From positions 8,032,001 through 8,096,000 of the forward strand of contig NZ_CP022203.1 of assembly GCF_002305895.1 (NCBI RefSeq): a stretch of DNA of 64,000 nucleotides, read 5' to 3'. The position numbers and the translations under genes are program-made. Numbering within the stretch: the stretch's first letter is position 1; every line of letters begins with the position of its first letter. The DNA comes from Corallococcus macrosporus DSM 14697 (GTDB lineage: Bacteria; Myxococcota; Myxococcia; Myxococcales; Myxococcaceae). Shown here piece by piece: positions 1 to 64,000 of the stretch. Under the pieces are notes generated by a model. That model searched no databases. It was not told the origin of the DNA and saw only the letters and a list, made by a program, of their open reading frames with translations.

Positions 1-20
1 GACATCCAGTCGGTGAACAT
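1..20 (-). CDS. 5' end of a probable M56/BlaR1-type peptidase gene (partial)
   Basis: Only six codons lie in the window, reading leftwards: ATG TTC ACC GAC TGG ATG (MFTDWM). The ATG comes 4 bases after the stop of the BlaI-like repressor gene, and GGAAGGGG lies 7 bases upstream as a ribosome binding site. BlaI-type repressors are usually followed by a membrane M56 peptidase sensor (BlaR1/MecR1), which is the inferred identity. Nothing in these codons proves it. Confidence 0.45.
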
Positions 21-24
21 GCGA

Positions 25-408
25 CTACCCCTTCCGCTTCTGCGAGCGCAGCCGCGCCACGACGTCCTGGAGCTGCGCCAGCTCCTCGTCGGACACATCC
101 TCGGCCTCGGACAGGTACGCGGCGAACGGTGACACCGAGCCCGACAGCGAGCGCTGCACGAAGTCGCCCACCACGTCCCTGAGCAATTCGGCGGCCGGCA
201 CCGGCGAGGCGTACTGGAACACGCCCTCCACCTTGCGCCGCGTCAGGTAGCCCTTCAGCCGCAGGCGCTCCATCACCGTGAGGATGGTGGAGCGCGCCAG
301 CCCCTGGGCCTCGCCAAAGCGCTCGGCCACCTCACCCACGGTCGCCGGGCCGTGCTCCGCCACGTACCGCAGCACCAACAGCTCCTGCTCTCCCACCGGC
401 TTCTTCAT
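25..408 (-). CDS. BlaI/MecI/CopY-family transcriptional repressor
   Basis: A 127-residue winged-helix repressor. The start chosen is MKKPVGEQELLVL. The open frame continues upstream, but that stretch only reads through the operators (giving TTVVV twice) and is unlikely to be translated. The N-terminal half carries the helix-turn-helix (GPATVGEVAERF, then LARSTILTVMERLRLKGYL) and wing (RRKVEGVFQYASP). The C-terminal part is the dimerisation helix region (SDEELAQLQDVVARLR). Members of this family repress their own operon and are inactivated by cleavage after signalling by a co-transcribed M56 protease, whose start seems to lie 4 bases downstream. The regulated target (beta-lactam, copper or envelope stress) cannot be told from this window. 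Confidence 0.9.
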   Translation of the reverse strand: MKKPVGEQELLVLRYVAEHGPATVGEVAERFGEAQGLARSTILTVMERLRLKGYLTRRKVEGVFQYASPVPAAELLRDVVGDFVQRSLSGSVSPFAAYLSEAEDVSDEELAQLQDVVARLRSQKRKG

Positions 409-420
409 GCGCCTTCCCGT

Positions 421-470
421 GACGACAACTGTAGTCACGAAGAAGGTACGGCTGACTACAACCGTAGTCA
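421..470. promoter_or_regulatory. Twin palindromic operators for the BlaI-like repressor
   Basis: Two dyads lie just upstream of the repressor start: GACGACAACTGTAGTC (421-436) and TGACTACAACCGTAGTCA (453-470). Both follow the ACTACA-nn-TGTAGT pattern of BlaI/MecI/CopY operators. Their centres are 33 bases apart, about three helical turns, as expected for two repressor dimers on one DNA face. The position fits autoregulation. Confidence 0.8.
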
Positions 471-534
471 AGCAGGGCGAAAAGAGAGCGGCGTCAGGCC
501 GACGAAGGCCCGGCCGCCGCTCGGAGCGCGGGAC

Positions 535-1947
535 TCAGCGCTGGAAGTCCACGCCCACGCCAGCCCCAGCGGTGACGCCTCGCACGAGCGTGCCGTCCGG
601 TTGTGGGAAATGGACGGTGCCGCCGGAGCCCCAGGCGTAGAAGTGATTGAGGATGCGCTGGCGCAGCTCCACCCCCGCGGAATAGCGGGGCCGGTCTCCC
701 AGGCCCGTCAGCACCACCCGGGCCAGCGCCCGCGTCTTGCCGCCGGGGAGCTCGAAGCCCGCGGACACATCCGCGTCCGTCCTGCCGAAGCCGAAGTACT
801 GCGCGGCCACGCTGCCCAGCAGGAGCAGCTCGTTGGGGTTGCCCTTCGCGACGCTCACCTCCGCGTAGCCCGCGAAGCCCGACGGCAGCACCTCCTCCGC
901 GATGGGCGTCTCCGACAGGCCGACGCCGGAGAAGCGGCCCAGCTCGTAGTCGGGGCCGAACATGCCGAAGCGGAAGCGGCCTCCCTGCTTGCGGCCCTGG
1001 ACGGTGACGCTCAACTGCGTGCCGCTGGCCATCTGCCCTTCGAAGGCCACGCCCAGCAGGCCGCCGAAGGCCGGCGTGTGGGCCTGCGTGAAGCGCGCGC
1101 CGCCGCCCAGCAGGGCCCACGCGCGCAGGCGCTCGCCCTTGTACAGCGCGATGTCTCCGCCCACCGAGGCCAGGGTGAGGTCGGGCGTCCTGCCGCCCGC
1201 GCGGCCCGCGTCGTGCGCCGCGGACAAGCGGAGGAGATACCGGTCGAAGTGCTTCGCGTCGTCGTTGGCCATGCGCCCGAGGTCCAGCAGCGCCTCGCCC
1301 GCGAAGATGCGCGCGGCGAGCACGTCACTGGCCAGGAGCTCCGCGCGGACCGCGCCCTTCACGAGCGTCAGCGAGCCGCCCGCGGGGTGGTAGTCCGGCG
1401 TCAGCGTGTTGCTGTAGCGGCCCACGAGATAGCCGCGGCCCAGCGTCTCCTCGGAGAAGGGCTCGACGCGGAGGAAGACGGGGCGCCCCTCCTGCCCGAT
1501 GCGCAGCATGCGCACCACCTGGCCGAAGTCGCTCAGCTCGTCCCAGTCCTCGCGGCGCAGACCGCCGCTGTAGTCGTCCTCGCGCGTGGGCGCTTCATCC
1601 ACCATCCGCAGCCGCAGGTTGGCGCCCAGCCGCAGCACGAAGGTCTCCCCGTGCGTCAGGCCCAGCGAGGGATGGATGCGCGCGAAGAAGTCCTGGCCAC
1701 CGTCGCGGGGCCCGGAGGGGAGGCTCAGGCCGCCGGCCTCCAGTTGGCCGCTGAAGCCAAAGCCCGCACCGCCCGGGTGCGTGCTCCCCGGAGGCGCGGG
1801 CTCGTCCAGCCGCGCGGCGGAGACAGGGCCTCCCTCCCGCGCGGGCGCGGAGACCTCCTCCTCCGAAGGGACCTCCTCCACGGTGGAGCTGCCGTCGTAC
1901 TGCGTGGACACCAGGGCGAGGAGAGCGAAGAGGGGGGCGCCAGTCAT
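535..1947 (-). CDS. Secreted/outer-membrane beta-barrel-like protein, function unknown
   Basis: 470 residues. It begins with a short hydrophobic leader (MTGAPLFALLALVSTQ), followed by an acidic, proline-rich linker to about residue 60. The rest is rich in alternating polar and hydrophobic strands with Gly and aromatic residues (SGGLRREDWDEL, FRFGMFGPDYELGRFSGVGL, GFAGYAEVSV) and ends in VDFQR, consistent with an outer-membrane barrel. No enzymatic motif was recognised. A GGGGGA stretch precedes the ATG. It is transcribed leftwards, well separated from the lipoprotein gene behind it. Similar proteins are common in myxobacteria with no assigned role. Confidence 0.75.
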   Translation of the reverse strand: MTGAPLFALLALVSTQYDGSSTVEEVPSEEEVSAPAREGGPVSAARLDEPAPPGSTHPGGAGFGFSGQLEAGGLSLPSGPRDGGQDFFARIHPSLGLTHGETFVLRLGANLRLRMVDEAPTREDDYSGGLRREDWDELSDFGQVVRMLRIGQEGRPVFLRVEPFSEETLGRGYLVGRYSNTLTPDYHPAGGSLTLVKGAVRAELLASDVLAARIFAGEALLDLGRMANDDAKHFDRYLLRLSAAHDAGRAGGRTPDLTLASVGGDIALYKGERLRAWALLGGGARFTQAHTPAFGGLLGVAFEGQMASGTQLSVTVQGRKQGGRFRFGMFGPDYELGRFSGVGLSETPIAEEVLPSGFAGYAEVSVAKGNPNELLLLGSVAAQYFGFGRTDADVSAGFELPGGKTRALARVVLTGLGDRPRYSAGVELRQRILNHFYAWGSGGTVHFPQPDGTLVRGVTAGAGVGVDFQR

Positions 1948-2079
1948 CGTCCCCCGACTCTACCTGCCCCCGGCGCCAGACGAAGCACGCGACCGCATCC
2001 GCGTGTGGGAGACACTGCGGACCGTCGGCACACGCGCCCCCGCTGGACGTCAGCGGCGACGCGCGACCTTCACGCCGCG

Positions 2080-2574
2080 TCAACGGTTGCTGTCGAGCTC
2101 GACGTCGCTGGACTCCACTTCCTGGGTCTCCACCTCGTCGGCGTCGAGCTCCTCGACCTCGGACTTGCCGTCCACGGGCTCCTTCTGGATGTTGCCCGAG
2201 CCGCCCACGCCGTCCTTGCGAGCCTCCTCGCTCTGCTGGCCCCCCAGGAGCGGCCCATCCTGCACGTCGTACTTCTCGCCCTCCGGCGTCGTCACCGAGG
2301 TGCCCGCGCCCATGCCGGGGCCGCTGCCGCCGGTGGCCTCGCCGTCGTAGACGGTGGGCGCGTCCTGCCGGTCACGCCGCTCGTTGTCCGTCACGTCCGC
2401 GGCCTCGCCCGCGCTGCGGTCATCCCAGTCGGAGTTGGTGTCCACGGACCCGGGCGCCGTCGTCTCCGTCCCCGAGCCGCCGATGGCGCGGTCATCCGCG
2501 CGCGTGTTCGCCGAGTTGCTCGAACAACCCCAGAAAGCCAGTGCCGCCACCGCGGCCATGAGCGGAAGCTTCAT
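2080..2574 (-). CDS. Acidic low-complexity lipoprotein
   Basis: 164 residues. A type II signal peptide (MKLPLMAAVAALAFWGCSS) puts the lipidated Cys at about residue 17. The mature protein is almost entirely disordered: Asp, Glu, Ser, Gly and Thr dominate, with repeated GGSG motifs and an acidic tail (EVEELDADEVETQEVESSDVELD). The AAGGGGGA ribosome binding site before the ATG is strong. No fold or function is recognisable. It may be an envelope-surface or ion-binding protein. Confidence 0.8.
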   Translation of the reverse strand: MKLPLMAAVAALAFWGCSSNSANTRADDRAIGGSGTETTAPGSVDTNSDWDDRSAGEAADVTDNERRDRQDAPTVYDGEATGGSGPGMGAGTSVTTPEGEKYDVQDGPLLGGQQSEEARKDGVGGSGNIQKEPVDGKSEVEELDADEVETQEVESSDVELDSNR

Positions 2575-2726
2575 GGTGAATCCCCCTTGCGTGAGAGAAG
2601 TTGTGCTCTCGACAAGGTGGCGTCCCCGGCGGCAGGAACAACCCGCCGGCCATGCCCGTGTCCCCGGGCCCGCCCCAAGGCAGGCGGGCGCTCAGGCCCC
2701 TGGCGCGCCGCCGCCTCCGCGCGCGG

Positions 2727-4316
2727 CTAGCCGTCGTCCTGCGCGCAGGGGAGGATGGCGCGGTGCGGGCGCTCGGTGCCCGTGCCCACCAGCCAGCGCG
2801 ACAGCAGGCGGACCCCGGACGCGAACAGCCCGTCCTCGGCGCGGTGGAGCACCTCGAAGAGGGACTCGTCCAGCACCGACGCCTCCGGGTCGATGATGAG
2901 CTCCTCGGGCTCCAGCGACTTGAGCAGCGGGCTCTGGTCGAACACCGTCGACATGGGGTGGGCGCGCAGGCGCTGCAGCCCCATGACGGCCAGGCCGTCC
3001 AGCCAGTCCACCAGCCCGCCGTCCGCCGCCGCCAGCAGGCGCAGGGCCGCCAGTCCCTCCAGCCCCGCGTGCTCGGCCATCAGCGACACGCGGACGCGGC
3101 GGATGGCGCGCTGGGTCGCATCATTGGGCGCCTCCGCCTCCCAGCTCAGGTTCAGCTCCGAGTCCAACCCGAGGCTGCGGTTGGTGGTGTTCGCCGAGCC
3201 CAGCGTGAGGAAGCGGTCATCCACCACCATCACCTTCGAGTGGATGTACGTGTAGACGTCCTCGCCGGTGCGCGCGTCGTGCCCCGCGGAGCAGTACACG
3301 CCAAAGGAGTGCCCCGTCTCGTGCGCCACGCGCTCCAGCGCGCGCAAGAGCCGCACCTGGGCAATGCCCATGGCGAGCTGCTCCCGCAGCGCCTCCGGCT
3401 GCTGGGGCAACACCAGGACAATCTGGAGCCGCCCCCGCCCCGCGGCCCGCATGCGCTTCACCAGCGCCTGGAAGATGGCCCGCGAGGAGAAGTACTGGTT
3501 CTCGATGTAGATGAAGCGCTCGGCCGCGTCGATGGCGTCCAGGTACAGCGCGGCCACCTCCTGCACCGCCGGCTGCGGCGGCAGGAGCGTCTTGCCGAAG
3601 GTGCGGCTGATGGCCACCGGCCCCGGCGGCGCCGGCAGGCTGGGCGTGAAGTCCACGTCGTCCCGGGACACCTTGGGCAGCCGCAGCTCGCCGCCGCCCG
3701 AGTGCGCCCAGCGCGCCTCGAACAGCTCCGCCAGGCGGTCCACCACCGGCCCCGTCAACACCGACTGCACGTCATGGTAGGGGCCGTGCGGGTCCCTCCC
3801 GCTGTCACAGCGCAGCTCCGAGCGCACCGGGTGGTCGCGGTCATCCCACCGGCAATCACAGACATCCATGCCGCCGGTGAAGGCCACCGCGCCGTCAATG
3901 ACGACCAGCTTCTGGTGGTGCGCGCCATACAGCGGACTGGAGGCGTCGAAGCGGAAGTGCACCTGCCCGTTCGCCGTCCAGTTGAAGATGAGCCGCTGCA
4001 TCCACTCGCGCTCCATGGCGAGCAGCAGGCTGAAGTCCCACGCCAGCACGTAGACGCGCAGCTCCGGGTTGGCCCGGCACAGCTCGTCCAGCATCGGGAG
4101 CAGCCGCGCCTCGCCGCGCGCCTCGCCCAGGTCCTCGCCCCGGAGCAGGGCCACGTCGCTGTCGAACTGCCAGCCCGTAATCGCGATGTATCCGCGGGCC
4201 TTCTGCGCGGCCCGGTACAGCTCGCGGTAGTAGGCGCGCGCGTCCACCAGCACGCCCGCGTCGCTCGCCTCCTCCACCGTCCAGCAATTCCGCCCGGGAC
4301 TGATGATGCGTCTCAC
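2727..4316 (-). CDS. Phospholipase D / cardiolipin synthase-like protein
   Basis: 529 residues from a GTG start with GGGA upstream. It has the two HKD half-sites of the PLD superfamily. The first is HHQKLVVIDGAVAFTGGMD (H134, K136, D141); the second, around residue 355, is YIHSKVMVVDDRFLTLGSAN. A conserved YIENQYFSS segment lies between them. The two motifs form one active site that attacks phosphodiesters through a histidine-linked intermediate, so the likely reaction is phospholipid hydrolysis or phosphatidyl transfer. There is no signal peptide and no clear N-terminal membrane helix, so it is more like the soluble or peripheral PLD-like enzymes than a classical Cls. The substrate is not determined. 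Confidence 0.92.
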   Translation of the reverse strand: MRRIISPGRNCWTVEEASDAGVLVDARAYYRELYRAAQKARGYIAITGWQFDSDVALLRGEDLGEARGEARLLPMLDELCRANPELRVYVLAWDFSLLLAMEREWMQRLIFNWTANGQVHFRFDASSPLYGAHHQKLVVIDGAVAFTGGMDVCDCRWDDRDHPVRSELRCDSGRDPHGPYHDVQSVLTGPVVDRLAELFEARWAHSGGGELRLPKVSRDDVDFTPSLPAPPGPVAISRTFGKTLLPPQPAVQEVAALYLDAIDAAERFIYIENQYFSSRAIFQALVKRMRAAGRGRLQIVLVLPQQPEALREQLAMGIAQVRLLRALERVAHETGHSFGVYCSAGHDARTGEDVYTYIHSKVMVVDDRFLTLGSANTTNRSLGLDSELNLSWEAEAPNDATQRAIRRVRVSLMAEHAGLEGLAALRLLAAADGGLVDWLDGLAVMGLQRLRAHPMSTVFDQSPLLKSLEPEELIIDPEASVLDESLFEVLHRAEDGLFASGVRLLSRWLVGTGTERPHRAILPCAQDDG

Positions 4317-4407
4317 AGGTGCGTCCCTTCCCGTCCCCCGCCTCGGCCGCCCTCACCTGGCGCCCCCGCCAGGCCGTCCTGCTCCGCGCACGCCCCGGAC
4401 TGGCGTG

Positions 4408-4647
4408 TCAGCCGACGAAGACGATGTGCTTGCCCGTGGCGACCGTCATGTCCTTGGAGGACATCACCTGCGCCACCTTCTTCACCTCGCCGCCCACCGT
4501 GTCGAAGGCCGCCGCGATGAGGTCACCCAGCGTCACCTGCACCTGGCGGGCGCTCCGGCCAGCCCCCTTCACCGCGCTCGCCGTCTTCACCTTCACCTGC
4601 TGGGCCTTACGACGGATGACCTGTCCACGCTTCTGAGTCTTCGCCAT
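4408..4647 (-). CDS. Small basic hypothetical protein
   Basis: 79 residues starting MAKTQKRGQVIRRKAQQ, with GGAG about 10 bases upstream of the ATG. The first third is Lys/Arg-rich; the rest (VTLGDLIAAAFDTVGGEV, then KKVAQVMSSKDMTVATGKHIVFVG) looks like a small helix-strand domain. The basic N-terminus suggests nucleic acid or membrane binding, but this is inference. The open frame extends far upstream without plausible coding character, so the internal ATG is preferred. Confidence 0.7.
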   Translation of the reverse strand: MAKTQKRGQVIRRKAQQVKVKTASAVKGAGRSARQVQVTLGDLIAAAFDTVGGEVKKVAQVMSSKDMTVATGKHIVFVG

Positions 4648-5152
4648 GATTTCGTCTCCAAGGGTGAAGGGTTTGCTTGTCCTGCGCCCGACCCGCCCGC
4701 CGCCGCCGTCCTGCACGCCCACTCCCTTCAGCAACCCGCGTGCCGTCCGCCAACCCCTTGATTTCCCGAAGGCCGGCTGCCTGCCCCCCCGCCCCGGGGA
4801 CTGGACTTCTGACTTTTTTTCAGCCCTGCGCGGGCGGGCCCCGACGGAAGTTCTTCCAGGGGCGCCCACGCCGGCCTTCCCGCCGGCGGCGCCCCGCCCG
4901 GGGCAGGTTGCCCCGCTGGGGCATCCCGCCCCACCCCACCGTGGCCGCCTGCTCCCGCGCGCCGCGGGGGCTCGCGCCTACTCACAGCGAAGCCCAGGTC
5001 ACCCGCCGCCATACCGACCGCGCGGGTCGTTCTTGCGCCACGGGGAATCCCATATCGAATCTTCCGGAAAATTACAGACATGTAAGTCTATTTGAAATTA
5101 CAGGGAAAAGCCGCTTCAATACGTGTCACATCCCACGAGGGGCGTTACCCGT
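4648..5152. other. 505-base intergenic region with an AT-rich block
   Basis: I see no gene here. A run of T lies near 4813-4820. At 4900-4914 there is a perfect small hairpin (GGGGCA-ggt-TGCCCC), with further GGGGC repeats after it. The last 100 bases switch abruptly to AT-rich DNA with a direct repeat of GAAAnTTACAG at about 5067-5077 and 5094-5103, followed by the ribosome binding site of the rightward gene. The AT-rich block probably holds the promoter of that gene. Confidence 0.5.
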
Positions 5153-5728
5153 ATGGAATTGAAGACTCCCATCAGCGCCACCTCACCCACGCTTCAGCCC
5201 ATGTCGTTCCAGGGCATCGAAGTCATCGGCCAGTCGATTCTCGCCATCGTCAACGGCATGGAGCTCGCCCAGTCCCGCGCGCTGCGCATCCTGGGGGAGA
5301 ACGGCATCGCGCCGCTGAAGGCGGATGTCTGGTACCCCATGCCCGCCCTGCTGAAGTCGTTCCAGCTCGTGTTCGACAAGATTGGCCCCAGCACGGTGAG
5401 AACGATTGGCCGGAAGATTCCGGACAGCGCGCACTTCCCGCCGGACATCGACACGCTGGAGAAGGGCCTGCGCGCGGTGGACCTGGCGTACCGGATGAAC
5501 CACCGCGGCAAGGGCGCCATCGGCGGCTACCGCTTCGAGCCGGTGGACCGGCGAAACGCACGCATGGTGTGTGACAATCCCTATCCGTGTGATTTGGACC
5601 TGGGGCTCATCGAGGCCATTGGCGACCGGTTCCGCCCCAAGGATTCGCTCTGGGTGCGTATTGAACATGAGGCCAGGAGTTGCCGGCGGCGCGGCGACAG
5701 TGCCTGCACCTACAGCATCAACTGGTAG
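5153..5728 (+). CDS. V4R/H-NOX-associated-like sensor-domain protein
   Basis: 191 residues. The ATG at 5153 (MELKTPISATSPTL) has GAGGGGCG at good spacing and is preferred over a GTG 30 bases earlier. The C-terminal half (GGYRFEPVDRRNARMVCDN, DLDLGLIEAIGDRF, IEHEARSCRRRGDSACTYSI) resembles small-molecule-binding V4R and haem-NO-binding-like domains, which end in a Cys-x(n)-Cys-Tyr-x-Ile element. No DNA-binding or kinase domain is attached, so it would act as a stand-alone sensor or adaptor. It precedes a haem-oxygenase-like di-iron protein by 59 bases on the same strand, suggesting a two-gene unit. The family assignment is by motif resemblance only. Confidence 0.7.
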   Translation: MELKTPISATSPTLQPMSFQGIEVIGQSILAIVNGMELAQSRALRILGENGIAPLKADVWYPMPALLKSFQLVFDKIGPSTVRTIGRKIPDSAHFPPDIDTLEKGLRAVDLAYRMNHRGKGAIGGYRFEPVDRRNARMVCDNPYPCDLDLGLIEAIGDRFRPKDSLWVRIEHEARSCRRRGDSACTYSINW

Positions 5729-5787
5729 CGGAGTTCCGCCAGAGGGCCGGCGGCGGCGCATCACCTCACACCCGTGGGAGGGCCATC

Positions 5788-6573
5788 ATGAAGGAAGTGC
5801 TCCAACACATCGCCGTGCGCGAGGCGCGCTTCGCAGCGCACCCCTTCTTCTCCGACATGCGGATGGACCGGCCCATCGACCAGGTGATGGCCTTCGCGCC
5901 CCGCCTGACGTTCTGGGTGATGACGTTCCAGGACGTGCTGCGCCTCAACGCCCACTTCATCCAGGACGCGCACCTCAAGGCCCTGGCCACGCGGCACCAC
6001 GCGGAGGAGGGCGGGCATGACCAGTGGTTCGAGGACGACATCTCCGCGCTCACCGGCGGCTCGCTGAGCATCGGCGCCATGTACGGCCGCGCGCACGCGA
6101 AGACGCGCGACGCGGCCTACGCCATCATCAGCGAGGTGTACCGCCCGGTGGATGACCGGCTGCGCATCGTGCTGCTGTGGGCGCTGGAGTCCACCAGCCA
6201 CGTCTTCTTCAGCCGCACCGCCATCATCACCGCGGCGCAAGGCGCGGACGAGCGGCTGAAGTACTTCTCCGACCACCACATGCAGGCCGAGGCGCAGCAC
6301 GCCATGTTCGAACAGGAGCTGGCGGCGGAGCTGGAGGCCATGCAGCTCTCCCCGCAGGTGCGCGCGGAGGCCCTGGCCATGGTGGACCGCATCTACGCCG
6401 CGTTCGACACCATGTTCGACGGGCTGCGCGTCAACCTGGAGCGGGAGCACGCCGAGCCCCCCGCGTCTGGCCACCCGGCGCGGGCCGCCAACGAAGAGGT
6501 CCTCCCCCTGGAATTGGAAGAGGACCTGGAGGTCATCGTGCTGGAGGCGGATGAAGAGGCCCGCGCCGCCTGA
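5788..6573 (+). CDS. Haem-oxygenase-like di-iron protein (TENA/PqqC/HDO-type)
   Basis: 261 residues, started at the ATG preceded by GGGAGGG. It is predicted all-helical with the spaced acid/His pattern of haem-oxygenase-like di-iron oxidases: HHAEEGGHDQW (E73/E74, H77), LESTSH (E134, H138) and DHHMQAEAQH (D162, H164, E168, H171). Such proteins use two metal ions and O2 to oxidise small molecules or amino acids. The last 40 residues are an acidic tail (LPLELEEDLEVIVLEADEE) unusual for the fold. It lies just behind the V4R-like gene and the two probably work together. The substrate is unknown. Confidence 0.75.
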   Translation: MKEVLQHIAVREARFAAHPFFSDMRMDRPIDQVMAFAPRLTFWVMTFQDVLRLNAHFIQDAHLKALATRHHAEEGGHDQWFEDDISALTGGSLSIGAMYGRAHAKTRDAAYAIISEVYRPVDDRLRIVLLWALESTSHVFFSRTAIITAAQGADERLKYFSDHHMQAEAQHAMFEQELAAELEAMQLSPQVRAEALAMVDRIYAAFDTMFDGLRVNLEREHAEPPASGHPARAANEEVLPLELEEDLEVIVLEADEEARAA

Positions 6574-6595
6574 GGGCGGCGGCTGGGAGCAGCGA

Positions 6596-7051
6596 CTACC
6601 GCGCGGGAGGGGAGAGCACGAGGATGAGCTCCCCGCCCACGTACTTGCCGGCCTTCTGGTAGACGGCGCCCTGGCGGCCCAGCTCCACGTCCAGCGTGGG
6701 CTGCCGGGGGATGGCCACGCGCACCGTGGCCGTGCCTTCCTTGATGCCCTGGAGCTGCAACGTCGCGTTGGCGCCGTTGGGCAGCTTCACCTCGGAGGGG
6801 CTCTTCGCGCTCACCGTCAGCACCTCATTCGAGAGGCGCTTGAAGGAGGTGAAGCTGAAGTTCTGCTTCTGGAACTGCTCCTTCATCTTCTGCAGCTCGG
6901 GCGGGTCGACCTCGGTGCCCTTCTTCGAGGCGAGCACCACTTCGACCTGGACCTGGACCTTCGCGTCCTGCGCGCTGGCGGCCAGGGGCAGCAACATGCC
7001 CAGCCCCAGCACCGCCCACAGCATCCGGCCCGACGACAAATGTCTTCTCAC
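6596..7051 (-). CDS. Secreted hypothetical protein of the sigma-factor operon
   Basis: 151 residues from a GTG that overlaps the anti-sigma stop codon (GTGA), with a perfect GGAGG 7 bases upstream. A signal peptide (MLWAVLGLGMLLPLAASAQD) is followed by a small beta-rich domain (VQVQVEVVLASKKG, NATLQLQGIKEGTATVRVAIPR, VGGELILVLSPP). It is probably periplasmic and translationally coupled to the anti-sigma factor. A role in sensing or as an output of the same stress circuit is inferred from position alone. Confidence 0.8.
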   Translation of the reverse strand: MRRHLSSGRMLWAVLGLGMLLPLAASAQDAKVQVQVEVVLASKKGTEVDPPELQKMKEQFQKQNFSFTSFKRLSNEVLTVSAKSPSEVKLPNGANATLQLQGIKEGTATVRVAIPRQPTLDVELGRQGAVYQKAGKYVGGELILVLSPPAR

Positions 7052-7701
7052 AAGGAACCTCCCGACGGCCTGGGGGCGTCAGGGGCCGGGCGCGCGGGCA
7101 CGTTGCGCCCGCTTGCGTCCGGCTGGCCGACGCCGGTTGGGTCCTGCCGCTCACCCTTCTCCGCGCCGGGGGCCAGGACGTCCGAGTCCTCGTCCACCAG
7201 CCAGATGATGGTGCCCCCATTGTCCGTCTCCATCACCACCGGCGCCACCTCGGCGTTGCGGTAGGGCTGGATGGACTTCACCGTCATGCGCTCGGCGGCG
7301 TACCCCTCCGGCGCCTTGTCACCCGTCAGGAGGGGCACCCCCACCAGTACCAGCACGGCCGCGGTGGCCAGCGACGAAATCATCGCGGTGCGCTGGTAGA
7401 GGAACATTTCGGACACTGCCAGCTTCAGCCGCTCCATGAGGGGCGGCTTGTCCGGCGTCACCCGCGCCATGACGCGCTGGGTGAAGTCCTTGAAGTCCAC
7501 GTCGTCCAGGGCCATGTCCAGGCCCACCCGCAGCAGGCCGGACTCGGCGCGCAGGTCCGCCGCCCGCCCGGTGCAGTCCCGGCAGGCAGACAGGTGACGC
7601 TCCACGTTGACGCGCTCGCCGGAGCTCAGCTCTCCGTCGACGTACGGGGACAACAGCGGTACGAAACGCTCACACGCGGGATTTCCGGCCATGGGCTCCA
7701 C
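7048..7701 (-). CDS. Zinc-finger anti-sigma factor with one membrane helix
   Basis: 217 residues. The N-terminus has the zf-HC2/ZAS pattern (CERFVPLLSPYVDGELSSGE, then HLSACRDC), which binds zinc and caps an ECF sigma factor. A transmembrane segment follows at about residues 107-127 (MISSLATAAVLVLVGVPLL). The rest is a periplasmic tail ending in a Pro-rich stretch. It lies 63 bases after the ECF sigma gene on the same strand, so it is the obvious cognate anti-sigma factor. The usual control in this family is regulated proteolysis or a conformational change triggered by envelope signals. The ATG three codons in (MAGNPA) is an alternative start. Confidence 0.92.
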   Translation of the reverse strand: MEPMAGNPACERFVPLLSPYVDGELSSGERVNVERHLSACRDCTGRAADLRAESGLLRVGLDMALDDVDFKDFTQRVMARVTPDKPPLMERLKLAVSEMFLYQRTAMISSLATAAVLVLVGVPLLTGDKAPEGYAAERMTVKSIQPYRNAEVAPVVMETDNGGTIIWLVDEDSDVLAPGAEKGERQDPTGVGQPDASGRNVPARPAPDAPRPSGGSL

Positions 7702-7764
7702 CTGCTCGCTGGAATGGGCTGCGAAAATTGGGACGGGCCGTTCCCTCAGATATTCGAGGGCCGC

Positions 7765-8412
7765 TCACTCACTGCCCACGCCGCTCTTCGCTTCGTCCAA
7801 CTCCAGGTATTCACTGAGGATTTTCTGGACCTTGGCCCGGGCATGGAACAGCCGGCTCATCACCGTGCCCTTGGGAATGTCCAGGGTGCGAGCCAGGTCG
7901 TCGTAGGACATGCCCTCGATTTCCCGCAGCAGGAGGATGGCGCGGTGCTTCTCCGGCACCGTGGCCAGGGCCTCCTGGATCTTCTCCGCCAGCTCGCGGC
8001 GCAGGGCGCTCTTCTGGGGGTTGGTGCCCAGCCGGCTGCCCAGGGCGCCGATGCGGGCCTCGGACAGGTCCACGGCCTGGCTCTCGTCGAACTCCACGGC
8101 CTCGCCGCCCCCGCCACGCTTGCGGATGACGTCGATGCAGATGTTGACGGTGATGCGGTAGAGCCAGGTGTAGAAGGACGAGTCGCCCTTGAAGTGGTCC
8201 AGGTACTTGTAGACCTTGACGAACGCCTCCTGGGAGACGTCCATCGCTTCCTCCTTGTCCTTCAGCATGCCCAGGGCAACGGCGTACACCTTGCGCTGGT
8301 AACGCTCGACGAGGAGTTTGAAAGCGCGCTGGTCGCCGCTCCGGACGCGCTTGACGAGAGTGAGGTCGTCGGTTGCCAAGTAGGTGCGGCAACCTAGCAC
8401 AAGCGGGTGCAA
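7765..8412 (-). CDS. ECF-type RNA polymerase sigma factor (RpoE-like)
   Basis: 215 residues with both ECF regions. Sigma-2 is DQRAFKLLVERYQRKVYAVA through EEAMDVSQEAFVKVYKYL and FYTWLYRITVNICIDVIRKR. Sigma-4 is VPEKHRAILLLREIEGMSY through GTVMSRLFHARAKVQKIL. It redirects RNA polymerase to stress or development promoters. The anti-sigma factor and a secreted protein follow in the same operon. It resembles the Myxococcus RpoE1 type linked to motility and development, but I cannot confirm orthology. The first 11 codons are weakly supported; a TTG at 8379 (giving ATDDLTLVKRV) is a possible alternative start. Confidence 0.93.
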   Translation of the reverse strand: MHPLVLGCRTYLATDDLTLVKRVRSGDQRAFKLLVERYQRKVYAVALGMLKDKEEAMDVSQEAFVKVYKYLDHFKGDSSFYTWLYRITVNICIDVIRKRGGGGEAVEFDESQAVDLSEARIGALGSRLGTNPQKSALRRELAEKIQEALATVPEKHRAILLLREIEGMSYDDLARTLDIPKGTVMSRLFHARAKVQKILSEYLELDEAKSGVGSE

Positions 8413-8460
8413 TCCAAGGAGTTTCGCACCGCCGGACGCGCCGCCGCCGGGAGGAGCGGC

Positions 8461-9393
8461 CTAGAGGCTGACGAGCGCCGCCACCCCCAGCGCGATTCCC
8501 AGCAGGGCCAGCAGTGCGCCCAGGGTCAGCCGGTCCCACTGCGCCTGGGCCACCGCCCCGTCCTCCGGGCCCGAGCGGAACCGGTGCAGCACGTTCCACA
8601 GCATCCGCGCCCCCAGCCGGCGCTCCGTCCCCCGCTCGCGCCGCCCGTCCTGGTCCCGCGATTCGTCCTCCGCCGGAGGGGCCTCGTCGCGCGGCCTTGA
8701 GGTGGGCACGGGGACACCGCTCAGCGTCGCGGCCGTATGAACCCCCACCGCCTGGGCGAGCGACGGCTCGGCGCTCCGGGCGGCGGCCTCCTCGGAGTGG
8801 CGCACCTCCGGGGGCGGCTCCAGCCGCACCTCCGCGGCGCGCGTGCGGGCTTCGGCGGGGGTGCGGGCCTCCATCACCCACAGCCCCCGCGTCACGCCGT
8901 CCTCGCCGGTGTGCGTGTCCCGCAGCCCGGCGAAGCCCTGTCCCTCCAGGGCCTCGCGGAAGGCCTCGCGCGCCTCGGGCTCCGGCGGGTGCCGCGCGGC
9001 GGCGGCGGCGTAGGCCGTGTAGAACGCCCACAGCCGCGTGGCCCGCTCCGAGCCAGACACCCGCGGCGGCGCCAGGTGCGAGGCCAGCAGCGCCGCGTCC
9101 GACGCGAAGCGCTGCCCCAGCGCCTCCTGACCCGGGGTGTCCTCCAGGCCGGGCGGCACCAGCTCCGCCACCGGCTTCACCGGAGGCCGCTCCTGGCCCC
9201 CCACGGGTGGGTGCAGGGGCGGCGGAAGCTGGGGCCGGAAGTTGTCGTTCGGCCGGGGCTGGACCGCGGGGCGCCCCCACTCCGGGTTCCGGGGCCCCGG
9301 CGTGTCCGGGCCCTCGGGGCGCCTGGCGCCGCCGCCTCCCTCCAGCGAGCGGAGGGCGCGGTCAATCACGGCGGGGATGCGGAAGGAGGGCAT
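8461..9393 (-). CDS. Proline-rich protein with C-terminal membrane anchor
   Basis: 310 residues from the ATG giving MPSFRIPAVIDRALRSLEG, with GAGG about 10 bases upstream. Residues 25-100 are a Pro/Arg/Gly-rich disordered stretch. The middle is Ala-rich and helical (WAFYTAYAAAAARHPPEPEAREAFREAL). The C-terminus is one membrane helix ([22 protein letters not shown]) reaching the end of the protein, so it looks tail-anchored, with the bulk in the cytoplasm. No family was recognised. The gene starts 49 bases beyond the sigma-factor start, on the same strand and upstream of it. Confidence 0.75.
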   Translation of the reverse strand: MPSFRIPAVIDRALRSLEGGGGARRPEGPDTPGPRNPEWGRPAVQPRPNDNFRPQLPPPLHPPVGGQERPPVKPVAELVPPGLEDTPGQEALGQRFASDAALLASHLAPPRVSGSERATRLWAFYTAYAAAAARHPPEPEAREAFREALEGQGFAGLRDTHTGEDGVTRGLWVMEARTPAEARTRAAEVRLEPPPEVRHSEEAAARSAEPSLAQAVGVHTAATLSGVPVPTSRPRDEAPPAEDESRDQDGRRERGTERRLGARMLWNVLHRFRSGPEDGAVAQAQWDRLTLGALLALLGIALGVAALVSL

Positions 9394-9545
9394 GGGCAAT
9401 GCCTCGCGCTGGCTTTGGGGTCCCGAGCTGCTGCGTCCGAGCCTAACCCGCGCCACCGCCTCGCGCCGTCACCGCACATGTCGAGGAGAGGCCGCCCGGC
9501 CCCTGGATTGTCGGCCACAAGCCAGGCCGGGTTGCGAGGGTGGGG

Positions 9546-10046
9546 CTATTCGCCCTCGTTCTGGACTTCAATGGGCGTCGTCATGCCGTTCGCGTCCAGC
9601 CGCACGCGGTAGAGGGAGTTCAGCCCGTCGCCGTCGAAGTCACCGCGCGCGAGGCAGGACACCTCCGGCTCGCCCACGGGGCTCTCCTGCACCACCACCT
9701 GGTACTGGAAGTTCACCTTCCCGTCCGGTTCGAAGCCGATGCGGTGGAAGGCCTCGTCCTTGGGGAAGGCCACGGCCCTGCCGCCGCGCGGAATCCCCTT
9801 CGGCGTGGGGCCGGCGGTGACGTAGACGCCGTGCGCATCGCGGTGGGCCTGGACGGCGTCACACAGCGCGAGCACGTTGACGCGGGCCTCGGAGTCGCTG
9901 GGGGGCGCCGCCCGGGTGGCGGGGCGCCGCTCCGAACACTGCGTCACCAGCAGGTGGCCCGTGGTCACCGCGAGCACGACGACGACCAGGAGGGGATGGG
10001 ACCGCCTCCGGCTCGGCGCGCTCCAGTCCTCACCATCATCCGCCAT
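9546..10046 (-). CDS. Pilin-like membrane-anchored protein
   Basis: 166 residues. The start codon lies one base past the hemF stop, and its GGGAGG site is inside the end of hemF, so the two are translationally coupled. One N-terminal membrane helix (SHPLLVVVVLAVTTGHLLV) is followed by a soluble domain with VNVLALCDAVQAHRDAHGVY, AFHRIGFEPDGKVNFQYQVVV and CLARGDFDGDGLNSLYRVRLD. These resemble the C-terminal parts of myxobacterial type IV pilin-like proteins. The classical GF(T/S)LxE pilin cleavage motif is absent, so it is pilin-like rather than a clear pilin. Confidence 0.7.
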   Translation of the reverse strand: MADDGEDWSAPSRRRSHPLLVVVVLAVTTGHLLVTQCSERRPATRAAPPSDSEARVNVLALCDAVQAHRDAHGVYVTAGPTPKGIPRGGRAVAFPKDEAFHRIGFEPDGKVNFQYQVVVQESPVGEPEVSCLARGDFDGDGLNSLYRVRLDANGMTTPIEVQNEGE

Positions 10047-10047
10047 C

Positions 10048-10953
10048 TCAACCTCCCCTCGCCCAGTCTCGCGGCTGGCGCAGCACCTCCACCAGCCGGG
10101 CCTCCGGCGTGCCGGGCTCCGGGTGATGGTCATAGCGCCAGCGGACCTGCGGCGGCAGCGACATGAGGATGGACTCGGTGCGCCCGCGCGTCTCCAGGCC
10201 GAAGACGGTGCCCCTGTCATAGACGAGGTTGAACTCCACGTAGCGCCCGCGCCGCACCTCCTGCCAGAAGCGCTGCGCGTCCGTCACCGGCGTGGCCTTG
10301 CGGCGCTCGGCGATGGGCAGGTACGCGTCCAGGAAGGCCCGGCCGCAGTCCCGGACGAAGGCGAACTCCTTCTCCAGGTCCCCGCCCATGTTCTCGAAGA
10401 AGATGCCGCCCACCCCGCGCGTCTCCTCGCGGTGGCGCAGGTAGAAGTACTTGTCACACGCGGCCTTGAAGCGCGGGTAGTAGTCCGCGTCGTGCGCGTC
10501 GCAGGCGGCCCGGTGCACGCGGTGGAAGTGCGCCGCGTCCTCTTCGTAGAGGTAGTACGGCGTCAGGTCCGCGCCGCCGCCGAACCACGCCTTCCCGCCC
10601 TGGTGGATGAAGCGGTAGTTGGCGTGCACGGTGGGCACGTGCGGGTTGCGCGGGTGCAGCACCAGGGACAGGCCCCCCGCCCAGAAGTGGCGGCCCTCGC
10701 CCTGGAGCTTCTGCGCGAACTGCTCCTCCAGCTCGCCGTACACCACGGACGTGTTGACGCCGGCCTTCTCCAGCACGGCGCCGTCCTCCAGCACCCGGCT
10801 GCGCCCACCGCCGCCGCCCGGACGGGTCCAGGAGTCCTCACGGAAGCGCGCCGAACCGTCCAGCCGCTCCAGGCCGCCGCAGATGTCGTCCTGCAGCGAC
10901 TGGATGAAGACCGTCATCCGCTCCTTGAGGCTCTCCACGTCCACCGTCTTCAT
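10048..10953 (-). CDS. hemF: Oxygen-dependent coproporphyrinogen III oxidase
   Basis: 301 residues, full length. It converts coproporphyrinogen III to protoporphyrinogen IX by two O2-dependent oxidative decarboxylations, in the cytoplasm, late in haem synthesis. Family motifs are clear: NTSVVYGEL, AWFGGGADLTPYYLYEEDAAHFH, GVGGIFFENM, and the C-terminal EFNLVYDRGTVFGLETRGRTE with SLPPQVRWRYDH. The start (MKTVDVESLKERM) has GGGAGC upstream; a longer reading frame exists but is not coding-like. A pilin-like gene follows after one base. Having the aerobic enzyme fits an obligate aerobe. Confidence 0.97.
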   Translation of the reverse strand: MKTVDVESLKERMTVFIQSLQDDICGGLERLDGSARFREDSWTRPGGGGGRSRVLEDGAVLEKAGVNTSVVYGELEEQFAQKLQGEGRHFWAGGLSLVLHPRNPHVPTVHANYRFIHQGGKAWFGGGADLTPYYLYEEDAAHFHRVHRAACDAHDADYYPRFKAACDKYFYLRHREETRGVGGIFFENMGGDLEKEFAFVRDCGRAFLDAYLPIAERRKATPVTDAQRFWQEVRRGRYVEFNLVYDRGTVFGLETRGRTESILMSLPPQVRWRYDHHPEPGTPEARLVEVLRQPRDWARGG

Positions 10954-11036
10954 GCGCGCTCCCGGGGGCTGGGCGCGAAGGGGCGCCCGCCTCTGGCCTA
11001 CACCAACTTCCCGGCCCCGGGGAGAACTCCCGCGCG

Positions 11037-11795
11037 CTACTGCTGCATCGAGTATTCGTCCGGCGCCTCGAAGTCCACGGGCGGGACGGCCGGCGCCATC
11101 TGCCCCGCGACGTCGAAGGCCTGGATGCGGGCGCGGTAGCTGCGGCCGTCCTCCATGGCGAAGGTGCCGCTGCACGCCTCATGGCCGATGAAGGCCGTGT
11201 TGTTGCTCACCGGCACCACGTACTGCTGCACGCTGGGCCCGGGGCGGCGCGGCTCCAGCTTCACCACCAGGTACGCCGGGCTGGCCTCCTTCAGCGACAG
11301 GTTGAGGCGCACGAAGCGGGCGGTGCCCTGCGCGCTGCGGCGCATGAAGCCCTCGGAGACGGCGGGGCGCTTGAGCCAGCGCGGGGCCTGCTTGTCCTGC
11401 CCCTTGCCGGTGAGCCACTCGGGCAGCATGGTGCCCCGGCCGTTGAGGAGCGCCACGTTGGGCAGCGACTCGTCCAGGCGCAGCGTGTAGCGCTTGTCCG
11501 CCTCCATGGCGCCCGCGGGCTTGAGGATGACGGTGACGCGGCCCAGGCTGCTCTCCCAGCCGCGCTTCACCGCCACCTCGACGATGTGGCTGTCCGACAC
11601 CAGGCGCAGCTTCTTCCCCACCAGCGCGGCGACCTGGGGGCGCGCCGTCCCAACGCCCTCCAGCAGGAAGCGGGAGTTGGTGGGGATGATGGCGCCCGGT
11701 GTGGGAAAGAGCTGCACGCCATCCCCCAGGCACTGGGCCGCGGCGGAGGACGCAGAGAGCGATACGAGCAAGGGAACCAGGAGTCTCAGCACCAT
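11037..11795 (-). CDS. Secreted hypothetical protein
   Basis: 252 residues from the preferred start (MVLRLLVPLLVSLSASSAAAQ), which gives a clean signal peptide cut after AAA. The mature protein is beta-rich (GKKLRLVSDSHIVEVAVKRG, GRVTVILKPAGAMEADKRYTL, KEASPAYLVVKLEPR, VVPVSNNTAFIGHEACSG) and looks like one or two Ig-like or carbohydrate-binding sandwich domains. It has two Cys that could pair. No catalytic motif was seen. It may be a periplasmic or exported component specific to myxobacteria. A start 19 codons earlier is possible but weaker. Confidence 0.75.
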   Translation of the reverse strand: MVLRLLVPLLVSLSASSAAAQCLGDGVQLFPTPGAIIPTNSRFLLEGVGTARPQVAALVGKKLRLVSDSHIVEVAVKRGWESSLGRVTVILKPAGAMEADKRYTLRLDESLPNVALLNGRGTMLPEWLTGKGQDKQAPRWLKRPAVSEGFMRRSAQGTARFVRLNLSLKEASPAYLVVKLEPRRPGPSVQQYVVPVSNNTAFIGHEACSGTFAMEDGRSYRARIQAFDVAGQMAPAVPPVDFEAPDEYSMQQ

Positions 11796-11888
11796 GGCGC
11801 CAAGTCTGCGCGCCACGGGGCTCGAAGGCCAGCGAAGCACCCGGAGAAACACCCGACGTGTGGGTTTTTCACAGCGGGGCCGCCGCCC

Positions 11889-12179
11889 TCAGTGCATGCC
11901 GCCGTCTTCCTCGGGAATCGCGATGGGGCCGAACTTCGCCTCGTAGCGCTGGATGTTGTCCTGCATGGCCGCCACCAGGCGCTTCATGTGCTTGGGGTTG
12001 GTGATGATGCGCGAGCGCACCCGGGCCTTGGGCTGCTGGGGCTGGACATAGATGAAGTCCAGGGTGAACTCGGTGTCGGAGTGGTTCACCAGGGCCATGT
12101 TGACGTACTGACCATTGGCCACGTCATCGTCCATCTGAATCTGCAACTGCATGTCCGGGGGCTTCGAAGTGTCCGCCAT
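11889..12179 (-). CDS. DUF3467 family protein
   Basis: 96 residues, matching the compact DUF3467 pattern: QYVNMALVNHSDTEFTLDFIYV, PKARVRSRIITNPKHMKRLVAAM and NIQRYEAKFGPI. The family is widespread in bacteria, often as a single short protein, with no established biochemical role. The ATG follows about 48 bases of leader after a divergent esterase gene, so the two may share a control region. The C-terminus ends in EEDGGMH. Confidence 0.9.
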   Translation of the reverse strand: MADTSKPPDMQLQIQMDDDVANGQYVNMALVNHSDTEFTLDFIYVQPQQPKARVRSRIITNPKHMKRLVAAMQDNIQRYEAKFGPIAIPEEDGGMH

Positions 12180-12254
12180 GAGGCAGGGGGCATAGCGCCT
12201 GCGCCCACGCGTGGCCAGTGTCACGGCGTGAGCCCGACCTCGGAAGCCGCCCCC

Positions 12255-13061
12255 ATGGACCCGCTGAAGACGGCGCCCTTCGAGCTGGGCCGGGGCGAGG
12301 ACGCGTGCCTGCTCCTGCACGGCTTCACGGGGAGCCCCTGGGACGTGCGTCCCCTGGGCGAGTCCCTGGCGGCCCGGGGCCTGCGCGTGGTGGCGCCGCG
12401 CCTGCCCGGACATGGCACCACCCCCCAGGCCCTGCTGGAGGTCACCTGGCGTGACTGGCTGACCGCGGCGGAGCAGGCCCTGCACGCGCTGCGGGGGCAC
12501 CGGAGCGTGTTCGTGGCGGGCCTGTCCATGGGCGCGCTGCTGGCGCTCGAGCTGGCCGCGCGGCACCCGGAGGCGGTGCGCGCGCTGACGCTGGTGGCGC
12601 CGGCGGTGCGCTTCCGCGGGCCGCGCATGTTCCTGGTCCGGCAGCTCGCGCGCACGCCCGTGCTGGAGTGGACCCACCCGTGGGTGGCGAAGACGGGCAC
12701 GGACATCTCGGACCCGGAGGCGCTGGCCCAGGCGCCGGTGCTGCCCGCCTTCCCCGTGGCGCGGCTGCGGGACTTGTGCGCGCTCCAGGCGCTGGCCATC
12801 CGGGACGCGGCGCGCGTGCGCTGCCCCACCCTGGTGGCGGTGGCGGAGCAGGACCACGTGGTGGACCCGGAGGGCGGGCGGTGGCTCGCACGCCGCCTCG
12901 GCGCGGCCCCGTCGGTGCGCGTCCTGTCGCTGCGGCAGGGCTTCCACGTCATCCCCCGGGACACGGCGGGGCCGCTGCTGGCGGCGGAGGTGGGCGACTT
13001 CCTGGCGCAGCAGCGGAGCGCCTCGTGGTGGGAGGCCGCGTCCCCCGCCGCCGGCGCCTGA
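12255..13061 (+). CDS. Alpha/beta-hydrolase, carboxylesterase/monoacylglycerol lipase type
   Basis: 268 residues. The classical fold is evident: oxyanion segment LLLHGFTGSPWDVRPLGE, nucleophile elbow GLSMGAL (Ser in GxSxG), acid AEQDHVVDPEGG and catalytic His in GFHVIPRD. It resembles Est30/YvaK-type cytoplasmic esterases that hydrolyse short acyl esters. There is no signal peptide. The ATG at 12255 is used, but an in-frame GTG at 12228 (VSPTSEAAP) is a real alternative. The gene is divergent from the DUF3467 gene and precedes the ABC/lipocalin operon by 64 bases. Confidence 0.9.
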   Translation: MDPLKTAPFELGRGEDACLLLHGFTGSPWDVRPLGESLAARGLRVVAPRLPGHGTTPQALLEVTWRDWLTAAEQALHALRGHRSVFVAGLSMGALLALELAARHPEAVRALTLVAPAVRFRGPRMFLVRQLARTPVLEWTHPWVAKTGTDISDPEALAQAPVLPAFPVARLRDLCALQALAIRDAARVRCPTLVAVAEQDHVVDPEGGRWLARRLGAAPSVRVLSLRQGFHVIPRDTAGPLLAAEVGDFLAQQRSASWWEAASPAAGA

Positions 13062-13125
13062 GTGGGGTGCGGGCATGCGCTGAAGGCGAGCGACGGACAG
13101 GGCATCCGTGTATGGAGAAGCCCCC

Positions 13126-13860
13126 ATGTCCCCGCCCGACTCCCCGCCCCTGGTCGAACTGCGCGACGTCACGAAGGCCTACGCCGAAGGCGACACCACG
13201 CGCGAGGTGCTCTCCGGCGTGCGGCTCTCCCTGCGCCGGGGCGAGTTCGTGGTGCTGCTGGGGCGCAGCGGATCGGGCAAGTCCACGCTGCTCAACCTCA
13301 TCAGCGGCATCGACCTGGCCAGCCAGGGCGAGGTCCGCGTGGACGGCCGCGACCTGGGACGGCTCGACGAGCGCGAGCGCACGCTGCTGCGGCGCGAGCG
13401 CATCGGCTTCATCTTTCAGGCCTTCAACCTGCTCCCCACGCTGACGGTGGAGGAGAACGTGCGGCTGCCGCTGGAGCTCAACGGCCACGGCGGCGCGGAG
13501 GCCAGCGCCCGCGCGCGGGCGCTGCTGGAGCAGGTGGGCCTGGGCGCCCGGGCCCGCAGCTTCCCGGACCGGCTGTCCGGCGGCGAGCAGCAGCGCGTGG
13601 CGGTGGCCCGCGCGCTGGCCCATGAGCCGCCGCTGCTGCTGGCGGACGAGCCCACCGGCAACCTCGACGAGGGCACGGGGCGGCAGGTGCTGGATTTGCT
13701 GGAGGCGCTGACGCGCAAGGGCAACACCTGCGCGCTCGTCGTCACCCACGAGCCCGGCCTGGTGGCCCGCGCCCACCGCGTCCTGAAGATGGAGGACGGC
13801 CGGCTGGTGGAGGTGGAGCACACGCCCGCCCACGCCGTGGCCCTGAAGGAGGCGCTGTGA
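13126..13860 (+). CDS. ABC transporter ATP-binding protein (MacB/LolD/AttE type)
   Basis: 244 residues from [18 protein letters not shown] with GGAG upstream. It has Walker [10 protein letters not shown] (residues 46-54), Q-loop [18 protein letters not shown], signature [15 protein letters not shown], Walker [13 protein letters not shown] and switch His VVTHE. The '[13 protein letters not shown]' and 'DEPTGNLD' wording is typical of the LolD/MacB group that powers lipoprotein or peptide extrusion. Its stop overlaps the start of the permease gene by four bases (GTGA). Confidence 0.95.
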
Positions 13861-16397
13861 AGGGGCTGCTGGTCCGCTCCAGCCTGCGTCACCTGGGCCG
13901 CCACCCGTGGCTGACGGCCCTGTCGCTGCTGGGCATCGCGCTGGGCGTGGCGGTGGTGGTGTCCATCGACCTGGCCAGCGGCAGCGCCCTGCGCGCCTTC
14001 GAGCGCTCCACGGACGCGGTGGCCGGGCGCGCCACGCACCAGCTCGTGGGCGGCGCCACGGGCGTGCCGGAGTCGGTGTACCAGGCGCTGCGCGTGCGCC
14101 CCGGCGCCCCCGTGGCCGCGCCCGTGGTGGAGGGCTACGTCCAGGCGGCGGTGGGCGACAAGCGCACCCTCACCGTGCTGGGCGTGGACCCCTTCGCGGA
14201 AGCGCCGTTCCGCGACTACGCCCGAGGCGAAGCGGTGGGCAACGTGAGCGCGCTGCTCACCGAGCCGGGCGCGGTGATGCTGAGCGCCCGCGCCGCGCGC
14301 GCCCTGGGCCTGTCCACCGGCGACGCGCTGCCCGTGCGCCTGGAGGGCCTGGAGAAGTCGCTGCGCGTGGTGGGCCTGCTGGAGCCCGGAGACGAGGACA
14401 CCGCGCGGGCCCTGGAGGCGCTGGTGCTCATGGACGTGTCCAGCGCGCAGGAGCTGCTGGGGCACACCGGCCGGCTGTCGCGCGTGGACCTGCGGCTGAC
14501 GGGCGGCGCTGAACAGGAGCAGGCGCTGGCGGCCACGCTGCCGCCAGGGCTGGAGCTGGTGCGCGCCGCCGCGCGGGCGGGCACGGTGGAGCAGATGACG
14601 CGGGCCTTCCGCACCAACCTCACCGCGCTGTCGCTGCTGGCGCTCGTGGTGGGGATGTTCCTCATCTACAACACCATGACGTTCTCCGTGGTGCAGCGGC
14701 GCGGGCTGCTGGGCCGCCTGCGCGCGGTGGGCATCACCCGCCGCGAGCTGTTCGCCCTGGTGCTGGGTGAGGCGGCCGTGCTGGGCGCGGTGGGGACCGT
14801 GGCGGGCCTGCTGTTGGGCGTGCTGCTGGCGCGCGGGCTGGTGGAGCTCGTCACCCAGACGCTCAATGACTTGTACTTCGTGGTGAGCGTGCGGCGGCTG
14901 GCGCTGGAGCCCTTCACCCTGTTCAAGGGCCTGGCGTTGGGGCTGGGCGCCACGCTGCTGGCCGCGCTGGTGCCCGCGTGGGAGGCGGCGCGCTCGCCGC
15001 CGGTGACGACGATGCGCAGGTCCACGTTGGAGGACGTGTCGCGCGGGCGGGCCCCTCGGCTCGCCGTGCTGGGGCTCGGGGTGCTGGCCGCCGGCGCCGC
15101 GCTGCTGCGCTGGCCCACCCAGGCGCTGCTGCCCGCGTATGGCGGCCTCTTCTCGGTGCTGCTGGGCGCGGCGCTGCTGGTGCCCTGGGCCACGCAGACG
15201 GTGGCCGCGCTGGCGGCGCGGCCCTTGGGCCTGGCCTTCGGCCTGCTGGGACGCATGGCCGCGCGCGGCGTGCACACCAGCCTCAGCCGCACGGCCGTGG
15301 CGCTGGCGGCGCTGATGGTGGCGGTGGCCACCACGGTGGGCGTGGGCCTCATGGTGTCCAGCTTCCGCGGCACGGTGGTGTCGTGGCTGGACACCTCGCT
15401 CCAGGCGGACGTGTTCATCTCCCCGCCCTCGCTGGTGGCGCGGCGCGGAGGCGCCACGCTGCTGCCCGGGCTGGCGGAGACGCTGCGGAGCACGCCGGGC
15501 GTCGCCGGCAGCAGCACCCTGCGCGTGGCGAGCGTGCGCGTGGACGGCGTGCCCACGGACCTGATGGCCGTTGACTTCTCGCGCACGCCAGTGCGGCCCT
15601 ACACCTTCAAGCAGGGCGACGCCGCCACGGCGTGGCGCGAGCTGGAGTCGTCCCCGGACACGATTCTCGTCTCGGAGCCCTTCAGCTTCCACCGCGGCGT
15701 GGACGTGGGCGACACCGTGCGGCTGGCCACGGACCAGGGCCCGCGAGACTTGCGCGTGGTGGGCGTGTACTTCGACTACGGCTCCGACGTGGGCACGCTG
15801 CTGATGCCGCGCGCCACCTACGAGCGCTGGTTCGACGACCGGGGCGTCAGCGGCGTGGCGCTGTACGCGGCGCCCGGCCAGGACGTGGACGCGCTGGTGG
15901 CCTCGGTGCGCGAGCGCGCCGGAGACCGCCAGGCGCTGCTGGTGCGCGCCAACCGCTCGCTGCGGCAGGCGTCGCTGGAGGTCTTCGACCGCACCTTCAC
16001 GATTACGCAGGTGCTGCGGCTGCTCGCCATCGGCGTGGCCTTCGTGGGCGTGCTGAGCGCGCTGATGGCGCTGCAACTGGAGCGGGCGCGGGAGTTCGCC
16101 GTGCTGCGCGCCACCGGGCTGACGCCGGAGCAGCTGTGGGGCCTGGTGTCGCTCCAGACGGGGCTCCTGGGGCTGCTGGCGGGGCTGTTCTCCGTGCCGC
16201 TGGGCGTGGGGCTGGCCTACGTGCTGGTGCACGTCATCAACCAGCGCTCCTTCGGGTGGACGCTGCAGCTCGCGCTGACGCCGGCGACGCTGGTGCAGGC
16301 CGTGGTGCTGGCGCTGGTGGCCTCGGCGCTGGCGGGCCTCTACCCCGCGTGGAAGATGGCGCGCGCCAACCCCGCGCTGGCGCTGCGGGAGGAGTGA
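13857..16397 (+). CDS. ABC transporter permease with two FtsX domains
   Basis: 846 residues from a GTG overlapping the ATPase stop. It has two FtsX/MacB-type halves. One, around residues 265-385, begins [18 protein letters not shown] and has [17 protein letters not shown]; the other, around 720-840, has [20 protein letters not shown] and [14 protein letters not shown]. Large periplasmic MacB-PCD-like domains sit between membrane helices. This single-chain, duplicated permease architecture differs from LolC/E, which are separate proteins. With the ATPase and the following CrtC-like protein it forms an AttEF-AttH-like export system. It lies in the inner membrane. Confidence 0.93.
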
Positions 16398-16400
16398 CAC

Positions 16401-17645
16401 ATGAGCAACGGCCGGGGACTCCTCGTGGGAACGGCGGTGGTGCTGGTGGGCCTTGCGGCCGCGGTGGTGGCCCTCACGCGCGAGCAGCCCCTGCCCGCGC
16501 CGCGCCAGGGCGGCACGCTGACGGTGGCCAGCGCCATGAGCGGCGGCACGGAGGGCTACGCGCGCGCGGTGGCGCCTCGCGACTTCAACTTCCCCGAGGA
16601 CCACGGCCCGCATCCGGAGTACCGCACGGAGTGGTGGTACTGGACGGGAAATCTGGAAGCGGAGGACGGGCGCGCCTTCGGCTACCAGTTCACCCTGTTC
16701 CGCAACGCGCTGGCCCCCGAAACGGAGGGCGCGCCGCGTGACTCCGCCTGGGGCGCGCGGCAGGTGTACATGGGCCACTTCACGGTGACGGACGTGGCCG
16801 GTGGCACCTTCCACGCCTCGGAGCGCTTCAGCCGCGTGGCGCTGGGCCTGGCGGGCGCCACGGCGCGGCCCTTCAAGGTGTGGCTGGAGGACTGGGAGAC
16901 GGCCAGCGTGGGCGCGTCCACCTGGCCCATGCGGCTGCGCGCGCGGTCGGACACGGTGGCGCTGGAGCTGCTGCTGGCGCCGGGCAAGCCGCCGGTGCTC
17001 CATGGCGAGCGGGGCTTGAGTCAGAAGAGCGCGGAGCGCGGCAACGCGTCCTACTACTACTCCATGACGCGCATGCCCTCGCGCGGCACGGTGAAGGTGG
17101 ACGGGCGCACGTACACGGTGCGGGGCCAGAGCTGGATGGACCGCGAGTGGAGCACCAGCGCGCTCGGCCCGGACCAGGTGGGCTGGGACTGGTTCTCGCT
17201 CCAGCTCTCCGACGGCAGCGAGCTGATGTACTACCAGCTCCGCCACCGGGACGGCGCGCCGGACGCGTTCAGCTCCGGCCTGTGGGTGCCACCGGAAGGC
17301 GCGGGCGAGCCGGTGCACGTCGGCCGCGACGCCATGCGACTCACGGTGCTGGACACCTGGAAGAGCCCGCGCAGCGGCGGGGAGTACCCCTCACGTTGGC
17401 GCATGCAGGTGGACGCGCTGGGTCTGGACCTCACGGTGACGCCGCGCGTGGCGGACCAGGAGCTCCCCGTCACCGTGCGCTACTGGGAAGGCACGGTGGG
17501 CCTGGAGGGGACGCGCGCGGGCCAGCCCGTCTCGGGGCGTGGCTACGTGGAGCTGACGGGCTACGCGGACACGCCGGGGCCCCGGCGCCGGGAGTCCCGG
17601 ACACGCGGGACACCGGATGTGGAAACCACGCAGCACCCCCGGTAG
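16401..17645 (+). CDS. Secreted lipocalin-like protein of the CrtC/AttH family
   Basis: 414 residues, starting three bases after the permease stop. An N-terminal membrane/signal segment ([20 protein letters not shown]) precedes two lipocalin-like halves. The first has [28 protein letters not shown] and YMGHFTVTD. The second has [29 protein letters not shown] and [10 protein letters not shown]. The family includes carotenoid 1,2-hydratase (CrtC) and AttH, and is often called a predicted secreted hydrolase. The ABC-permease-AttH order suggests that it receives or modifies a hydrophobic molecule moved by the transporter. The last 25 residues are Arg/Pro-rich and may be a tail extension. Confidence 0.9.
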
Positions 17646-17732
17646 CCACGGGCGCCCGCGTGACACCCCGAATCTCGAACCCGGGGGCACCACGTTCGCC
17701 AACTCCAGACAGCAGGGCTCACCGGATGGCCA

Positions 17733-17748
17733 GGGCAAACGCTTTGCA
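17733..17748 (+). promoter_or_regulatory. Candidate sigma-54 (-24/-12) promoter
   Basis: GGGCAA-N5-TTGCA with GG at 17734-17735 and GC at 17746-17747, exactly ten bases apart. It matches the TGGCAC-N5-TTGCA consensus except for the first T and last C of the -24 box. It would start transcription near 17759, about 80 bases before the GTG of the next gene. Confidence 0.45.
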
Positions 17749-17839
17749 GCCCGCCTGGATTGCCCAAACGTCCTCCGCAGTGGCACGAAGCAAGCTGGGG
17801 TCATCACCGGCGCGTGCCCGGTGGGAAAGGAAGCGGACC

Positions 17840-18724
17840 GTGCAAAGGCTACGAGCAGGCTTTCTGATTCGGGGCGTGGACGGCAGGCTGCGACACGGCA
17901 AGGCGCTCTTCTCGGGCCTAGCGTACTCCCTGAGGCACGACGGTACCCTGGATGGGCTGATGGCCGTCTCGGAGGGCGTCATCACCGGCCCCTCCAGCGA
18001 CTGGCTCCCGCTGTCCGAAGGGGGGCTGCGCGTGAACAGCGCGCTGCTGGAGCTGCCCGAGGACTACGGTCCCCGCCTCTTCCAGGGCCGGCCCTTCACG
18101 GGCGTCGCCTATGCCTTCACCCGCAGCGGCTACTGCACCTCCGAAATCGAATACGCGGGCGGCTTCGCCACCGAGGTGGCCGAGCGGCGCTGGTACATCT
18201 CCGGACAGCCCAAGATGCGCGTGGACGGCGGTGAATACACGTCGTGGTTCCCGGACGGGCGCATCCAGCGCCGGGGCTCGAAGGGCGAGCTGGTGTACGG
18301 CCTCAACACCCGGGACGACGGCCACCTGCGCGAGCTGGTGCTGCGGGACGCGAGCCTCCTGGACATGGAGATGCTCAGCGCGCTGACGCCCACCGAGGAC
18401 TTCCAGATGCTCGGCGGCGCCGTGGACACGGCCATGCTGCACACGCTGCGGGAGCAGACGGACATCGGCGCCGTGCCCAAGCTCCGGCTGGTGCAGACGC
18501 GCGTGAGCGCGGCGGGCGTTGAAATCCTGGCCGCCTTCAAGAACCTCCGGGAGGTGTGGTTCGACGGCAACCCCGGCCTGGGGCTCCAGGAGGCGCGGAA
18601 GCTCGAGCGGCTCCGTCCCGGCTGCGTGGCGCACCACGTGGACCCGGACGCGCTCCCGCATCTGCGCAGGCCGCGCGCCCTGGCCTCCGCGGACAGCGGA
18701 CACGGGGCCCGCTCCCGAGGGTGA
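17840..18724 (+). CDS. YwqK/MORN-like repeat protein with a leucine-rich C-terminal part
   Basis: 294 residues from a GTG with GGAAAGGAAG upstream. Upstream in-frame codons overlap the candidate promoter and are not used. Residues 20-160 carry 'F.G.AY.....G' repeats (HGKALFSGLAYSLRHDGTL, RPFTGVAYAFTRSGYCTSEI, then RWYISGQPKMRVDGGEYTSW and FPDGRIQRRG) like YwqK/MORN proteins. Residues 180-260 look like short leucine-rich repeats (LRELVLRDASLLDMEML, PKLRLVQTRVSAAGVEIL, LREVWFDGNPGL). There is no signal peptide. Both modules suggest protein-protein binding. A toxin-immunity role is possible for this combination but unproven. Confidence 0.75.
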   Translation: MQRLRAGFLIRGVDGRLRHGKALFSGLAYSLRHDGTLDGLMAVSEGVITGPSSDWLPLSEGGLRVNSALLELPEDYGPRLFQGRPFTGVAYAFTRSGYCTSEIEYAGGFATEVAERRWYISGQPKMRVDGGEYTSWFPDGRIQRRGSKGELVYGLNTRDDGHLRELVLRDASLLDMEMLSALTPTEDFQMLGGAVDTAMLHTLREQTDIGAVPKLRLVQTRVSAAGVEILAAFKNLREVWFDGNPGLGLQEARKLERLRPGCVAHHVDPDALPHLRRPRALASADSGHGARSRG

Positions 18725-18812
18725 GGCGTCCGGCTTCTCCCCGAGGGCAGCGCGGAGCCCACTCGGCCGCCCCGGCCACCCACCCGCGGCGCACGGCCCG
18801 CCACGCACCCCC

Positions 18813-18828
18813 TGGCACCCTGCTTGCC
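18813..18828 (+). promoter_or_regulatory. Sigma-54 (-24/-12) promoter of the propeller lipoprotein gene
   Basis: TGGCAC-ccTGC-TTGCC: the -24 box is a perfect TGGCAC and the -12 box TTGC, with GG (18814-18815) and GC (18826-18827) separated by ten bases. The expected start is near 18839, about 50 bases before the ATG at 18889. Activation would need an NtrC-like enhancer-binding protein, which are numerous in myxobacteria. Confidence 0.65.
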
Positions 18829-18888
18829 TCTGGAGTCATGGACGCGAAGTGACGCGTTCAAGGACAGACGCCGGAGGCGGACGCAGGT

Positions 18889-20511
18889 ATGAGAAGACTT
18901 GAACGGGGCAAGTGGTGGGTGGGCCTGCTCGGCCTGGCGTTGTTGATGAGCTGTCACGGCGGAGACCAGCTCCAGGCGCCGCCATCCACGGACGATGGGA
19001 TTGGCGACGAAGACGAGCCACCACCGCCCGAGCAGCCCGGGGACCCACCGCCGGTGGGCGGGGAGGTCCCGGACTCGGGGACGCCAGTGGACCCGCCACC
19101 GCCGCCCGACGCGGGCCTGCCCGACGGCGGCCCCGTGGGCGACGGCACGCCCATTCCTCCGGACAGCGCGAGCTGGCGCTTCTGGGGTCCGGACGAAGGC
19201 GGCCCCCGCGAGGTGCTGGGCGTCACCCAGGACGAGGGCGGCAACCTCTGGGTCGCGGGCGGCGAGGACGGCCTGTGCCTGCTGCGTCCGGACGCCACCC
19301 GCCTGCGCTGCTACACGATGGCGGACGGGCTGAAGCCCTGGGCCCCGTGGAAGGGCAAGGACCCGGCGCCCGAGGCCCGCTACCTGAAGGTCCTCTCGGT
19401 GACGGGCGGCCCGGCGGGCACGGTGTTCGTCGGCTACGAGGGCCGGGCCAACTGCGAGAGCGAGTTCTACAAGGCCCCGGGCGTGTTCGAGGACCCCGCC
19501 ATCTTCAAGAGCGGTGACGCGGACCGGGTGGAGCTCCAGGCGGACGGGACGCTGCGCGTGGTGCACTACGACATCCACTCGCCCGCGCACTCGGTGCCCG
19601 GCTATGGCCACCGGGAGAAGCTCTGCACGGTGAACCGCATCATCTGGGACAAGGCGCGCGACAGCCTGTGGTTCGCGTCCAACCACGGCCTGGCGTGGGG
19701 CGAGCCCGACTACCAGGGCGGCGAGGCGTGCTCCAACCCGGAGGTCGTCGCCGCCAACGAATGGGTCTACGCGGGCGGCGAGAAGCGCCAGCGCTGCAAG
19801 TTCGGCGTCATGGAGCACGTCCACCCGGCCATCGCCATGGGCGACAGCACCACCAGCGAGGACAGCCGGCTCGCCGGAGACGTCTGGGGCGTGGCGGTGC
19901 GGCCCGACGGCGACGTCTGGCTGGGCACGCACATCCGGACCACGCGGTTCAAGATCATGACCAACGCCGTGGGCCACGAAGGCACCGGCGCCCCGTGGAA
20001 CTTCGAGGCGGCGCGCAAGCAGAGCGAGGAGAAGAAGCACGTCGCCAACCGCATCGACCTGTGGCCGGACGCCGTGGCCGAACCGCAGTTCCCCACCCAC
20101 GCGCAGCGCAAGGACGACCTGGTGAGCGAGCTGGTGCTGATGCCGGACGGCACCCTCTGGGTGTCCAGCTTCGCGTGGGGCCTGGCGAAGCTGAACGACG
20201 CGGGCATGGTGACGGGCTACCTGCTGGAGGGCGAAGGCGACCGCAACATCACCTCGCTGGAGCGGGACCCGCGCGACGGCAGCCTCTGGATTGGCCACCG
20301 CTGGGGCAAGGGCCTGCGGCGCATGCACCGCGAGGGGGAGTTCGTCGTCCACAACCCGGCGCTCGGTGGGCGGGCGGCCCTGCCCGTCTGGGACATCCAG
20401 GCGGTGGGCGGCGGGGACGGCCGCAAGGTGCTGGTGGCCTTCAGCGCCCAGCGGGACGCGGCGGGCGCCATCGTCCGGCCCGGCGCCATCGGCGTCTACA
20501 GCGGCAAGTAG
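18889..20511 (+). CDS. Lipoprotein with two-component-regulator-type beta-propeller
   Basis: 540 residues. The type II signal (WWVGLLGLALLMSCHGG) has its lipid Cys at about residue 23. A Pro/Asp/Gly linker runs to about residue 90 (PPPPEQPGDPPP, PPPPPDAGLPDGG). The rest is built of propeller blades with 'G.LW.....GL' wording (EGGNLWVAGGEDGLCLL, RDSLWFASNHGLAWG, GDVWLGTHIRTTRF, GTLWVSSFAWGLAKL, GSLWIGHRWGKGLRR), as in ligand-sensing Reg_prop domains, but without a kinase. It is likely surface- or periplasm-exposed. It sits behind a good sigma-54 promoter. Confidence 0.87.
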   Translation: MRRLERGKWWVGLLGLALLMSCHGGDQLQAPPSTDDGIGDEDEPPPPEQPGDPPPVGGEVPDSGTPVDPPPPPDAGLPDGGPVGDGTPIPPDSASWRFWGPDEGGPREVLGVTQDEGGNLWVAGGEDGLCLLRPDATRLRCYTMADGLKPWAPWKGKDPAPEARYLKVLSVTGGPAGTVFVGYEGRANCESEFYKAPGVFEDPAIFKSGDADRVELQADGTLRVVHYDIHSPAHSVPGYGHREKLCTVNRIIWDKARDSLWFASNHGLAWGEPDYQGGEACSNPEVVAANEWVYAGGEKRQRCKFGVMEHVHPAIAMGDSTTSEDSRLAGDVWGVAVRPDGDVWLGTHIRTTRFKIMTNAVGHEGTGAPWNFEAARKQSEEKKHVANRIDLWPDAVAEPQFPTHAQRKDDLVSELVLMPDGTLWVSSFAWGLAKLNDAGMVTGYLLEGEGDRNITSLERDPRDGSLWIGHRWGKGLRRMHREGEFVVHNPALGGRAALPVWDIQAVGGGDGRKVLVAFSAQRDAAGAIVRPGAIGVYSGK

Positions 20512-20519
20512 GCGGACCG

Positions 20520-20558
20520 CCTGGCTGCCTCCCGTGCCAGCCAGGGGCGCGGGAGGCA
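20520..20558. repeat. Overlapping, mutually exclusive hairpins
   Basis: Two perfect inverted repeats share sequence. CCTGGCTG (20520-20527) pairs with CAGCCAGG (20538-20545); TGCCTCCCG (20526-20534) pairs with CGGGAGGCA (20550-20558). They lie 9 bases after the propeller gene stop and could act as terminator or processing structures. There is no T-tract. Confidence 0.5.
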
Positions 20559-20678
20559 CTTCCTCCGGCCAGGGCTGCCCCGGGCGACAGGAAGCGTCAA
20601 CTTGAGGTCACTCCGCTCCCGCGGGGCGTCCCCGCCCTGCCGGGGGCATTCAACGCATTGACGGTCAGAGGAGCCACC

Positions 20679-20906
20679 ATGTCGCTACTGGACAACATCT
20701 TGGGGAATCGTCGCAGCTCGGGCTTCGGTGGATGGAGCCGTGGCCGCGGCCGGTATGGGTCCGGCCGCCGGGGCCTCGGCGGCTACGGCCGGGGCCGGTC
20801 GTCTGGCGGCCTGTTGGGCGGCTCGCTGGGCCGCATGGCCCTGGGCGGGCTGGCCGCGTTCGGCCTCCGCAAGGTGCTCGGCAACCGGCGCCAACACGGC
20901 TACTAG
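20679..20906 (+). CDS. Small Gly/Arg-rich protein
   Basis: 75 residues with AGAGGAG ahead of the ATG. The first 25 residues after MSLLDNILGNRRSSGFGGW are repeats of Gly, Arg, Ser and Tyr (SRGRGRYGSGRRGLGGYGRG), like RGG/RGY motifs in RNA-binding or phase-separating proteins. The second half (GGLLGGSLGRMALGGLAAFGL) is a glycine-zipper-like hydrophobic stretch, ending RKVLGNRRQHGY. No family was recognised. Possible roles are membrane or nucleic acid association; neither is shown. NILGNRR near the start is echoed as VLGNRR at the end. Confidence 0.75.
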   Translation: MSLLDNILGNRRSSGFGGWSRGRGRYGSGRRGLGGYGRGRSSGGLLGGSLGRMALGGLAAFGLRKVLGNRRQHGY

Positions 20907-20998
20907 CGGCGGCGCCGGGCAGGAAGCACGCCTGCCCGGCCCCTCCCCTGGAGTAGGGTCCCTCCCCGTTGGCATCCACCATAGGGAGGGCACACCCC

Positions 20999-22485
<1,487 letters not shown>

Positions 22486-22489
<4 letters not shown>

Positions 22490-23847
22490 GGCGGGCGCCC
22501 CAGGCCCTCCGGCTGCTGGCGGCGCTGCTGGCGCTGGGCACGGGCGTGGGGTGTCCCCCGAGGGGCCCCTGCACGGAGCCCCCGCCACCGCCCCTCTTCG
22601 AGGGCGCGATGTTCGCCGTGGGCCAGCCGCTGGAGCTCACCATCGACGGTGTCTTCAGCAGCTGCGCCACCGCGCAGGAGGACCGGGCGCAATCCGTCAC
22701 CGTGGAGGTGAAGGACCCGCTGAACCGCGTGGTCCCCGCCACCGCGGAGCTGACGGCGAGGGGCGGGTCCGCCATCGTGCGCTTCACCCCGGAGCAGACG
22801 GGGCGCTACCACCTCGTCGTCTCCTTCGCGCCGGTGGGCAGCGTCCGGCAGTCCGTCCTCCACGTGATGGAGGACCAGCGCGCCAAGGCCCCCCTGGCGG
22901 AGTTCTCCACCGTGGTGGAGTGCCTCTCCGTGGACCGGACCGCGTCGGGGACGTGGCTGTGCGGCAGCCAGGCGCTGCGCGGACCGGACGCGGAGCCGCA
23001 ACCCCTGGGTGACTACTTCGCGCCCACCGTCGTGGCCGGAGACGTGGTGTGGGTGACGGACAGCGTGCAGGTCCGCCGCCATGTCGACGAGGGCGACGGC
23101 CCGCTGCGCCTCTCCGCCTCCGCGCCCTTCCCCGCCACGGGCGCGCCCGCCAACGCGCCGCCCCACTCGCGGCTCGCCACCCCGGACGAGCTGCTGCTGC
23201 TGGATGAAGGCCACCTGCACCGCTATGCCTACTCGGAGGCCGAGGGGCTGCGCGCCATGGGCTCCGTCGCCGTCGCGGACACGGAGTACGCCACCTTCGA
23301 GGACCAGGTCTCCTCCCTGCTGGTGCGCGCGGGCTCGCGGGTGCTGGTGGCGCGCCTCACCGCGCTCCCGCCCCCCGAAGAGGGCCTGGTGGCCGAAGCC
23401 TGCCCCTTCCAGGTGAACGCCGCGGGCGCGCCGGAGGCCGTCCCGGACGAGCCGTGCCACCGCGTCCCGGGCGTGCTCGCGGGGCTCGAGGAGGGCGTGC
23501 TGTGGACGCACGTCACGCGGGACGCCGGGCACAGCGAGCTGCTCCGGTACTCGGCGGCCAGCGGGCGCCTGGTCCTGGAAGGCGTCCTGCCGGTGGACGC
23601 CCCCTTCCAGTCGCAGACGCTCCGCATCCGTCAAGGCCCCGGACTCCCGCTGGTCTTCTCGACCCACCGCGCCGAGAACCGCTACGCGGCGCCCCAGTGG
23701 CGCGCGGACACAGGCACCGTCGTCCCGGTGATTCAGCCCGCCCCCAGCGACCGCCAACCGCCCCGCGTCGGGGGGCGATACATGTGGCTGGAACACTGGA
23801 ACACGCTTTATGGCGTGACAGTGTATTCGCACCCGTCCACCCCTTGA
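22486..23847 (+). CDS. Lipoprotein of unknown function, translationally coupled to glpK
   Basis: 453 residues from a GTG that overlaps the glpK stop by four bases. The signal (LRLLAALLALGTGVGCPP) gives a lipidated Cys. An Ig-like domain seems to follow (VTVEVKDPLNRVVPATAEL, RFTPEQTGRYHLVVSFAP), then a long region with propeller-like segments (YFAPTVVAGDVVWVTDSVQV, PDELLLLDEGHLHRYAYSE, LAGLEEGVLWTHVTR, GGRYMWLEHWNTLYGVTVYS). It is probably exported and anchored in the envelope. No enzyme motif was seen. Coupling to glpK need not mean shared function. Confidence 0.82.
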
Positions 23848-23900
23848 CGATGGACGGCGGGTGTCTTCCCTCGGGCCCGGGAGCGGGTAGAAAGGCGGCC

Positions 23901-24212
23901 ATGGCTTCCAGACCCACGCTGCTCGCACCCGAGGCGCTCCAGTCCTTCCTCTCGCAGCACCCCGAGTGGAAGCACGAGGACGGGATGATTCGCCGCACCT
24001 ATGAAGCCCCCACCTTCCTGGCGGGCATCGCCTTCGTGGAGCAGGTGGCCCAGGCGGCGGAGAAGGCGGACCACCACCCGGACATCGACATCCGCTGGCG
24101 CAAGGTGACGCTGGCGCTCGTCACGCATGACGCCGGGGGCCTCACCGACCGGGACACCGCGCTGGCCGCCGAGGCGGACCGGCTCTTCACGGAGGCCACG
24201 CGCGCGCGGTGA
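23901..24212 (+). CDS. phhB: Pterin-4a-carbinolamine dehydratase
   Basis: 103 residues. It has the PCD fold signature EKADHHPDIDIRWRKVTLALVTHD (His-His and Asp catalytic cluster) and a C-terminal GLTDRDTALAAEADRLF. The enzyme dehydrates 4a-hydroxytetrahydrobiopterin, recycling the cofactor of aromatic amino acid hydroxylases; in bacteria it may also have other pterin roles. No hydroxylase gene is nearby. It begins 53 bases after the lipoprotein gene, and the following barrel gene starts in its stop (GTGA). Confidence 0.93.
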   Translation: MASRPTLLAPEALQSFLSQHPEWKHEDGMIRRTYEAPTFLAGIAFVEQVAQAAEKADHHPDIDIRWRKVTLALVTHDAGGLTDRDTALAAEADRLFTEATRAR

Positions 24213-25501
24213 GTGCTTCCGGGTGGGTGGCGCGTCCGGAGGGACGCGGTGGCGGGGGGTGGAAGGCGCTCGGGTGCGCGCTGATGCTGTGCACAGCCTC
24301 CGCGGCGCGGGCGCAGGAGACGCCTCCGCCGCTGGAGCCGCGTCCGGAGCGGCTGTACCTCAACCCCGGCGCGCTGCTGGGCTCCGCGCGCATGGTCGCC
24401 ATGGGCGGCGCGTACGTGGGCATCGCCGAGGGCGCCGCGGGGCTGCCCAGCAACCTGGCCTCGCTGGCGCACCGGGGGCCGGCCCTGGAGAAGGACTGGG
24501 ATTTGGGCGTCACCCTGTCCTGGCTGGATTTGCCCTTCACCGGCTCGCGCAAGCGGGACGTGGACAACGACGGCAAGCCCGACGAGTCCCACGACAGCCG
24601 GCAGCTCCTGGGCGGCCTGCTGCTCCAGTACAAGCGCTTCGGCATCGGCTTCGCGATGCGCAACAGCGTGGTGTCCTACTGCGCCACGGCCGCGTGCGCG
24701 GGGCCGAGCGAGCGCATCCGCGTGTCACTCACCCAGTCCGTGCTGGCGGGGGCCATGTCCTTCGGCCAGGACGACTTCATCCTGGCGCTGGGCATCTACG
24801 CGGCGCAGGCCTCCTTCCGCATGGATTCTGGCGGCACGGACCTGCGCTACGGCGACACCGGCGTGGCGGTGGACATCCTGTACCGGCCCCATGGGCGCCC
24901 GTGGCGCATGGGCGTGTCGGTGCGGCCCGAGGTGGTGGGCCACTGGCGGCGCGAGGAGGACCAGGTCCCGGAGCTGGCGGGGCGCACGCTCTTCGGCGCG
25001 GTGGTGTCGCCCGCCGTGCTGTCGGTGGGCGCGAGCTGGCGCTTCGGCGAGGGCGCGGAGCGCTACAACCGGCTGTCCCCCGCGGCGCGGCGGCAGCTCC
25101 TGGTGGAGGGTGACGCGCTGCCGGTGCCAGAGCAGGAGCCCCTGGAGGCGCCCGCCGGGCGGTGGCTCATCAGCGCCCAGGTGGACCTCATCTCCAGCGT
25201 GGACAACGCGGTGCCCGCGCGCGTCTTCGCGTCCACGGCGGACGAGGCCCGGGTGGGCAAGGGCACCGCCTTCGCGCCGCGCATCGGCGTGGAGCATGAC
25301 ACGGTGCCGGGCATGATTCGGCTGCGGGCCGGCGCGTACGCGGAGCCGTCCCCCTTCGACAACCGCCCCGCCCGGCCCCACGTCACCGGCGGCTTCGAGG
25401 TGTTCGTCTTCCGCTACTGGGAGGACTGGGCCGTGACGGCCTCCTTCGACCTGGCGCGCCGCTACACCAACGTGGGCCTCTCCGTGGGCTTCTGGCGCTG
25501 A
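24209..25501 (+). CDS. Outer-membrane beta-barrel protein (FadL/PorV-like)
   Basis: 430 residues from a GTG overlapping the dehydratase stop. A signal peptide (GWKALGCALMLCTASAARAQ) is followed by the PorV/UPF0164-like opening LLGSARMVAMGGAYVGIAEGAAGLPSN, typed by its Gly/Ala-rich plug strands. Many amphipathic strands follow (FGIGFAMRNSVVSYCA, DDFILALGIYAAQASFRMD, RMGVSVRPEVVGHW, LSVGASWRFGEG). It ends in a C-terminal aromatic strand, TNVGLSVGFWR. It is probably a 14-strand transporter-type barrel for hydrophobic compounds. The ligand is unknown. Confidence 0.85.
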   Translation: MSASGWVARPEGRGGGGWKALGCALMLCTASAARAQETPPPLEPRPERLYLNPGALLGSARMVAMGGAYVGIAEGAAGLPSNLASLAHRGPALEKDWDLGVTLSWLDLPFTGSRKRDVDNDGKPDESHDSRQLLGGLLLQYKRFGIGFAMRNSVVSYCATAACAGPSERIRVSLTQSVLAGAMSFGQDDFILALGIYAAQASFRMDSGGTDLRYGDTGVAVDILYRPHGRPWRMGVSVRPEVVGHWRREEDQVPELAGRTLFGAVVSPAVLSVGASWRFGEGAERYNRLSPAARRQLLVEGDALPVPEQEPLEAPAGRWLISAQVDLISSVDNAVPARVFASTADEARVGKGTAFAPRIGVEHDTVPGMIRLRAGAYAEPSPFDNRPARPHVTGGFEVFVFRYWEDWAVTASFDLARRYTNVGLSVGFWR

Positions 25502-25702
25502 GCCGCGAGGGCACCCGGCGCCACGGCCACGGCACTCCAGGCCCCTGACGGGGAACCGGCGGTGCCACCCACGGGGGGACAGTTCCCACCGTCAGCGCGG
25601 CCGCCGCGCGCATCCGGGCGGCCAGGCAGGCAGACGCCCCGGTGGGTGTTGCTGACACAGTCACGCATGCCGACCCTCCCCTGGGCGGAGCGGGGGGACT
25701 TC

Positions 25703-27229
25703 ATGCACCTTGGGTGGAGATGGGTCCGGACCGTCGTGAGCGCGGCGGTGCTGGGTGGGGCGGGGCTGGGATTGGGCTGTGGGGGTGGAGGCTCCAGCGG
25801 GCTCCCCGACGAGGAGGTCTGTACGGAGGACTGTGGCGCGCCTCCTGGGGAGGCGCCGACGAACCCGGAGACACCACCGGGAGGACAGCCGCCCGGCGTG
25901 CCACCGCCGCCACCGCGCCCCCCCCCACCGCCCGTGGGACCGGGCGGGACGGTGTGGCTGCAACGCGAGGGCACGCCCCAGGACGACCTGGCGCTGGGCG
26001 CGGCGGTGGATGCCAGTGGCGACATCCTCACGTTGTCGCTTCACGACCTCGACGACCTGGACAGCCTCCAGCCCACGGACAACCGGGCGAAGCTGGTGCT
26101 GACGCGGCGCGCGCCCACGGGGGAGACGCGCTGGCAGAAGGCCTTCGACGTGCGGGCCGCGGAGGCGCCGCCAGAGCTGCGCGCGTTCGTCCGGGGGCGC
26201 ATCGCCGCGGACCCGGCGGGCGGCACCGTCCTGGCGGGGACCGCGCAGGGCATCGTGGACTTCCTCACCCACAAGCTGGGGGACGGCACCTTCGTGGTCC
26301 GGATGGACGCGGACGGCAACGTCCTGTGGACGAACACACCCTCCGGCGCCGGGCTCACGGTGGCCGACGTGGCGGTGGATGCCCAGGGGCGGACGCTGGT
26401 CGCCTTCAACGCGCCAGGCGGCACGGACTTCGGCAACGGCGTCAGCGGCTCCGGCGCGGTGGTGGTGACGTACACGCGCGACGGGCTGGCCGAGTCCGCC
26501 CTGCCGGTGGGCGGTGGTGGCCAGGTGGAGCTCACCTCGCTGGCGGTGGACGGTGCCGGCCGCATGGCGGTGGGCGGCCGTTACGAGGACTCGGCGCGCT
26601 TCGGTGGCCAGCAGGTGGGCGCCGCCGAGGGCGGCAGTCCCTTCATCGCGCTCTATCAACAGGGCGCGCTGACCTGGACCAAGGCGATGGGCCGGGCGCA
26701 GGGCACCGTGCGCGACGTGGGGATGGATGGCGAGGGCACGGTGGTGGCCACGGGCCCCTTCCTGGGCACCGTGGGCTGGGGCGACGTGCAGGTGCCGGGG
26801 CACGCGTTCCGGGAGACGCCCTTCCTCGTCTCCGCCAGGGCGGACGGCCAGGAGACGTGGGCCAAGGGCCTGGGAGACGGGGTCCAGGTGGACGCGCTGG
26901 CGCTGGCGCCTTCCGGTGAGGTGGTGGCGGGGGGCTTCACCTACAACCGCATCGAGGACGGGGTGGCGGGCCAGGACGGCATGGGCTCGGCGCAGCCGGT
27001 GGCCCTGCGCTACGACGCGGCCGGGACGTGGCTCCTCACGACGATGTACCTGTCGGCCCCGCCCCAGCCGCGGGGCGAGCTGTATGGCCTGGATGGCCTT
27101 CCCTCCATGGGCGTGCTGCCCGACGGAGACTTCTTCCTCTTCGGCCACTCGGACCGGGAGACCGACTTCGGCACCGGGCGCCAGAGCACCTCGCGCGGCG
27201 ATGTCTTCCTGCTGCGCATGAAGCGCTGA
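25703..27229 (+). CDS. Lipoprotein with a beta-propeller domain
   Basis: 508 residues. The ATG at 25703 is preceded by GGAG..GGGGGA and gives a type II signal (VVSAAVLGGAGLGLGCGGGG). A polyproline linker (PPPPPRPPPPPVGPGG) at about 70-90 leads into repeats of the YVTN/SBBP-propeller kind: DASGDILTLSLHD, DADGNVLWTNTPSGAG, DAQGRTLVAFNAPGGTDFGN, DGAGRMAVGGRYEDSARFGG, GEGTVVATGPFLGTVGWG, PDGDFFLFGHSDRETDFG. Such proteins are abundant in myxobacteria and are assumed to be surface proteins. The upstream frame is open but not coding-like. Confidence 0.87.
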   Translation: MHLGWRWVRTVVSAAVLGGAGLGLGCGGGGSSGLPDEEVCTEDCGAPPGEAPTNPETPPGGQPPGVPPPPPRPPPPPVGPGGTVWLQREGTPQDDLALGAAVDASGDILTLSLHDLDDLDSLQPTDNRAKLVLTRRAPTGETRWQKAFDVRAAEAPPELRAFVRGRIAADPAGGTVLAGTAQGIVDFLTHKLGDGTFVVRMDADGNVLWTNTPSGAGLTVADVAVDAQGRTLVAFNAPGGTDFGNGVSGSGAVVVTYTRDGLAESALPVGGGGQVELTSLAVDGAGRMAVGGRYEDSARFGGQQVGAAEGGSPFIALYQQGALTWTKAMGRAQGTVRDVGMDGEGTVVATGPFLGTVGWGDVQVPGHAFRETPFLVSARADGQETWAKGLGDGVQVDALALAPSGEVVAGGFTYNRIEDGVAGQDGMGSAQPVALRYDAAGTWLLTTMYLSAPPQPRGELYGLDGLPSMGVLPDGDFFLFGHSDRETDFGTGRQSTSRGDVFLLRMKR

Positions 27230-27241
27230 GCCCTGAAAATG

Positions 27242-27279
27242 CCAAGGGCCATGGGAGCACAGCCCCCATGGCCCCTTGG
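27242..27279. terminator. Bidirectional terminator hairpin
   Basis: CCAAG-GGCCATGGG ... CCCATGGCC-c-CTTGG: a 14-base-pair stem with a single bulged C and a 9-base loop. It lies between convergent genes, 12 bases after the propeller lipoprotein stop and 16 bases after the H1-like gene's stop on the other strand. A GAAAAT just before it supplies a short U-tract for leftward transcripts. Confidence 0.8.
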
Positions 27280-27295
27280 TGCATGCCGTCGGAGC

Positions 27296-27700
27296 TCAGC
27301 GGCGCGTCGTGGTGCGCCGGGTGGACGACTTCCGGGCGCCACCGCGCGTGGTGGTGCTCCGCTTCGTCGCGGTGCCGCGCGTGCCCGGCTTGCGGGCAGT
27401 CCGTCCCGCCGTCCCCGTCTTCCGCGTGGTGGCCTTGCGCGCGCCACGGCCGGTGGCCCGGGTGGCGGACTTGCGCGTGGTGGACTTGCGGGTGGCCGTC
27501 TTGCCACGCGCCGGCGTCTTGGCGCGCGTGGTTCCGCGCTTGGTGGTGGCCTTGCGCGCGGACTTGCGCGTGCCGGCCGCGCGGGAAGCGCTCTTGCGCT
27601 TGGTGGCGGCGCGGCGCCGCGGCGTGGGCGGCAGGCCCGCCTCCGCCGGGGTCAGGGAGACATCGTCGGTCTGCTGCGGATTGACGGACTCGTTCGTCAT
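27296..27700 (-). CDS. Histone H1-like Lys/Arg/Thr-rich DNA-binding protein
   Basis: 134 residues. After an ordinary N-terminus (MTNESVNPQQTDDVSLTPAE) the protein is nearly all Arg, Lys, Thr, Ala, Ser and Gly, in short repeats (KSARKATTKRGTTRAK, GKTATRKSTTRKSATRATG, KSSTRRTTTRR). This is the composition of eukaryotic H1 tails and of bacterial H1-like nucleoid proteins. It should bind DNA or RNA through charge without a fold. Myxobacteria use related basic domains in developmental and light regulators. The repeats vary at the protein level, so they are not a recent expansion. Confidence 0.85.
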   Translation of the reverse strand: MTNESVNPQQTDDVSLTPAEAGLPPTPRRRAATKRKSASRAAGTRKSARKATTKRGTTRAKTPARGKTATRKSTTRKSATRATGRGARKATTRKTGTAGRTARKPGTRGTATKRSTTTRGGARKSSTRRTTTRR

Positions 27701-27831
27701 TCAGTCGGCTCCGGTTGGGGAAGACTGCAGGCGATGCATGAGCAGGGTACGCCCATGCACGCCAGGACGTGTGCGGCGAAGGCACGCAGATGAACGACAG
27801 CGGACGAATGAGGTAGACCGCGCGCGGGCCT

Positions 27832-27849
27832 CCTGCCCTGCAGGGCAGG
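27832..27849. terminator. Hairpin downstream of dapE
   Basis: CCTGCCC-TGCA-GGGCAGG is an 18-base perfect palindrome, 7-base-pair stem and 4-base loop, 18 bases past the dapE stop (leftward transcription). There is no U-tract, so termination would rely on Rho or on transcript stabilisation. Confidence 0.55.
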
Positions 27850-27867
27850 TTCCGCGCTGTGTCCTCG

Positions 27868-28956
27868 TCAGCCCGCGCCCTTGAGGAACGCGGCGAGCTT
27901 CTCGTACGCGTCCGCGAGCGGCGGGATGGGCGCGCTCTCGTTCGCCTGATGCGCCTGGGCCGTCTCACCGGGCCCGAAGTTGATGGCGTCCACGCCCCAC
28001 TCGCCGAAGCGGGCCACGTCCGTCCACGCCTGCTTGGAGGCCGCGGGCAGGCCGGTGAGGGCCATCAGCTTCTGGAACAGCGGGTTGCCCGCCACCACGG
28101 GCCCGCTGGGCGACGCGTCGGTGAACTCCACCTCGGCGCGCCCGGCGACGAGCGCGTGCACGTCCGCCTTGGCCTGCGCGATGCTCTTGCCCGGCGCGAA
28201 GCGGTAGTTGAGGTTGAGCTCGAAGGCCTCGGGGATGACGTTGCGCGCGCGGCCGCCCTTGGCGAGCGTGGCGTTGATGACCTCGTAGAAGGGGAAGCCG
28301 GCGACGTTGACCTCCACGCGCTGGCGCCCGAGCAACTCCGCGAGGAGCGGGCCCGCCTTGTGGATGGCGTTCTCCCCCTGCCACGGCCGCGCCGAGTGCG
28401 CGCTGCGCCCGGTGAACCGCACCGTCACCTGCATGGAGCCGACGCAGCCCACCTGCACCACGCTGTCCGTGGGCTCCATGGCGATGCCGAACTTCACCTT
28501 CGCCAAATCGGGCCGCTTGTCGAACAGCGGGATGAGGCCGCTCTCCGCGTAGGCACCCTCCTCGCGCTCGTAGAAGAGGAAGGCCAGGTTCACCGGCAGG
28601 GTGTCCCGGCGCAGGTCCTCCGCGAGCGCCATCATCACCGCCAGCCCGCCCTTCATGTCCGAGGCGCCCAGCCCGAAGACGCGCTCGCCCTCGATGCGCG
28701 CCTCGCGGCCCGCGTCGCTGGGGTGCGCGGGCACCGTGTCCAGGTGCCCGATGAGGGCCACCGTGGGGCGCGGGTCCTCCAGCCGTCCGAGCAGCAACGT
28801 GTGCCCGACCCGGAACACCTCCTCCGGCTTGAAGTGATGGAGCGCCCAGCGCTCGACGTGGTCGGCGATGGGCCCCTCCTGGGTGATGGGGCTGGAGATG
28901 CGGCACAGCTCGAGCGTGGTGCGAGCCAGCCGCGTGGCGAGGTCGATGGAAGCCAT
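27868..28956 (-). CDS. dapE: Succinyl-diaminopimelate desuccinylase (M20 family)
   Basis: 362 residues. It removes succinate from N-succinyl-LL-2,6-diaminopimelate in the succinylase branch of lysine/peptidoglycan precursor synthesis. Zinc-binding motifs of M20 enzymes are present: LIGHLDTVP (His, with catalytic Asp two residues later), GLGASDMKGGLAVMMAL (bridging Asp), FYEREEGAYAES (Glu-Glu) and FGPGETAQAHQANE (C-terminal His). The dimerisation domain lies at about 170-290. It is the last gene of a leftward set with dapD and a ChrR-like gene, which supports the DapE call over other M20 peptidases. The ATG is at 28956 (MASIDLATRL). Confidence 0.93.
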   Translation of the reverse strand: MASIDLATRLARTTLELCRISSPITQEGPIADHVERWALHHFKPEEVFRVGHTLLLGRLEDPRPTVALIGHLDTVPAHPSDAGREARIEGERVFGLGASDMKGGLAVMMALAEDLRRDTLPVNLAFLFYEREEGAYAESGLIPLFDKRPDLAKVKFGIAMEPTDSVVQVGCVGSMQVTVRFTGRSAHSARPWQGENAIHKAGPLLAELLGRQRVEVNVAGFPFYEVINATLAKGGRARNVIPEAFELNLNYRFAPGKSIAQAKADVHALVAGRAEVEFTDASPSGPVVAGNPLFQKLMALTGLPAASKQAWTDVARFGEWGVDAINFGPGETAQAHQANESAPIPPLADAYEKLAAFLKGAG

Positions 28957-28981
28957 ACGCCTTCCACCATAACGCCGGGGC

Positions 28982-29611
28982 TCAGCCGTCCGCGAACGCT
29001 TCCTCGAAGCTCGTGGCGCCCTCCAGGATGGAGGCACACAGACACGCCGGGCCTTCAGGCAGCGCCGTGAAGCCATGCGCGCTGCCGTCCGTCTTCTCCA
29101 GCGCCTCGCCGGGCCAGACCTCGTGTCCGTCGTCCTCGCGGAAGCCGCCCTCCAGCACCAGGTTCCATTCGCGGCCATGGTGGGTGTGCCGGGGGTAGCG
29201 CACGCCGGGCTGGAGCCGGAGGATGGCGGCCATCGTCCCTTCCCGCGCGGGGCCCGGCTCCACCGGCATCAACTCCGAGCCCTCCACCGGCCCGGGCATC
29301 CACGCGGACGGGTCGCTCACCGCCTCCAGCAGCGCCAGCGCCCGCTCGCGCGGCAGGTCGAAGAAGGCCGCCACCCGGTCCGCGAAGCGGGCGAGCCGGC
29401 CGGGGCCCTCCATCTGGTCCATCAGCCGCGCCAGCACGGCGGGGGGTGGGACCACCAAGGACGCCAGCGCCGCATGGGTGGACACCAGCCGGTCCGCCAT
29501 CGCCCGGCACCTCGCGCACGCCGCGAGGTGCTGTTCGACGGACGCCTGGGCCGGGGCCTCCAGCATCCCCAGGGCCCACTCGGGCAGGATGTCGTCCAGA
29601 TGGTGCGCCAT
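28982..29611 (-). CDS. ChrR-like cupin anti-sigma factor
   Basis: 209 residues. The N-terminal zinc-binding anti-sigma domain is seen in HLDDILPEWALGMLEAPAQ and VEQHLAACARCRAMADRL (H-x-x-x-C-x-x-C). The C-terminal half is a cupin of the ChrR type (GVRYPRHTHHGREWNLVLEGGF, EDDGHEVWPGEALEKTDGSAHGF) that keeps the metal-binding His/Glu pattern. ChrR proteins hold an ECF sigma factor inactive until singlet oxygen or peroxide signals release it. No sigma gene lies beside it. Instead it sits between dapD and dapE, 25 bases from dapE. GTG at 29617 is an alternative start. Confidence 0.88.
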   Translation of the reverse strand: MAHHLDDILPEWALGMLEAPAQASVEQHLAACARCRAMADRLVSTHAALASLVVPPPAVLARLMDQMEGPGRLARFADRVAAFFDLPRERALALLEAVSDPSAWMPGPVEGSELMPVEPGPAREGTMAAILRLQPGVRYPRHTHHGREWNLVLEGGFREDDGHEVWPGEALEKTDGSAHGFTALPEGPACLCASILEGATSFEEAFADG

Positions 29612-29677
29612 CGTCACGTTCCGTCCCGTCCCGTCACATGGCCTCTACGGCGCGCGCGGGCTGCTGGATTTCAGCCG

Positions 29678-30502
29678 CTACACCGCCACCGCGAAGTCGC
29701 GCAGCGCGGCGTTGAGGCTGGTCTTCTGGTCGGTGGACTTCGTCCGCTGACCGATGATGAGCGCGCATGGCACCATGTACTTGCCGGCCGGGAACTGCTT
29801 CTCACGCATGCCGGGAATCACCACGCTGCGAGCGGGGACGCGGCCCTTGTAGACGCGCTCCTCCGGCCCGGTGACGTCGATGATTTGCGTGGACGCGGTG
29901 AGCACCACGTTGGCGCCCAGCACCGCCTCCTCCTCCACCACGACTCCTTCCACGACGATGGAGCGGCTGCCCAGGAAGGCGCCGTCCTCGATGATGACGG
30001 GCGAAGCGGAGGGCGGCTCCAGCACGCCGCCCAGCCCCACGCCGCCGGACAGGTGGACGTGCTTGCCCACCTGCGCGCAGCTCCCCACCGTGGCCCACGT
30101 GTCCACCATGGTGCCCGCGCCCACGCGCGCGCCGATGTTCACATAGCCCGGCATCACCACCGCGCCCTTCTCCACGAAGGCGCCGTAGCGCACCGTGCCC
30201 GGCGGCACCACGCGCACACCCGCGGCGTCCAGGCCCTTCTTCAGCGGCACCTTGTCGTAGAACTCGAAGGGGCCCACCTCCATCACCTGCATCTCCGACA
30301 CCGCGAAGAACAGGAGGATGGCCTCCTTCACCCAGGCGTTGACCTTCCAGCCGTCCGCGCCCTTCTCCGCCACGCGGAGCTCGCCCGCGTCCAGCCGCGC
30401 CAGCGTCTCGCGCACGGCGGCCACGTGGGCCGCGTCCTTCAACAACGTCCGGTCCGCGAACGCGGCGGACACCCTCTGGGACAACTCTTCGATGGGGGCC
30501 AT
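29678..30502 (-). CDS. dapD: Tetrahydrodipicolinate N-succinyltransferase
   Basis: 274 residues, the usual length. It transfers succinyl from succinyl-CoA to tetrahydrodipicolinate, the committed step of the succinylase branch of diaminopimelate synthesis. The family's left-handed beta-helix hexapeptide repeats and active-site wording are clear: YGAFVEKGAVVMPGYVNIGA, GTMVDTWATVGSCAQVGKHV, HLSGGVGLGGVLEP, IIEDGAFLGSRSIVVEG. A strong AAGGAGGCGCC precedes the ATG. With dapE 0.7 kb downstream it explains how this organism makes DAP. Confidence 0.97.
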   Translation of the reverse strand: MAPIEELSQRVSAAFADRTLLKDAAHVAAVRETLARLDAGELRVAEKGADGWKVNAWVKEAILLFFAVSEMQVMEVGPFEFYDKVPLKKGLDAAGVRVVPPGTVRYGAFVEKGAVVMPGYVNIGARVGAGTMVDTWATVGSCAQVGKHVHLSGGVGLGGVLEPPSASPVIIEDGAFLGSRSIVVEGVVVEEEAVLGANVVLTASTQIIDVTGPEERVYKGRVPARSVVIPGMREKQFPAGKYMVPCALIIGQRTKSTDQKTSLNAALRDFAVAV

Positions 30503-30555
30503 GGCGCCTCCTTGAAGCACAAATCCACGCGCCGCGCCGCACCTGGTTGAGGGGC

Positions 30556-30912
30556 TCAGGCGGGAGGAGCCGCCTCGTTCACCACCTCCGAGTCGTCAGC
30601 CCCTTCCGCCCTGCCGTCGAGCTCGGCCAGCGGCCGGGTCTGGGTGGGAATCTCCGCGTGTGCCCCCTTGTCGGCCGCCACCACCCGGCCCGGCGCCTGG
30701 CCTTCCAGGAGCACCGTATCCCTGGAGACGTGGCGCACGCGGGACAGCGGGAACTCCGTCCACTCCCGGCTGAAGGGCCAGCGGCGCGCGTAGAGGTGCT
30801 CCTGACCGATGAGGGCCACGTAGCCCAGCATCGCCCCGCTTTCGTCCCGGACCCGCAGACCGCTGGTGAGGGAGCGCCGCTCGAAGGGCGACGCGACTGT
30901 CGGCCACGCCAT
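30556..30912 (-). CDS. Hypothetical PRC-barrel-like protein
   Basis: 118 residues with GGAGGTGTCACC before the ATG, so expression is likely good. The core (GLRVRDESGAMLGYVALIGQEHLYARRWPF, PLSRVRHVSRDTVLLEG) reads like a small beta-barrel resembling PRC-barrel or QRC proteins, with 'V.D..G..LG.V'. The C-terminal 45 residues are acidic and disordered. It starts 53 bases upstream of dapD in the same direction and could share its transcript. Function is unknown. Confidence 0.7.
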   Translation of the reverse strand: MAWPTVASPFERRSLTSGLRVRDESGAMLGYVALIGQEHLYARRWPFSREWTEFPLSRVRHVSRDTVLLEGQAPGRVVAADKGAHAEIPTQTRPLAELDGRAEGADDSEVVNEAAPPA

Positions 30913-31215
30913 GGGTGACACCTCCTGACCCCGCAAGCTGGGTGCGCCCTGGCTCGTCCGGGAGCGGTCTTCCAGGGACGGATTCCCGCTCGGCCGCCTG
31001 CTCCGCGTCACCCTCGAATTTTCCTGGCTTCCTGAGACTTTCAGCAACCTCCTGGTCGGCGAGCTGACAATCGTGAGCCGCTTGTCTTATCCCTCGTCCC
31101 TCAGCGGCCCGGCGGTGGCGTCCTATGACAACCCCTTCCTCGGCGCCCTTGCCAGGGAGAGACCGTCTCGGTTGGTTTCACCGCGGAGGTGGCGCCCACG
31201 TCGTTGATGGCGAGG
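30913..31215. other. 303-base gap between the dap cluster and the toxin locus
   Basis: No credible reading frame. The DNA becomes less GC-rich towards the right-hand side, where the accessory genes begin. I see no transposase, integrase, tRNA or clear direct repeat marking an insertion boundary. Confidence 0.5.
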
Positions 31216-31971
31216 TCAAGGCACCGAGCGCGCTCCAATCGCCGGGAAGCGCTCGTAGACGCGCCCAAGCGCGTCCAGGTGGGCGGGGTTGTCGTAATCG
31301 AGCGGCGCATCGGTGAGCTGAACCACCCACCCCCCCGTCGCGGTACGCCGTGAGCGCGAGAGCAGGTCCACATCGCGGGCCGGGTCCGGAAATCCAATGG
31401 CTTGTGCGGCAGCGACCGACCAGTAGTTCAGCCATCCCAGCCAATGAGGAATCTCCGGTGAGCTGATGTTTTCTGGGGGCTCGAGCATGGGGAGTCCGCG
31501 CGGTGACCGCTCCGGGCCACGAGGTGAGCGGCGGATCTGCTGAGCGACTTCCGAGCCGTAACCCTCCGGCGACACGTGTCCCCAGAACGCGCTCGCGCCT
31601 TCGGCAACGCCCTCCAGCACACTTGATGCTGCCGCGATGACCTTCGCGTCGAGCGGCAAGTCCGCATGCACATCAAGCAGCGGCTGGCCTCCAGGTGCCT
31701 GGCTCGCGGGTGTTTTCAAGCCGGTAATCGTCACGGGATAGCGCTCGTCACCGTTGCATAGCAGCGGAAACACTCCGCGTGCTGCCGCCTCAGTGAGCCA
31801 GGCGTCGCGCTGCGGCAACTTGATGAGGCGCCCTCTCTTGTCGACTTCCCACTCCAGGCGCAGACCTGGAAGAGCCCGCTCAACCCCGTGGACGACGACG
31901 AGCGTGCGGCCATCATCGCCCACGAGTGCGGGCGCGTAGACTGCGACATGGAGGCGAGCTTGCATCATCAA
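31216..31971 (-). CDS. DUF5953 family protein, candidate immunity protein
   Basis: 251 residues with no signal peptide: MMMQARLHVAVYAPALVGDDGRTLVVVHGVE, then PQRDAWLTEAAARGVFPLLCNGDE and a C-terminal DLLSRSRRTATGGWVVQLTD, PLDYDNPAHLDALGRVYERFP. This pattern matches the DUF5953 proteins found mainly in myxobacteria. Its start overlaps the stop of the SitA-like lipoprotein gene by four bases, the normal place for an immunity gene. It would be a cytoplasmic neutraliser of that toxin. The immunity role is inferred from position only. Codon use is less GC-biased than in flanking core genes. Confidence 0.8.
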   Translation of the reverse strand: MMMQARLHVAVYAPALVGDDGRTLVVVHGVERALPGLRLEWEVDKRGRLIKLPQRDAWLTEAAARGVFPLLCNGDERYPVTITGLKTPASQAPGGQPLLDVHADLPLDAKVIAAASSVLEGVAEGASAFWGHVSPEGYGSEVAQQIRRSPRGPERSPRGLPMLEPPENISSPEIPHWLGWLNYWSVAAAQAIGFPDPARDVDLLSRSRRTATGGWVVQLTDAPLDYDNPAHLDALGRVYERFPAIGARSVP

Positions 31972-32891
31972 CGTTTACACCCTGTCACGACGATAATGGA
32001 CTCAAGGCCGGGAGCCAATTCGAGCAAGGCCTTTTTGTGCGCGGCGCTGCTCACCCCAAAAACAAAGCCATATCCACAGGCTGCGGCAATCCCGCGTTCT
32101 TCCCTCATTTCTTCGACGTGGTCGCGTGCCACCTGGTCCCGCAGAAAGAGCGAGTACGTATCGAACTGATCCGTCTTGATCTCCCACAGCACGCGAGCGC
32201 CAACTTGCAACGCGTCGAAGCGCTTGCCGTCAACCAGCACGTCCATACCAGGATAGCGGTTGGGCGGAACCCTATCGGCACATGCGTCATGCGCGACATC
32301 TCCACCTCGATGCTTCACCGGGATGGCCTCGCACCTGCGGTTGCGCTCTCGGTCCAGGGACTCGGGCGGCCCTGGAGGAAACCAGTCCTGACCTGCTGGC
32401 TCGGGCTTGAGCTTTCGATTCGCGGAGGGGACCTGCGGGGCGGGCTCCGCCTGGAGCGAGGGCGATACTTCCTCCGGAGTCTCCCCGCTCAACTCGGACG
32501 CATCCAGCGCGTCCTTGATGACGACTCCCACCACCACCACGCCCACAACGATGACTGCGCCAATAGCGATTTCGGGGGCAGCCAAGACGCACAAGCCGAT
32601 TCCCAGGGCCGACGCGCCCGCCGAGGCAACCGCGCACCTTCCCGTCGGGTCGCTGAACCGGATTCGGTCATGGTCGAGGGCATGAAAGCACCGCTCCGCC
32701 ACCACGGACCAGGGATGGGCAGCCTCGCGGACGGCGCACCGTCCCTCGTCTGTCCACGGCAACGTTGCCGCGCGCTGAAGGTTGGCGACCCTCGGGCTCC
32801 GAGACATGCGCTCCCCTGGGCTCGGCGCAGACGTCGCGCACGCCGAGAGGACGAGCAGAACCGCGACGCAGGCAAGGAGGCGCACGGCCAC
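31968..32891 (-). CDS. SitA-like lipoprotein toxin with PD-(D/E)xK-type C-terminal domain
   Basis: 307 residues. The signal peptide ends in a lipobox (LSAC, Cys18). Residues 40-90 carry a Cys-paired module (LPWTDEGRCAVREAAHPW, ERCFHALDHDRIRF, GRCAVASA). A hydrophobic membrane-crossing segment spans 95-128, then a Pro-rich linker 140-180. The C-terminal domain (about 185-307) has MDVLVDGKRFDALQVGARV followed by LWEIKTD, a D...E-x-K pattern of restriction-like nucleases (D217 or D226, E237, K239); this region corresponds to DUF6310-like sequences. The architecture matches SitA toxins, lipoproteins swapped between Myxococcus cells by TraA-dependent outer-membrane exchange. Nuclease activity is inferred. 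Confidence 0.8.
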   Translation of the reverse strand: MAVRLLACVAVLLVLSACATSAPSPGERMSRSPRVANLQRAATLPWTDEGRCAVREAAHPWSVVAERCFHALDHDRIRFSDPTGRCAVASAGASALGIGLCVLAAPEIAIGAVIVVGVVVVGVVIKDALDASELSGETPEEVSPSLQAEPAPQVPSANRKLKPEPAGQDWFPPGPPESLDRERNRRCEAIPVKHRGGDVAHDACADRVPPNRYPGMDVLVDGKRFDALQVGARVLWEIKTDQFDTYSLFLRDQVARDHVEEMREERGIAAACGYGFVFGVSSAAHKKALLELAPGLESIIVVTGCKR

Positions 32892-32977
32892 TCCCTTTCA
32901 GTCGCCCCCGTCAGGTGAAGGGCAAGGTTGGCTACATCACGTGAGTGGCGCCGTTCACGTCCTCATCGAATGGCATG

Positions 32978-33514
32978 TCAGTAGATACCCTTTACGGGAA
33001 TATTGAGGAGCGGGTCCCACCCCTCGACGTCGGGCCCAACGGGCGCATCCCTCCCTCTGACGCCATAAGTGACCGACACATAAATCAATGGAGGACGGCC
33101 TTCCTTGATTTCATACTGAGCGCAGCAGAGCTGTAGCCACGCGGCACCGAGCCGCCAGTCATGGCAGCGCCGATGCATCCCCCCGTACAGTGGGATGTGC
33201 GGCTTCAGACTCCGTGGCGCGCCGAAGTCCCGCTCCAGGTACCGACGGACGCTCCCCAGCGCCTCCGAACAACTCCCCTCCCGGAACGTGGCAGTCGCGT
33301 CGACGCGATGGAGCTCACCTTTATCCGTGAACGAGGATATGAGATGGGCCTCGTAGTTCCCCAGGGAGACCTTGTTCCCGAGCCTCCCAACCTCTTCGCG
33401 AGTCATCGCAGGGTGCAGTCGCGCAAAGACAGACTTTTCCGCCGCCACCAAGGTCGTGACCATCAGAAGAGCAGCAACGCCAAGGATTCTCGTGGCACAG
33501 CGCCGTGCAGACAT
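32978..33514 (-). CDS. Small secreted hypothetical protein upstream of the toxin gene
   Basis: 178 residues from an ATG with GAGG close upstream (MSARRCATRILGVAALL). The signal peptide seems to end at VAA. The mature protein (VFARLHPAMTREEVGRLGNKV, NYEAHLISSFTDKGELHRVDA, CSEALGSVRRYLERDFGAPRS, WLQLCCAQYEIKEGRPPLIYVS) resembles small periplasmic proteins with a SmpA/BamE-like 'G.t.eeV' opening. It lies 86 bases ahead of the toxin gene on the same strand. An accessory (SitB-like) role is possible but I cannot show it. Confidence 0.7.
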   Translation of the reverse strand: MSARRCATRILGVAALLMVTTLVAAEKSVFARLHPAMTREEVGRLGNKVSLGNYEAHLISSFTDKGELHRVDATATFREGSCSEALGSVRRYLERDFGAPRSLKPHIPLYGGMHRRCHDWRLGAAWLQLCCAQYEIKEGRPPLIYVSVTYGVRGRDAPVGPDVEGWDPLLNIPVKGIY

Positions 33515-33631
33515 CGAAGCCTCTTGCCCGCATAGGTCGAACCTCATCCGCGCGACGCGGGCGCGTCGCAAGGTCGGACCGCCCCTCACTCGCGCCCAGC
33601 ATCGCACGAAACGACAGCGGCAATCTGCCCG

Positions 33632-33868
33632 CTACCGCCCCAGCACCTTCGCCACCGCGTCCACCACCTCGTGGTCCGTGGGAAATGCGAGTGATGCCTT
33701 CCGGATGACGACCTTGCCATCCACGGCGACCTCGTAGCTGCCCGAAGGGCCTGGCAACAACACCGCCTCGACATCCAGCTCATCCTTCAACGCGGCCGCC
33801 GCACGGGCGGCCCGAGGCCTGTAGCCTCAAGCGGTACAGTAGGTAATCGTCACCTTCGGGTCGGCCAT
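33632..33868 (-). CDS. SelW/Rdx-family selenoprotein (in-frame TGA = selenocysteine)
   Basis: Read from the ATG at 33868 (AGGAGG six bases upstream), the frame gives MADPKVTITYCTA, then TGA at 33829-33827, then GYRPRAARAAAALKDELDV and so on to DHEVVDAVAKVLGR and a TAG. With TGA read as selenocysteine it is a 78-residue Rdx (SelT/SelW/SelH) protein with the CxxU redox motif (Cys11, Sec14), the family's LPGPSGSYEVAVDGKVVIRK core and a complete C-terminus. The fold is thioredoxin-like and implies a selenol-based redox role. Ordinary gene finding would miss it because neither half alone is a gene. A nonsense mutation in a Cys form is the alternative. Confidence 0.8.
33794..33829 (-). promoter_or_regulatory. 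Candidate bacterial SECIS hairpin after the TGA
   Basis: In the mRNA, 20 bases after the UGA, GCCGC-CCGU-GCGGC can form a five-pair stem capped by a four-base loop containing GU. Extra pairing GG/CC is possible below a bulge. Bacterial SECIS elements are short hairpins at about this distance from the codon, with a G in the apical loop read by SelB. The stem is GC-rich by default in this genome, so structure alone is weak evidence. Confidence 0.5.
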
Positions 33869-34055
33869 GGCCATCCTCCTCACGTGAGCAGGGCACACAG
33901 AATGCGCGCCCCATGAACCAGACATAGTGCGCGCCAACACCACACGCCACCCCGCCTGCTCACCCGCCCCCTTTTATCAAGGCTTCTCCGCACATCCGGT
34001 AACGGACGAAGGGGTTATTCCGCCCTCTCACCGACGCGGCTACGGTCCCCATGCC

Positions 34056-35498
34056 ATGACGGACTTCCGAGCGCGAATCGCCGCCGCCTACGACGCTGAC
34101 GCCTTCCGCCGGGAGTCCCACCGACTGATGGACACGCTCTCCGACTACCTCGCGCGCACCACCCGCGCCGAAGGCCCCGTGCTCCCCTGGGCCGCCCCCG
34201 CCGTGAATGTGGACCGCTTCGCCGCGGCCTTCCCCGAAGCGCCCACGGGTGACTTCGCGGACCTCATCGCCCGCGTCCTCTCCGGCTCCAACCACCTGCA
34301 CCACCCGCGCTACATGGGCCACCAGGTGACGGCGCCCGTGCCGCTGGCCGCGCTGTGCGACCTGGTCTCCTCCCTGCTCAACAACGGCATGGCCGTGTAC
34401 GAGATGGGCCCCGTCTCCACCGCCATGGAGCGCAACGTCCTGCGCTGGATGGCCGCGCGGCTCGGCCTGCCCGAGACCACGGACGGCGTCCTCACCTCCG
34501 GAGGCTCGGCGGGCAACCTCACCGCCCTGCTCGCCGCGCGGCAGGCCAAGGCCGGCTTCGACGCCTGGAACGGCGGCGCCCACGCCGGCCCGCCTCTCAC
34601 CGTGCTCGCCGCCCAGACGGCGCACTACAGCCTGGGCCGCGCCACCCGCATCATGGGCCTGGGCGAAGGCGGCGTGACGCCCGTCCCGGTGGACGACCAC
34701 TTCCGCCTGCGCCCCGAGGCGCTCGACGCCGCGCTCAACAGCGCCACGCGCGCCGGGCGCAAGCCCATCGCCGTGGTGGCCAGCGCCGGCGCCACCGCCA
34801 CCGGCGCCTTCGACCCGCTGGAGCCCGTGGCCGACTTCTGCGAACGCCACGGCCTCTGGCTCCACGTCGACGGCGCGCACGGCGCCTCCGCCGTCCTCAG
34901 CCCCGCCCACCGGCACCTCGTGCGCGGCATCGACCGGGCGGACTCCGTGGTGTGGGACGCCCACAAGGGCCTGCTGATGCCCGCGCTGGTGACGGCCGTC
35001 CTCTTCCGCGACGGCGCCCGCTCCTTCGAGTCCTTCTCCCAGGAGGCCAGCTACCTCTTCCACGGCGACGCCGAGCGCCCCTGGAGCGACGTGGGCCTGC
35101 GCACCCTGGAGTGCACCAAGGAGATGATGGCCCTCAAGGTGTACGCCTGCCTCGCCGTGCTGGGCACCCGCCTCTTCTCCGACACGGTGACGGAGGCCTA
35201 CGAGCAGACGCGCCGCTTCGCCCAGCGCCTCGCAGACGCGGGCGACTTCGAGGTCGCCGTGCCTCCGGAATGCAACATCCTCTGCTTCCGCCACACGCCC
35301 GCGCACGTGCCCATGGAAGAATGGGACGCCCTCCAGACGAAGCTGCGCGAGCGGCTCGTCACGCGCGGGGACTTCTACCTGGTCCAGACGAAGCTGCCCC
35401 GAGGCGTCCACCTGCGCGTCACCCTCATCAACCCGCTCACCACCGACGCGGACCTGGACGCCCTCATGGACGCGCTCCGGGCCGCGGCGCGCCGCTGA
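34056..35498 (+). CDS. PLP-dependent group II decarboxylase / aminotransferase-like protein
   Basis: 480 residues. It has the group II decarboxylase layout: RYMGHQVTAPVPLAALCDLV, substrate-side LTSGGSAGNLTALLAAR, the cofactor-binding LWLHVDGAHGASAVLS (Asp to pyridine N), and the PLP lysine in SVVWDAHKGLLMPAL. This group includes L-2,4-diaminobutyrate, glutamate and aromatic amino acid decarboxylases. The sequence looks closest to the diaminobutyrate/tyrosine-type enzymes, but the substrate cannot be fixed. The ATG at 34056 (MTDFRARIAAAY) matches typical starts. It is cytoplasmic. The glycosyltransferase gene follows after 48 bases. Confidence 0.9.
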   Translation: MTDFRARIAAAYDADAFRRESHRLMDTLSDYLARTTRAEGPVLPWAAPAVNVDRFAAAFPEAPTGDFADLIARVLSGSNHLHHPRYMGHQVTAPVPLAALCDLVSSLLNNGMAVYEMGPVSTAMERNVLRWMAARLGLPETTDGVLTSGGSAGNLTALLAARQAKAGFDAWNGGAHAGPPLTVLAAQTAHYSLGRATRIMGLGEGGVTPVPVDDHFRLRPEALDAALNSATRAGRKPIAVVASAGATATGAFDPLEPVADFCERHGLWLHVDGAHGASAVLSPAHRHLVRGIDRADSVVWDAHKGLLMPALVTAVLFRDGARSFESFSQEASYLFHGDAERPWSDVGLRTLECTKEMMALKVYACLAVLGTRLFSDTVTEAYEQTRRFAQRLADAGDFEVAVPPECNILCFRHTPAHVPMEEWDALQTKLRERLVTRGDFYLVQTKLPRGVHLRVTLINPLTTDADLDALMDALRAAARR

Positions 35499-35546
35499 AC
35501 GCGGCGCCGCACCCCACGCACACCTTCCGTGTCAGAAGGTCGCCCC

Positions 35547-36299
35547 ATGACGCAAAATGCGGTACAGCCGCAAAACGCCATGCTCGTCTCACTCGTCATC
35601 CCCGTCTACAACGAGATTCCCACCCTCGCCGAACTGCTGCGCCGCTGCGTCGCCGTCGACTTCCCGAAGGAGCTCGTCCTCATCGACGACTGCTCGAAGG
35701 ACGGCAGCCGCGAGTTCCTGCGCCAGCTCCAGGAGCAGGGGGTGTCGCTGCTGGGCGGCACGCCGCGCAACCGCAACGAGGTGCGCGTCCTCTTCCAGGA
35801 GAAGAACCAGGGCAAGGGCGCGGCGCTGCGGCGCGGCTTCACCGAGGCCACCGGCGACATCATCATCGTCCAGGACGCGGACCTGGAATACGACCCGCGC
35901 GACATCCCCAACGTCATCCAGCCCATCATCGACGGGGACGCGGACGTCGTCTTCGGCAGCCGCTTCACCGGCACGCCCCGGCGCGTCCTCTATTACTGGC
36001 ACACCGTGCTGAACAACGTGCTCACCACGCTGTCCAACATGACCAGCGGGTTGAACCTCACCGACATGGAGACCTGCTACAAGGCCTTCCGCGCCGAGGT
36101 GCTGCGCTCCGTGCAGGTGGAGGAGGACCGCTTCGGCTTCGAGCCGGAGATCACCGCCAAGGTGGCCCGCGGCCGCTGGCGCGTCTTCGAGGTGCCCATC
36201 AGCTACCACGGGCGCACCTACGAAGAGGGCAAGAAGATTGGCTGGAAGGATGGCGTACGCGCCCTCTACGCCATCGCCAAGTACAGCGTGAAGCGCTAG
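35547..36299 (+). CDS. GT2 family glycosyltransferase (dolichyl-phosphate mannosyltransferase-like)
   Basis: 250 residues, GT-A fold. MLVSLVIPVYNEIPTLAELL is the nucleotide-binding start, LVLIDDCSKDGSREFL and IVQDADLEYDPRDIP give the DxD metal site, and VVFGSRFTGTPRRVLYYWH, FGFEPEITAKVARGRWRVFEVPISYHGR match DPM1/polyprenyl-phosphate sugar transferases. There are no C-terminal membrane helices, so it is a soluble or peripheral enzyme at the inner membrane, likely charging a polyprenyl phosphate for cell-surface glycans. GAAGGT precedes the ATG at 35547; Met at 35581 is an alternative start. Confidence 0.93.
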   Translation: MTQNAVQPQNAMLVSLVIPVYNEIPTLAELLRRCVAVDFPKELVLIDDCSKDGSREFLRQLQEQGVSLLGGTPRNRNEVRVLFQEKNQGKGAALRRGFTEATGDIIIVQDADLEYDPRDIPNVIQPIIDGDADVVFGSRFTGTPRRVLYYWHTVLNNVLTTLSNMTSGLNLTDMETCYKAFRAEVLRSVQVEEDRFGFEPEITAKVARGRWRVFEVPISYHGRTYEEGKKIGWKDGVRALYAIAKYSVKR

Positions 36300-36312
36300 G
36301 CCCCCGGGCCCG

Positions 36313-38412
36313 TCACACCTGGGCGCCCGTCGGCTCGGGCGCCGCCACCGGCAGCGGCGCGCCCGTCAGCAGGCTCTTGGCCGCCTCCACCGCGTCGTGC
36401 GTGCCCGTCAGCGCCAGCACGTCACCGGGCCGCAGCACCTCCTGCGCGGACGGCACGGACACGCTCGCGTCGCCCCGCCGGATGGCCAGCACCGTGGCCC
36501 CCGTGAGGCCGCGCAGGTTCACCTCCGCCAGCGTCTTGCCCGCCGCGGGGCTGGAGGCCTCCAGCCGCACCGGCACGGGCTCGCCCAGGCCCGGGAGCAC
36601 CTTGGAGACGTGGTCCAGCGCCTGCTCGTCCGCGCCGGGCTCCCGCGAGTGGGACTGCGCCGCCAGCGCCTCCACGATGACCTGCGCGCCCGCGCGGACG
36701 TGGCCGTGCAGGTTGGTGGCGCCCCGCCAGAACGTCACGCCCAGCGCGCCAATCAGCGCCAGCACCACGACGGGGCCCATGGCGCCCCGGAGGAAGGGCT
36801 GCGTAATCGCGACGACGGGCACGCTCACCAGCAGGATGATGCAGAGCTGCAGCGTCACCAGCAGCACGCGCCGCGGCGCCGCCGCCAGGTCCACCCGCCC
36901 GTCCTTGCGCCCGGGCAGCGCCGCCTCCGCCAGCTCCTCGCCCAGCCGGCGCGCCACCTGCACCACGCCCACCAGGAACGGGATGGAGAGCAGCATCGCG
37001 CCGCCAATGATGATGTAGCGCGAAAGCTGGTCGTCGATGCCGAGCTGCGCCTCGATGATGGACGCCAGCCGGCCCGCCATCAGCGAGGTGCCAATCACCA
37101 GGACGATGATGAGCACCGCGTCCAGGAGCAGCAGCCTCGCCAGCCGGCGCACCCCCGCGCCGAAGGTCTGCCGCCGGGGCGCGTCGCGCAGCCGCTCCAC
37201 CCAGGTGCCGTACAAGGTCACGAAGGTCTGCAGCGGCTTGGGCAGCTTGCGGTCCACGTAGCTGGCCACCGGCCCGGAGACGCGAATCAGCAGCGGCGTG
37301 GTGAGCGTCGTAATCGCGGAGACGGCCACCGCCACCGGGTAGATGAAGTTGCCCGTGGCCTTCAGCGACAGGCCCAGGCCCGCGATGATGAAGGAGAACT
37401 CGCCAATCTGCGCCAGGCTCATGCCCGCCTGCACGGAGGTGCGGGTGCTGTTGCCGGTGAGGAAGGCGCCCAGCGCCACGCTGAGAATCTTGCCGGTGAT
37501 GACGACGACGGTGAGCACCAGGATGGCCGCCCAGTGCTCCGCCACCAGCTCCGGGTTGATGAGCATGCCCACCGACACGAAGAAGATGGCCGCGAAGATG
37601 TCCTTCACCGGCTGCACCAGGTGCTCCACCACCTTCTCCTCGCCGGACTCCGCCACCAACGAGCCCGCGAGGAAGGCGCCCAGCGCCACCGAGTACCCGA
37701 AGGCCTGCGCCAGCAGCGCCACCGCGAAGCAGATGCCCACGCTGGCCACCAGCGTCGTCTCCGGCCGGTTGAGCTTCACCACGTAGCGCACCGCGCGAGG
37801 GATGATGAACAGGCCCACCACCACCAGGCCCACCAGGAAGGCCACCAGGCGGCCGGTGGTGATGGACAGCTCGCCCAGCGACAGGCCGGTGCCGGAGGAG
37901 ACGGCCGTCAGCGTGGCCATGAGGAGGACGGCGATGAGGTCCTCCACGATGAGCACGCCCACCACCAGCTCCCGCAGCCGGCCCCGGATGTTCTGCTCGT
38001 CGAAGGCCTTGGCGATGATGGTGGTGCTGGAGATGGCGATGAGCGCGCCCGTGAAGAGGCTCTCCACGGTGGTCCACCCGAAGGCGCGCCCCACCACGAA
38101 GCCCAGCCATATCATGATGCTGCACTGGATGACGGCGGTGACCCCCGCCGTGGGCCCCACGGAGAACAGCTTGCGGAGGCTGAACTCCAACCCCAGCGAG
38201 AACATCAGGAGGATGACGCCCAGCTCGGAGAGCGTCGTCACCACCTCCGGGTTGGCGACCAGCGGAATCGGCAGGTACGGGCCGACCACGAGGCCGGCCA
38301 GGATGTAGCCCAGCACCACGGGCTGGCGCAGCTTCTGGAAGAGGACCGTCGTCACGGCCGCGACGCACAGGACGACGGCAATGGCTTGGAGGACCTCGTG
38401 GGCTCCATGCAT
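36313..38412 (-). CDS. Kef-type monovalent cation:proton antiporter with C-terminal TrkA-C domain
   Basis: 699 residues. The first 390 residues are the CPA2 antiporter domain with about 12 helices (GYILAGLVVGPYLP, LSELGVILLMFSLGLEF, AISSTTIIAKAFDEQNI, GVLIVEDLIAVLLMA, SLAQIGEFSFIIAGLGL). A second membrane block of four helices follows (about 430-560). A TrkA-C ligand-binding domain ends the protein (GKTLAEVNLRGLTGATVLAI, RPGDVLALTGTHDAVEAAK). It lacks the TrkA-N nucleotide domain of KefB/C and instead resembles YbaL/CPA2 fusions with extra helices. It probably exports K+ or Na+ in exchange for H+ across the inner membrane. Confidence 0.92.
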   Translation of the reverse strand: MHGAHEVLQAIAVVLCVAAVTTVLFQKLRQPVVLGYILAGLVVGPYLPIPLVANPEVVTTLSELGVILLMFSLGLEFSLRKLFSVGPTAGVTAVIQCSIMIWLGFVVGRAFGWTTVESLFTGALIAISSTTIIAKAFDEQNIRGRLRELVVGVLIVEDLIAVLLMATLTAVSSGTGLSLGELSITTGRLVAFLVGLVVVGLFIIPRAVRYVVKLNRPETTLVASVGICFAVALLAQAFGYSVALGAFLAGSLVAESGEEKVVEHLVQPVKDIFAAIFFVSVGMLINPELVAEHWAAILVLTVVVITGKILSVALGAFLTGNSTRTSVQAGMSLAQIGEFSFIIAGLGLSLKATGNFIYPVAVAVSAITTLTTPLLIRVSGPVASYVDRKLPKPLQTFVTLYGTWVERLRDAPRRQTFGAGVRRLARLLLLDAVLIIVLVIGTSLMAGRLASIIEAQLGIDDQLSRYIIIGGAMLLSIPFLVGVVQVARRLGEELAEAALPGRKDGRVDLAAAPRRVLLVTLQLCIILLVSVPVVAITQPFLRGAMGPVVVLALIGALGVTFWRGATNLHGHVRAGAQVIVEALAAQSHSREPGADEQALDHVSKVLPGLGEPVPVRLEASSPAAGKTLAEVNLRGLTGATVLAIRRGDASVSVPSAQEVLRPGDVLALTGTHDAVEAAKSLLTGAPLPVAAPEPTGAQV

Positions 38413-38547
38413 CGGGACACCTCGAAAAAACCAGCGGAAGAGAGAGGTTCAGACCAGCCCGGCGGCGTGCGCCAGACCGCGCATCATGCGGAACGAAACG
38501 GCAGGGAGCAGGCGCGTCACCCGCCGGGCCGAATCGAAGCGCCGTCT

Positions 38548-39054
38548 TCAGCCGCGCGCGGGAGGCCCGCGCAACGACTGGGTGACGAGCGTCGGCCGGT
38601 CACCGGCGTCGCCTCCCGGCACCGCCAGGGCCGCGGAGCGCAGCAGCCGGACGGCGTCGGTGGCAACGGCCCGCCGCCGTTCTCGAGCCTGACGGTGCGC
38701 CTCCTGGAAGCCCGGCTGGAAGGACTCGCGCCCCCGGCCCAGCGACGGCTTCGTCTTCGCCGCCGCCGGAGCGCTCATCACCGCGGCCCAGGTGTCAACG
38801 CCCACCCCGGCCAGGCGCCCCCGGCGCCACTGCCCGGTGCGCTTGCCCACGAAGGCCACGCCGCCCCGGTCCACCCACGCGCCGGTGCCCTCGCTGGCGC
38901 GGAGCGTCACGGGCAGCTCGGCCGCCACTGTCAGCCCCAGGACGTTGATCCACGGGATGGAAGCAAGCACCGTGCCCAGGGCAATGGCCAGCAGCAGCCC
39001 GTGCGCGCGTCGCCCGGGGCGGGACAGCGGAGATGTCGGGCCGGCGGAGCGCAT
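38548..39054 (-). CDS. Hypothetical membrane-anchored or exported protein
   Basis: 168 residues. AGGAG lies six bases before the ATG at 39054, which is therefore preferred over the ATG two codons earlier. A hydrophobic segment (RRAHGLLLAIALGTVLASIPW) gives a signal anchor. The rest is Arg/Ala-rich (GKRTGQWRRGRLAGVGVDTW, FQPGFQEAHRQARERRRAV) and of low complexity. No family was seen. Coding character is decent but not strong, so the call is moderate. Confidence 0.55.
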   Translation of the reverse strand: MRSAGPTSPLSRPGRRAHGLLLAIALGTVLASIPWINVLGLTVAAELPVTLRASEGTGAWVDRGGVAFVGKRTGQWRRGRLAGVGVDTWAAVMSAPAAAKTKPSLGRGRESFQPGFQEAHRQARERRRAVATDAVRLLRSAALAVPGGDAGDRPTLVTQSLRGPPARG

Positions 39055-39385
39055 CCGCATCTCCTGTATTACGCGGGTGCCACCCAGTAAAGCGCTCCCC
39101 CGCGGCGGGAAAACGCCCATCCAGGGCCTGGCGGCCTGCTTTCTGCCGCGCCGACGAAACTCTTCTGCTTATTTCCCGAGAATCCCCGCAGCCCTCACAC
39201 CGTACCCCCTCTTCCCAAGGGGCAGGCGCCGTCCATGCCTGCTTTCAGGACGAGACATCGGTGAGGGCCGCCAGGAGGCCGCCTTCGGGGCCCCTTCCGG
39301 CACCACCCCCCCGTAGCGCGCACGCGCCGCGTCCCGCCCCCGCGAGACGACCCACGGCCGTGAGCACCTGGAGAAGGAAGCCCCC
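39055..39385. other. 331-base intergenic region
   Basis: Lies between two divergent genes and so must hold both promoters. I see no convincing -35/-10 or -24/-12 pair and no reading frame. A CACCTGGAGAAGG just before 39386 is the ribosome binding site of the rightward gene. Confidence 0.5.
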
Positions 39386-41341
39386 ATGGGAATCGGAAAG
39401 CTGATTGGTGGAGCGGCGGACGCGGCGAAGCGGGCCGCTGAGGCCGCGGCGAAGCGGGCGGCGGAGGCGGCCCGGCGCGCGGCGGAGGCGGCGGCACGCA
39501 AGGCCGCGGAGGCCGCGGAGGCGGCGGCGGCCAAGGCGGCGGAGGCCAAGGAGAAGGTCTCCAACGTGGCCCAGGAGCGGACCCGGGACGTCTTCGAGGG
39601 CGCCAAGGACAAGGCCGCTGACGCGGTGGGCGGCGTGGCCAACGCCACCCGGAACGCCGTCGAGGACACCAAGGACAAGGTCGGCCAGGTCGCTGGCGGC
39701 GTGGTCAACACCACGCGGAACGCCGTCGAAGACACCAAGGACAAGGTCGGCCAGGTCGCTGGCGGCGTGGTCAACACCACCCGGAACGTCGTCGAAGGAA
39801 CGAAGGACCGGGTGCAGGACGCGGCCGGCAACGTGCGCAACGCCGCTGGCGACGTGTTCGAGGCGGGCCAGCGCACGCTGAGCGCCACCGGCACCGCGGC
39901 GGCCGTCACGGCGAACGGGCTGGGGAACGTCCTCCAGGACGCGGCGCAGCGCGCGGGCCCGGTGCTCGACAAGGCCACCGACATCGCCGCGGACGGCCTG
40001 GACCACGCGGGCCGGGCCATCCAGGACGCGCCCACGCTCAACCCCCTGCAGGGCATTGGCAACGACATCATCGGAGGGGCGCTCCAGGGCGCGGCCGACG
40101 TGGTGAGAGACCCGGTGGACACCGCCCGGGCCATTGGCGACGCGGTCAACCTCAACCGGCAGGTGGACCAGCTCAAGCCGGGTGAGAGCACCTCCATCAG
40201 CCTCTACGCCGAGGCCAACGGCGCCACGCTGGCCGGCAAGGTGAAGGGCACCCTGGGCGTCAGCCGCAGCGAGGAGGAGGGCGGCGGCTACACGGTGTCC
40301 GTCACCGGCGAGGTGGGCGCGGGCGTGGCGGCCAAGCTGGGCGCCAAGGGCGCGGCGGACGTGGGCGCCGAGGCCTTCGGCACCGCGGGGGCCACGGTGG
40401 AGTTCCAGTTCGACACCGCCGAGGAGGCCAAGCGCGCCACCCGCATCATCGCGGCCTCCACCGCCACCGCGGGCGCCGCCGCGAGCAATCCCGTGCTGGG
40501 CGCCGGCGTGAATCAGGTCCTCGGGGACCCGATGTCGGACCTGGCCGGCCTGACGGAGAACATGAGCGCCGTGGAGTTCAAGCTGGGCGCCGAGGCCAGC
40601 GTCAACGCGGAGCTGGGCATGAAGGGCCTGCCGGAGGTCCTCAGCGCGGGCGCCGGGGCCGGCGCCGGGGTCAACCAGAGCACCACCGCCCGCATCGAGC
40701 TGGAGAACGGCAAGCCCCAGAAGCTGACCCTCAAGCAGAGCCTGGAAATCAACGGCAACGCCAGCGCGTCCGCCGGCGTGGGCATCCCCGGCGGGGACGT
40801 GTCCCTGCCCACCAACGCGTCCGCGGGCGTCTCCGGTTCGCTCGGGGTGGAGCTGGAGCAGAGCGTGGAGCTGCCGGAGGGCTTCAACCCCGCCGACTTC
40901 CTCCGGGACCCGAAGGGCACCGCCCGGGAGCTCGGCGCCAGCGTCCGTGACACCCACGAGGCCAAGCTGACGCTGACCGACTCGCGGCAGGCCAACGCCT
41001 CCGCGCTGGGCCTGGGCGGCGCCACCGGCCGCGAGGTGAAGGCGGAGATCAGCGGCAACATCAACGACATCGCCACCAGCGGCGCCTTCGGCAGCATCGC
41101 CCGGGGCGACGTGGGCCAGGCGCTGGAGCAGCTCAAGGACAAGGTCGACATCAAGGCCACCGTCCAGGACAAGCACAAGGTGACGGGCGACCTGGGCGTG
41201 GGCATCCACGCGGGCGTGGGCGGCGGCGAGGTGGGCCTGTCCACCGAGCGCACCTACGCGGGCGAGGAGCAGGACCTCACCGCGGCCCAGCTCGCCGAGC
41301 TGTACCTCACGCAGCGCTGGTCGGCCGGCATCCCGGGCTGA
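39386..41341 (+). CDS. Large Ala-rich protein with amphipathic-helix repeats and a beta-rich C-terminus
   Basis: 651 residues, no signal peptide. Residues 12-60 are almost pure Ala/Lys/Arg/Glu helix (AAKRAAEAAAKRAAEAARRA). Residues 67-154 contain 22-residue tandem repeats (NAVEDTKDKVGQVAGGVVNT). From about 265 on it becomes beta-rich and Gly/Ala/Ser-rich, with regular alternating strands (STSISLYAEANGATLAGKV, YTVSVTGEVGAGVAAKLGA, SLEINGNASASAGVGI, KVTGDLGVGIHAGVGGGEVG). It could be a large lipid- or surface-associated structural protein. No known family was recognised. It is followed by a clear terminator hairpin. Confidence 0.8.
   Translation: MGIGKLIGGAADAAKRAAEAAAKRAAEAARRAAEAAARKAAEAAEAAAAKAAEAKEKVSNVAQERTRDVFEGAKDKAADAVGGVANATRNAVEDTKDKVGQVAGGVVNTTRNAVEDTKDKVGQVAGGVVNTTRNVVEGTKDRVQDAAGNVRNAAGDVFEAGQRTLSATGTAAAVTANGLGNVLQDAAQRAGPVLDKATDIAADGLDHAGRAIQDAPTLNPLQGIGNDIIGGALQGAADVVRDPVDTARAIGDAVNLNRQVDQLKPGESTSISLYAEANGATLAGKVKGTLGVSRSEEEGGGYTVSVTGEVGAGVAAKLGAKGAADVGAEAFGTAGATVEFQFDTAEEAKRATRIIAASTATAGAAASNPVLGAGVNQVLGDPMSDLAGLTENMSAVEFKLGAEASVNAELGMKGLPEVLSAGAGAGAGVNQSTTARIELENGKPQKLTLKQSLEINGNASASAGVGIPGGDVSLPTNASAGVSGSLGVELEQSVELPEGFNPADFLRDPKGTARELGASVRDTHEAKLTLTDSRQANASALGLGGATGREVKAEISGNINDIATSGAFGSIARGDVGQALEQLKDKVDIKATVQDKHKVTGDLGVGIHAGVGGGEVGLSTERTYAGEEQDLTAAQLAELYLTQRWSAGIPG
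39585..39850 (+). repeat. 66-bp tandem repeat (22-residue amphipathic units)
   Basis: Units begin at 39651, 39717 and 39783 (period exactly 66 bases); the first two are nearly identical in DNA and the third is diverged. A more decayed copy precedes them at about 39585. Each encodes two 11-residue turns of the LEA/synuclein/apolipoprotein kind. Confidence 0.85.
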
Positions 41342-41354
41342 CCTCGGCACCGCC

Positions 41355-41382
41355 GGGAGTCCGCCCGCTCCGGGCGGCTCCC
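41355..41382 (+). terminator. Terminator-like hairpin
   Basis: GGGAG-t-CCGCCC-gctcc-GGGCGG-CTCCC: an 11-base-pair stem with one bulged T, 13 bases after the stop of the repeat protein gene. No T-tract follows. Confidence 0.65.
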
Positions 41383-41527
41383 AGGCGTGTGGGCCCGTGT
41401 CGTCCGGGCCCGTCCCCTGCGCCAGGAGACAGGCACTTCGTCCGCCATGGCACACCCGCGGCGGGCGGGCGCACCGGCCCCTCCGGGCGGGAGTGTCCCT
41501 TTTGCGGGGCGGACTTAGCTTTCCGAA

Positions 41528-43280
<1,753 letters not shown>

Positions 43281-43302
43281 ACGCCTCCGGGCTTCGGCTC
43301 CC

Positions 43303-43333
43303 ACGGCGCCACCTCTCCGGAGGCTGGCGCCGT
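43303..43333. terminator. Terminator between mreB and a convergent gene
   Basis: ACGGCGCCA-CCTC-tccg-GAGG-c-TGGCGCCGT: a 13-base-pair stem with one bulged C, then TTcgcgTTT. It is 22 bases past the mreB stop and 8 bases from the convergent GST stop, so it can serve both. Confidence 0.8.
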
Positions 43334-43341
43334 TTCGCGTT

Positions 43342-44076
43342 TCAGGGGCGGCGGTGCTTCGCGTAGAGGCCGTCCCGCCACGCCAGCAGGTCCGGGAAGC
43401 GGGCGGCGAGCGCCGCGTCGCTCCACACCGCTCGCGTGCCCGGCTTCAGCGGCAGGTAGCCGTCATCCACCGCCCGCACGAACTGGAGCATCAGCGCGGC
43501 GGTGACGTCCGCGTAGCTGAAGCGGGACAGCAGGTAGGGCCGGCCGCCCAGGGCTTCCCGCAGGCGCTCCAGCGCGGGGACGACCTTCTCCTGGAGGAAG
43601 GCGTCGATGTCCGTGGGCGTCTGGTGCTTGCGGGCCACGAAGCGCGCGCCCAGCTTCGCGGAGGGCGCCAGCAGCGACCGGAGCCCCACGGGCAGGAAGG
43701 CGGGGAGGCTGTCCGCCTGCGCCTGGCGGCTCTCCAGCAGCGCCGCCACCACCTTGGCGCGCGCCGCGGAGAGCACCTGGTCGCTCTCTTCCTCCCAGCG
43801 CTGAATCACCGGGAGGTCCGCCGCGGGGAAGAGCGGCGCCCCCTGCCCCAGCTCCTCCGCGCGCCGCGCGATGACGAACGAGCCGGCGAAGGGCTCCCCA
43901 TCATCGATGAGCAGCGGCACTGCGGGCTTCACGCCCCGCGGCGTGCGCCAGCGCAGCAGCGGCTCACCGATGAGCGGCAGGTGCTCGCGGTAGCGGTAGG
44001 CGACGCCGTGGTGGTCCAACGCCCAGCGGGCCTTCTCCGTCCAGGGCGAATAGCTGATTCCATGGAGTGTGCGCAT
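43342..44076 (-). CDS. Glutathione S-transferase family protein
   Basis: 244 residues. The N-terminal thioredoxin-like domain reads MRTLHGISYSPWTEKARWALDHHGV, with RWRTPRGVKPAVPLLIDDGE carrying the cis-Pro (VP) and EPFAGSFVIARRAEEL in place of the usual 'ES..I..YL'. The C-terminal helical domain has VPALERLREALGGRPYLLSRFSYADVTAALML, the classic GST N-capping box (S-x-x-D). The 'SPWTEKAR' start has Ser where bacterial beta-class GSTs have Cys. It is a cytoplasmic conjugation or peroxidase enzyme; the substrate is unknown. Confidence 0.88.
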   Translation of the reverse strand: MRTLHGISYSPWTEKARWALDHHGVAYRYREHLPLIGEPLLRWRTPRGVKPAVPLLIDDGEPFAGSFVIARRAEELGQGAPLFPAADLPVIQRWEEESDQVLSAARAKVVAALLESRQAQADSLPAFLPVGLRSLLAPSAKLGARFVARKHQTPTDIDAFLQEKVVPALERLREALGGRPYLLSRFSYADVTAALMLQFVRAVDDGYLPLKPGTRAVWSDAALAARFPDLLAWRDGLYAKHRRP

Positions 44077-44188
44077 GCCGCCCGGGACAGTACGCCCGAC
44101 GACGGGCGTGACTCCAGGGCCGCTGACGAATCAAACCCTCACAGCGCCGCCCGGGTCCGGCGTTATGTCTTCCGCCAACGCATGTCAT

Positions 44189-45202
44189 TCAAGCCGTGAT
44201 GACCAGTTTGCCAAACGGACCACGGTCCAGGTGTTCGAGCGCCGTGGGCAACGCATCGAGCGGATAGACAGTGTCGACCACGGGCTTCAATGCCAGCCGG
44301 TCCACCGCGCGCACCAGGTTCTCCAGCCCGCGTCGGTGTCCGACGAAGATGCCCTGGATGACGCCGGAGGACATGAACAAGGGCTGCACCGGGAAGCGGC
44401 TCTCGAAGCCCTCGAACACGCCGATGAGCGACACGCGCCCATCCGACGCGAGCGCCTTCACCGAGCGGCCCAGGTTGTCCCCACCCACCAACTCCAGGAT
44501 GTGGTCGGCCCCCGCGCCTCGCGTCAGCTCGAGCACCGCCGTGTGCCACTCCGGCGTGTGGCGACGATGGATGCCGTGCGCGGCGCCCAGGGCCTTCACG
44601 CGGGCCAGCTTGTCCTCGTCCCCGGACAGCACGATGACCTCCGCGCCCAGGGCGGCGCCGACCTGCACGGCGAACAGAGACACGCCTCCCGTGCCCTGCG
44701 TCACCACCGTCTGTCCCGGACGCAGCCCGCCCAGCTCCACCAGGGACGTCCACGCGGTGAGGCCGGCGCACGGCAGCGTGCTCGCCCGCACGTCATCCAG
44801 CGTCGTGGGCGCAGCCACGAGCCACTGCTCCGGCATGACGACGTACTCGGCCAGCACGCCCGGCGCGTTGCCGCCCAGGCTGCGCACCGCCCCACGCGGC
44901 GCGGGCCCCTCCACCCAGTCCGTCTGGAAGTTGGCGATGACGCGCGCCCCCTCCTTGAAGCGATGCACGCCCGCGCCCGTCGCCACCACCACGCCCGCCA
45001 TGTCCGAAGCCGGCGTGAAGGGCTGATGCGCCGTCGCGGAGCCGCCCCCATCGAGCATCAGCTTCTCGCGGTAGTTGAGGGAAACGGCAGACACGCGAAT
45101 CAACACCTCGCCGACGCCCGGAGCGGGAATCGCCACCTCCGCCAGCTCCAGGTGCGCCCGTCCCGCCTGCTTCGCCTGCCAACGCTTCATGGTTCCGCCC
45201 AT
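44189..45202 (-). CDS. Zinc-independent MDR-family NAD(P)-dependent oxidoreductase
   Basis: 337 residues. It is a quinone-oxidoreductase-like MDR protein: GroES domain PGVGEVLIRVSAVSLNYREKLML and FTPASDMAGVVVATGAGVHRFKEG; Rossmann segment GQTVVTQGTGGVSLFAVQVGAALGAEVIVLSG (GTGGVS). The catalytic-zinc Cys of alcohol dehydrogenases is absent (SLNYRE). It probably reduces quinones, enones or aldehydes with NADPH. The start MGGTMKRW at 45202 has GGAG 9 bases upstream; Met at 45190 is an alternative. It is divergent from a LysR gene with a dense operator between, so it is the likely regulated target. Confidence 0.9.
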   Translation of the reverse strand: MGGTMKRWQAKQAGRAHLELAEVAIPAPGVGEVLIRVSAVSLNYREKLMLDGGGSATAHQPFTPASDMAGVVVATGAGVHRFKEGARVIANFQTDWVEGPAPRGAVRSLGGNAPGVLAEYVVMPEQWLVAAPTTLDDVRASTLPCAGLTAWTSLVELGGLRPGQTVVTQGTGGVSLFAVQVGAALGAEVIVLSGDEDKLARVKALGAAHGIHRRHTPEWHTAVLELTRGAGADHILELVGGDNLGRSVKALASDGRVSLIGVFEGFESRFPVQPLFMSSGVIQGIFVGHRRGLENLVRAVDRLALKPVVDTVYPLDALPTALEHLDRGPFGKLVITA

Positions 45203-45257
45203 GTTTCGCTCCGTGTCCTGCGTGAAAGTGACGCGGGAGCTATACGGACGAAGCAAC

Positions 45258-45295
45258 GTCGCCAGTGGCGACACTTTGTCGAGTCACTGGCGACA
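45258..45295. promoter_or_regulatory. LysR-type operator between divergent genes
   Basis: Nested symmetry: GTCGCCAGTG (45258-45267) and CACTGGCGAC (45285-45294) form a perfect 10-base inverted repeat. CGACA-CTT-TGTCG (45269-45281) is a 13-base palindrome between them, and TGGCGACA repeats directly at 45266 and 45288, 22 bases apart. It lies 26 bases before the LysR start, where LysR tetramers normally bind. Confidence 0.75.
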
Positions 45296-45320
45296 CGCAG
45301 GCACCAATGGGAGCAGCGTC

Positions 45321-46235
45321 ATGATGGACCGGATGGGGGGCGTCTTCGCCTTCGTGCAGGCCGTGGAGGCGGGAAGCTTCGCGCTCGCGGCGGAGCGCAT
45401 GGGGCTCTCACGTTCGGCCGTGGGGAAGAGCATCGCGCGGCTGGAGGAGCGGCTGGAGACGCGGCTGTTCCAGCGCACCACGCGCCGGCAGCGCCTCACC
45501 GAGGACGGCCAGGCCTTCTACGAGCGCTGCGTGCGCGCACTGGCGGAGCTGGAGGCCGCGGAGACGGCCTTGGACTCCGGCCGGCGCGCCCCCACGGGCC
45601 GGCTGCGCGTCAGCGCGCCCATGATGTTCGGCCGCCACTGCGCCGCGCCGCTGCTGCGCGAGCTGGTCCTCCAACATCCCGGGCTGGAGCTGGAGATGGC
45701 CTTCAGCGACCGGATGGTCGACCTGGTCGAGGAAGGCTTCGACCTGGCCCTCCGCGTCGCACCGCTGGCGGACCACGCGGGGCTGACGGCACGCCGGCTG
45801 GGCGTGCAGACGATGTCCGTCTGCGCCGCGCCCGGCTACCTGAAGCGCCGCGGCCGCCCGAAGACGCTCGAGGACCTGGGACAGCACGACGCCGTCGTCT
45901 ATGGCCGCAACGGCGTCAACAAACCCTGGCGCTTCCCGGACGGCCAAGGCGGCGAGCAGCGCGTCGTCGTCCAGGCGCGGCTGCGCTTCGATGACGTGGA
46001 GACCATCATGGACGCCGCCGTGCAGGGGGCCGGGCTGGCGTGGCTCCCCCGCTGGCTCATCGCGGAGCACCTGCGCGGCGGAACGCTCGTCGAGGTGCTG
46101 GAGAAGCAGCGCCCCTATGACAATGAAATCTACGCCGTGTGGCCCCAGAGCAAGCACCTGACCTCGAAGGTGCGCGCGGCCATCGACCTCCTCGTCGCGC
46201 GCATCCCCGAACGGCTGGCGCCCCCTCACCGCTGA
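45321..46235 (+). CDS. LysR-family transcriptional regulator
   Basis: 304 residues. The winged helix-turn-helix is AFVQAVEAGSFALAAERMGLSRSAVGKSIARLEERL with RLFQRTTRRQRLTEDG. The effector domain (about 90-295) has GRLRVSAPMMFGRHCAAPLL, FDLALRVAPLADHAGLTARRL and AVQGAGLAWLPRWLIAEHL, the AaeR/PecT-like subgroup that often controls a divergent oxidoreductase. GGGAG precedes the ATG pair (MMDRMGG). It presumably regulates itself and the divergent MDR gene. The effector is unknown. Confidence 0.95.
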   Translation: MMDRMGGVFAFVQAVEAGSFALAAERMGLSRSAVGKSIARLEERLETRLFQRTTRRQRLTEDGQAFYERCVRALAELEAAETALDSGRRAPTGRLRVSAPMMFGRHCAAPLLRELVLQHPGLELEMAFSDRMVDLVEEGFDLALRVAPLADHAGLTARRLGVQTMSVCAAPGYLKRRGRPKTLEDLGQHDAVVYGRNGVNKPWRFPDGQGGEQRVVVQARLRFDDVETIMDAAVQGAGLAWLPRWLIAEHLRGGTLVEVLEKQRPYDNEIYAVWPQSKHLTSKVRAAIDLLVARIPERLAPPHR

Positions 46236-46495
46236 GCGGCCCCGCGCCGCGCGTCACCGCCGGGGCGAGACATTCCTCCGGATCCACTGGTCCGTGGCCT
46301 CGACATCCAGGCTCGCCGCGCCGGGTGCCGGCACCCCATCAACGCAGGGCACGGCCGGGGGGCGGCACGGCAATCAACGCACCGAGCCGGACAATCGATG
46401 CCGGTGGAGTAGCCAGGGCGCGCCAGAGCAACACCTTATCCGGGAGGCATCACCCACCTGCCCGGGTGGGACACACCTAGCCAAGGATACGAGCC

Positions 46496-46804
46496 ATGGA
46501 ACGAGTGGCAGCAGACCGAACCCGAGGAGGGCTCGCCAAGGCGATGGCCGTCCTGGCCATCATCGGCGCCATCAACTGGGGCCTGATTGGCTTCTTCAAT
46601 TGGAACCTCGTGAACGCCCTGTTCGGCGGTGAGACACGAACGGCGATGAGCGCGCTCAGCCGCCTCATCTACTCCATCGTGGGCCTGTCGGGCGTCGCGC
46701 TGGCACTCACCTTCCCCTGGAAGAAGAGCCTGGGCGCCACGACGACCACCACCACCCCCAGAACGGACGTGGGGTTCCACCGCAGAACCGAAGTGCGTCC
46801 CTGA
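46496..46804 (+). CDS. DUF378 family small membrane protein
   Basis: 102 residues. Two membrane helices are clear: AKAMAVLAIIGAINWGLIGFF with the family's 'GA.NWGL.G' motif and WNLVNALFGG after it, then SRLIYSIVGLSGVALALTF. DUF378 proteins are found across bacteria and their function is unknown. The C-terminal 35 residues are extra (TTTTTTPRTDVGFHRRTEV) and hydrophilic. AAGGA lies 11 bases before the ATG. Upstream (46453-46470) a CCCACC-tgccc-GGGTGGG dyad may be regulatory. Confidence 0.9.
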   Translation: MERVAADRTRGGLAKAMAVLAIIGAINWGLIGFFNWNLVNALFGGETRTAMSALSRLIYSIVGLSGVALALTFPWKKSLGATTTTTTPRTDVGFHRRTEVRP

Positions 46805-47132
46805 CGCTGGCGGGCCCGCCGCCCTCACGGCCCCCGCGTCCACCGCCAGTGAGAGGTTCGGCGCCCCGCGACGCAGCGGTTTGCGCCTCGGCCCGACAGG
46901 ACAGGGCCGGGGCCTCCGCGCGAGGAAGCGGTCACCATGCCCGGACTGCCCGGGAGCGAATCCCTTCAGGACGCCTTCATCCAGGGAGGCGTCAGCCCGC
47001 ACCATCGGGCACCGCCACGGCGGACAGTGGCACCCGCTTACCAGCGGGCCCCGCTCTCCCTAATCGTCCGGCTGGCGCATCACGAGGAGCCCTTGCGGCG
47101 CGCGGGTATCTGGCGCAGGAAAAGCACCCCTC
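46805..47132. other. 328-base intergenic region
   Basis: No firm gene. A frame from ATG 46937 (MPGLPGSESLQDAF) has a GAGGAAG ahead of it but runs into the bestrophin gene in another frame and loses coding character, so I do not call it. No terminator or -24/-12 promoter with correct spacing was found. Confidence 0.4.
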
Positions 47133-48053
47133 GTGATTGTCCGCCCTCACCTCAGCTCGCTCCGGCTCCTCTTCGCCGTGCGTGGGACCATCCTCCCGCG
47201 CGTCCTGCCCCACGTCCTGGGCATCGCGGCGCTCTCCGCGCTCGTCGTCTGGGCGTACCGGCAGGGCTACCTGCACCTCCAGATTTCCTCACCGGCGCCG
47301 CTGTCCCTGCTGGGCCTCACCCTCTCCATCTTCCTGGGGTTCCGGATCAACGCCAGCTACGACCGCTGGTGGGAGGCCCGGAAGCAATGGGGCGCGCTCA
47401 TCGTCGAGCTGCGCGCCTTCTCCCATGAGGCCCTCGCGCTGCTGGGTGACGACGGCGGCGTGTCGCTGGCGGTGCGCCGGCTGGTGAAGCGGAACATCGC
47501 CTTCGCCCACGCGCTGGCCGCGCACCTGCGCGGGTACGACGCCCGGGAGGACCTCACCCGCCTGCTGCCAGAGCCGGAGGCCGCGCGCGTCCTGGCCAGC
47601 CCGAACCGGCCCAACGCCCTGCTGCGCGAGCAGGAGCGCGAGCTGGCCGCGCTCCTCCGGGAGAAGCAGCTCACCGACATCACCTGGAGCGAGCTGCGCA
47701 CGCGCGTCCAGGCGTTGCTGCATGTGCTCGGCGCCTGCGAGCGCATCCGCTTCACGCCCCTGCCCTTCACGTACACGGTCCTGCTGCACCGCACCGCCTA
47801 CCTGTTCTGCCTGCTGCTGCCCTTTGGCCTCGCGGAGGCGCTGGGCTGGTTCACGCCCGTGCTGGCCGCGATGGTTGCCTACACCTTCTTCGGGCTCGAC
47901 CGGCTGAGCGACGAGTTGGAGGAGCCCTTCGGGACGGAGCCCAACGACCTGGCCCTGCTGGCGATGGCCCGCACCGTGGAGATGAACCTGCTGGAGGCGC
48001 TGGGCGAACCACAGCCCGAGCCCCTGAAGCCGCGCGACTTCATCCTCTCCTGA
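47133..48053 (+). CDS. Bestrophin-family channel protein
   Basis: 306 residues from GTG, with AGGAAAAG about 12 bases upstream. The bestrophin/YneE signature is present: LGLTLSIFLGFRINASYDRWWEARKQWGALI and later LPFTYTVLLHRTAYLFCLLLPFGLAEALGWFTP and GLDRLSDELEEPFGTEPNDLALL. Bacterial members are pentameric ion channels in the inner membrane; some conduct cations. Four hydrophobic segments are visible. No linked regulator is evident. Confidence 0.95.
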   Translation: MIVRPHLSSLRLLFAVRGTILPRVLPHVLGIAALSALVVWAYRQGYLHLQISSPAPLSLLGLTLSIFLGFRINASYDRWWEARKQWGALIVELRAFSHEALALLGDDGGVSLAVRRLVKRNIAFAHALAAHLRGYDAREDLTRLLPEPEAARVLASPNRPNALLREQERELAALLREKQLTDITWSELRTRVQALLHVLGACERIRFTPLPFTYTVLLHRTAYLFCLLLPFGLAEALGWFTPVLAAMVAYTFFGLDRLSDELEEPFGTEPNDLALLAMARTVEMNLLEALGEPQPEPLKPRDFILS

Positions 48054-48095
48054 CCGGCCGCACCCAGTGGGCGTGGACGCACTTCAGGCCACCGC

Positions 48096-48470
48096 CTACT
48101 TCGTCTGGAGCACGGACAGCACGTTGCCCGAAGGGTCCTTGAACCAGGCGATGGGCGGCCCCATGCCACCGCGGACGATGCCCTTCTCGTTCGCGTCGAA
48201 GCCGTCGTAGCGCTCGAAGCGCACGCCGCGCCGGGTGAGCTCGTCCACCGCCTGGTCGATGTCGTCCACGGGGAAGTTGAGAATCGTGAACGTCGCCGGG
48301 GTGTGGTTCTCCTTGGGATAGACGAGGATGTCCCGGCCGCCGGCGAGGTGCAGCGTCAACATGCCGTCCGACTCGGACGTCTTCAGGCCCAGTGTCTCGC
48401 CGTAGAACTTCCGGGCCGCCGCCACGTCGCGCACCGAGAAGCCGCTGAACGCCTGCGTGTTTCCGAACAT
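48096..48470 (-). CDS. VOC (glyoxalase/bleomycin-resistance) superfamily protein
   Basis: 124 residues, with GGGAGA before the ATG. Two beta-alpha-beta-beta-beta units are visible: [24 protein letters not shown] with [16 protein letters not shown], then [24 protein letters not shown] with [19 protein letters not shown]. The C-terminal 'DP.GN.L.V.Q' is typical. The specific activity is unknown (dioxygenase, isomerase or binding protein). Confidence 0.92.
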
Positions 48471-48567
48471 GCCTGTCTCCCTGAAGGGTCCGCGGGTCTG
48501 GGACCTCCGCATCAGGTGGACACGGTCCGCGCCACGCGCAACGAAGGGGCCCTCCGGGAATACCCCA

Positions 48568-49299
48568 TCACATCGGGTGGAACTGCTCGATGGTGATTTC
48601 CTCCACCAGCGCATCCTGCGGGGCACCGAAGCTGGTGAGCGTGGTGTACCAGCGCGTCGTCGTGCCCTCCCGGGTGAAGGTCAGCGGCACCAGCACGGAG
48701 CCCGCGTTGGCGGGACGCAGGGCCGTCAGCGCCTCGACCCCCGGCTGCGCCAGCACGCGCGCCAGGACGGTCGCCACGGGGGAGCGGGGGCCCCGCATGC
48801 GCGTGCCCTCCCGCAGCCGGTGAAGCAGATACCCGGCAATCTCCTCCCAGTTGCCAATGGCCGAGCGCACGGGCCCTGGCACGAAGACCAGGTCCATGAG
48901 GTTCACCTTCCCCAGGACCTCGCGCCCCTGCCCGAGCAGCGCGAGCGCCCCGGAGTTCGCTTCGAGCACCGTCGAGGTCGAATCCACGACGATGGCGGGA
49001 TACGGCTCATGCGAGGAGAGAATCAGGCCCGCGGCCCGGCGAATCTCCGCCAGTTCCTCGCTGTGCCACCCACGCTCCCCGAACTGCGGCGCGAACCCCG
49101 CCGCCACCAGCAGGGCGTTGCGGTCCCTCAAGCCCAGGCCCAGGGCCTCCGCCAACCGCAGCACCAGCTCCGGGCTGGCACCGGAGCGGCCCGACTCCAG
49201 GAACGACAGGTGGCGCGCCGACACCTGCGCCTCCAGCGCCAGGGCCAGTTGGCTCTTGCCGCGCAGCGTTCTCCATTCCTTGAGCAGGGGTCCAATCAT
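48568..49299 (-). CDS. XRE regulator with MmyB-like ligand-binding domain
   Basis: 243 residues. The N-terminal helix-turn-helix is [34 protein letters not shown]. The rest is the MmyB/PAS-like domain ([80 protein letters not shown]), which binds fatty-acid-like ligands in characterised relatives. These regulators usually control a divergent or adjacent oxidoreductase or membrane protein; here the divergent gene (49427) encodes a small membrane protein. Confidence 0.92.
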
Positions 49300-49426
49300 C
49301 GCCGTGTCCCTTTCGCGCCCAGACTGTGCCCCAGGCCGCGACGCGCGACGATGACCTTCGAGGTAATTGAGAACATTCCCTGCCAGGAACACTGTGCTCC
49401 CGTTCCCACCCACCCGGAGAGCCCAG

Positions 49427-49825
49427 ATGACGACCTCGCTTCTTCGCAACCCCCGCTTCGTCTACCGCTTCGACGCCGTCGCCTCGCTGACGCTGGGCGT
49501 GGCCCTGATGCTGCTTTCGCCCACCCTCACCCAGCTCGCGGGCTGGACGCTGCCGTCCAGCTTCCTGTTTGGCGTGGGCGTCTTCCTGCTGCCCTGGGCG
49601 GCCTTCAACCTGTGGGTCGGGCTCAAGCAGCCCGTCCTGGGCGCGGCCCTGGTGCACGTCCTGGTGGACGGCGCCTGGGTGCTGGGCAGCGCGCTCCTCA
49701 TCGTGATGCACGCCCAGGAGCTCACGACGCTGGGCGTCGCGCTGCTGGGCGGGCAGGCCTTCGCCGTGGCGGGCGTGCTGGCGCTCAAGGCGGTGGGGCT
49801 CACGTCGCTCCGCGCGGCGGCGTGA
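49427..49825 (+). CDS. Small integral membrane protein
   Basis: 132 residues with four hydrophobic segments (VASLTLGVALMLLSPTL, PSSFLFGVGVFLLPWAAF, LGAALVHVLVDGAWVLGSALLIV, LGVALLGGQAFAVAGVLAL). It has no recognised enzymatic motif; such proteins are often labelled hypothetical or DoxX/DUF-like. It is divergent from the XRE/MmyB regulator with 127 bases between, making it the likely target of that regulator. Confidence 0.8.
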   Translation: MTTSLLRNPRFVYRFDAVASLTLGVALMLLSPTLTQLAGWTLPSSFLFGVGVFLLPWAAFNLWVGLKQPVLGAALVHVLVDGAWVLGSALLIVMHAQELTTLGVALLGGQAFAVAGVLALKAVGLTSLRAAA

Positions 49826-49841
49826 GGACCGCCGGGCCGCA

Positions 49842-51134
49842 TCAGCCGGAGATGACCTTGAGGCCGGGCTTCCCGTCCTCCTGGGCGGCGGCTTCTGGAG
49901 ACGGTGCTTCGTCACGCACCGTCTTGGACAGCTCCAGGCTCCGGGTCATCAGGGCCTTCAGTGCCCAGACCTGGGGCACCGACTCGATGAAGACGCGGCT
50001 GGTGCCCAGCCCCGCGGGCGCGGCCTCCACGTCGAAGCCCGCCGCGATGGCGCGGGCCTCCTCCACCGGCACCCAGGTGATGATGCTCTTGCGCTTGCCA
50101 TTGCTGAAGAAGCGCGCGAACCACTTCGTGGGCCGCTTGAAGGACACGTTGAAGTAGGACGCCGTGTCCCGGAAGAGGATGTCCTCGGCGGCGGCGCCGT
50201 GCTTGACGCAGATGTCCCGCACCACGCCGAAGAACTCCAGCTCCGCCTCGGTGGTCTCCACGGCGGCGCGGCCCTTCTCATCAGGCGCTGCGCGACCCTC
50301 CGCTTCAAAGGGCCTGGCGGAGTCCGCCTTCACCACGTTCGCCCCGTCCTGCGCCACCGCGGGCTCCGCGCCTTCGTTGAGGCGCTGGATGCGCTCCTTG
50401 AGCTTGTTCAGGAAGTCATCGCCCATGACCCGGAGCAGCGTCGGTTCGATGGCCTCCTTCGCCACGTCCGCGAGCCGCTCCATCACCGCGGTGGTCCGCT
50501 TGCCCTTGTAGATGTCCTCCGTGAGCCACTTGAGGAAGGCCTCGTGCTCACCGGGCGCCTTCAAGGCCGCCGCGAGCTTGTCAATCATGCCCTGCCGGTA
50601 GCGGCTGTTCTCCGCGTCCGTAATCAGCGTCGTCGCGTTGAAGGCTTCGCGGCTGAACTTGGACAGGAACTTGGCCACCTTCGCCCAGTCCGCCTTCGTG
50701 TCCTCCAGGGAGAACGTGAAGAAGGGCTCCGGGTCCATGACGTTGGGGTTCTCCAGGTCCCCGAAGAAGAGGTAGTGGCATCCGTCCGTGATGATGCCGA
50801 AGTGCAGCTCCGGCAGTTGCGCCAGGTAGCGCGCGAGCTGCTGCGCGCGGGCCTTGAGGTCGGTGCCCAGGGGCTTCGTTTCAATGACGATGAGGGGCTT
50901 GGTGCCCGTCTGGTCGAAGATGGCGAAGTCCATCCGGTCCGGCAGCTTCTTGCCGTCGCCCTGGACGAAGTCCGCCGTGTACTCCAGGCGGACCTCACGC
51001 GGGACGCTCGGGTCGTAGCCAAGGCTCCGGATGAACGGGACGACCAGCGCGATCTTCGCGGTCTCCTCGTTGGAGATGAACGCCTTGTTGTCCTGATAGC
51101 GTTTGACCAGCTCCAGCAGATGATTCGCGTCCAT
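49842..51134 (-). CDS. Stand-alone HsdR_N-type restriction nuclease-like protein
   Basis: 430 residues. The N-terminal 170 residues match the type I restriction R-subunit N-terminal nuclease fold: KIALVVPFIRSLGYDP, REVRLEYTADF, LPDRMDFAIFD (Asp) and KPLIVIETKPLG (E-x-K), i.e. PD-(D/E)xK, then ARAQQLARYLAQLPELHFGIITDG. The middle is helical. The C-terminal region (LFRDTASYFNVSFKRPTKWFARFFSNGKR) resembles DUF4268-like or DNA-binding folds. There is no helicase motor, methylase or specificity subunit, and none is adjacent. It may be a solitary nuclease or a defence accessory protein. Confidence 0.85.
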   Translation of the reverse strand: MDANHLLELVKRYQDNKAFISNEETAKIALVVPFIRSLGYDPSVPREVRLEYTADFVQGDGKKLPDRMDFAIFDQTGTKPLIVIETKPLGTDLKARAQQLARYLAQLPELHFGIITDGCHYLFFGDLENPNVMDPEPFFTFSLEDTKADWAKVAKFLSKFSREAFNATTLITDAENSRYRQGMIDKLAAALKAPGEHEAFLKWLTEDIYKGKRTTAVMERLADVAKEAIEPTLLRVMGDDFLNKLKERIQRLNEGAEPAVAQDGANVVKADSARPFEAEGRAAPDEKGRAAVETTEAELEFFGVVRDICVKHGAAAEDILFRDTASYFNVSFKRPTKWFARFFSNGKRKSIITWVPVEEARAIAAGFDVEAAPAGLGTSRVFIESVPQVWALKALMTRSLELSKTVRDEAPSPEAAAQEDGKPGLKVISG

Positions 51135-51323
51135 GGCAAGGCCCCCTGCCCGGTCATGCGAGGCACCCGGGCGCGAAGGTGATTTCAAGGCGAGGAGCCC
51201 CTGGCAGCCATCCCTCCCGGGGGTGAGACCCGCCCTCTTGACTCCGCGGGCACTTCGAGGAACGCGCGGGTGGCTGTTTGGCATGTCATGCCCCCGGGGG
51301 CCGCGCATGGCCATCCTCCCGGC

Positions 51324-52238
51324 ATGGACATCGAGGTGACGGCCGCGCTGGGCCTGCGGCACGCAGTCGAGTTCGCGGTCCAGCACCTCGTCGTGCTCAT
51401 GGGCTTCGTCCTCGGCCTCGCGGTGGAGGCGAGCGCCGTGAGGCACGCCATGCGCCTGCCCGCCTACGCGCGGGGGCTTCCCACCGTGTTGCTGGGTGTC
51501 CCGCTGCTTGCCTTCGTGCTGATGCACGTCCTTCCGTTGCCGCCACTGGCGGCGAGCATCATCCTGCTGATGGCCGTCAGCCCTGGCGTGCCCACCGTCG
51601 CCGTCGCGGCCTACCGGCAGCGCGGAGACCTGAGCCTCACGGTGGCGCTGTCCCTCACGCTGTCACTGGCCGCCATCCTGCTGCTGCCCCTGTCACTCCG
51701 GCTGCTCGGCGACTTCTTTCCGGAGGTGTTCAAGGCGCCGCCCACGCGCCGGCTCCTCGAGAAGGTCATGATGCCCTTCCTGGTGCCGCTCGTCGCGGGA
51801 TGGACCTTGCGCGCGTGGCGTCCGGCCCTGGCCAGGCGCCTGCTGAGGCCCATGCTGTGGCTCTTCAAGACGGTGTTCGCCTGCGCCGTGCTCGCGCTCC
51901 TGGTCATCAGTGGCCCGAGGCTGCACGACGTGACGGGCTGGATGCTGCTGGGCATGCTGGTGATGACGCTGGGCTCCGCGCTGATGGGCCATCTGGCGGG
52001 CGGCCCCTCGCCCGAGGACCGGACCGCGCTCGCGCTCGCCGCCGTCTTCGGAAATCCCTCCATCGCGCTCGCCGTCGCGAGCGCCAACGACCAGGGCCGG
52101 AGGCTGCTCCCCTTCATGTGCGTCTACCTGGTGCTACGCACCCTGGCGCTCGTGCCCTACTTCGCCTGGAACAAGCGCCGCCTCCGCCAGGGCGAGGAGG
52201 CGCCCCGGCGAGGCCCCTCGCGCCACGGCCGGGCCTAG
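51324..52238 (+). CDS. BASS-family (bile acid:sodium symporter-like) transporter
   Basis: 304 residues with nine or ten hydrophobic helices. The pattern [52 protein letters not shown] and [15 protein letters not shown] matches bile-acid/arsenite-type sodium symporters, with the paired crossover motifs around residues 80-110 and 235-265. The substrate is unknown. The ATG at 51324 lies in a divergent region with the nuclease gene. Its TAG stop shares the bases CTAG with the stop of the convergent PEP synthase gene. Confidence 0.85.
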
Positions 52239-54787
52239 CAACCCTGGAGCGTCGTCCGCTTCGACGCCGCCAGCAACAGCCGCTGCTCCGCGGCTGCAAT
52301 CACCCGCTGCGTCGCGAGCACCGCCGCCGGGTCCACGGAGATGGACGTAATCCCCGCCCGCACCAGGTGCTCCGCGAAGTCCGGCCGGTTCGACGGCGCC
52401 TGCCCGCACAGCGACGACGTCAGGCCCGCTTCCTCACAGCCACGGATGATGTCGCCAATGGCGGCCAGCACCGCGGCGTCGGCCTCGTCGAACAGCTCGG
52501 CGCACGACTCCGAGTCCCGGTCCACGCCCAGCATGAGCTGCGTCAAATCATTCGAGCCGATGGACACGCCATCAATCCCACACTTCGCGTAGTCGTGAAG
52601 GCGGTAGACGATGGAGGGCACCTCCGCCATCACCCACTTCTTCAAGCCTCGCTGTCGGCCCAGCGGGCTGCGGGCGATGAGCTCCAGGCACGCCTCCAGC
52701 TCCCAGCGCGTGCGCACGAAGGGCAGCATCACCTGGAGGTTGGGCGTCTGCTCGCGCACGCGTGCGAGCACCTCCAGCTCCAGGTTGAACACGTCGGGCT
52801 CGCGCAGGTAGCGGTAGGCGCCTCGGAAGCCAATCATCGGGTTGGATTCCTGGGGCTCGAAGGCGGCGCCGCCCTCCAGGCCGCGGAACTCGTTGGTCCG
52901 GAAGTCCGTCGTCCGGTAGACCACGGGGCGCGGATGGAAGGCGCGCGTCGTCTGGAGCAGGGAGCGCGCCATGCGCTCCACGAACTCATCGCTCCGGCCC
53001 TCGGCAATCAGCTTGCGTGGGTGCACGCCGCCCAGGGCCTCGGTGAGCATGAACTCGGCGCGCAGCAGCCCCACGCCGTCCACCGGGAGCGCCGCGGCCT
53101 CGCGGGCCTGCGCGGGCAGGGCCAGGTTCACGTACAGGCGCGTGGCGAGCACTGGCGCCGACACCGCCATGGGCGCGTGCGCCGCCGCCTCCGCTCGCCG
53201 AGGCGCTGGCGCCTCCTGCCCCTCCCGGACTTCTCCCGTCGAGCCGTCCACCGTCACGGCCTCACCGTTCCGCAGCGCGCGGGTGGCGGTGCGCGTCCCC
53301 ACCACGCAAGGCTTGCGCAGCTCGCGGCTGACGATGGCGGCGTGACACGTCATGCCGCCCCGGTCCGTCACGATGGCGGACGCGCGCCGCATGGTGGGGA
53401 CCCAGTCCGGTGACGTCATCTCGGCCACCAGCACCTCGCCCGGCTGGAGCTGGCGGCCCTCCGAGGGAGCCCCCAGCACCCGCACCGGGCCCGAGGCCAC
53501 ACCGGGGGACGCCCCCAGGCCTCGCACCAGCGGCTGGGGCGCGCGCCCCTCGTCCGAGGCCACGCCAGACAGTGCCTCCTGGCCTTGAGGAGGCGGCTGG
53601 CTCGGACGCCCCGCGTCCGAAGTCCCTCGCATCCGCCCGGAGCCCGAAGCCACACCAGAAGGTGTCTCCTGGCCCTGCACCAGCGGCGTGCCCGCTTGCT
53701 TCTTCCTGGATGCCGGCCTCCGCGCAGCGCTCACGCCCTGAGCTCGCGACGTCTCCTCTCGCGCGGGCGCGGCCGGGCTCTCGGCTTGCCGCAGCGTCGT
53801 GATGGGCCGCGTCTGCACCAGGAACAGCCGCCCGCCTTCCTCGGCCCACTCGATGTCCTGAGGCGCTCCGTAGTGCTGCTCCACGCGCAATCCCAGCCGT
53901 GCCAGCTCCAGCAGCGCCTCGTCGCTCAACACGCGTTGATTCGCCTGCTCCGGCCCCAGCGTCTCGGTCCGCGTGTGCCCTTCGGCGTCACGCACCAACC
54001 GGAAGGTCTTCTCCCCCACCCGGACCTCGCGCACGCGAGGCCCCTTCTTGGTGACGCAGTAGGTGTCCGGCTCCACCTGCCCGCCCACCACCACCTCGCC
54101 CAGCCCCCAGGCGGCCTCGATGATGATGCGGTCGGGGTCCCCTGAAGCCGGGTCCGCGGTGAACATCACCCCCGCCCGAGCCGAAGCCACCATGGCCTGG
54201 ACCACCACGGCGATGGCGGGCTCCTCGGTGAGCCCTTCCGCCTTGCGGTAGGCCACCACGCGCTCGCCATAGGCGGAGGCCCAGCACGCCCGGAGCGCGT
54301 CCAGCAGCGCATCGTCGCCCAAGACATGGGTGAAGGACTCATGCATGCCCGCGAAGGACGTCTCCGCCGTGTCCTCGGAGGTCGCCGAGGAGCGCACGGC
54401 CACGTCCCGGTCCGCGCCGAGCTGACGGTAGGCGTCCAGGATGACGGCACGCAGCCGCTCCGGCACGGGCGCCCCTCGCACCTCTTCGCGGAGCTGCCGC
54501 GTGATGCTGGCGAGCGACGCGGGGTCATCCGGGTCCACCTGCATCCACAGCTCACGCAACCGGGCCCGCACCGGCGCCATGGCCTCCTGGAAGGCGGCGG
54601 CGGTGATGACGAAGCCAGGAGGAACGGGCAGCCCCGCCCGCGTCATCTCCCCCAGGTTCGCGCCCTTGCCCCCCGCAAGCGCCACGTCCTCCCGCGACAG
54701 CTCGCTGAACCAGACCAGACGAGGCGCGGCGGCCACCTCCGGCTGCTCGGCGTGTCGTGGCTTCTCCGTGTCGGGTGAGACGTTCAT
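52235..54787 (-). CDS. ppsA: Phosphoenolpyruvate synthase
   Basis: 850 residues, longer than the usual 790-800. It converts pyruvate, ATP and water to PEP, AMP and Pi for gluconeogenesis. The domains are an N-terminal ATP-grasp ([52 protein letters not shown]), a swivelling phosphohistidine domain ([16 protein letters not shown], His482) and a C-terminal PEP/pyruvate barrel ([43 protein letters not shown]). Between ATP-grasp and swivel, residues 335-421 are a repetitive extra linker (see repeat entry). The start MNVSPDTEK is at 54787. Confidence 0.95.
53492..53690 (-). repeat. Decayed tandem copies at the ppsA domain boundary
   Basis: Three similar stretches of about 45-50 bases begin at 53492, 53555 and 53645 (spacing 63 and 90). 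They encode [22 protein letters not shown] and [11 protein letters not shown]; the first is the genuine start of the swivelling domain, the other two are diverged copies in the linker. They are visible in DNA as CGAGGCCAC / CGAGGCCAC / CGAAGCCAC with similar flanks. Confidence 0.75.
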
Positions 54788-55078
54788 GGTACCGCCCCCT
54801 GAAGCAAGCGCCTGACGGCGCGGACGCGGTGCACCAGCGCTCGCGTGCGAGGACCCCGTCCGGCGCGACTCACCGAGGACGATGCGGCCGGTGCGCGGCG
54901 ATGACACCTGCCCAGGCCAGGAGCGCGCGCGCACGGCCAGCCGTCACAGGCGGGTGCGCCCGAGCATGCGCCCGGCACGGGGAACGCCGCCCCCCCATCC
55001 CCGCTCCACGCGGGTGACGCATCCCAGCACCGTGCCGAGACTTCACCAGGAGACGCTCACGAATCACGGGGAGAGAGC

Positions 55079-56134
55079 ATGCGAGCCAATGTCTTTCGGG
55101 GGGTGAATCGCTTTGGCATCGAAGAGGTGGAGCGCCCTCGGGCGGGCGCCGGAGAAGCCATCATCCGGATGACGCTGACCACCGTCTGCGGCACGGACCT
55201 GCACATCGTCCGCGGCGAGTATCCGGTGCGCGCCGGGCTCGTCATCGGCCATGAGCCGGTGGGCGTCATCGAGGAACTGGGTCCTGGCGTGACGGACTAC
55301 CGGCCCGGCCAGCGCGTCCTCGTGGGCGCCATCACCCCGTGCGGACAATGCAGGGCCTGTCTGTCCGGTCACCTGTCGCAGTGCGGCCACGGCGCGGGCT
55401 GGGAGGCCCTGGGAGGCTGGCGCATGGGCAACACCCAGGATGGCGCTCAGGCCGAATACATCCGCATCCCCTCCGCGCAGGCCAACCTGGCGCCCATTCC
55501 GGATGAGCTCACGGACGAGCAGGTCGTCCTCCTGTCGGACATCGCTTCCACGGGCTTCAGCGGCGCGGAGTCGGGCGGTGTGCGCATCGGTGATGCCGTG
55601 GTCGTCTTCGCCCAGGGCCCCATCGGCCTGTGTGCCTCCATTGGCGCGCGGCTGATGGGCGCGTCGCTCGTGGTGGGCGTGGATGGCGATGAGTCCCGGC
55701 TGAAGATGGCCCAGCGGATGGGCGTGGACGTGGTGCTCGACTACCGGCAGCAGGACATCGTGGCGGAGGTGAAGCGCCTCACCGGTGGCGGCGCCGACGT
55801 GGCCATCGAAGCCCTGGGCACCCAGCAGACCTTCGAATCCGCGCTGCGCTGCCTGCGGCCCGCGGGCACGCTGTCCAGCCTGGGGGTGTACGCTGGCAAG
55901 CTCCAGCTCCCCTACGACGCCTTCTCCGCCGGCCTGGGGGACCACCGCGTCGTCACCACCCTGTGCCCGGGAGGCAAGGAGCGCATGCGCCGCCTCATGG
56001 ACGTGGTGCTTCGCAAGCGCGTCGACCTGTCGCCGCTCATCACCCACCGCTTCAAGCTCGCGGACATCCAGGAGGCCTACGCGCTCTTCGGCGAGCGCCG
56101 CGACGGCGTCTTCAAGGTCGCCATCCAGCCCTGA
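55079..56134 (+). CDS. Zinc-dependent alcohol dehydrogenase (MDR family)
   Basis: 351 residues. The N-terminal catalytic domain has TVCGTDLHIVRGEYPVRAGLVIGHEPVGVI (catalytic zinc Cys, His, Glu) and structural-zinc-like Cys at CGQCRACLSGHLSQCGHG. The Rossmann core is VVVFAQGPIGLCASIGARLMG with VVGVDGDESR. The pattern resembles the secondary-alcohol/isopropanol dehydrogenase group. GGGGAGAG precedes the ATG. An SDR gene fragment follows immediately, so the original neighbour has been lost. The substrate is not determined. Confidence 0.93.
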   Translation: MRANVFRGVNRFGIEEVERPRAGAGEAIIRMTLTTVCGTDLHIVRGEYPVRAGLVIGHEPVGVIEELGPGVTDYRPGQRVLVGAITPCGQCRACLSGHLSQCGHGAGWEALGGWRMGNTQDGAQAEYIRIPSAQANLAPIPDELTDEQVVLLSDIASTGFSGAESGGVRIGDAVVVFAQGPIGLCASIGARLMGASLVVGVDGDESRLKMAQRMGVDVVLDYRQQDIVAEVKRLTGGGADVAIEALGTQQTFESALRCLRPAGTLSSLGVYAGKLQLPYDAFSAGLGDHRVVTTLCPGGKERMRRLMDVVLRKRVDLSPLITHRFKLADIQEAYALFGERRDGVFKVAIQP

Positions 56135-56149
56135 CCCGGAGGGTCTCCC

Positions 56150-56340
56150 GCACCGCGGCGTCCCTGGGCACAGACATGGCCCAGCAGGTCGCCGCGCCGC
56201 CGTCGAATCCTACAGACGTGGTGCGTCTCACGCTGGATGCGCTGGAGGCCGGCGAGGAGGAAGTGCTCGCCGACGAGGCCAGCCGCATGGTCAAACAAGG
56301 CCTGTCCTCCGGTGGCTATCTGGGCGCGCGGAGCGCGTGA
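56150..56340 (+). pseudogene. 3' remnant of a short-chain dehydrogenase/reductase gene
   Basis: The frame ending at 56340 reads NPTDVVRLTLDALEAGEEEV, then LADEASRMVKQGLS. This is the typical C-terminus of SDR enzymes ('...ALDALEAG..EVLADE.SR.VK..LS'), but the Rossmann domain, Ser-Tyr-Lys catalytic part and everything upstream are missing. The preceding DNA runs straight into the intact alcohol dehydrogenase gene. An ATG at 56176 could express a 54-residue peptide, but a deletion remnant is the simplest reading. Confidence 0.75.
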
Positions 56341-56351
56341 GGTGACGTCCC

Positions 56352-57782
56352 ATGGGTGACGCAGCCAGCAGCGACACGGTTCCGGTCCAGGATGCAGCGC
56401 CAGGGTTCCCCGCGTCCCCGCCCACCTCACGTCAGGACGCGATGCTCCGGGGGCCCCTCCTGAAGCCCCTGCTCCAGCTCGCCCTGCCCACCACGGTGGT
56501 GCTGATTGCCCAGTCGTTGGTGGGCGTGGCGGAGAACTGGTACGCGAGCTTCCTGGGCACCGACGCGCTGGCGGGCGTCTCCCTCGTCTTCCCCGTCGTG
56601 ATGTTGATGACGATGATGTCCAACGGCGGCATCGGCAGCGGCGTGGCCTCCGCGGTGGCGCGCGCCCTGGGCGCCAACCGGCGGGATGACGCGGACGCCC
56701 TGGTCTGGCACGCCGTGGTCCTGGCGCTGGGCATCGGGCTGGCCTTCAGCGTCCTCGCCTGGATGACGGGCCCCGCGCTGTACACGCTGCTGGGTGGACG
56801 CGAGGGCGCGTTGGACGCCGCGCTCCAGTACTCGAACTACGTGTTCGCGGGCTCGATTCCCTTCTGGCTGGTGAACCTGCTCGCGGCGGCGCTGCGTGGC
56901 GCGGGCGAGGTGCGCGTCCCGGCGCTGGTGACGCTGGTGGGCGCCGCCGTCTTCCTCGTCGTGACGCCAGCGGTCATCTTCGGCTTCGGCCCGGTGCCCG
57001 CGCTGGGGCTGGCGGGCGCGGGGCTCGCGATGACGCTGTTCTACGTGGGCGCCGCGATCTGGCTGCTGCGGTACATGGCCTCCGGGCGGGCAACGGTCCG
57101 CCTCGCGAAGGGGCCGGTGGAGGCGCGGCTGCTCCGCGACATCCTGCGCGTGGGCCTGCTGACGGCGGTGAGCTCGCTTCAGCCCAACCTGATGGTGATG
57201 GTCATCACCGGCGCCGTGGGCCTGTTCGGCGTGGAGGCGCTGGCCGGCTATGGCATGGCCTCGCGGCTGGACTACCTCATCATCCCCATTCTCTTCGGCC
57301 TGGGCACGGCCGTGCTGACGCTGGTGGGCACCAACGTGGGGGCGGGGCAGTACGAGCGCGCCCGCCGCATCGCGTGGCTGGGCGGCGGGCTGGGCTTCGT
57401 GGCCGCGGGCGCCATTGGCCTCGCCGCGGCCCTGGCGCCAGAGGTCTGGCTCCACGCCTTCAGCCGCGAGCCCGCCGTCGTGGCCCCTGGCCTGGACTAC
57501 CTGCGCATCGTGGCGCCGTTCTACGGCCTGCTGGGCCTGGGCTTCGTGCTCGCCTTCGCCGCGCAGGGCGCGGGCCGCGTGCTGTGGCCCTTCCTGGCGG
57601 GAACCTCCCGCCTGGTCATCAGCGCGGGCGCCGGTTGGTTCGTCGCCGCGAGGCTCGACGCGGGGCTCTCCGCCCTGTTCGCCATGGTGGCCGCCGGCCT
57701 CGTCGCCTACGCCGGCGTCACCGTCGTGGCCGTGCTCGCGGGCGCCATCTTCCGCCGGGAGACGGCGCCGCGCGGCACCTGA
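56352..57782 (+). CDS. MATE-family multidrug/cation efflux protein
   Basis: 476 residues with twelve hydrophobic helices in two homologous halves: LLQLALPTTVVLIAQSLVGVAENWYAS, GGIGSGVASAVARALGANRRDDAD, AALRGAGEVRVPAL and the second-half VGTNVGAGQYERARR with FAAQGAGRVLWPFLAGT. These match DinF/NorM-type MATE transporters, which export drugs or metabolites against Na+ or H+ across the inner membrane. The first 30 residues are a soluble extension. The gene starts 11 bases after the SDR remnant. Confidence 0.95.
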   Translation: MGDAASSDTVPVQDAAPGFPASPPTSRQDAMLRGPLLKPLLQLALPTTVVLIAQSLVGVAENWYASFLGTDALAGVSLVFPVVMLMTMMSNGGIGSGVASAVARALGANRRDDADALVWHAVVLALGIGLAFSVLAWMTGPALYTLLGGREGALDAALQYSNYVFAGSIPFWLVNLLAAALRGAGEVRVPALVTLVGAAVFLVVTPAVIFGFGPVPALGLAGAGLAMTLFYVGAAIWLLRYMASGRATVRLAKGPVEARLLRDILRVGLLTAVSSLQPNLMVMVITGAVGLFGVEALAGYGMASRLDYLIIPILFGLGTAVLTLVGTNVGAGQYERARRIAWLGGGLGFVAAGAIGLAAALAPEVWLHAFSREPAVVAPGLDYLRIVAPFYGLLGLGFVLAFAAQGAGRVLWPFLAGTSRLVISAGAGWFVAARLDAGLSALFAMVAAGLVAYAGVTVVAVLAGAIFRRETAPRGT

Positions 57783-57883
57783 TGAGCGCACGGAGGCCGG
57801 CACACGCGCCCCGCCCGTGCCGCGGCTCCCCTCGCGTCCTCCTGAAATTCCGGGCTTGACCTCTGGACCACTCTGGAGTTATT

Positions 57884-57908
57884 GAAATTGATACTGATTA
57901 TCAACTTC
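57884..57908 (+). promoter_or_regulatory. Fur-family (Fur/Zur-like) operator of the S4 paralogue
   Basis: A 25-base dyad whose core TGATACTGATTATCA (57889-57903) matches the Fur 7-1-7 consensus TGATAATnATTATCA at all but one base, with symmetrical GAA/TTC ends. It stands out as an AT-rich island 43 bases before the GTG. A TTGACC (57856-57861) with a weak -10 (TTATTG) 17 bases on places the box over the promoter, as for a repressor. Confidence 0.8.
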
Positions 57909-57950
57909 ATCTCCAGTCCAAACACCAGGAGATGGCCGGAGGAGCACGAC

Positions 57951-58583
57951 GTGGCACGCGACTTGGGACCGCGGGGAAAGATGTGTCGTCGGCTGGGGAT
58001 TCCGCTTTCGCGCATCACCGCGAAGGACCCGGACAAGGACCCGGTGCTGCGCCGGCCGTATCCTCCCGGCCAGCACGGCGCCACCGCGCGCACCAGCGTC
58101 AGTGACTTCGCGCGTCGTCTGCGGGAGAAGCAGAAGCTGAAGCTGTACTACGGGCTGCTGGAGAAGCAGTGCCGTGCGGCCTTCCAGGAGGCCCGCGGGG
58201 CGCCGGGCAACACCGGCACGGTGCTGCTGCAGCTCCTGGAGAGCCGGCTGGACTCGCTGGTGCTGCGCGCGGGCCTTGCCACCAGCATCCGTCAGGCGCG
58301 GCAGTTCGTGCGCCATGGCTACCTCCAGGTGGACGGCAAGCGGGCGGACATCCCCAGCTTCCGCGTCAAGCCTGGCAGCGAGGTCCGCTTCCACGCGGCG
58401 CACCTGAAGCTCGCCGTGGTGCAGGAGTCCTTCAGCCGGATGAAGTCGCGCTCCGTGCCCGCCTACGTCCAGGTGCTGGGCGAGGGCGAGGGACTGCGCT
58501 ACGTGCGCCTGCCCGAGCGCGAGGAAATCCCGGTGGACGTGAACGAGCCGTTCATCGTGGAGTACTACGCGCAGCGGAGCTGA
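57951..58583 (+). CDS. rpsD: Ribosomal protein S4 paralogue (alternative, few-cysteine form)
   Basis: 210 residues from a GTG with AGGAGCACGAC upstream. All S4 landmarks are present: [79 protein letters not shown], the S4 RNA-binding motif, and a C-terminal [14 protein letters not shown]. It is a stand-alone gene, not in the ribosomal alpha operon. Only one Cys is near the N-terminus, so it cannot form the four-Cys zinc site of zinc-type S4. With the Fur-family box upstream it is probably a substitute S4 made when a metal is scarce. Confidence 0.92.
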
Positions 58584-59634
58584 AGCCGCGGTGTGCCCCC
58601 GTCTGCCCGGGCGTGTCCTGCCCGGGCAGACGCCACGGCGTGGCGGTGGTGGCGAGGAACCCACGCATCCGCGCCACGACCTCCGCGCGGTTCGTCAGCC
58701 AGATGTAGTGTCCCGCGCCTTCCAGCTCCAGGTGCGTCCAGCCCGGGTGGCTTCGCAGCGCGGCCGCCAGGTCCGTCTCGTGCTGCCGGATGTAGGGAAG
58801 GAAGTCGCGGGCCTTCTCCCGGAACTCCAGCGGCAGGGCCTCGGCCGCGGCCAGGGCTTCGACCCACGCCGTGAAGCCCTGCCCGTCCGACAGGGACAAC
58901 ACAGGCCCCCGCACCTTCGTGAGGTCCATGATGGCCGCGCCCCGGACGGACTGCTCCGTGGCGCCCGGATGGCGGCGCTCGCGCAGGTAGGCGCCGGTCG
59001 CGGCGTCGAACTCATACGCCTGTTCGACCTCGTGCGCGGGGAGACCGCCGCCCAGGTCCCGCGCCAGTTGCTCCGCCACCGCCTGCCGTGAAGGGAGGCC
59101 GTCGAGCACGGAGAACGGCAGCGGCGGCAGGGGCGCTCCCTCCAGGAACGCGGCAATCTCTCCCCGGCTGTCGGTGGCGTCCAGGTAGACGAGCGCCTCC
59201 ACGCGCTCGGGGTGGTGCAGCGCCAGCCACGTCAGCTCGTCCCCCGCCAGGGAGTGGCCCGCGAACGACGCCTTCGACACGCCCAGCGCGTCGAGCGCGC
59301 CCAGGACATCCATGGCCAGCGTGGCGGTGTCATAGCCGGTGTCGGGCCAGGCCGAGGCGCCGTAGCCACGGCGGGTCAGCGCGTAGACGTGGTGCGTGTC
59401 GCGAAACTCCAGCGCCAGGTCGTCATAGATGTGGGCCGTGCTGCCCATGCCCGCCAGGAACACGAGCGCGGGCCCTTCACCGCCAAAGTCGAGCACCTCC
59501 AGCTCGACGCCCGGCACGGCCTCCACGCGCGACACCCGGTGCAGGGAAGACGGGTCATCGGGCGTGGGGCCCGGAGGCGAGGAGTCACAAGCAGCCAGCA
59601 ACACCAGAGCGGCGCCAAGGAGCGTTGTTCGCAT
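58552..59634 (-). CDS. Lipoprotein alpha/beta-hydrolase
   Basis: 360 residues. A type II signal ([19 protein letters not shown]) is followed by an epoxide-hydrolase/lipase-like fold: [35 protein letters not shown], nucleophile [15 protein letters not shown] (GHSLAG), [11 protein letters not shown] and the catalytic His in [13 protein letters not shown]. It is an exported, membrane-anchored hydrolase of unknown substrate. Its last 11 codons overlap the rpsD 3' end on the other strand by 32 bases, and its C-terminal tail ([19 protein letters not shown]) reads through the rpsD terminator. Confidence 0.88.
58601..58631 (+). terminator. rpsD terminator embedded in the opposite coding region
   Basis: GTCTGCCCGGGC-gtgtcct-GCCCGGGCAGAC: a perfect 12-base-pair stem with a 7-base loop, 17 bases after the rpsD stop. 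It lies inside the C-terminal codons of the convergent hydrolase gene. There is no T-tract. Confidence 0.75.
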
Positions 59635-59833
59635 GTGATTGGGAATTCTGGCGGGCGCGTCCACCCAGCACCAGCGCCCGCGAGGGATGCCCCGCGCGTG
59701 GCCCGCACGGGCATTCCGGCACCTCTGCCCCGCAGGGCGCGGTCGGAGGCCAGCAGGTCGATGGGCTCCATCAACGCCTGGCCCAGCGCCGTCGACGTGT
59801 CGTCAGCCCGGAGGCGCGTGGTGTATCTCAAGG

Positions 59834-60292
59834 TCACACGGGCTCGTCATTCGACCCTCCGCCCGGGAGGCACAGCACGTCACGCGCATCACGCGGTCCC
59901 TGCCGCGACCGGCGCAAGTAAGCCTTGCCCCCCACAACCGTCACCAGGGCGAGGCCAAGCCAATGCAACGGGAGGACGAAGGAAGATGAAGGCCGGCCCT
60001 CCATCACTTCACAGTGAGAGACGAGCGAGTCCTTCGCCACCAGCCATGAAGCGATGAACACCATGGGCCCCACCACGGAGAGCGACATCACGCCCCACGC
60101 GACGGCCTCCAGCGCCTGCGGCAGACGGCCAACGCCATGCGTCGGCTCCGGCCGCAGGACATCCCCTGGTTGACGCGGGCCCCACAGCAACCGGTACCCC
60201 GCCCCCAACCCCGCGGACACCGCCAGCGCGAGCACCCACCACAGGCTGGACTCCCACCAGAGGAACGGTGACGGCTCGTCGTGGAAGTTCAT
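59834..60292 (-). CDS. Small membrane protein
   Basis: 152 residues with three hydrophobic segments (SSLWWVLALAVSAGLGAGYRLL, AVAWGVMSLSVVGPMVFIASWL, LPLHWLGLALVTVVGG). The short soluble ends are charged and Pro-rich. No family was recognised. It follows the SUKH gene by 67 bases in the same direction and could be co-transcribed with the Pnkp-Hen1 set. Confidence 0.7.
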   Translation of the reverse strand: MNFHDEPSPFLWWESSLWWVLALAVSAGLGAGYRLLWGPRQPGDVLRPEPTHGVGRLPQALEAVAWGVMSLSVVGPMVFIASWLVAKDSLVSHCEVMEGRPSSSFVLPLHWLGLALVTVVGGKAYLRRSRQGPRDARDVLCLPGGGSNDEPV

Positions 60293-60359
60293 CCGCGGAC
60301 CTCCCGCCAGGGGCCAGTGCCTCGAGGGCAAGAAGCGCAACACGCATCCTGATGCGAGC

Positions 60360-60956
60360 TCACGGAGCAGGCAGCTCGCGCGGGTGGTACTCCATCCCGA
60401 ACTGGTCCGCGCCAGGGGCCGCCACGAAGGGGAGCTTGCACAAGCGCTTCGCGGCGAACCCCTCCTGGATGAGCGAAGGGAACGAGCGCGCCAGCTTCAC
60501 CAGCCTCGGGGGCGCCGCCGAAGTGCGGTGGTCCAGCGCATAGAGGGCGCACTCGTCTCCCTCCGTGGGCTCCGACGGCAGGAGGAGCAGCTCCGCGCTG
60601 CGGTTGCTGATGACGCGCGGGATGGGCGCTCCGCCCAGGACGACGTACCCGATTTGAATGGCCTTCTCCGTCACGGCCTGGCGGCCGCCTCCGCTGGCAT
60701 CCTTCACCACGGAGAGCCGGGCGCGGAGGTCCCTGGGCACGTCGAAGAAGCCCTTCACGGGCCAGGGGACCCAGAACTCGAGCAGGTCCCCCAGGCGCCC
60801 GGGCCCCAGCTCGGTGCAGAAGCGACGGTAGCTCGCGGGGAAGCGCACCTTCAGCCGCGCCTCCGCCTTGTCGATGTCCTCTTCGGAAGGAAGCCGCGCG
60901 GGCGCCCCCAGCACGGCGATGCCCTGTTGCTCCAGCCAGTCATGCCAGGGGGGCAT
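60360..60956 (-). CDS. SMI1/KNR4 (SUKH) family protein
   Basis: 198 residues; GGAGG lies 7 bases before the ATG at 60956 (MPPWHDWLEQQG). The SUKH signature is seen in ARLPSEEDIDKAEARLKVRFPASYRRFCTELGPG ('FP..Y..F....G.G'), GYVVLGGAPIPRVISNR and LPSEPTEGDECALYALDH. SUKH proteins are common immunity proteins for polymorphic nuclease toxins, but many have other roles. No toxin is adjacent; it sits 45 bases from the pnkp gene, so it may be an unrelated passenger or an orphan immunity gene. Confidence 0.85.
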   Translation of the reverse strand: MPPWHDWLEQQGIAVLGAPARLPSEEDIDKAEARLKVRFPASYRRFCTELGPGRLGDLLEFWVPWPVKGFFDVPRDLRARLSVVKDASGGGRQAVTEKAIQIGYVVLGGAPIPRVISNRSAELLLLPSEPTEGDECALYALDHRTSAAPPRLVKLARSFPSLIQEGFAAKRLCKLPFVAAPGADQFGMEYHPRELPAP

Positions 60957-61001
60957 GCCCACGCCTCCGTTCCAGCGGCTGGGAGCCGCGTCTCGCGCGG
61001 A

Positions 61002-63566
61002 CTATAGCCGTGGGTCCACGGGCTCGCTCTCCAGGGCCAGGACGCCGAAGACACACTCGTGCACGCGGCGCAGGGGCTCGCCCCTCGCGAAGCGCTCCAG
61101 GCCTTCGACGCCGAGCGCGAACTCCCGCAGCGCCAGCGAGCGCTTCGTGGACAGGCCTCGCCGGCGCAGCCGCTCCAGGTGCTCGGGCGCGGTGTACTCC
61201 GGTCCGTAGATGATGCGCAGGTACTCCGGCCCGCGCGACTTGATGGCCGGCTGGAGCAGCCCCTTGCGCCCCCGCACCGCGAAGTCGAGCGGCTTCACCA
61301 CCATGCCCTCCCCGCCTCGCGCCGTGAGCGCCTCCCACCACCGCACGCCCTCCGCCACCGCGGCGTCATCCTCCAGGTCCACCACGCGGAAGGGCGTGGC
61401 CACCAGCAGCGCGGGGTCCGCCCGACACACCCGGGCGAGCGCCTCCATGTGCCACACGTGGTCCTTGTCCACGTGGGCCGCGCCCTCCGTCGCCAGCAGA
61501 TGGAACGGCGCGAACCGCACGTCCTCCAACGAGTGCACCGGCCAGCAGTAGCGCCGGTAGGCCTCCACGTACCGCTCCACGCTCCGCGCCTTCTCGCCGA
61601 ACCGGGCCGCCAGCTCGCCCACCTCCACCCCGCGCGCCACCGCCTGCCCGAGCACGGACACCACGTCTCCCAGCGCCGCGCGTGAAGCCGCGCCCACCGA
61701 GGCGTATTGGTCTCGCAGCAGCTCCTGGGCCTTGAAGGACCAGGGCATCAGCTCCCCGTCCAGGCAGGCCCAGTCCGTCTGGTGCGCCTCCCAGAAGCCC
61801 GACGCGGTGAGCGCCGCGCGCACCTTCCCGAGGAACGCCGCCTCGAGCCCTTCGTCCGAGAAGAAGCGGCGGCCCGTGCGCGTGTAGCAGACACCCAACT
61901 CACCCGTCGTGACGCCGAAGCGCCGGAGCGCCGCGGCCTCGTCGCGGGCGATGACCACCACCGCGCGCGACCCCATGTGCTTCTCCTCGCACACGACCTT
62001 CGTCACGCCCTCCTTGCGGTAGTAGGCGAGCGCCTCCGCCGGATGTTCGAGGTAGCCCGGCGACGGGCTCGTCTCCGAAGGAGACATCGTCGGAGGCAGG
62101 TAGATGAGCCACTTCGGGTCGATGGCGAACCGGCTCATCGCCTCCAGCGCCGCCGTGGCGTTCTCCCCGCGCACCGTCACGTTCTGGCTCAGCCGCGTCG
62201 TCACCACGCGCTTGCCCAGCACGTCCTCGATGTCCAGCAGGTCGTCGTGGACCTGCTGCGCGCTGAGCCCATCCCCTGGCGCGACCGCACCGCCCAGCGG
62301 CCGGATGGACTCCGCGTAGGCCCGCGCCGCGGGCACCGAGACGAGCTCACGCTCCGGGTAGCGCAGCGCCGTCAGCTTGCCGCCGTACACGCAGCCCGTG
62401 TCCACGCAGAGCGTGTTGTTGAGCCAGTCCGCCTCCAGCACCGGCGTGTGGCCGTACACCACCGCCGCCTTGCCCCGGTACTCCGCCGCCCAGTTGAAGC
62501 GCACGGGCAGCCCGAACTCGTCCGTCTCGCCCGTCGTCTCGCCGTAGAGGGCGAACTCGCGCACCCGGCCAGAGCCCCGCCCCTGCATGGACGCCTTCAT
62601 GCCGGCGTGCGCCACCACCAGCCGCCCGTCATCCAGGACGTAGTGCGAGACGAGCCCGTCGATGAAGTCCGTCACCGCCTTGTGGAACTCGGGTGGCTCG
62701 CGCTCGAGCTGCTCCAGCGACTGAGCCAGCCCGTGCGACACGTTCACGTTCTTCCCGCGCAGCTTGCGCATCAGCTTCACTTCGTGATTCCCCGGGACGC
62801 ACAGCGCGCTGCCCGCCGCCACCATGCCCATCACCAGCCGGAGCACCCCGGGCGTGTCCGGCCCCCGGTCCACCAGGTCGCCCACGAAGATGGCCTTGCG
62901 GCCCTCGGGCGGGCGCACGTCGAACCCTGGCGTGCCGTCCGCGCGCGGGCGCACCTCGTAGCCCAGCTTGTCCAGCAGCGCCTCCAGCTCCTCCCGGCAG
63001 CCGTGGACGTCGCCGATGATGTCGAAGGGCCCGTGCTCGTGCTTGCGGTTGTTCCACAGCGGCTGACGCACGAACTCGACCGCGTCCAGCACCTCCGGCT
63101 TCAGCACGTGGACATGGCGGAACCCCTCGCGCTCCAGGCCCCGCAGCGAGCGGTGCAGTTGCTGGAGCTGGTTGCGCACCACGTGCGTGCCGAAGTCGCG
63201 CCCGGGCCGCTGGCGGTTGCGCTCGTGGCAGGTCCGCTCGGGGACGTCGAGCACCACCGCCACCGGCAGCACGTGGTACTCGCGCGCCAGCTCCACCAGG
63301 GGCTTGCGCGCCTCCGGCTGCACGCTGGTCGCGTCAATGACGGTGAGCAGGCCCCGGGCGAGCCGCTTCGCCGCGACGAAGCGCAGCGTCTCGAAGGCGT
63401 CCTTCGTCGCCTCCATGCTGTTCTCGTCATCGGAGACGATGCCCCGGCAGGCGTCCGACGACAGCACCTCCGTCGGCTTGAAGTGCCGGCGCGCGAAGGT
63501 GGACTTGCCCGCGCCGGAGGGACCGATGAGCACCACCAGGGAGAGTTCAGGAACCGTGAGCTTCAT
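61002..63566 (-). CDS. pnkp: Bacterial Pnkp: polynucleotide kinase-phosphatase-ligase
   Basis: 854 residues with three modules. The 5'-kinase (1-170) has P-loop LIGPSGAGKSTFARRHF, RDFGTHVVRNQ and conserved VLPVAVVLDVPERTC. The metallophosphatase (about 180-480) has FDIIGDVHGCREEL, AIFVGDLVDRGPDTPGVL, CVPGNHEVKLMR and VYGHTPVLEADWL. The ligase/adenylyltransferase (about 495-854) has EEKHMGSRAVVVIARD (Lys nucleophile), CLDGELMPW, GGEGMVVKPLDF and LQPAIKSRGPEYLRIIYG. It repairs RNA cut by ribotoxins, ligating after Hen1 has 2'-O-methylated the end. Its ATG overlaps the expected hen1 stop (ATGA). Confidence 0.97.
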   Translation of the reverse strand: MKLTVPELSLVVLIGPSGAGKSTFARRHFKPTEVLSSDACRGIVSDDENSMEATKDAFETLRFVAAKRLARGLLTVIDATSVQPEARKPLVELAREYHVLPVAVVLDVPERTCHERNRQRPGRDFGTHVVRNQLQQLHRSLRGLEREGFRHVHVLKPEVLDAVEFVRQPLWNNRKHEHGPFDIIGDVHGCREELEALLDKLGYEVRPRADGTPGFDVRPPEGRKAIFVGDLVDRGPDTPGVLRLVMGMVAAGSALCVPGNHEVKLMRKLRGKNVNVSHGLAQSLEQLEREPPEFHKAVTDFIDGLVSHYVLDDGRLVVAHAGMKASMQGRGSGRVREFALYGETTGETDEFGLPVRFNWAAEYRGKAAVVYGHTPVLEADWLNNTLCVDTGCVYGGKLTALRYPERELVSVPAARAYAESIRPLGGAVAPGDGLSAQQVHDDLLDIEDVLGKRVVTTRLSQNVTVRGENATAALEAMSRFAIDPKWLIYLPPTMSPSETSPSPGYLEHPAEALAYYRKEGVTKVVCEEKHMGSRAVVVIARDEAAALRRFGVTTGELGVCYTRTGRRFFSDEGLEAAFLGKVRAALTASGFWEAHQTDWACLDGELMPWSFKAQELLRDQYASVGAASRAALGDVVSVLGQAVARGVEVGELAARFGEKARSVERYVEAYRRYCWPVHSLEDVRFAPFHLLATEGAAHVDKDHVWHMEALARVCRADPALLVATPFRVVDLEDDAAVAEGVRWWEALTARGGEGMVVKPLDFAVRGRKGLLQPAIKSRGPEYLRIIYGPEYTAPEHLERLRRRGLSTKRSLALREFALGVEGLERFARGEPLRRVHECVFGVLALESEPVDPRL

Positions 63567-64000
63567 CGCGCGAACACCGCCATCTGCGTCGGCGCACCGA
63601 CGTCCGGGTCCAGGGGACCCACGGGGAGGAAACGAACGCTGTAGCCAAACCGCTCGCAGATGCTCGGGCCCAGGCCTCGAACTCGGCCCGGGTCCACTCG
63701 AAGCGGTGGTCGCGGTGGCGGAAGGTGCCCGCGGGGAGCGACTCGAAGCGCACGTTGTATTCGGCGTTGGGCGTGGTGAGCGCCACCACGTTGGGCCGGG
63801 CGGACTCGAAGAGGACGCGCTCGAAGGCCGCGAGCCGCGGCGGGTCCAGGTGCTCGATGACCTCGATGACGGAGGCGGCCTCGTACCCCGCCAGCCGCGC
63901 GTCCCGGTACATGAGGGAGCCGTGCAGCAGGCGGATGCGGCGGCGCTGAAGCTCCGGCATCGTGTCCAGGTGCAGCCGCTCCGAGGCGACCTCCAGCGAG
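63563..64000 (-). CDS. hen1: Hen1 RNA 3'-terminal 2'-O-methyltransferase, C-terminal part, with apparent frameshift
   Basis: Gene runs off the right edge. The visible part is the methyltransferase domain: YEAASVIEVIEHLDPPRLAA (Glu/His metal site), RPNVVALTTPNAEYNVRFES, TFRHRDHRFEWTRAEFEAWA. After EAWA the normal C-terminus (SICERFGYSVRFLPVGPLD, DVGAPTQMAVFAR) is in the next frame, so one base seems to be missing at about 63664-63673, in a run of G/C. Without it the frame continues as RASASGLATAF to a stop at 63547. In the corrected frame the stop TGA overlaps the pnkp ATG by four bases. It may be a mutation or a sequencing error. Confidence 0.85.
   Translation of the reverse strand, partial: LAGGRLGAAAPGHDAGASAPPHPPAARLPHVPGRAAGGVRGRLRHRGHRAPGPAAARGLRARPLRVRPAQRGGAHHAQRRIQRALRVAPRGHLPPPRPPLRVDPGRVRGLGPSICERFGYSVRFLPVGPLDPDVGAPTQMAVFAR

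Follow-up and report, generated by a model that had tools for sequence, protein, structure and literature searches.

A putative SelW-like selenoprotein gene with a conserved in-frame UGA and a predicted bSECIS hairpin in a myxobacterial genome

The minus strand of the window, i.e. of the complete 64,000-nucleotide stretch of DNA analysed here, almost certainly contains an intact gene for a SelW-like selenoprotein of the Rdx family, with selenocysteine (Sec) predicted at residue 14. The sequence data argue very strongly for the insertion of Sec at the in-frame UGA. This reading of the codon had been proposed in an initial annotation and is now supported by the Sec genes of the host, the conservation of the codon, a hairpin in the mRNA and the selection acting on the frame. 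The relevant features are the following:

33632..33868, minus strand: selW-like selenoprotein gene; 78 codons plus TAG, with one in-frame TGA that most probably encodes selenocysteine
33827..33829, minus strand: TGA codon at residue 14 of the protein, within the redox motif C-T-A-U; predicted selenocysteine codon, with the same codon in relatives
33875..33880, minus strand: Shine-Dalgarno-like AGGAGG, 6 bases 5' of the ATG
33794..33812, minus strand: putative bSECIS hairpin in the mRNA; 7-bp stem GGCCGCC/GGCGGCC, loop CGUGC, 21 nt from UGA to loop

The gene product and its predicted fold

The frame starts with an ATG at 33868, contains the TGA at 33829-33827 and ends with a TAG at 33634-33632. 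Coordinates, strand and sequence of an Rdx frame with an in-frame TGA had been given in the initial annotation and were confirmed. With the TGA represented by U, the translation reads MADPKVTITYCTAUGYRPRAARAAAALKDELDVEAVLLPGPSGSYEVAVDGKVVIRKASLAFPTDHEVVDAVAKVLGR. The AGGAGG at 33880-33875 precedes the ATG by the six bases that had been described. A second ATG adjoins this motif; the start that is kept in relatives is the one at 33868, and the genus relatives contain an AGGAG-like run followed by ATGGCCGA at this site. The locus lies within 8.03-8.10 Mb of a single-contig genome of 8.97 Mb with an estimated completeness of 100%.

For profile searches, the in-frame TGA was read as a residue. The protein matched Pfam Rdx (PF10262) with 47.8 bits (E 1.7e-12, cut-off 22.6) over positions 1-73 of the 74 positions of the model, and NCBIfam TIGR02174 (CXXU_selWTH) with 44.3 bits (cut-off 34.2). 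Since these matches exceed the cut-offs and cover nearly the whole model, the family assignment is far beyond chance. Membership in Rdx/SelW is indicated both by a profile match above the curated cut-off and by a CxxU motif following strand 1. In the host genome, the selW gene is the only match of PF10262. The NCBIfam model NF041051 (SelTWH_Campy, SelT/SelW/SelH family (seleno)protein) is matched by 40 of 40 aligned members with E values down to 4.9e-28; the window protein scores 64 bits, which is below the model cut-off of 88. An Rfam search of the window gave no match.

An AlphaFold2 model of moderate confidence (mean pLDDT 74) consists of a strand, a helix, three strands and a helix. The sequence C11-T-A-U14 follows strand 5-11, and C11 and U14 are located at the first strand-helix junction. 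Foldseek matched the model to solved Rdx/SelW structures with TM values of 0.71-0.85, and a profile search against solved structures gave E values of 1e-7 to 3e-17, with 1e-7 for mouse SelW. In profile and fold, the window protein is thus similar to mouse SelW (PDB 2npb) and to the bacterial Rdx proteins 3dex, 2fa8, 2oka and 2obk. In 3dex, a Cys occupies the position that is aligned to U14. Mouse SelW is translated by means of a eukaryotic SECIS in the 3'UTR, whereas the window gene has its putative bSECIS directly downstream of the UGA.

According to established bacterial Sec decoding, SelB carrying Sec-tRNA would recognize the hairpin just 3' of the UGA, and selenocysteine would be inserted at residue 14 in place of termination. 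The protein would then fold like SelW into a thioredoxin-like structure, in which C11 and U14 lie where strand 1 ends. Judging from its family, it is most likely a small cytosolic thiol/selenol oxidoreductase, whose redox cycle may proceed via a C11-U14 selenenylsulfide that is reduced by glutathione or thioredoxin. An interaction of SelW with glutathione has been reported (PMC1088965).

Sec-decoding machinery and conservation of the UGA codon

The initial annotation had tied its reading to the presence of selA, selB, selC and selD, and all four were found in the genome, which hence has a complete Sec-decoding trait. The matches scored 545 bits for selA, 386 bits for selD, and 283 bits over the N-terminal part of selB, which lies in an ORF of 638 amino acids; tRNA-Sec (selC) has the anticodon TCA and scored 69.8 bits.

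An Rdx gene was found in 74 of the 96 genomes of the family, and the main copy of each contains exactly one internal stop, which is a TGA. After extraction and alignment, this TGA occupies the same codon in 68 of 68 distinct family genes, which span about 20 genera and display no other disabling change. The same codon is also a TGA in 15 aligned genes from the wider phylum. In the relatives, which had been suggested as a test for a pseudogene and for U or C at this position, the frame is therefore intact apart from the shared TGA. A Rdx gene occurs in 99 of the 195 genomes of the phylum set, and only in G110 and G151 is the sole copy of the Cys-type; both genomes are devoid of a strong tRNA-Sec (defined as more than 60 bits). 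A strong tRNA-Sec is present in 92 of 97 genomes with a TGA-containing Rdx gene versus 46 of 98 others (phylum set; Fisher p 2e-14, with relatedness ignored). The five remaining TGA-Rdx genomes are drafts with a completeness of 74-97% (G049, G083, G114, G116, G125), and G049 has a full-length selB match. No Rdx copy was seen in 22 of the 96 family genomes, which indicates that SelW is probably dispensable.

Two Cys-containing variants were noted along the way. G046 encodes tandem SelW genes (L089, G046:C44:127685-128259), a UGA copy followed by a Cys copy (FYCVTC) with the exchange at the same position. The Cys-type SelW gene of G151 (L098) still contains GGUCU where the bSECIS loop would be expected, but another fold is now more favourable than the stem; this remnant may be the relic of a Sec version that was lost.

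Selection on the frame and the bSECIS hairpin

Among 27 genes of the genus, dN/dS is 0.34 before the TGA and 0.28 after it. Purifying selection thus continues downstream of the codon, which means that this part is translated and constrained; both a pseudogene and a simple stop codon are ruled out by this constraint. Codons +1 to +12 have a silent divergence of 0.088, four-fold lower than the 0.367 of codons +13 to +63. The Arg codon at +8 is CGT in 58 of 68 genes and otherwise exclusively CGG, although among 123 Arg codons located further downstream only 3 are CGT. Codon +7 is GCC whenever it encodes Ala, and codon +9 is GCG whenever it encodes Ala.

Folded alone, the hairpin has an energy of -14.5 kcal/mol. 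Published rules for bSECIS elements specify a loop of 3-9 nt, an upper stem of 4-16 bp, a distance of 16-37 nt from the UGA, a minimum free energy of at most -7.5 kcal/mol and a G within the first two loop positions (PMC13188914). The hairpin agrees with all of them, having a 5-nt loop with a G at position 2 followed by a U, 7 bp, a distance of 21 nt and the above energy. The commonest loop pattern has in addition a pairing N1-N2, which is described as "mostly" present and is not required (PMC13188914); it is not found in the genus loop CGUGC, which has C and C. In an alignment of 44 distinct sequences, compensatory changes occur in five of the seven stem pairs, 91% of the stem cells pair, and loop position 2 is a G in all 44. 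The observed covariation was reached by none of 500 shuffles, and slid structures scored far lower. For example, the silent third positions of the Ala codons +6 and +10 covary: C-G, U-A and U-G are present and C-A never occurs, so that GCC is combined with GCG, GCT with GCA or GCG, and GCC with GCA is absent. RNAalifold on its own recovered no more than the inner four of the seven stem pairs. Compared to the loop CGUGC in the genus of the window gene, several outgroups contain GGUCU; where Gly-Leu codons form the loop, stem and loop remain at the unchanged place. The putative bSECIS adds independent RNA-level evidence for Sec, a point that goes beyond the initial annotation.

Fresh pseudogenes typically look like this, with a single stop in a frame that is intact in all other respects, and the gene might accordingly be taken for a Cys-type Rdx gene that was inactivated by a nonsense mutation from TGC or TGT to TGA. 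A recent lesion is hard to reconcile with a TGA that is fixed in every aligned family gene across so many genera, and with purifying selection that goes on behind it; the probability of this explanation is negligible. Low-level readthrough of UGA is known in bacteria, and the codon might be read as Trp or Cys by a near-cognate tRNA, or act as a programmed stop, with a peptide of 13 residues as the product. Neither variant accounts for a covarying hairpin at the distance of a bSECIS, for the co-occurrence of the UGA with tRNA-Sec, for the replacement by Cys only where a strong tRNA-Sec is missing or in an extra tandem copy, or for protein-level selection on the downstream codons. We therefore regard them as very unlikely. 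Both the pseudogene and simple readthrough were rejected on the grounds of conservation, selection and the hairpin.

It might be argued that the hairpin is no RNA signal and merely a by-product of Ala and Arg codon usage in GC-rich DNA. The helix does encode an Ala-rich stretch, and some shuffles of the same composition fold about equally well (z -2.0). However, codon usage does not explain why synonymous third positions covary with the pairs kept, why the four-fold drop in silent divergence is confined to the hairpin region, or why the loop has a fixed rare codon for Arg. Moreover, outgroups with Gly-Leu in place of Arg-Ala retain the place of stem and loop with GGUCU loops. A mere by-product is thus extremely improbable, and a Sec codon followed by a bSECIS is the preferred explanation.

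Known SelW-like proteins, a further candidate and gene neighbourhood

SelW-like proteins (PF10262) with a CxxU motif are an already known family of bacterial selenoproteins (Zhang 2006, PMC1794560), and in a 2026 review it appears among the high-confidence predictions (PMC13188914). The window gene is a well-supported further member of this established family. Its product shares fold, length, the CxxU motif and the UGA-encoded residue with the bacterial SelW-like selenoproteins described (PMC1794560, PMC1088965, PMC2398784, PMC13188914), and, like these, the gene is accompanied by a downstream bSECIS and bacterial Sec machinery. It differs in its host, which is a predatory soil myxobacterium; myxobacterial SelW is unmentioned in the same four sources. 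The 2006 survey assigned 11 selenoproteins to Anaeromyxobacter, none of them SelW-like (PMC1794560). A literature search for selenoproteins in myxobacteria or Myxococcus, which left most subscription journals outside its range, found nothing relevant. The gene would add a conserved selenoprotein to Myxococcus, a well-studied aerobic, predatory and developmental model genus, in which Sec decoding appears to be retained under selection. Gene callers for which UGA is always a stop would misread selW, and the SelW-like family is often overlooked by gene finders. The occurrence of Sec versions, Cys versions and absence among close relatives offers a natural system for the study of SelW function in bacteria.

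The host genome (G000) was scanned for TGA in Rdx, one formate dehydrogenase model and AhpC/TSA, and the count of selenoproteins is therefore a lower bound. No TGA is present in the one formate dehydrogenase match listed for G000, which is weak (233 bits) and below the family cut-off. A further candidate of 163 residues, unlinked to selW, resembles a ResA/TlpA-type lipoprotein (G000:C1:4014351-4014839, minus strand; L129:952-1440). It contains the motif WAPG-U-HAC (UxxC), with the TGA at the first Cys position. The ResA-like gene was found in 26 of the 96 family genomes, 23 of them with and three without the TGA. The one stop-free version that was read, from G051, has a Cys at the TGA site, and this genome has no strong tRNA-Sec. 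A conserved hairpin, CUCGGG-AGUUG-CCCGAG, is located 16 nt after the UGA. Genomes without SelW, such as G022 and G024, possess the ResA-like gene together with tRNA-Sec, which helps to explain the persistence of the machinery there. It is conceivable, albeit rather doubtful, that a loop specific to the Myxococcaceae lineage (CGU or CGG for GGUCU) co-evolved with SelB, and that the machinery is kept for very few thiol-redox selenoproteins (SelW and the ResA-like UxxC lipoprotein), with no Sec-containing formate dehydrogenase in this genome.

The gene neighbourhood of selW, considered in the window and in another genus, gave no consistent functional hint. Within the window, selW is flanked by a divergent gene for a pyridoxal-dependent decarboxylase, and an ORF without Pfam match lies directly downstream (32978-33541, minus strand). 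In the other genus (L011:737-1498, L007), a gene similar to TauE/SafE sulfite exporters is located upstream and ends at the start of selW, which suggests that the two genes form an operon there.
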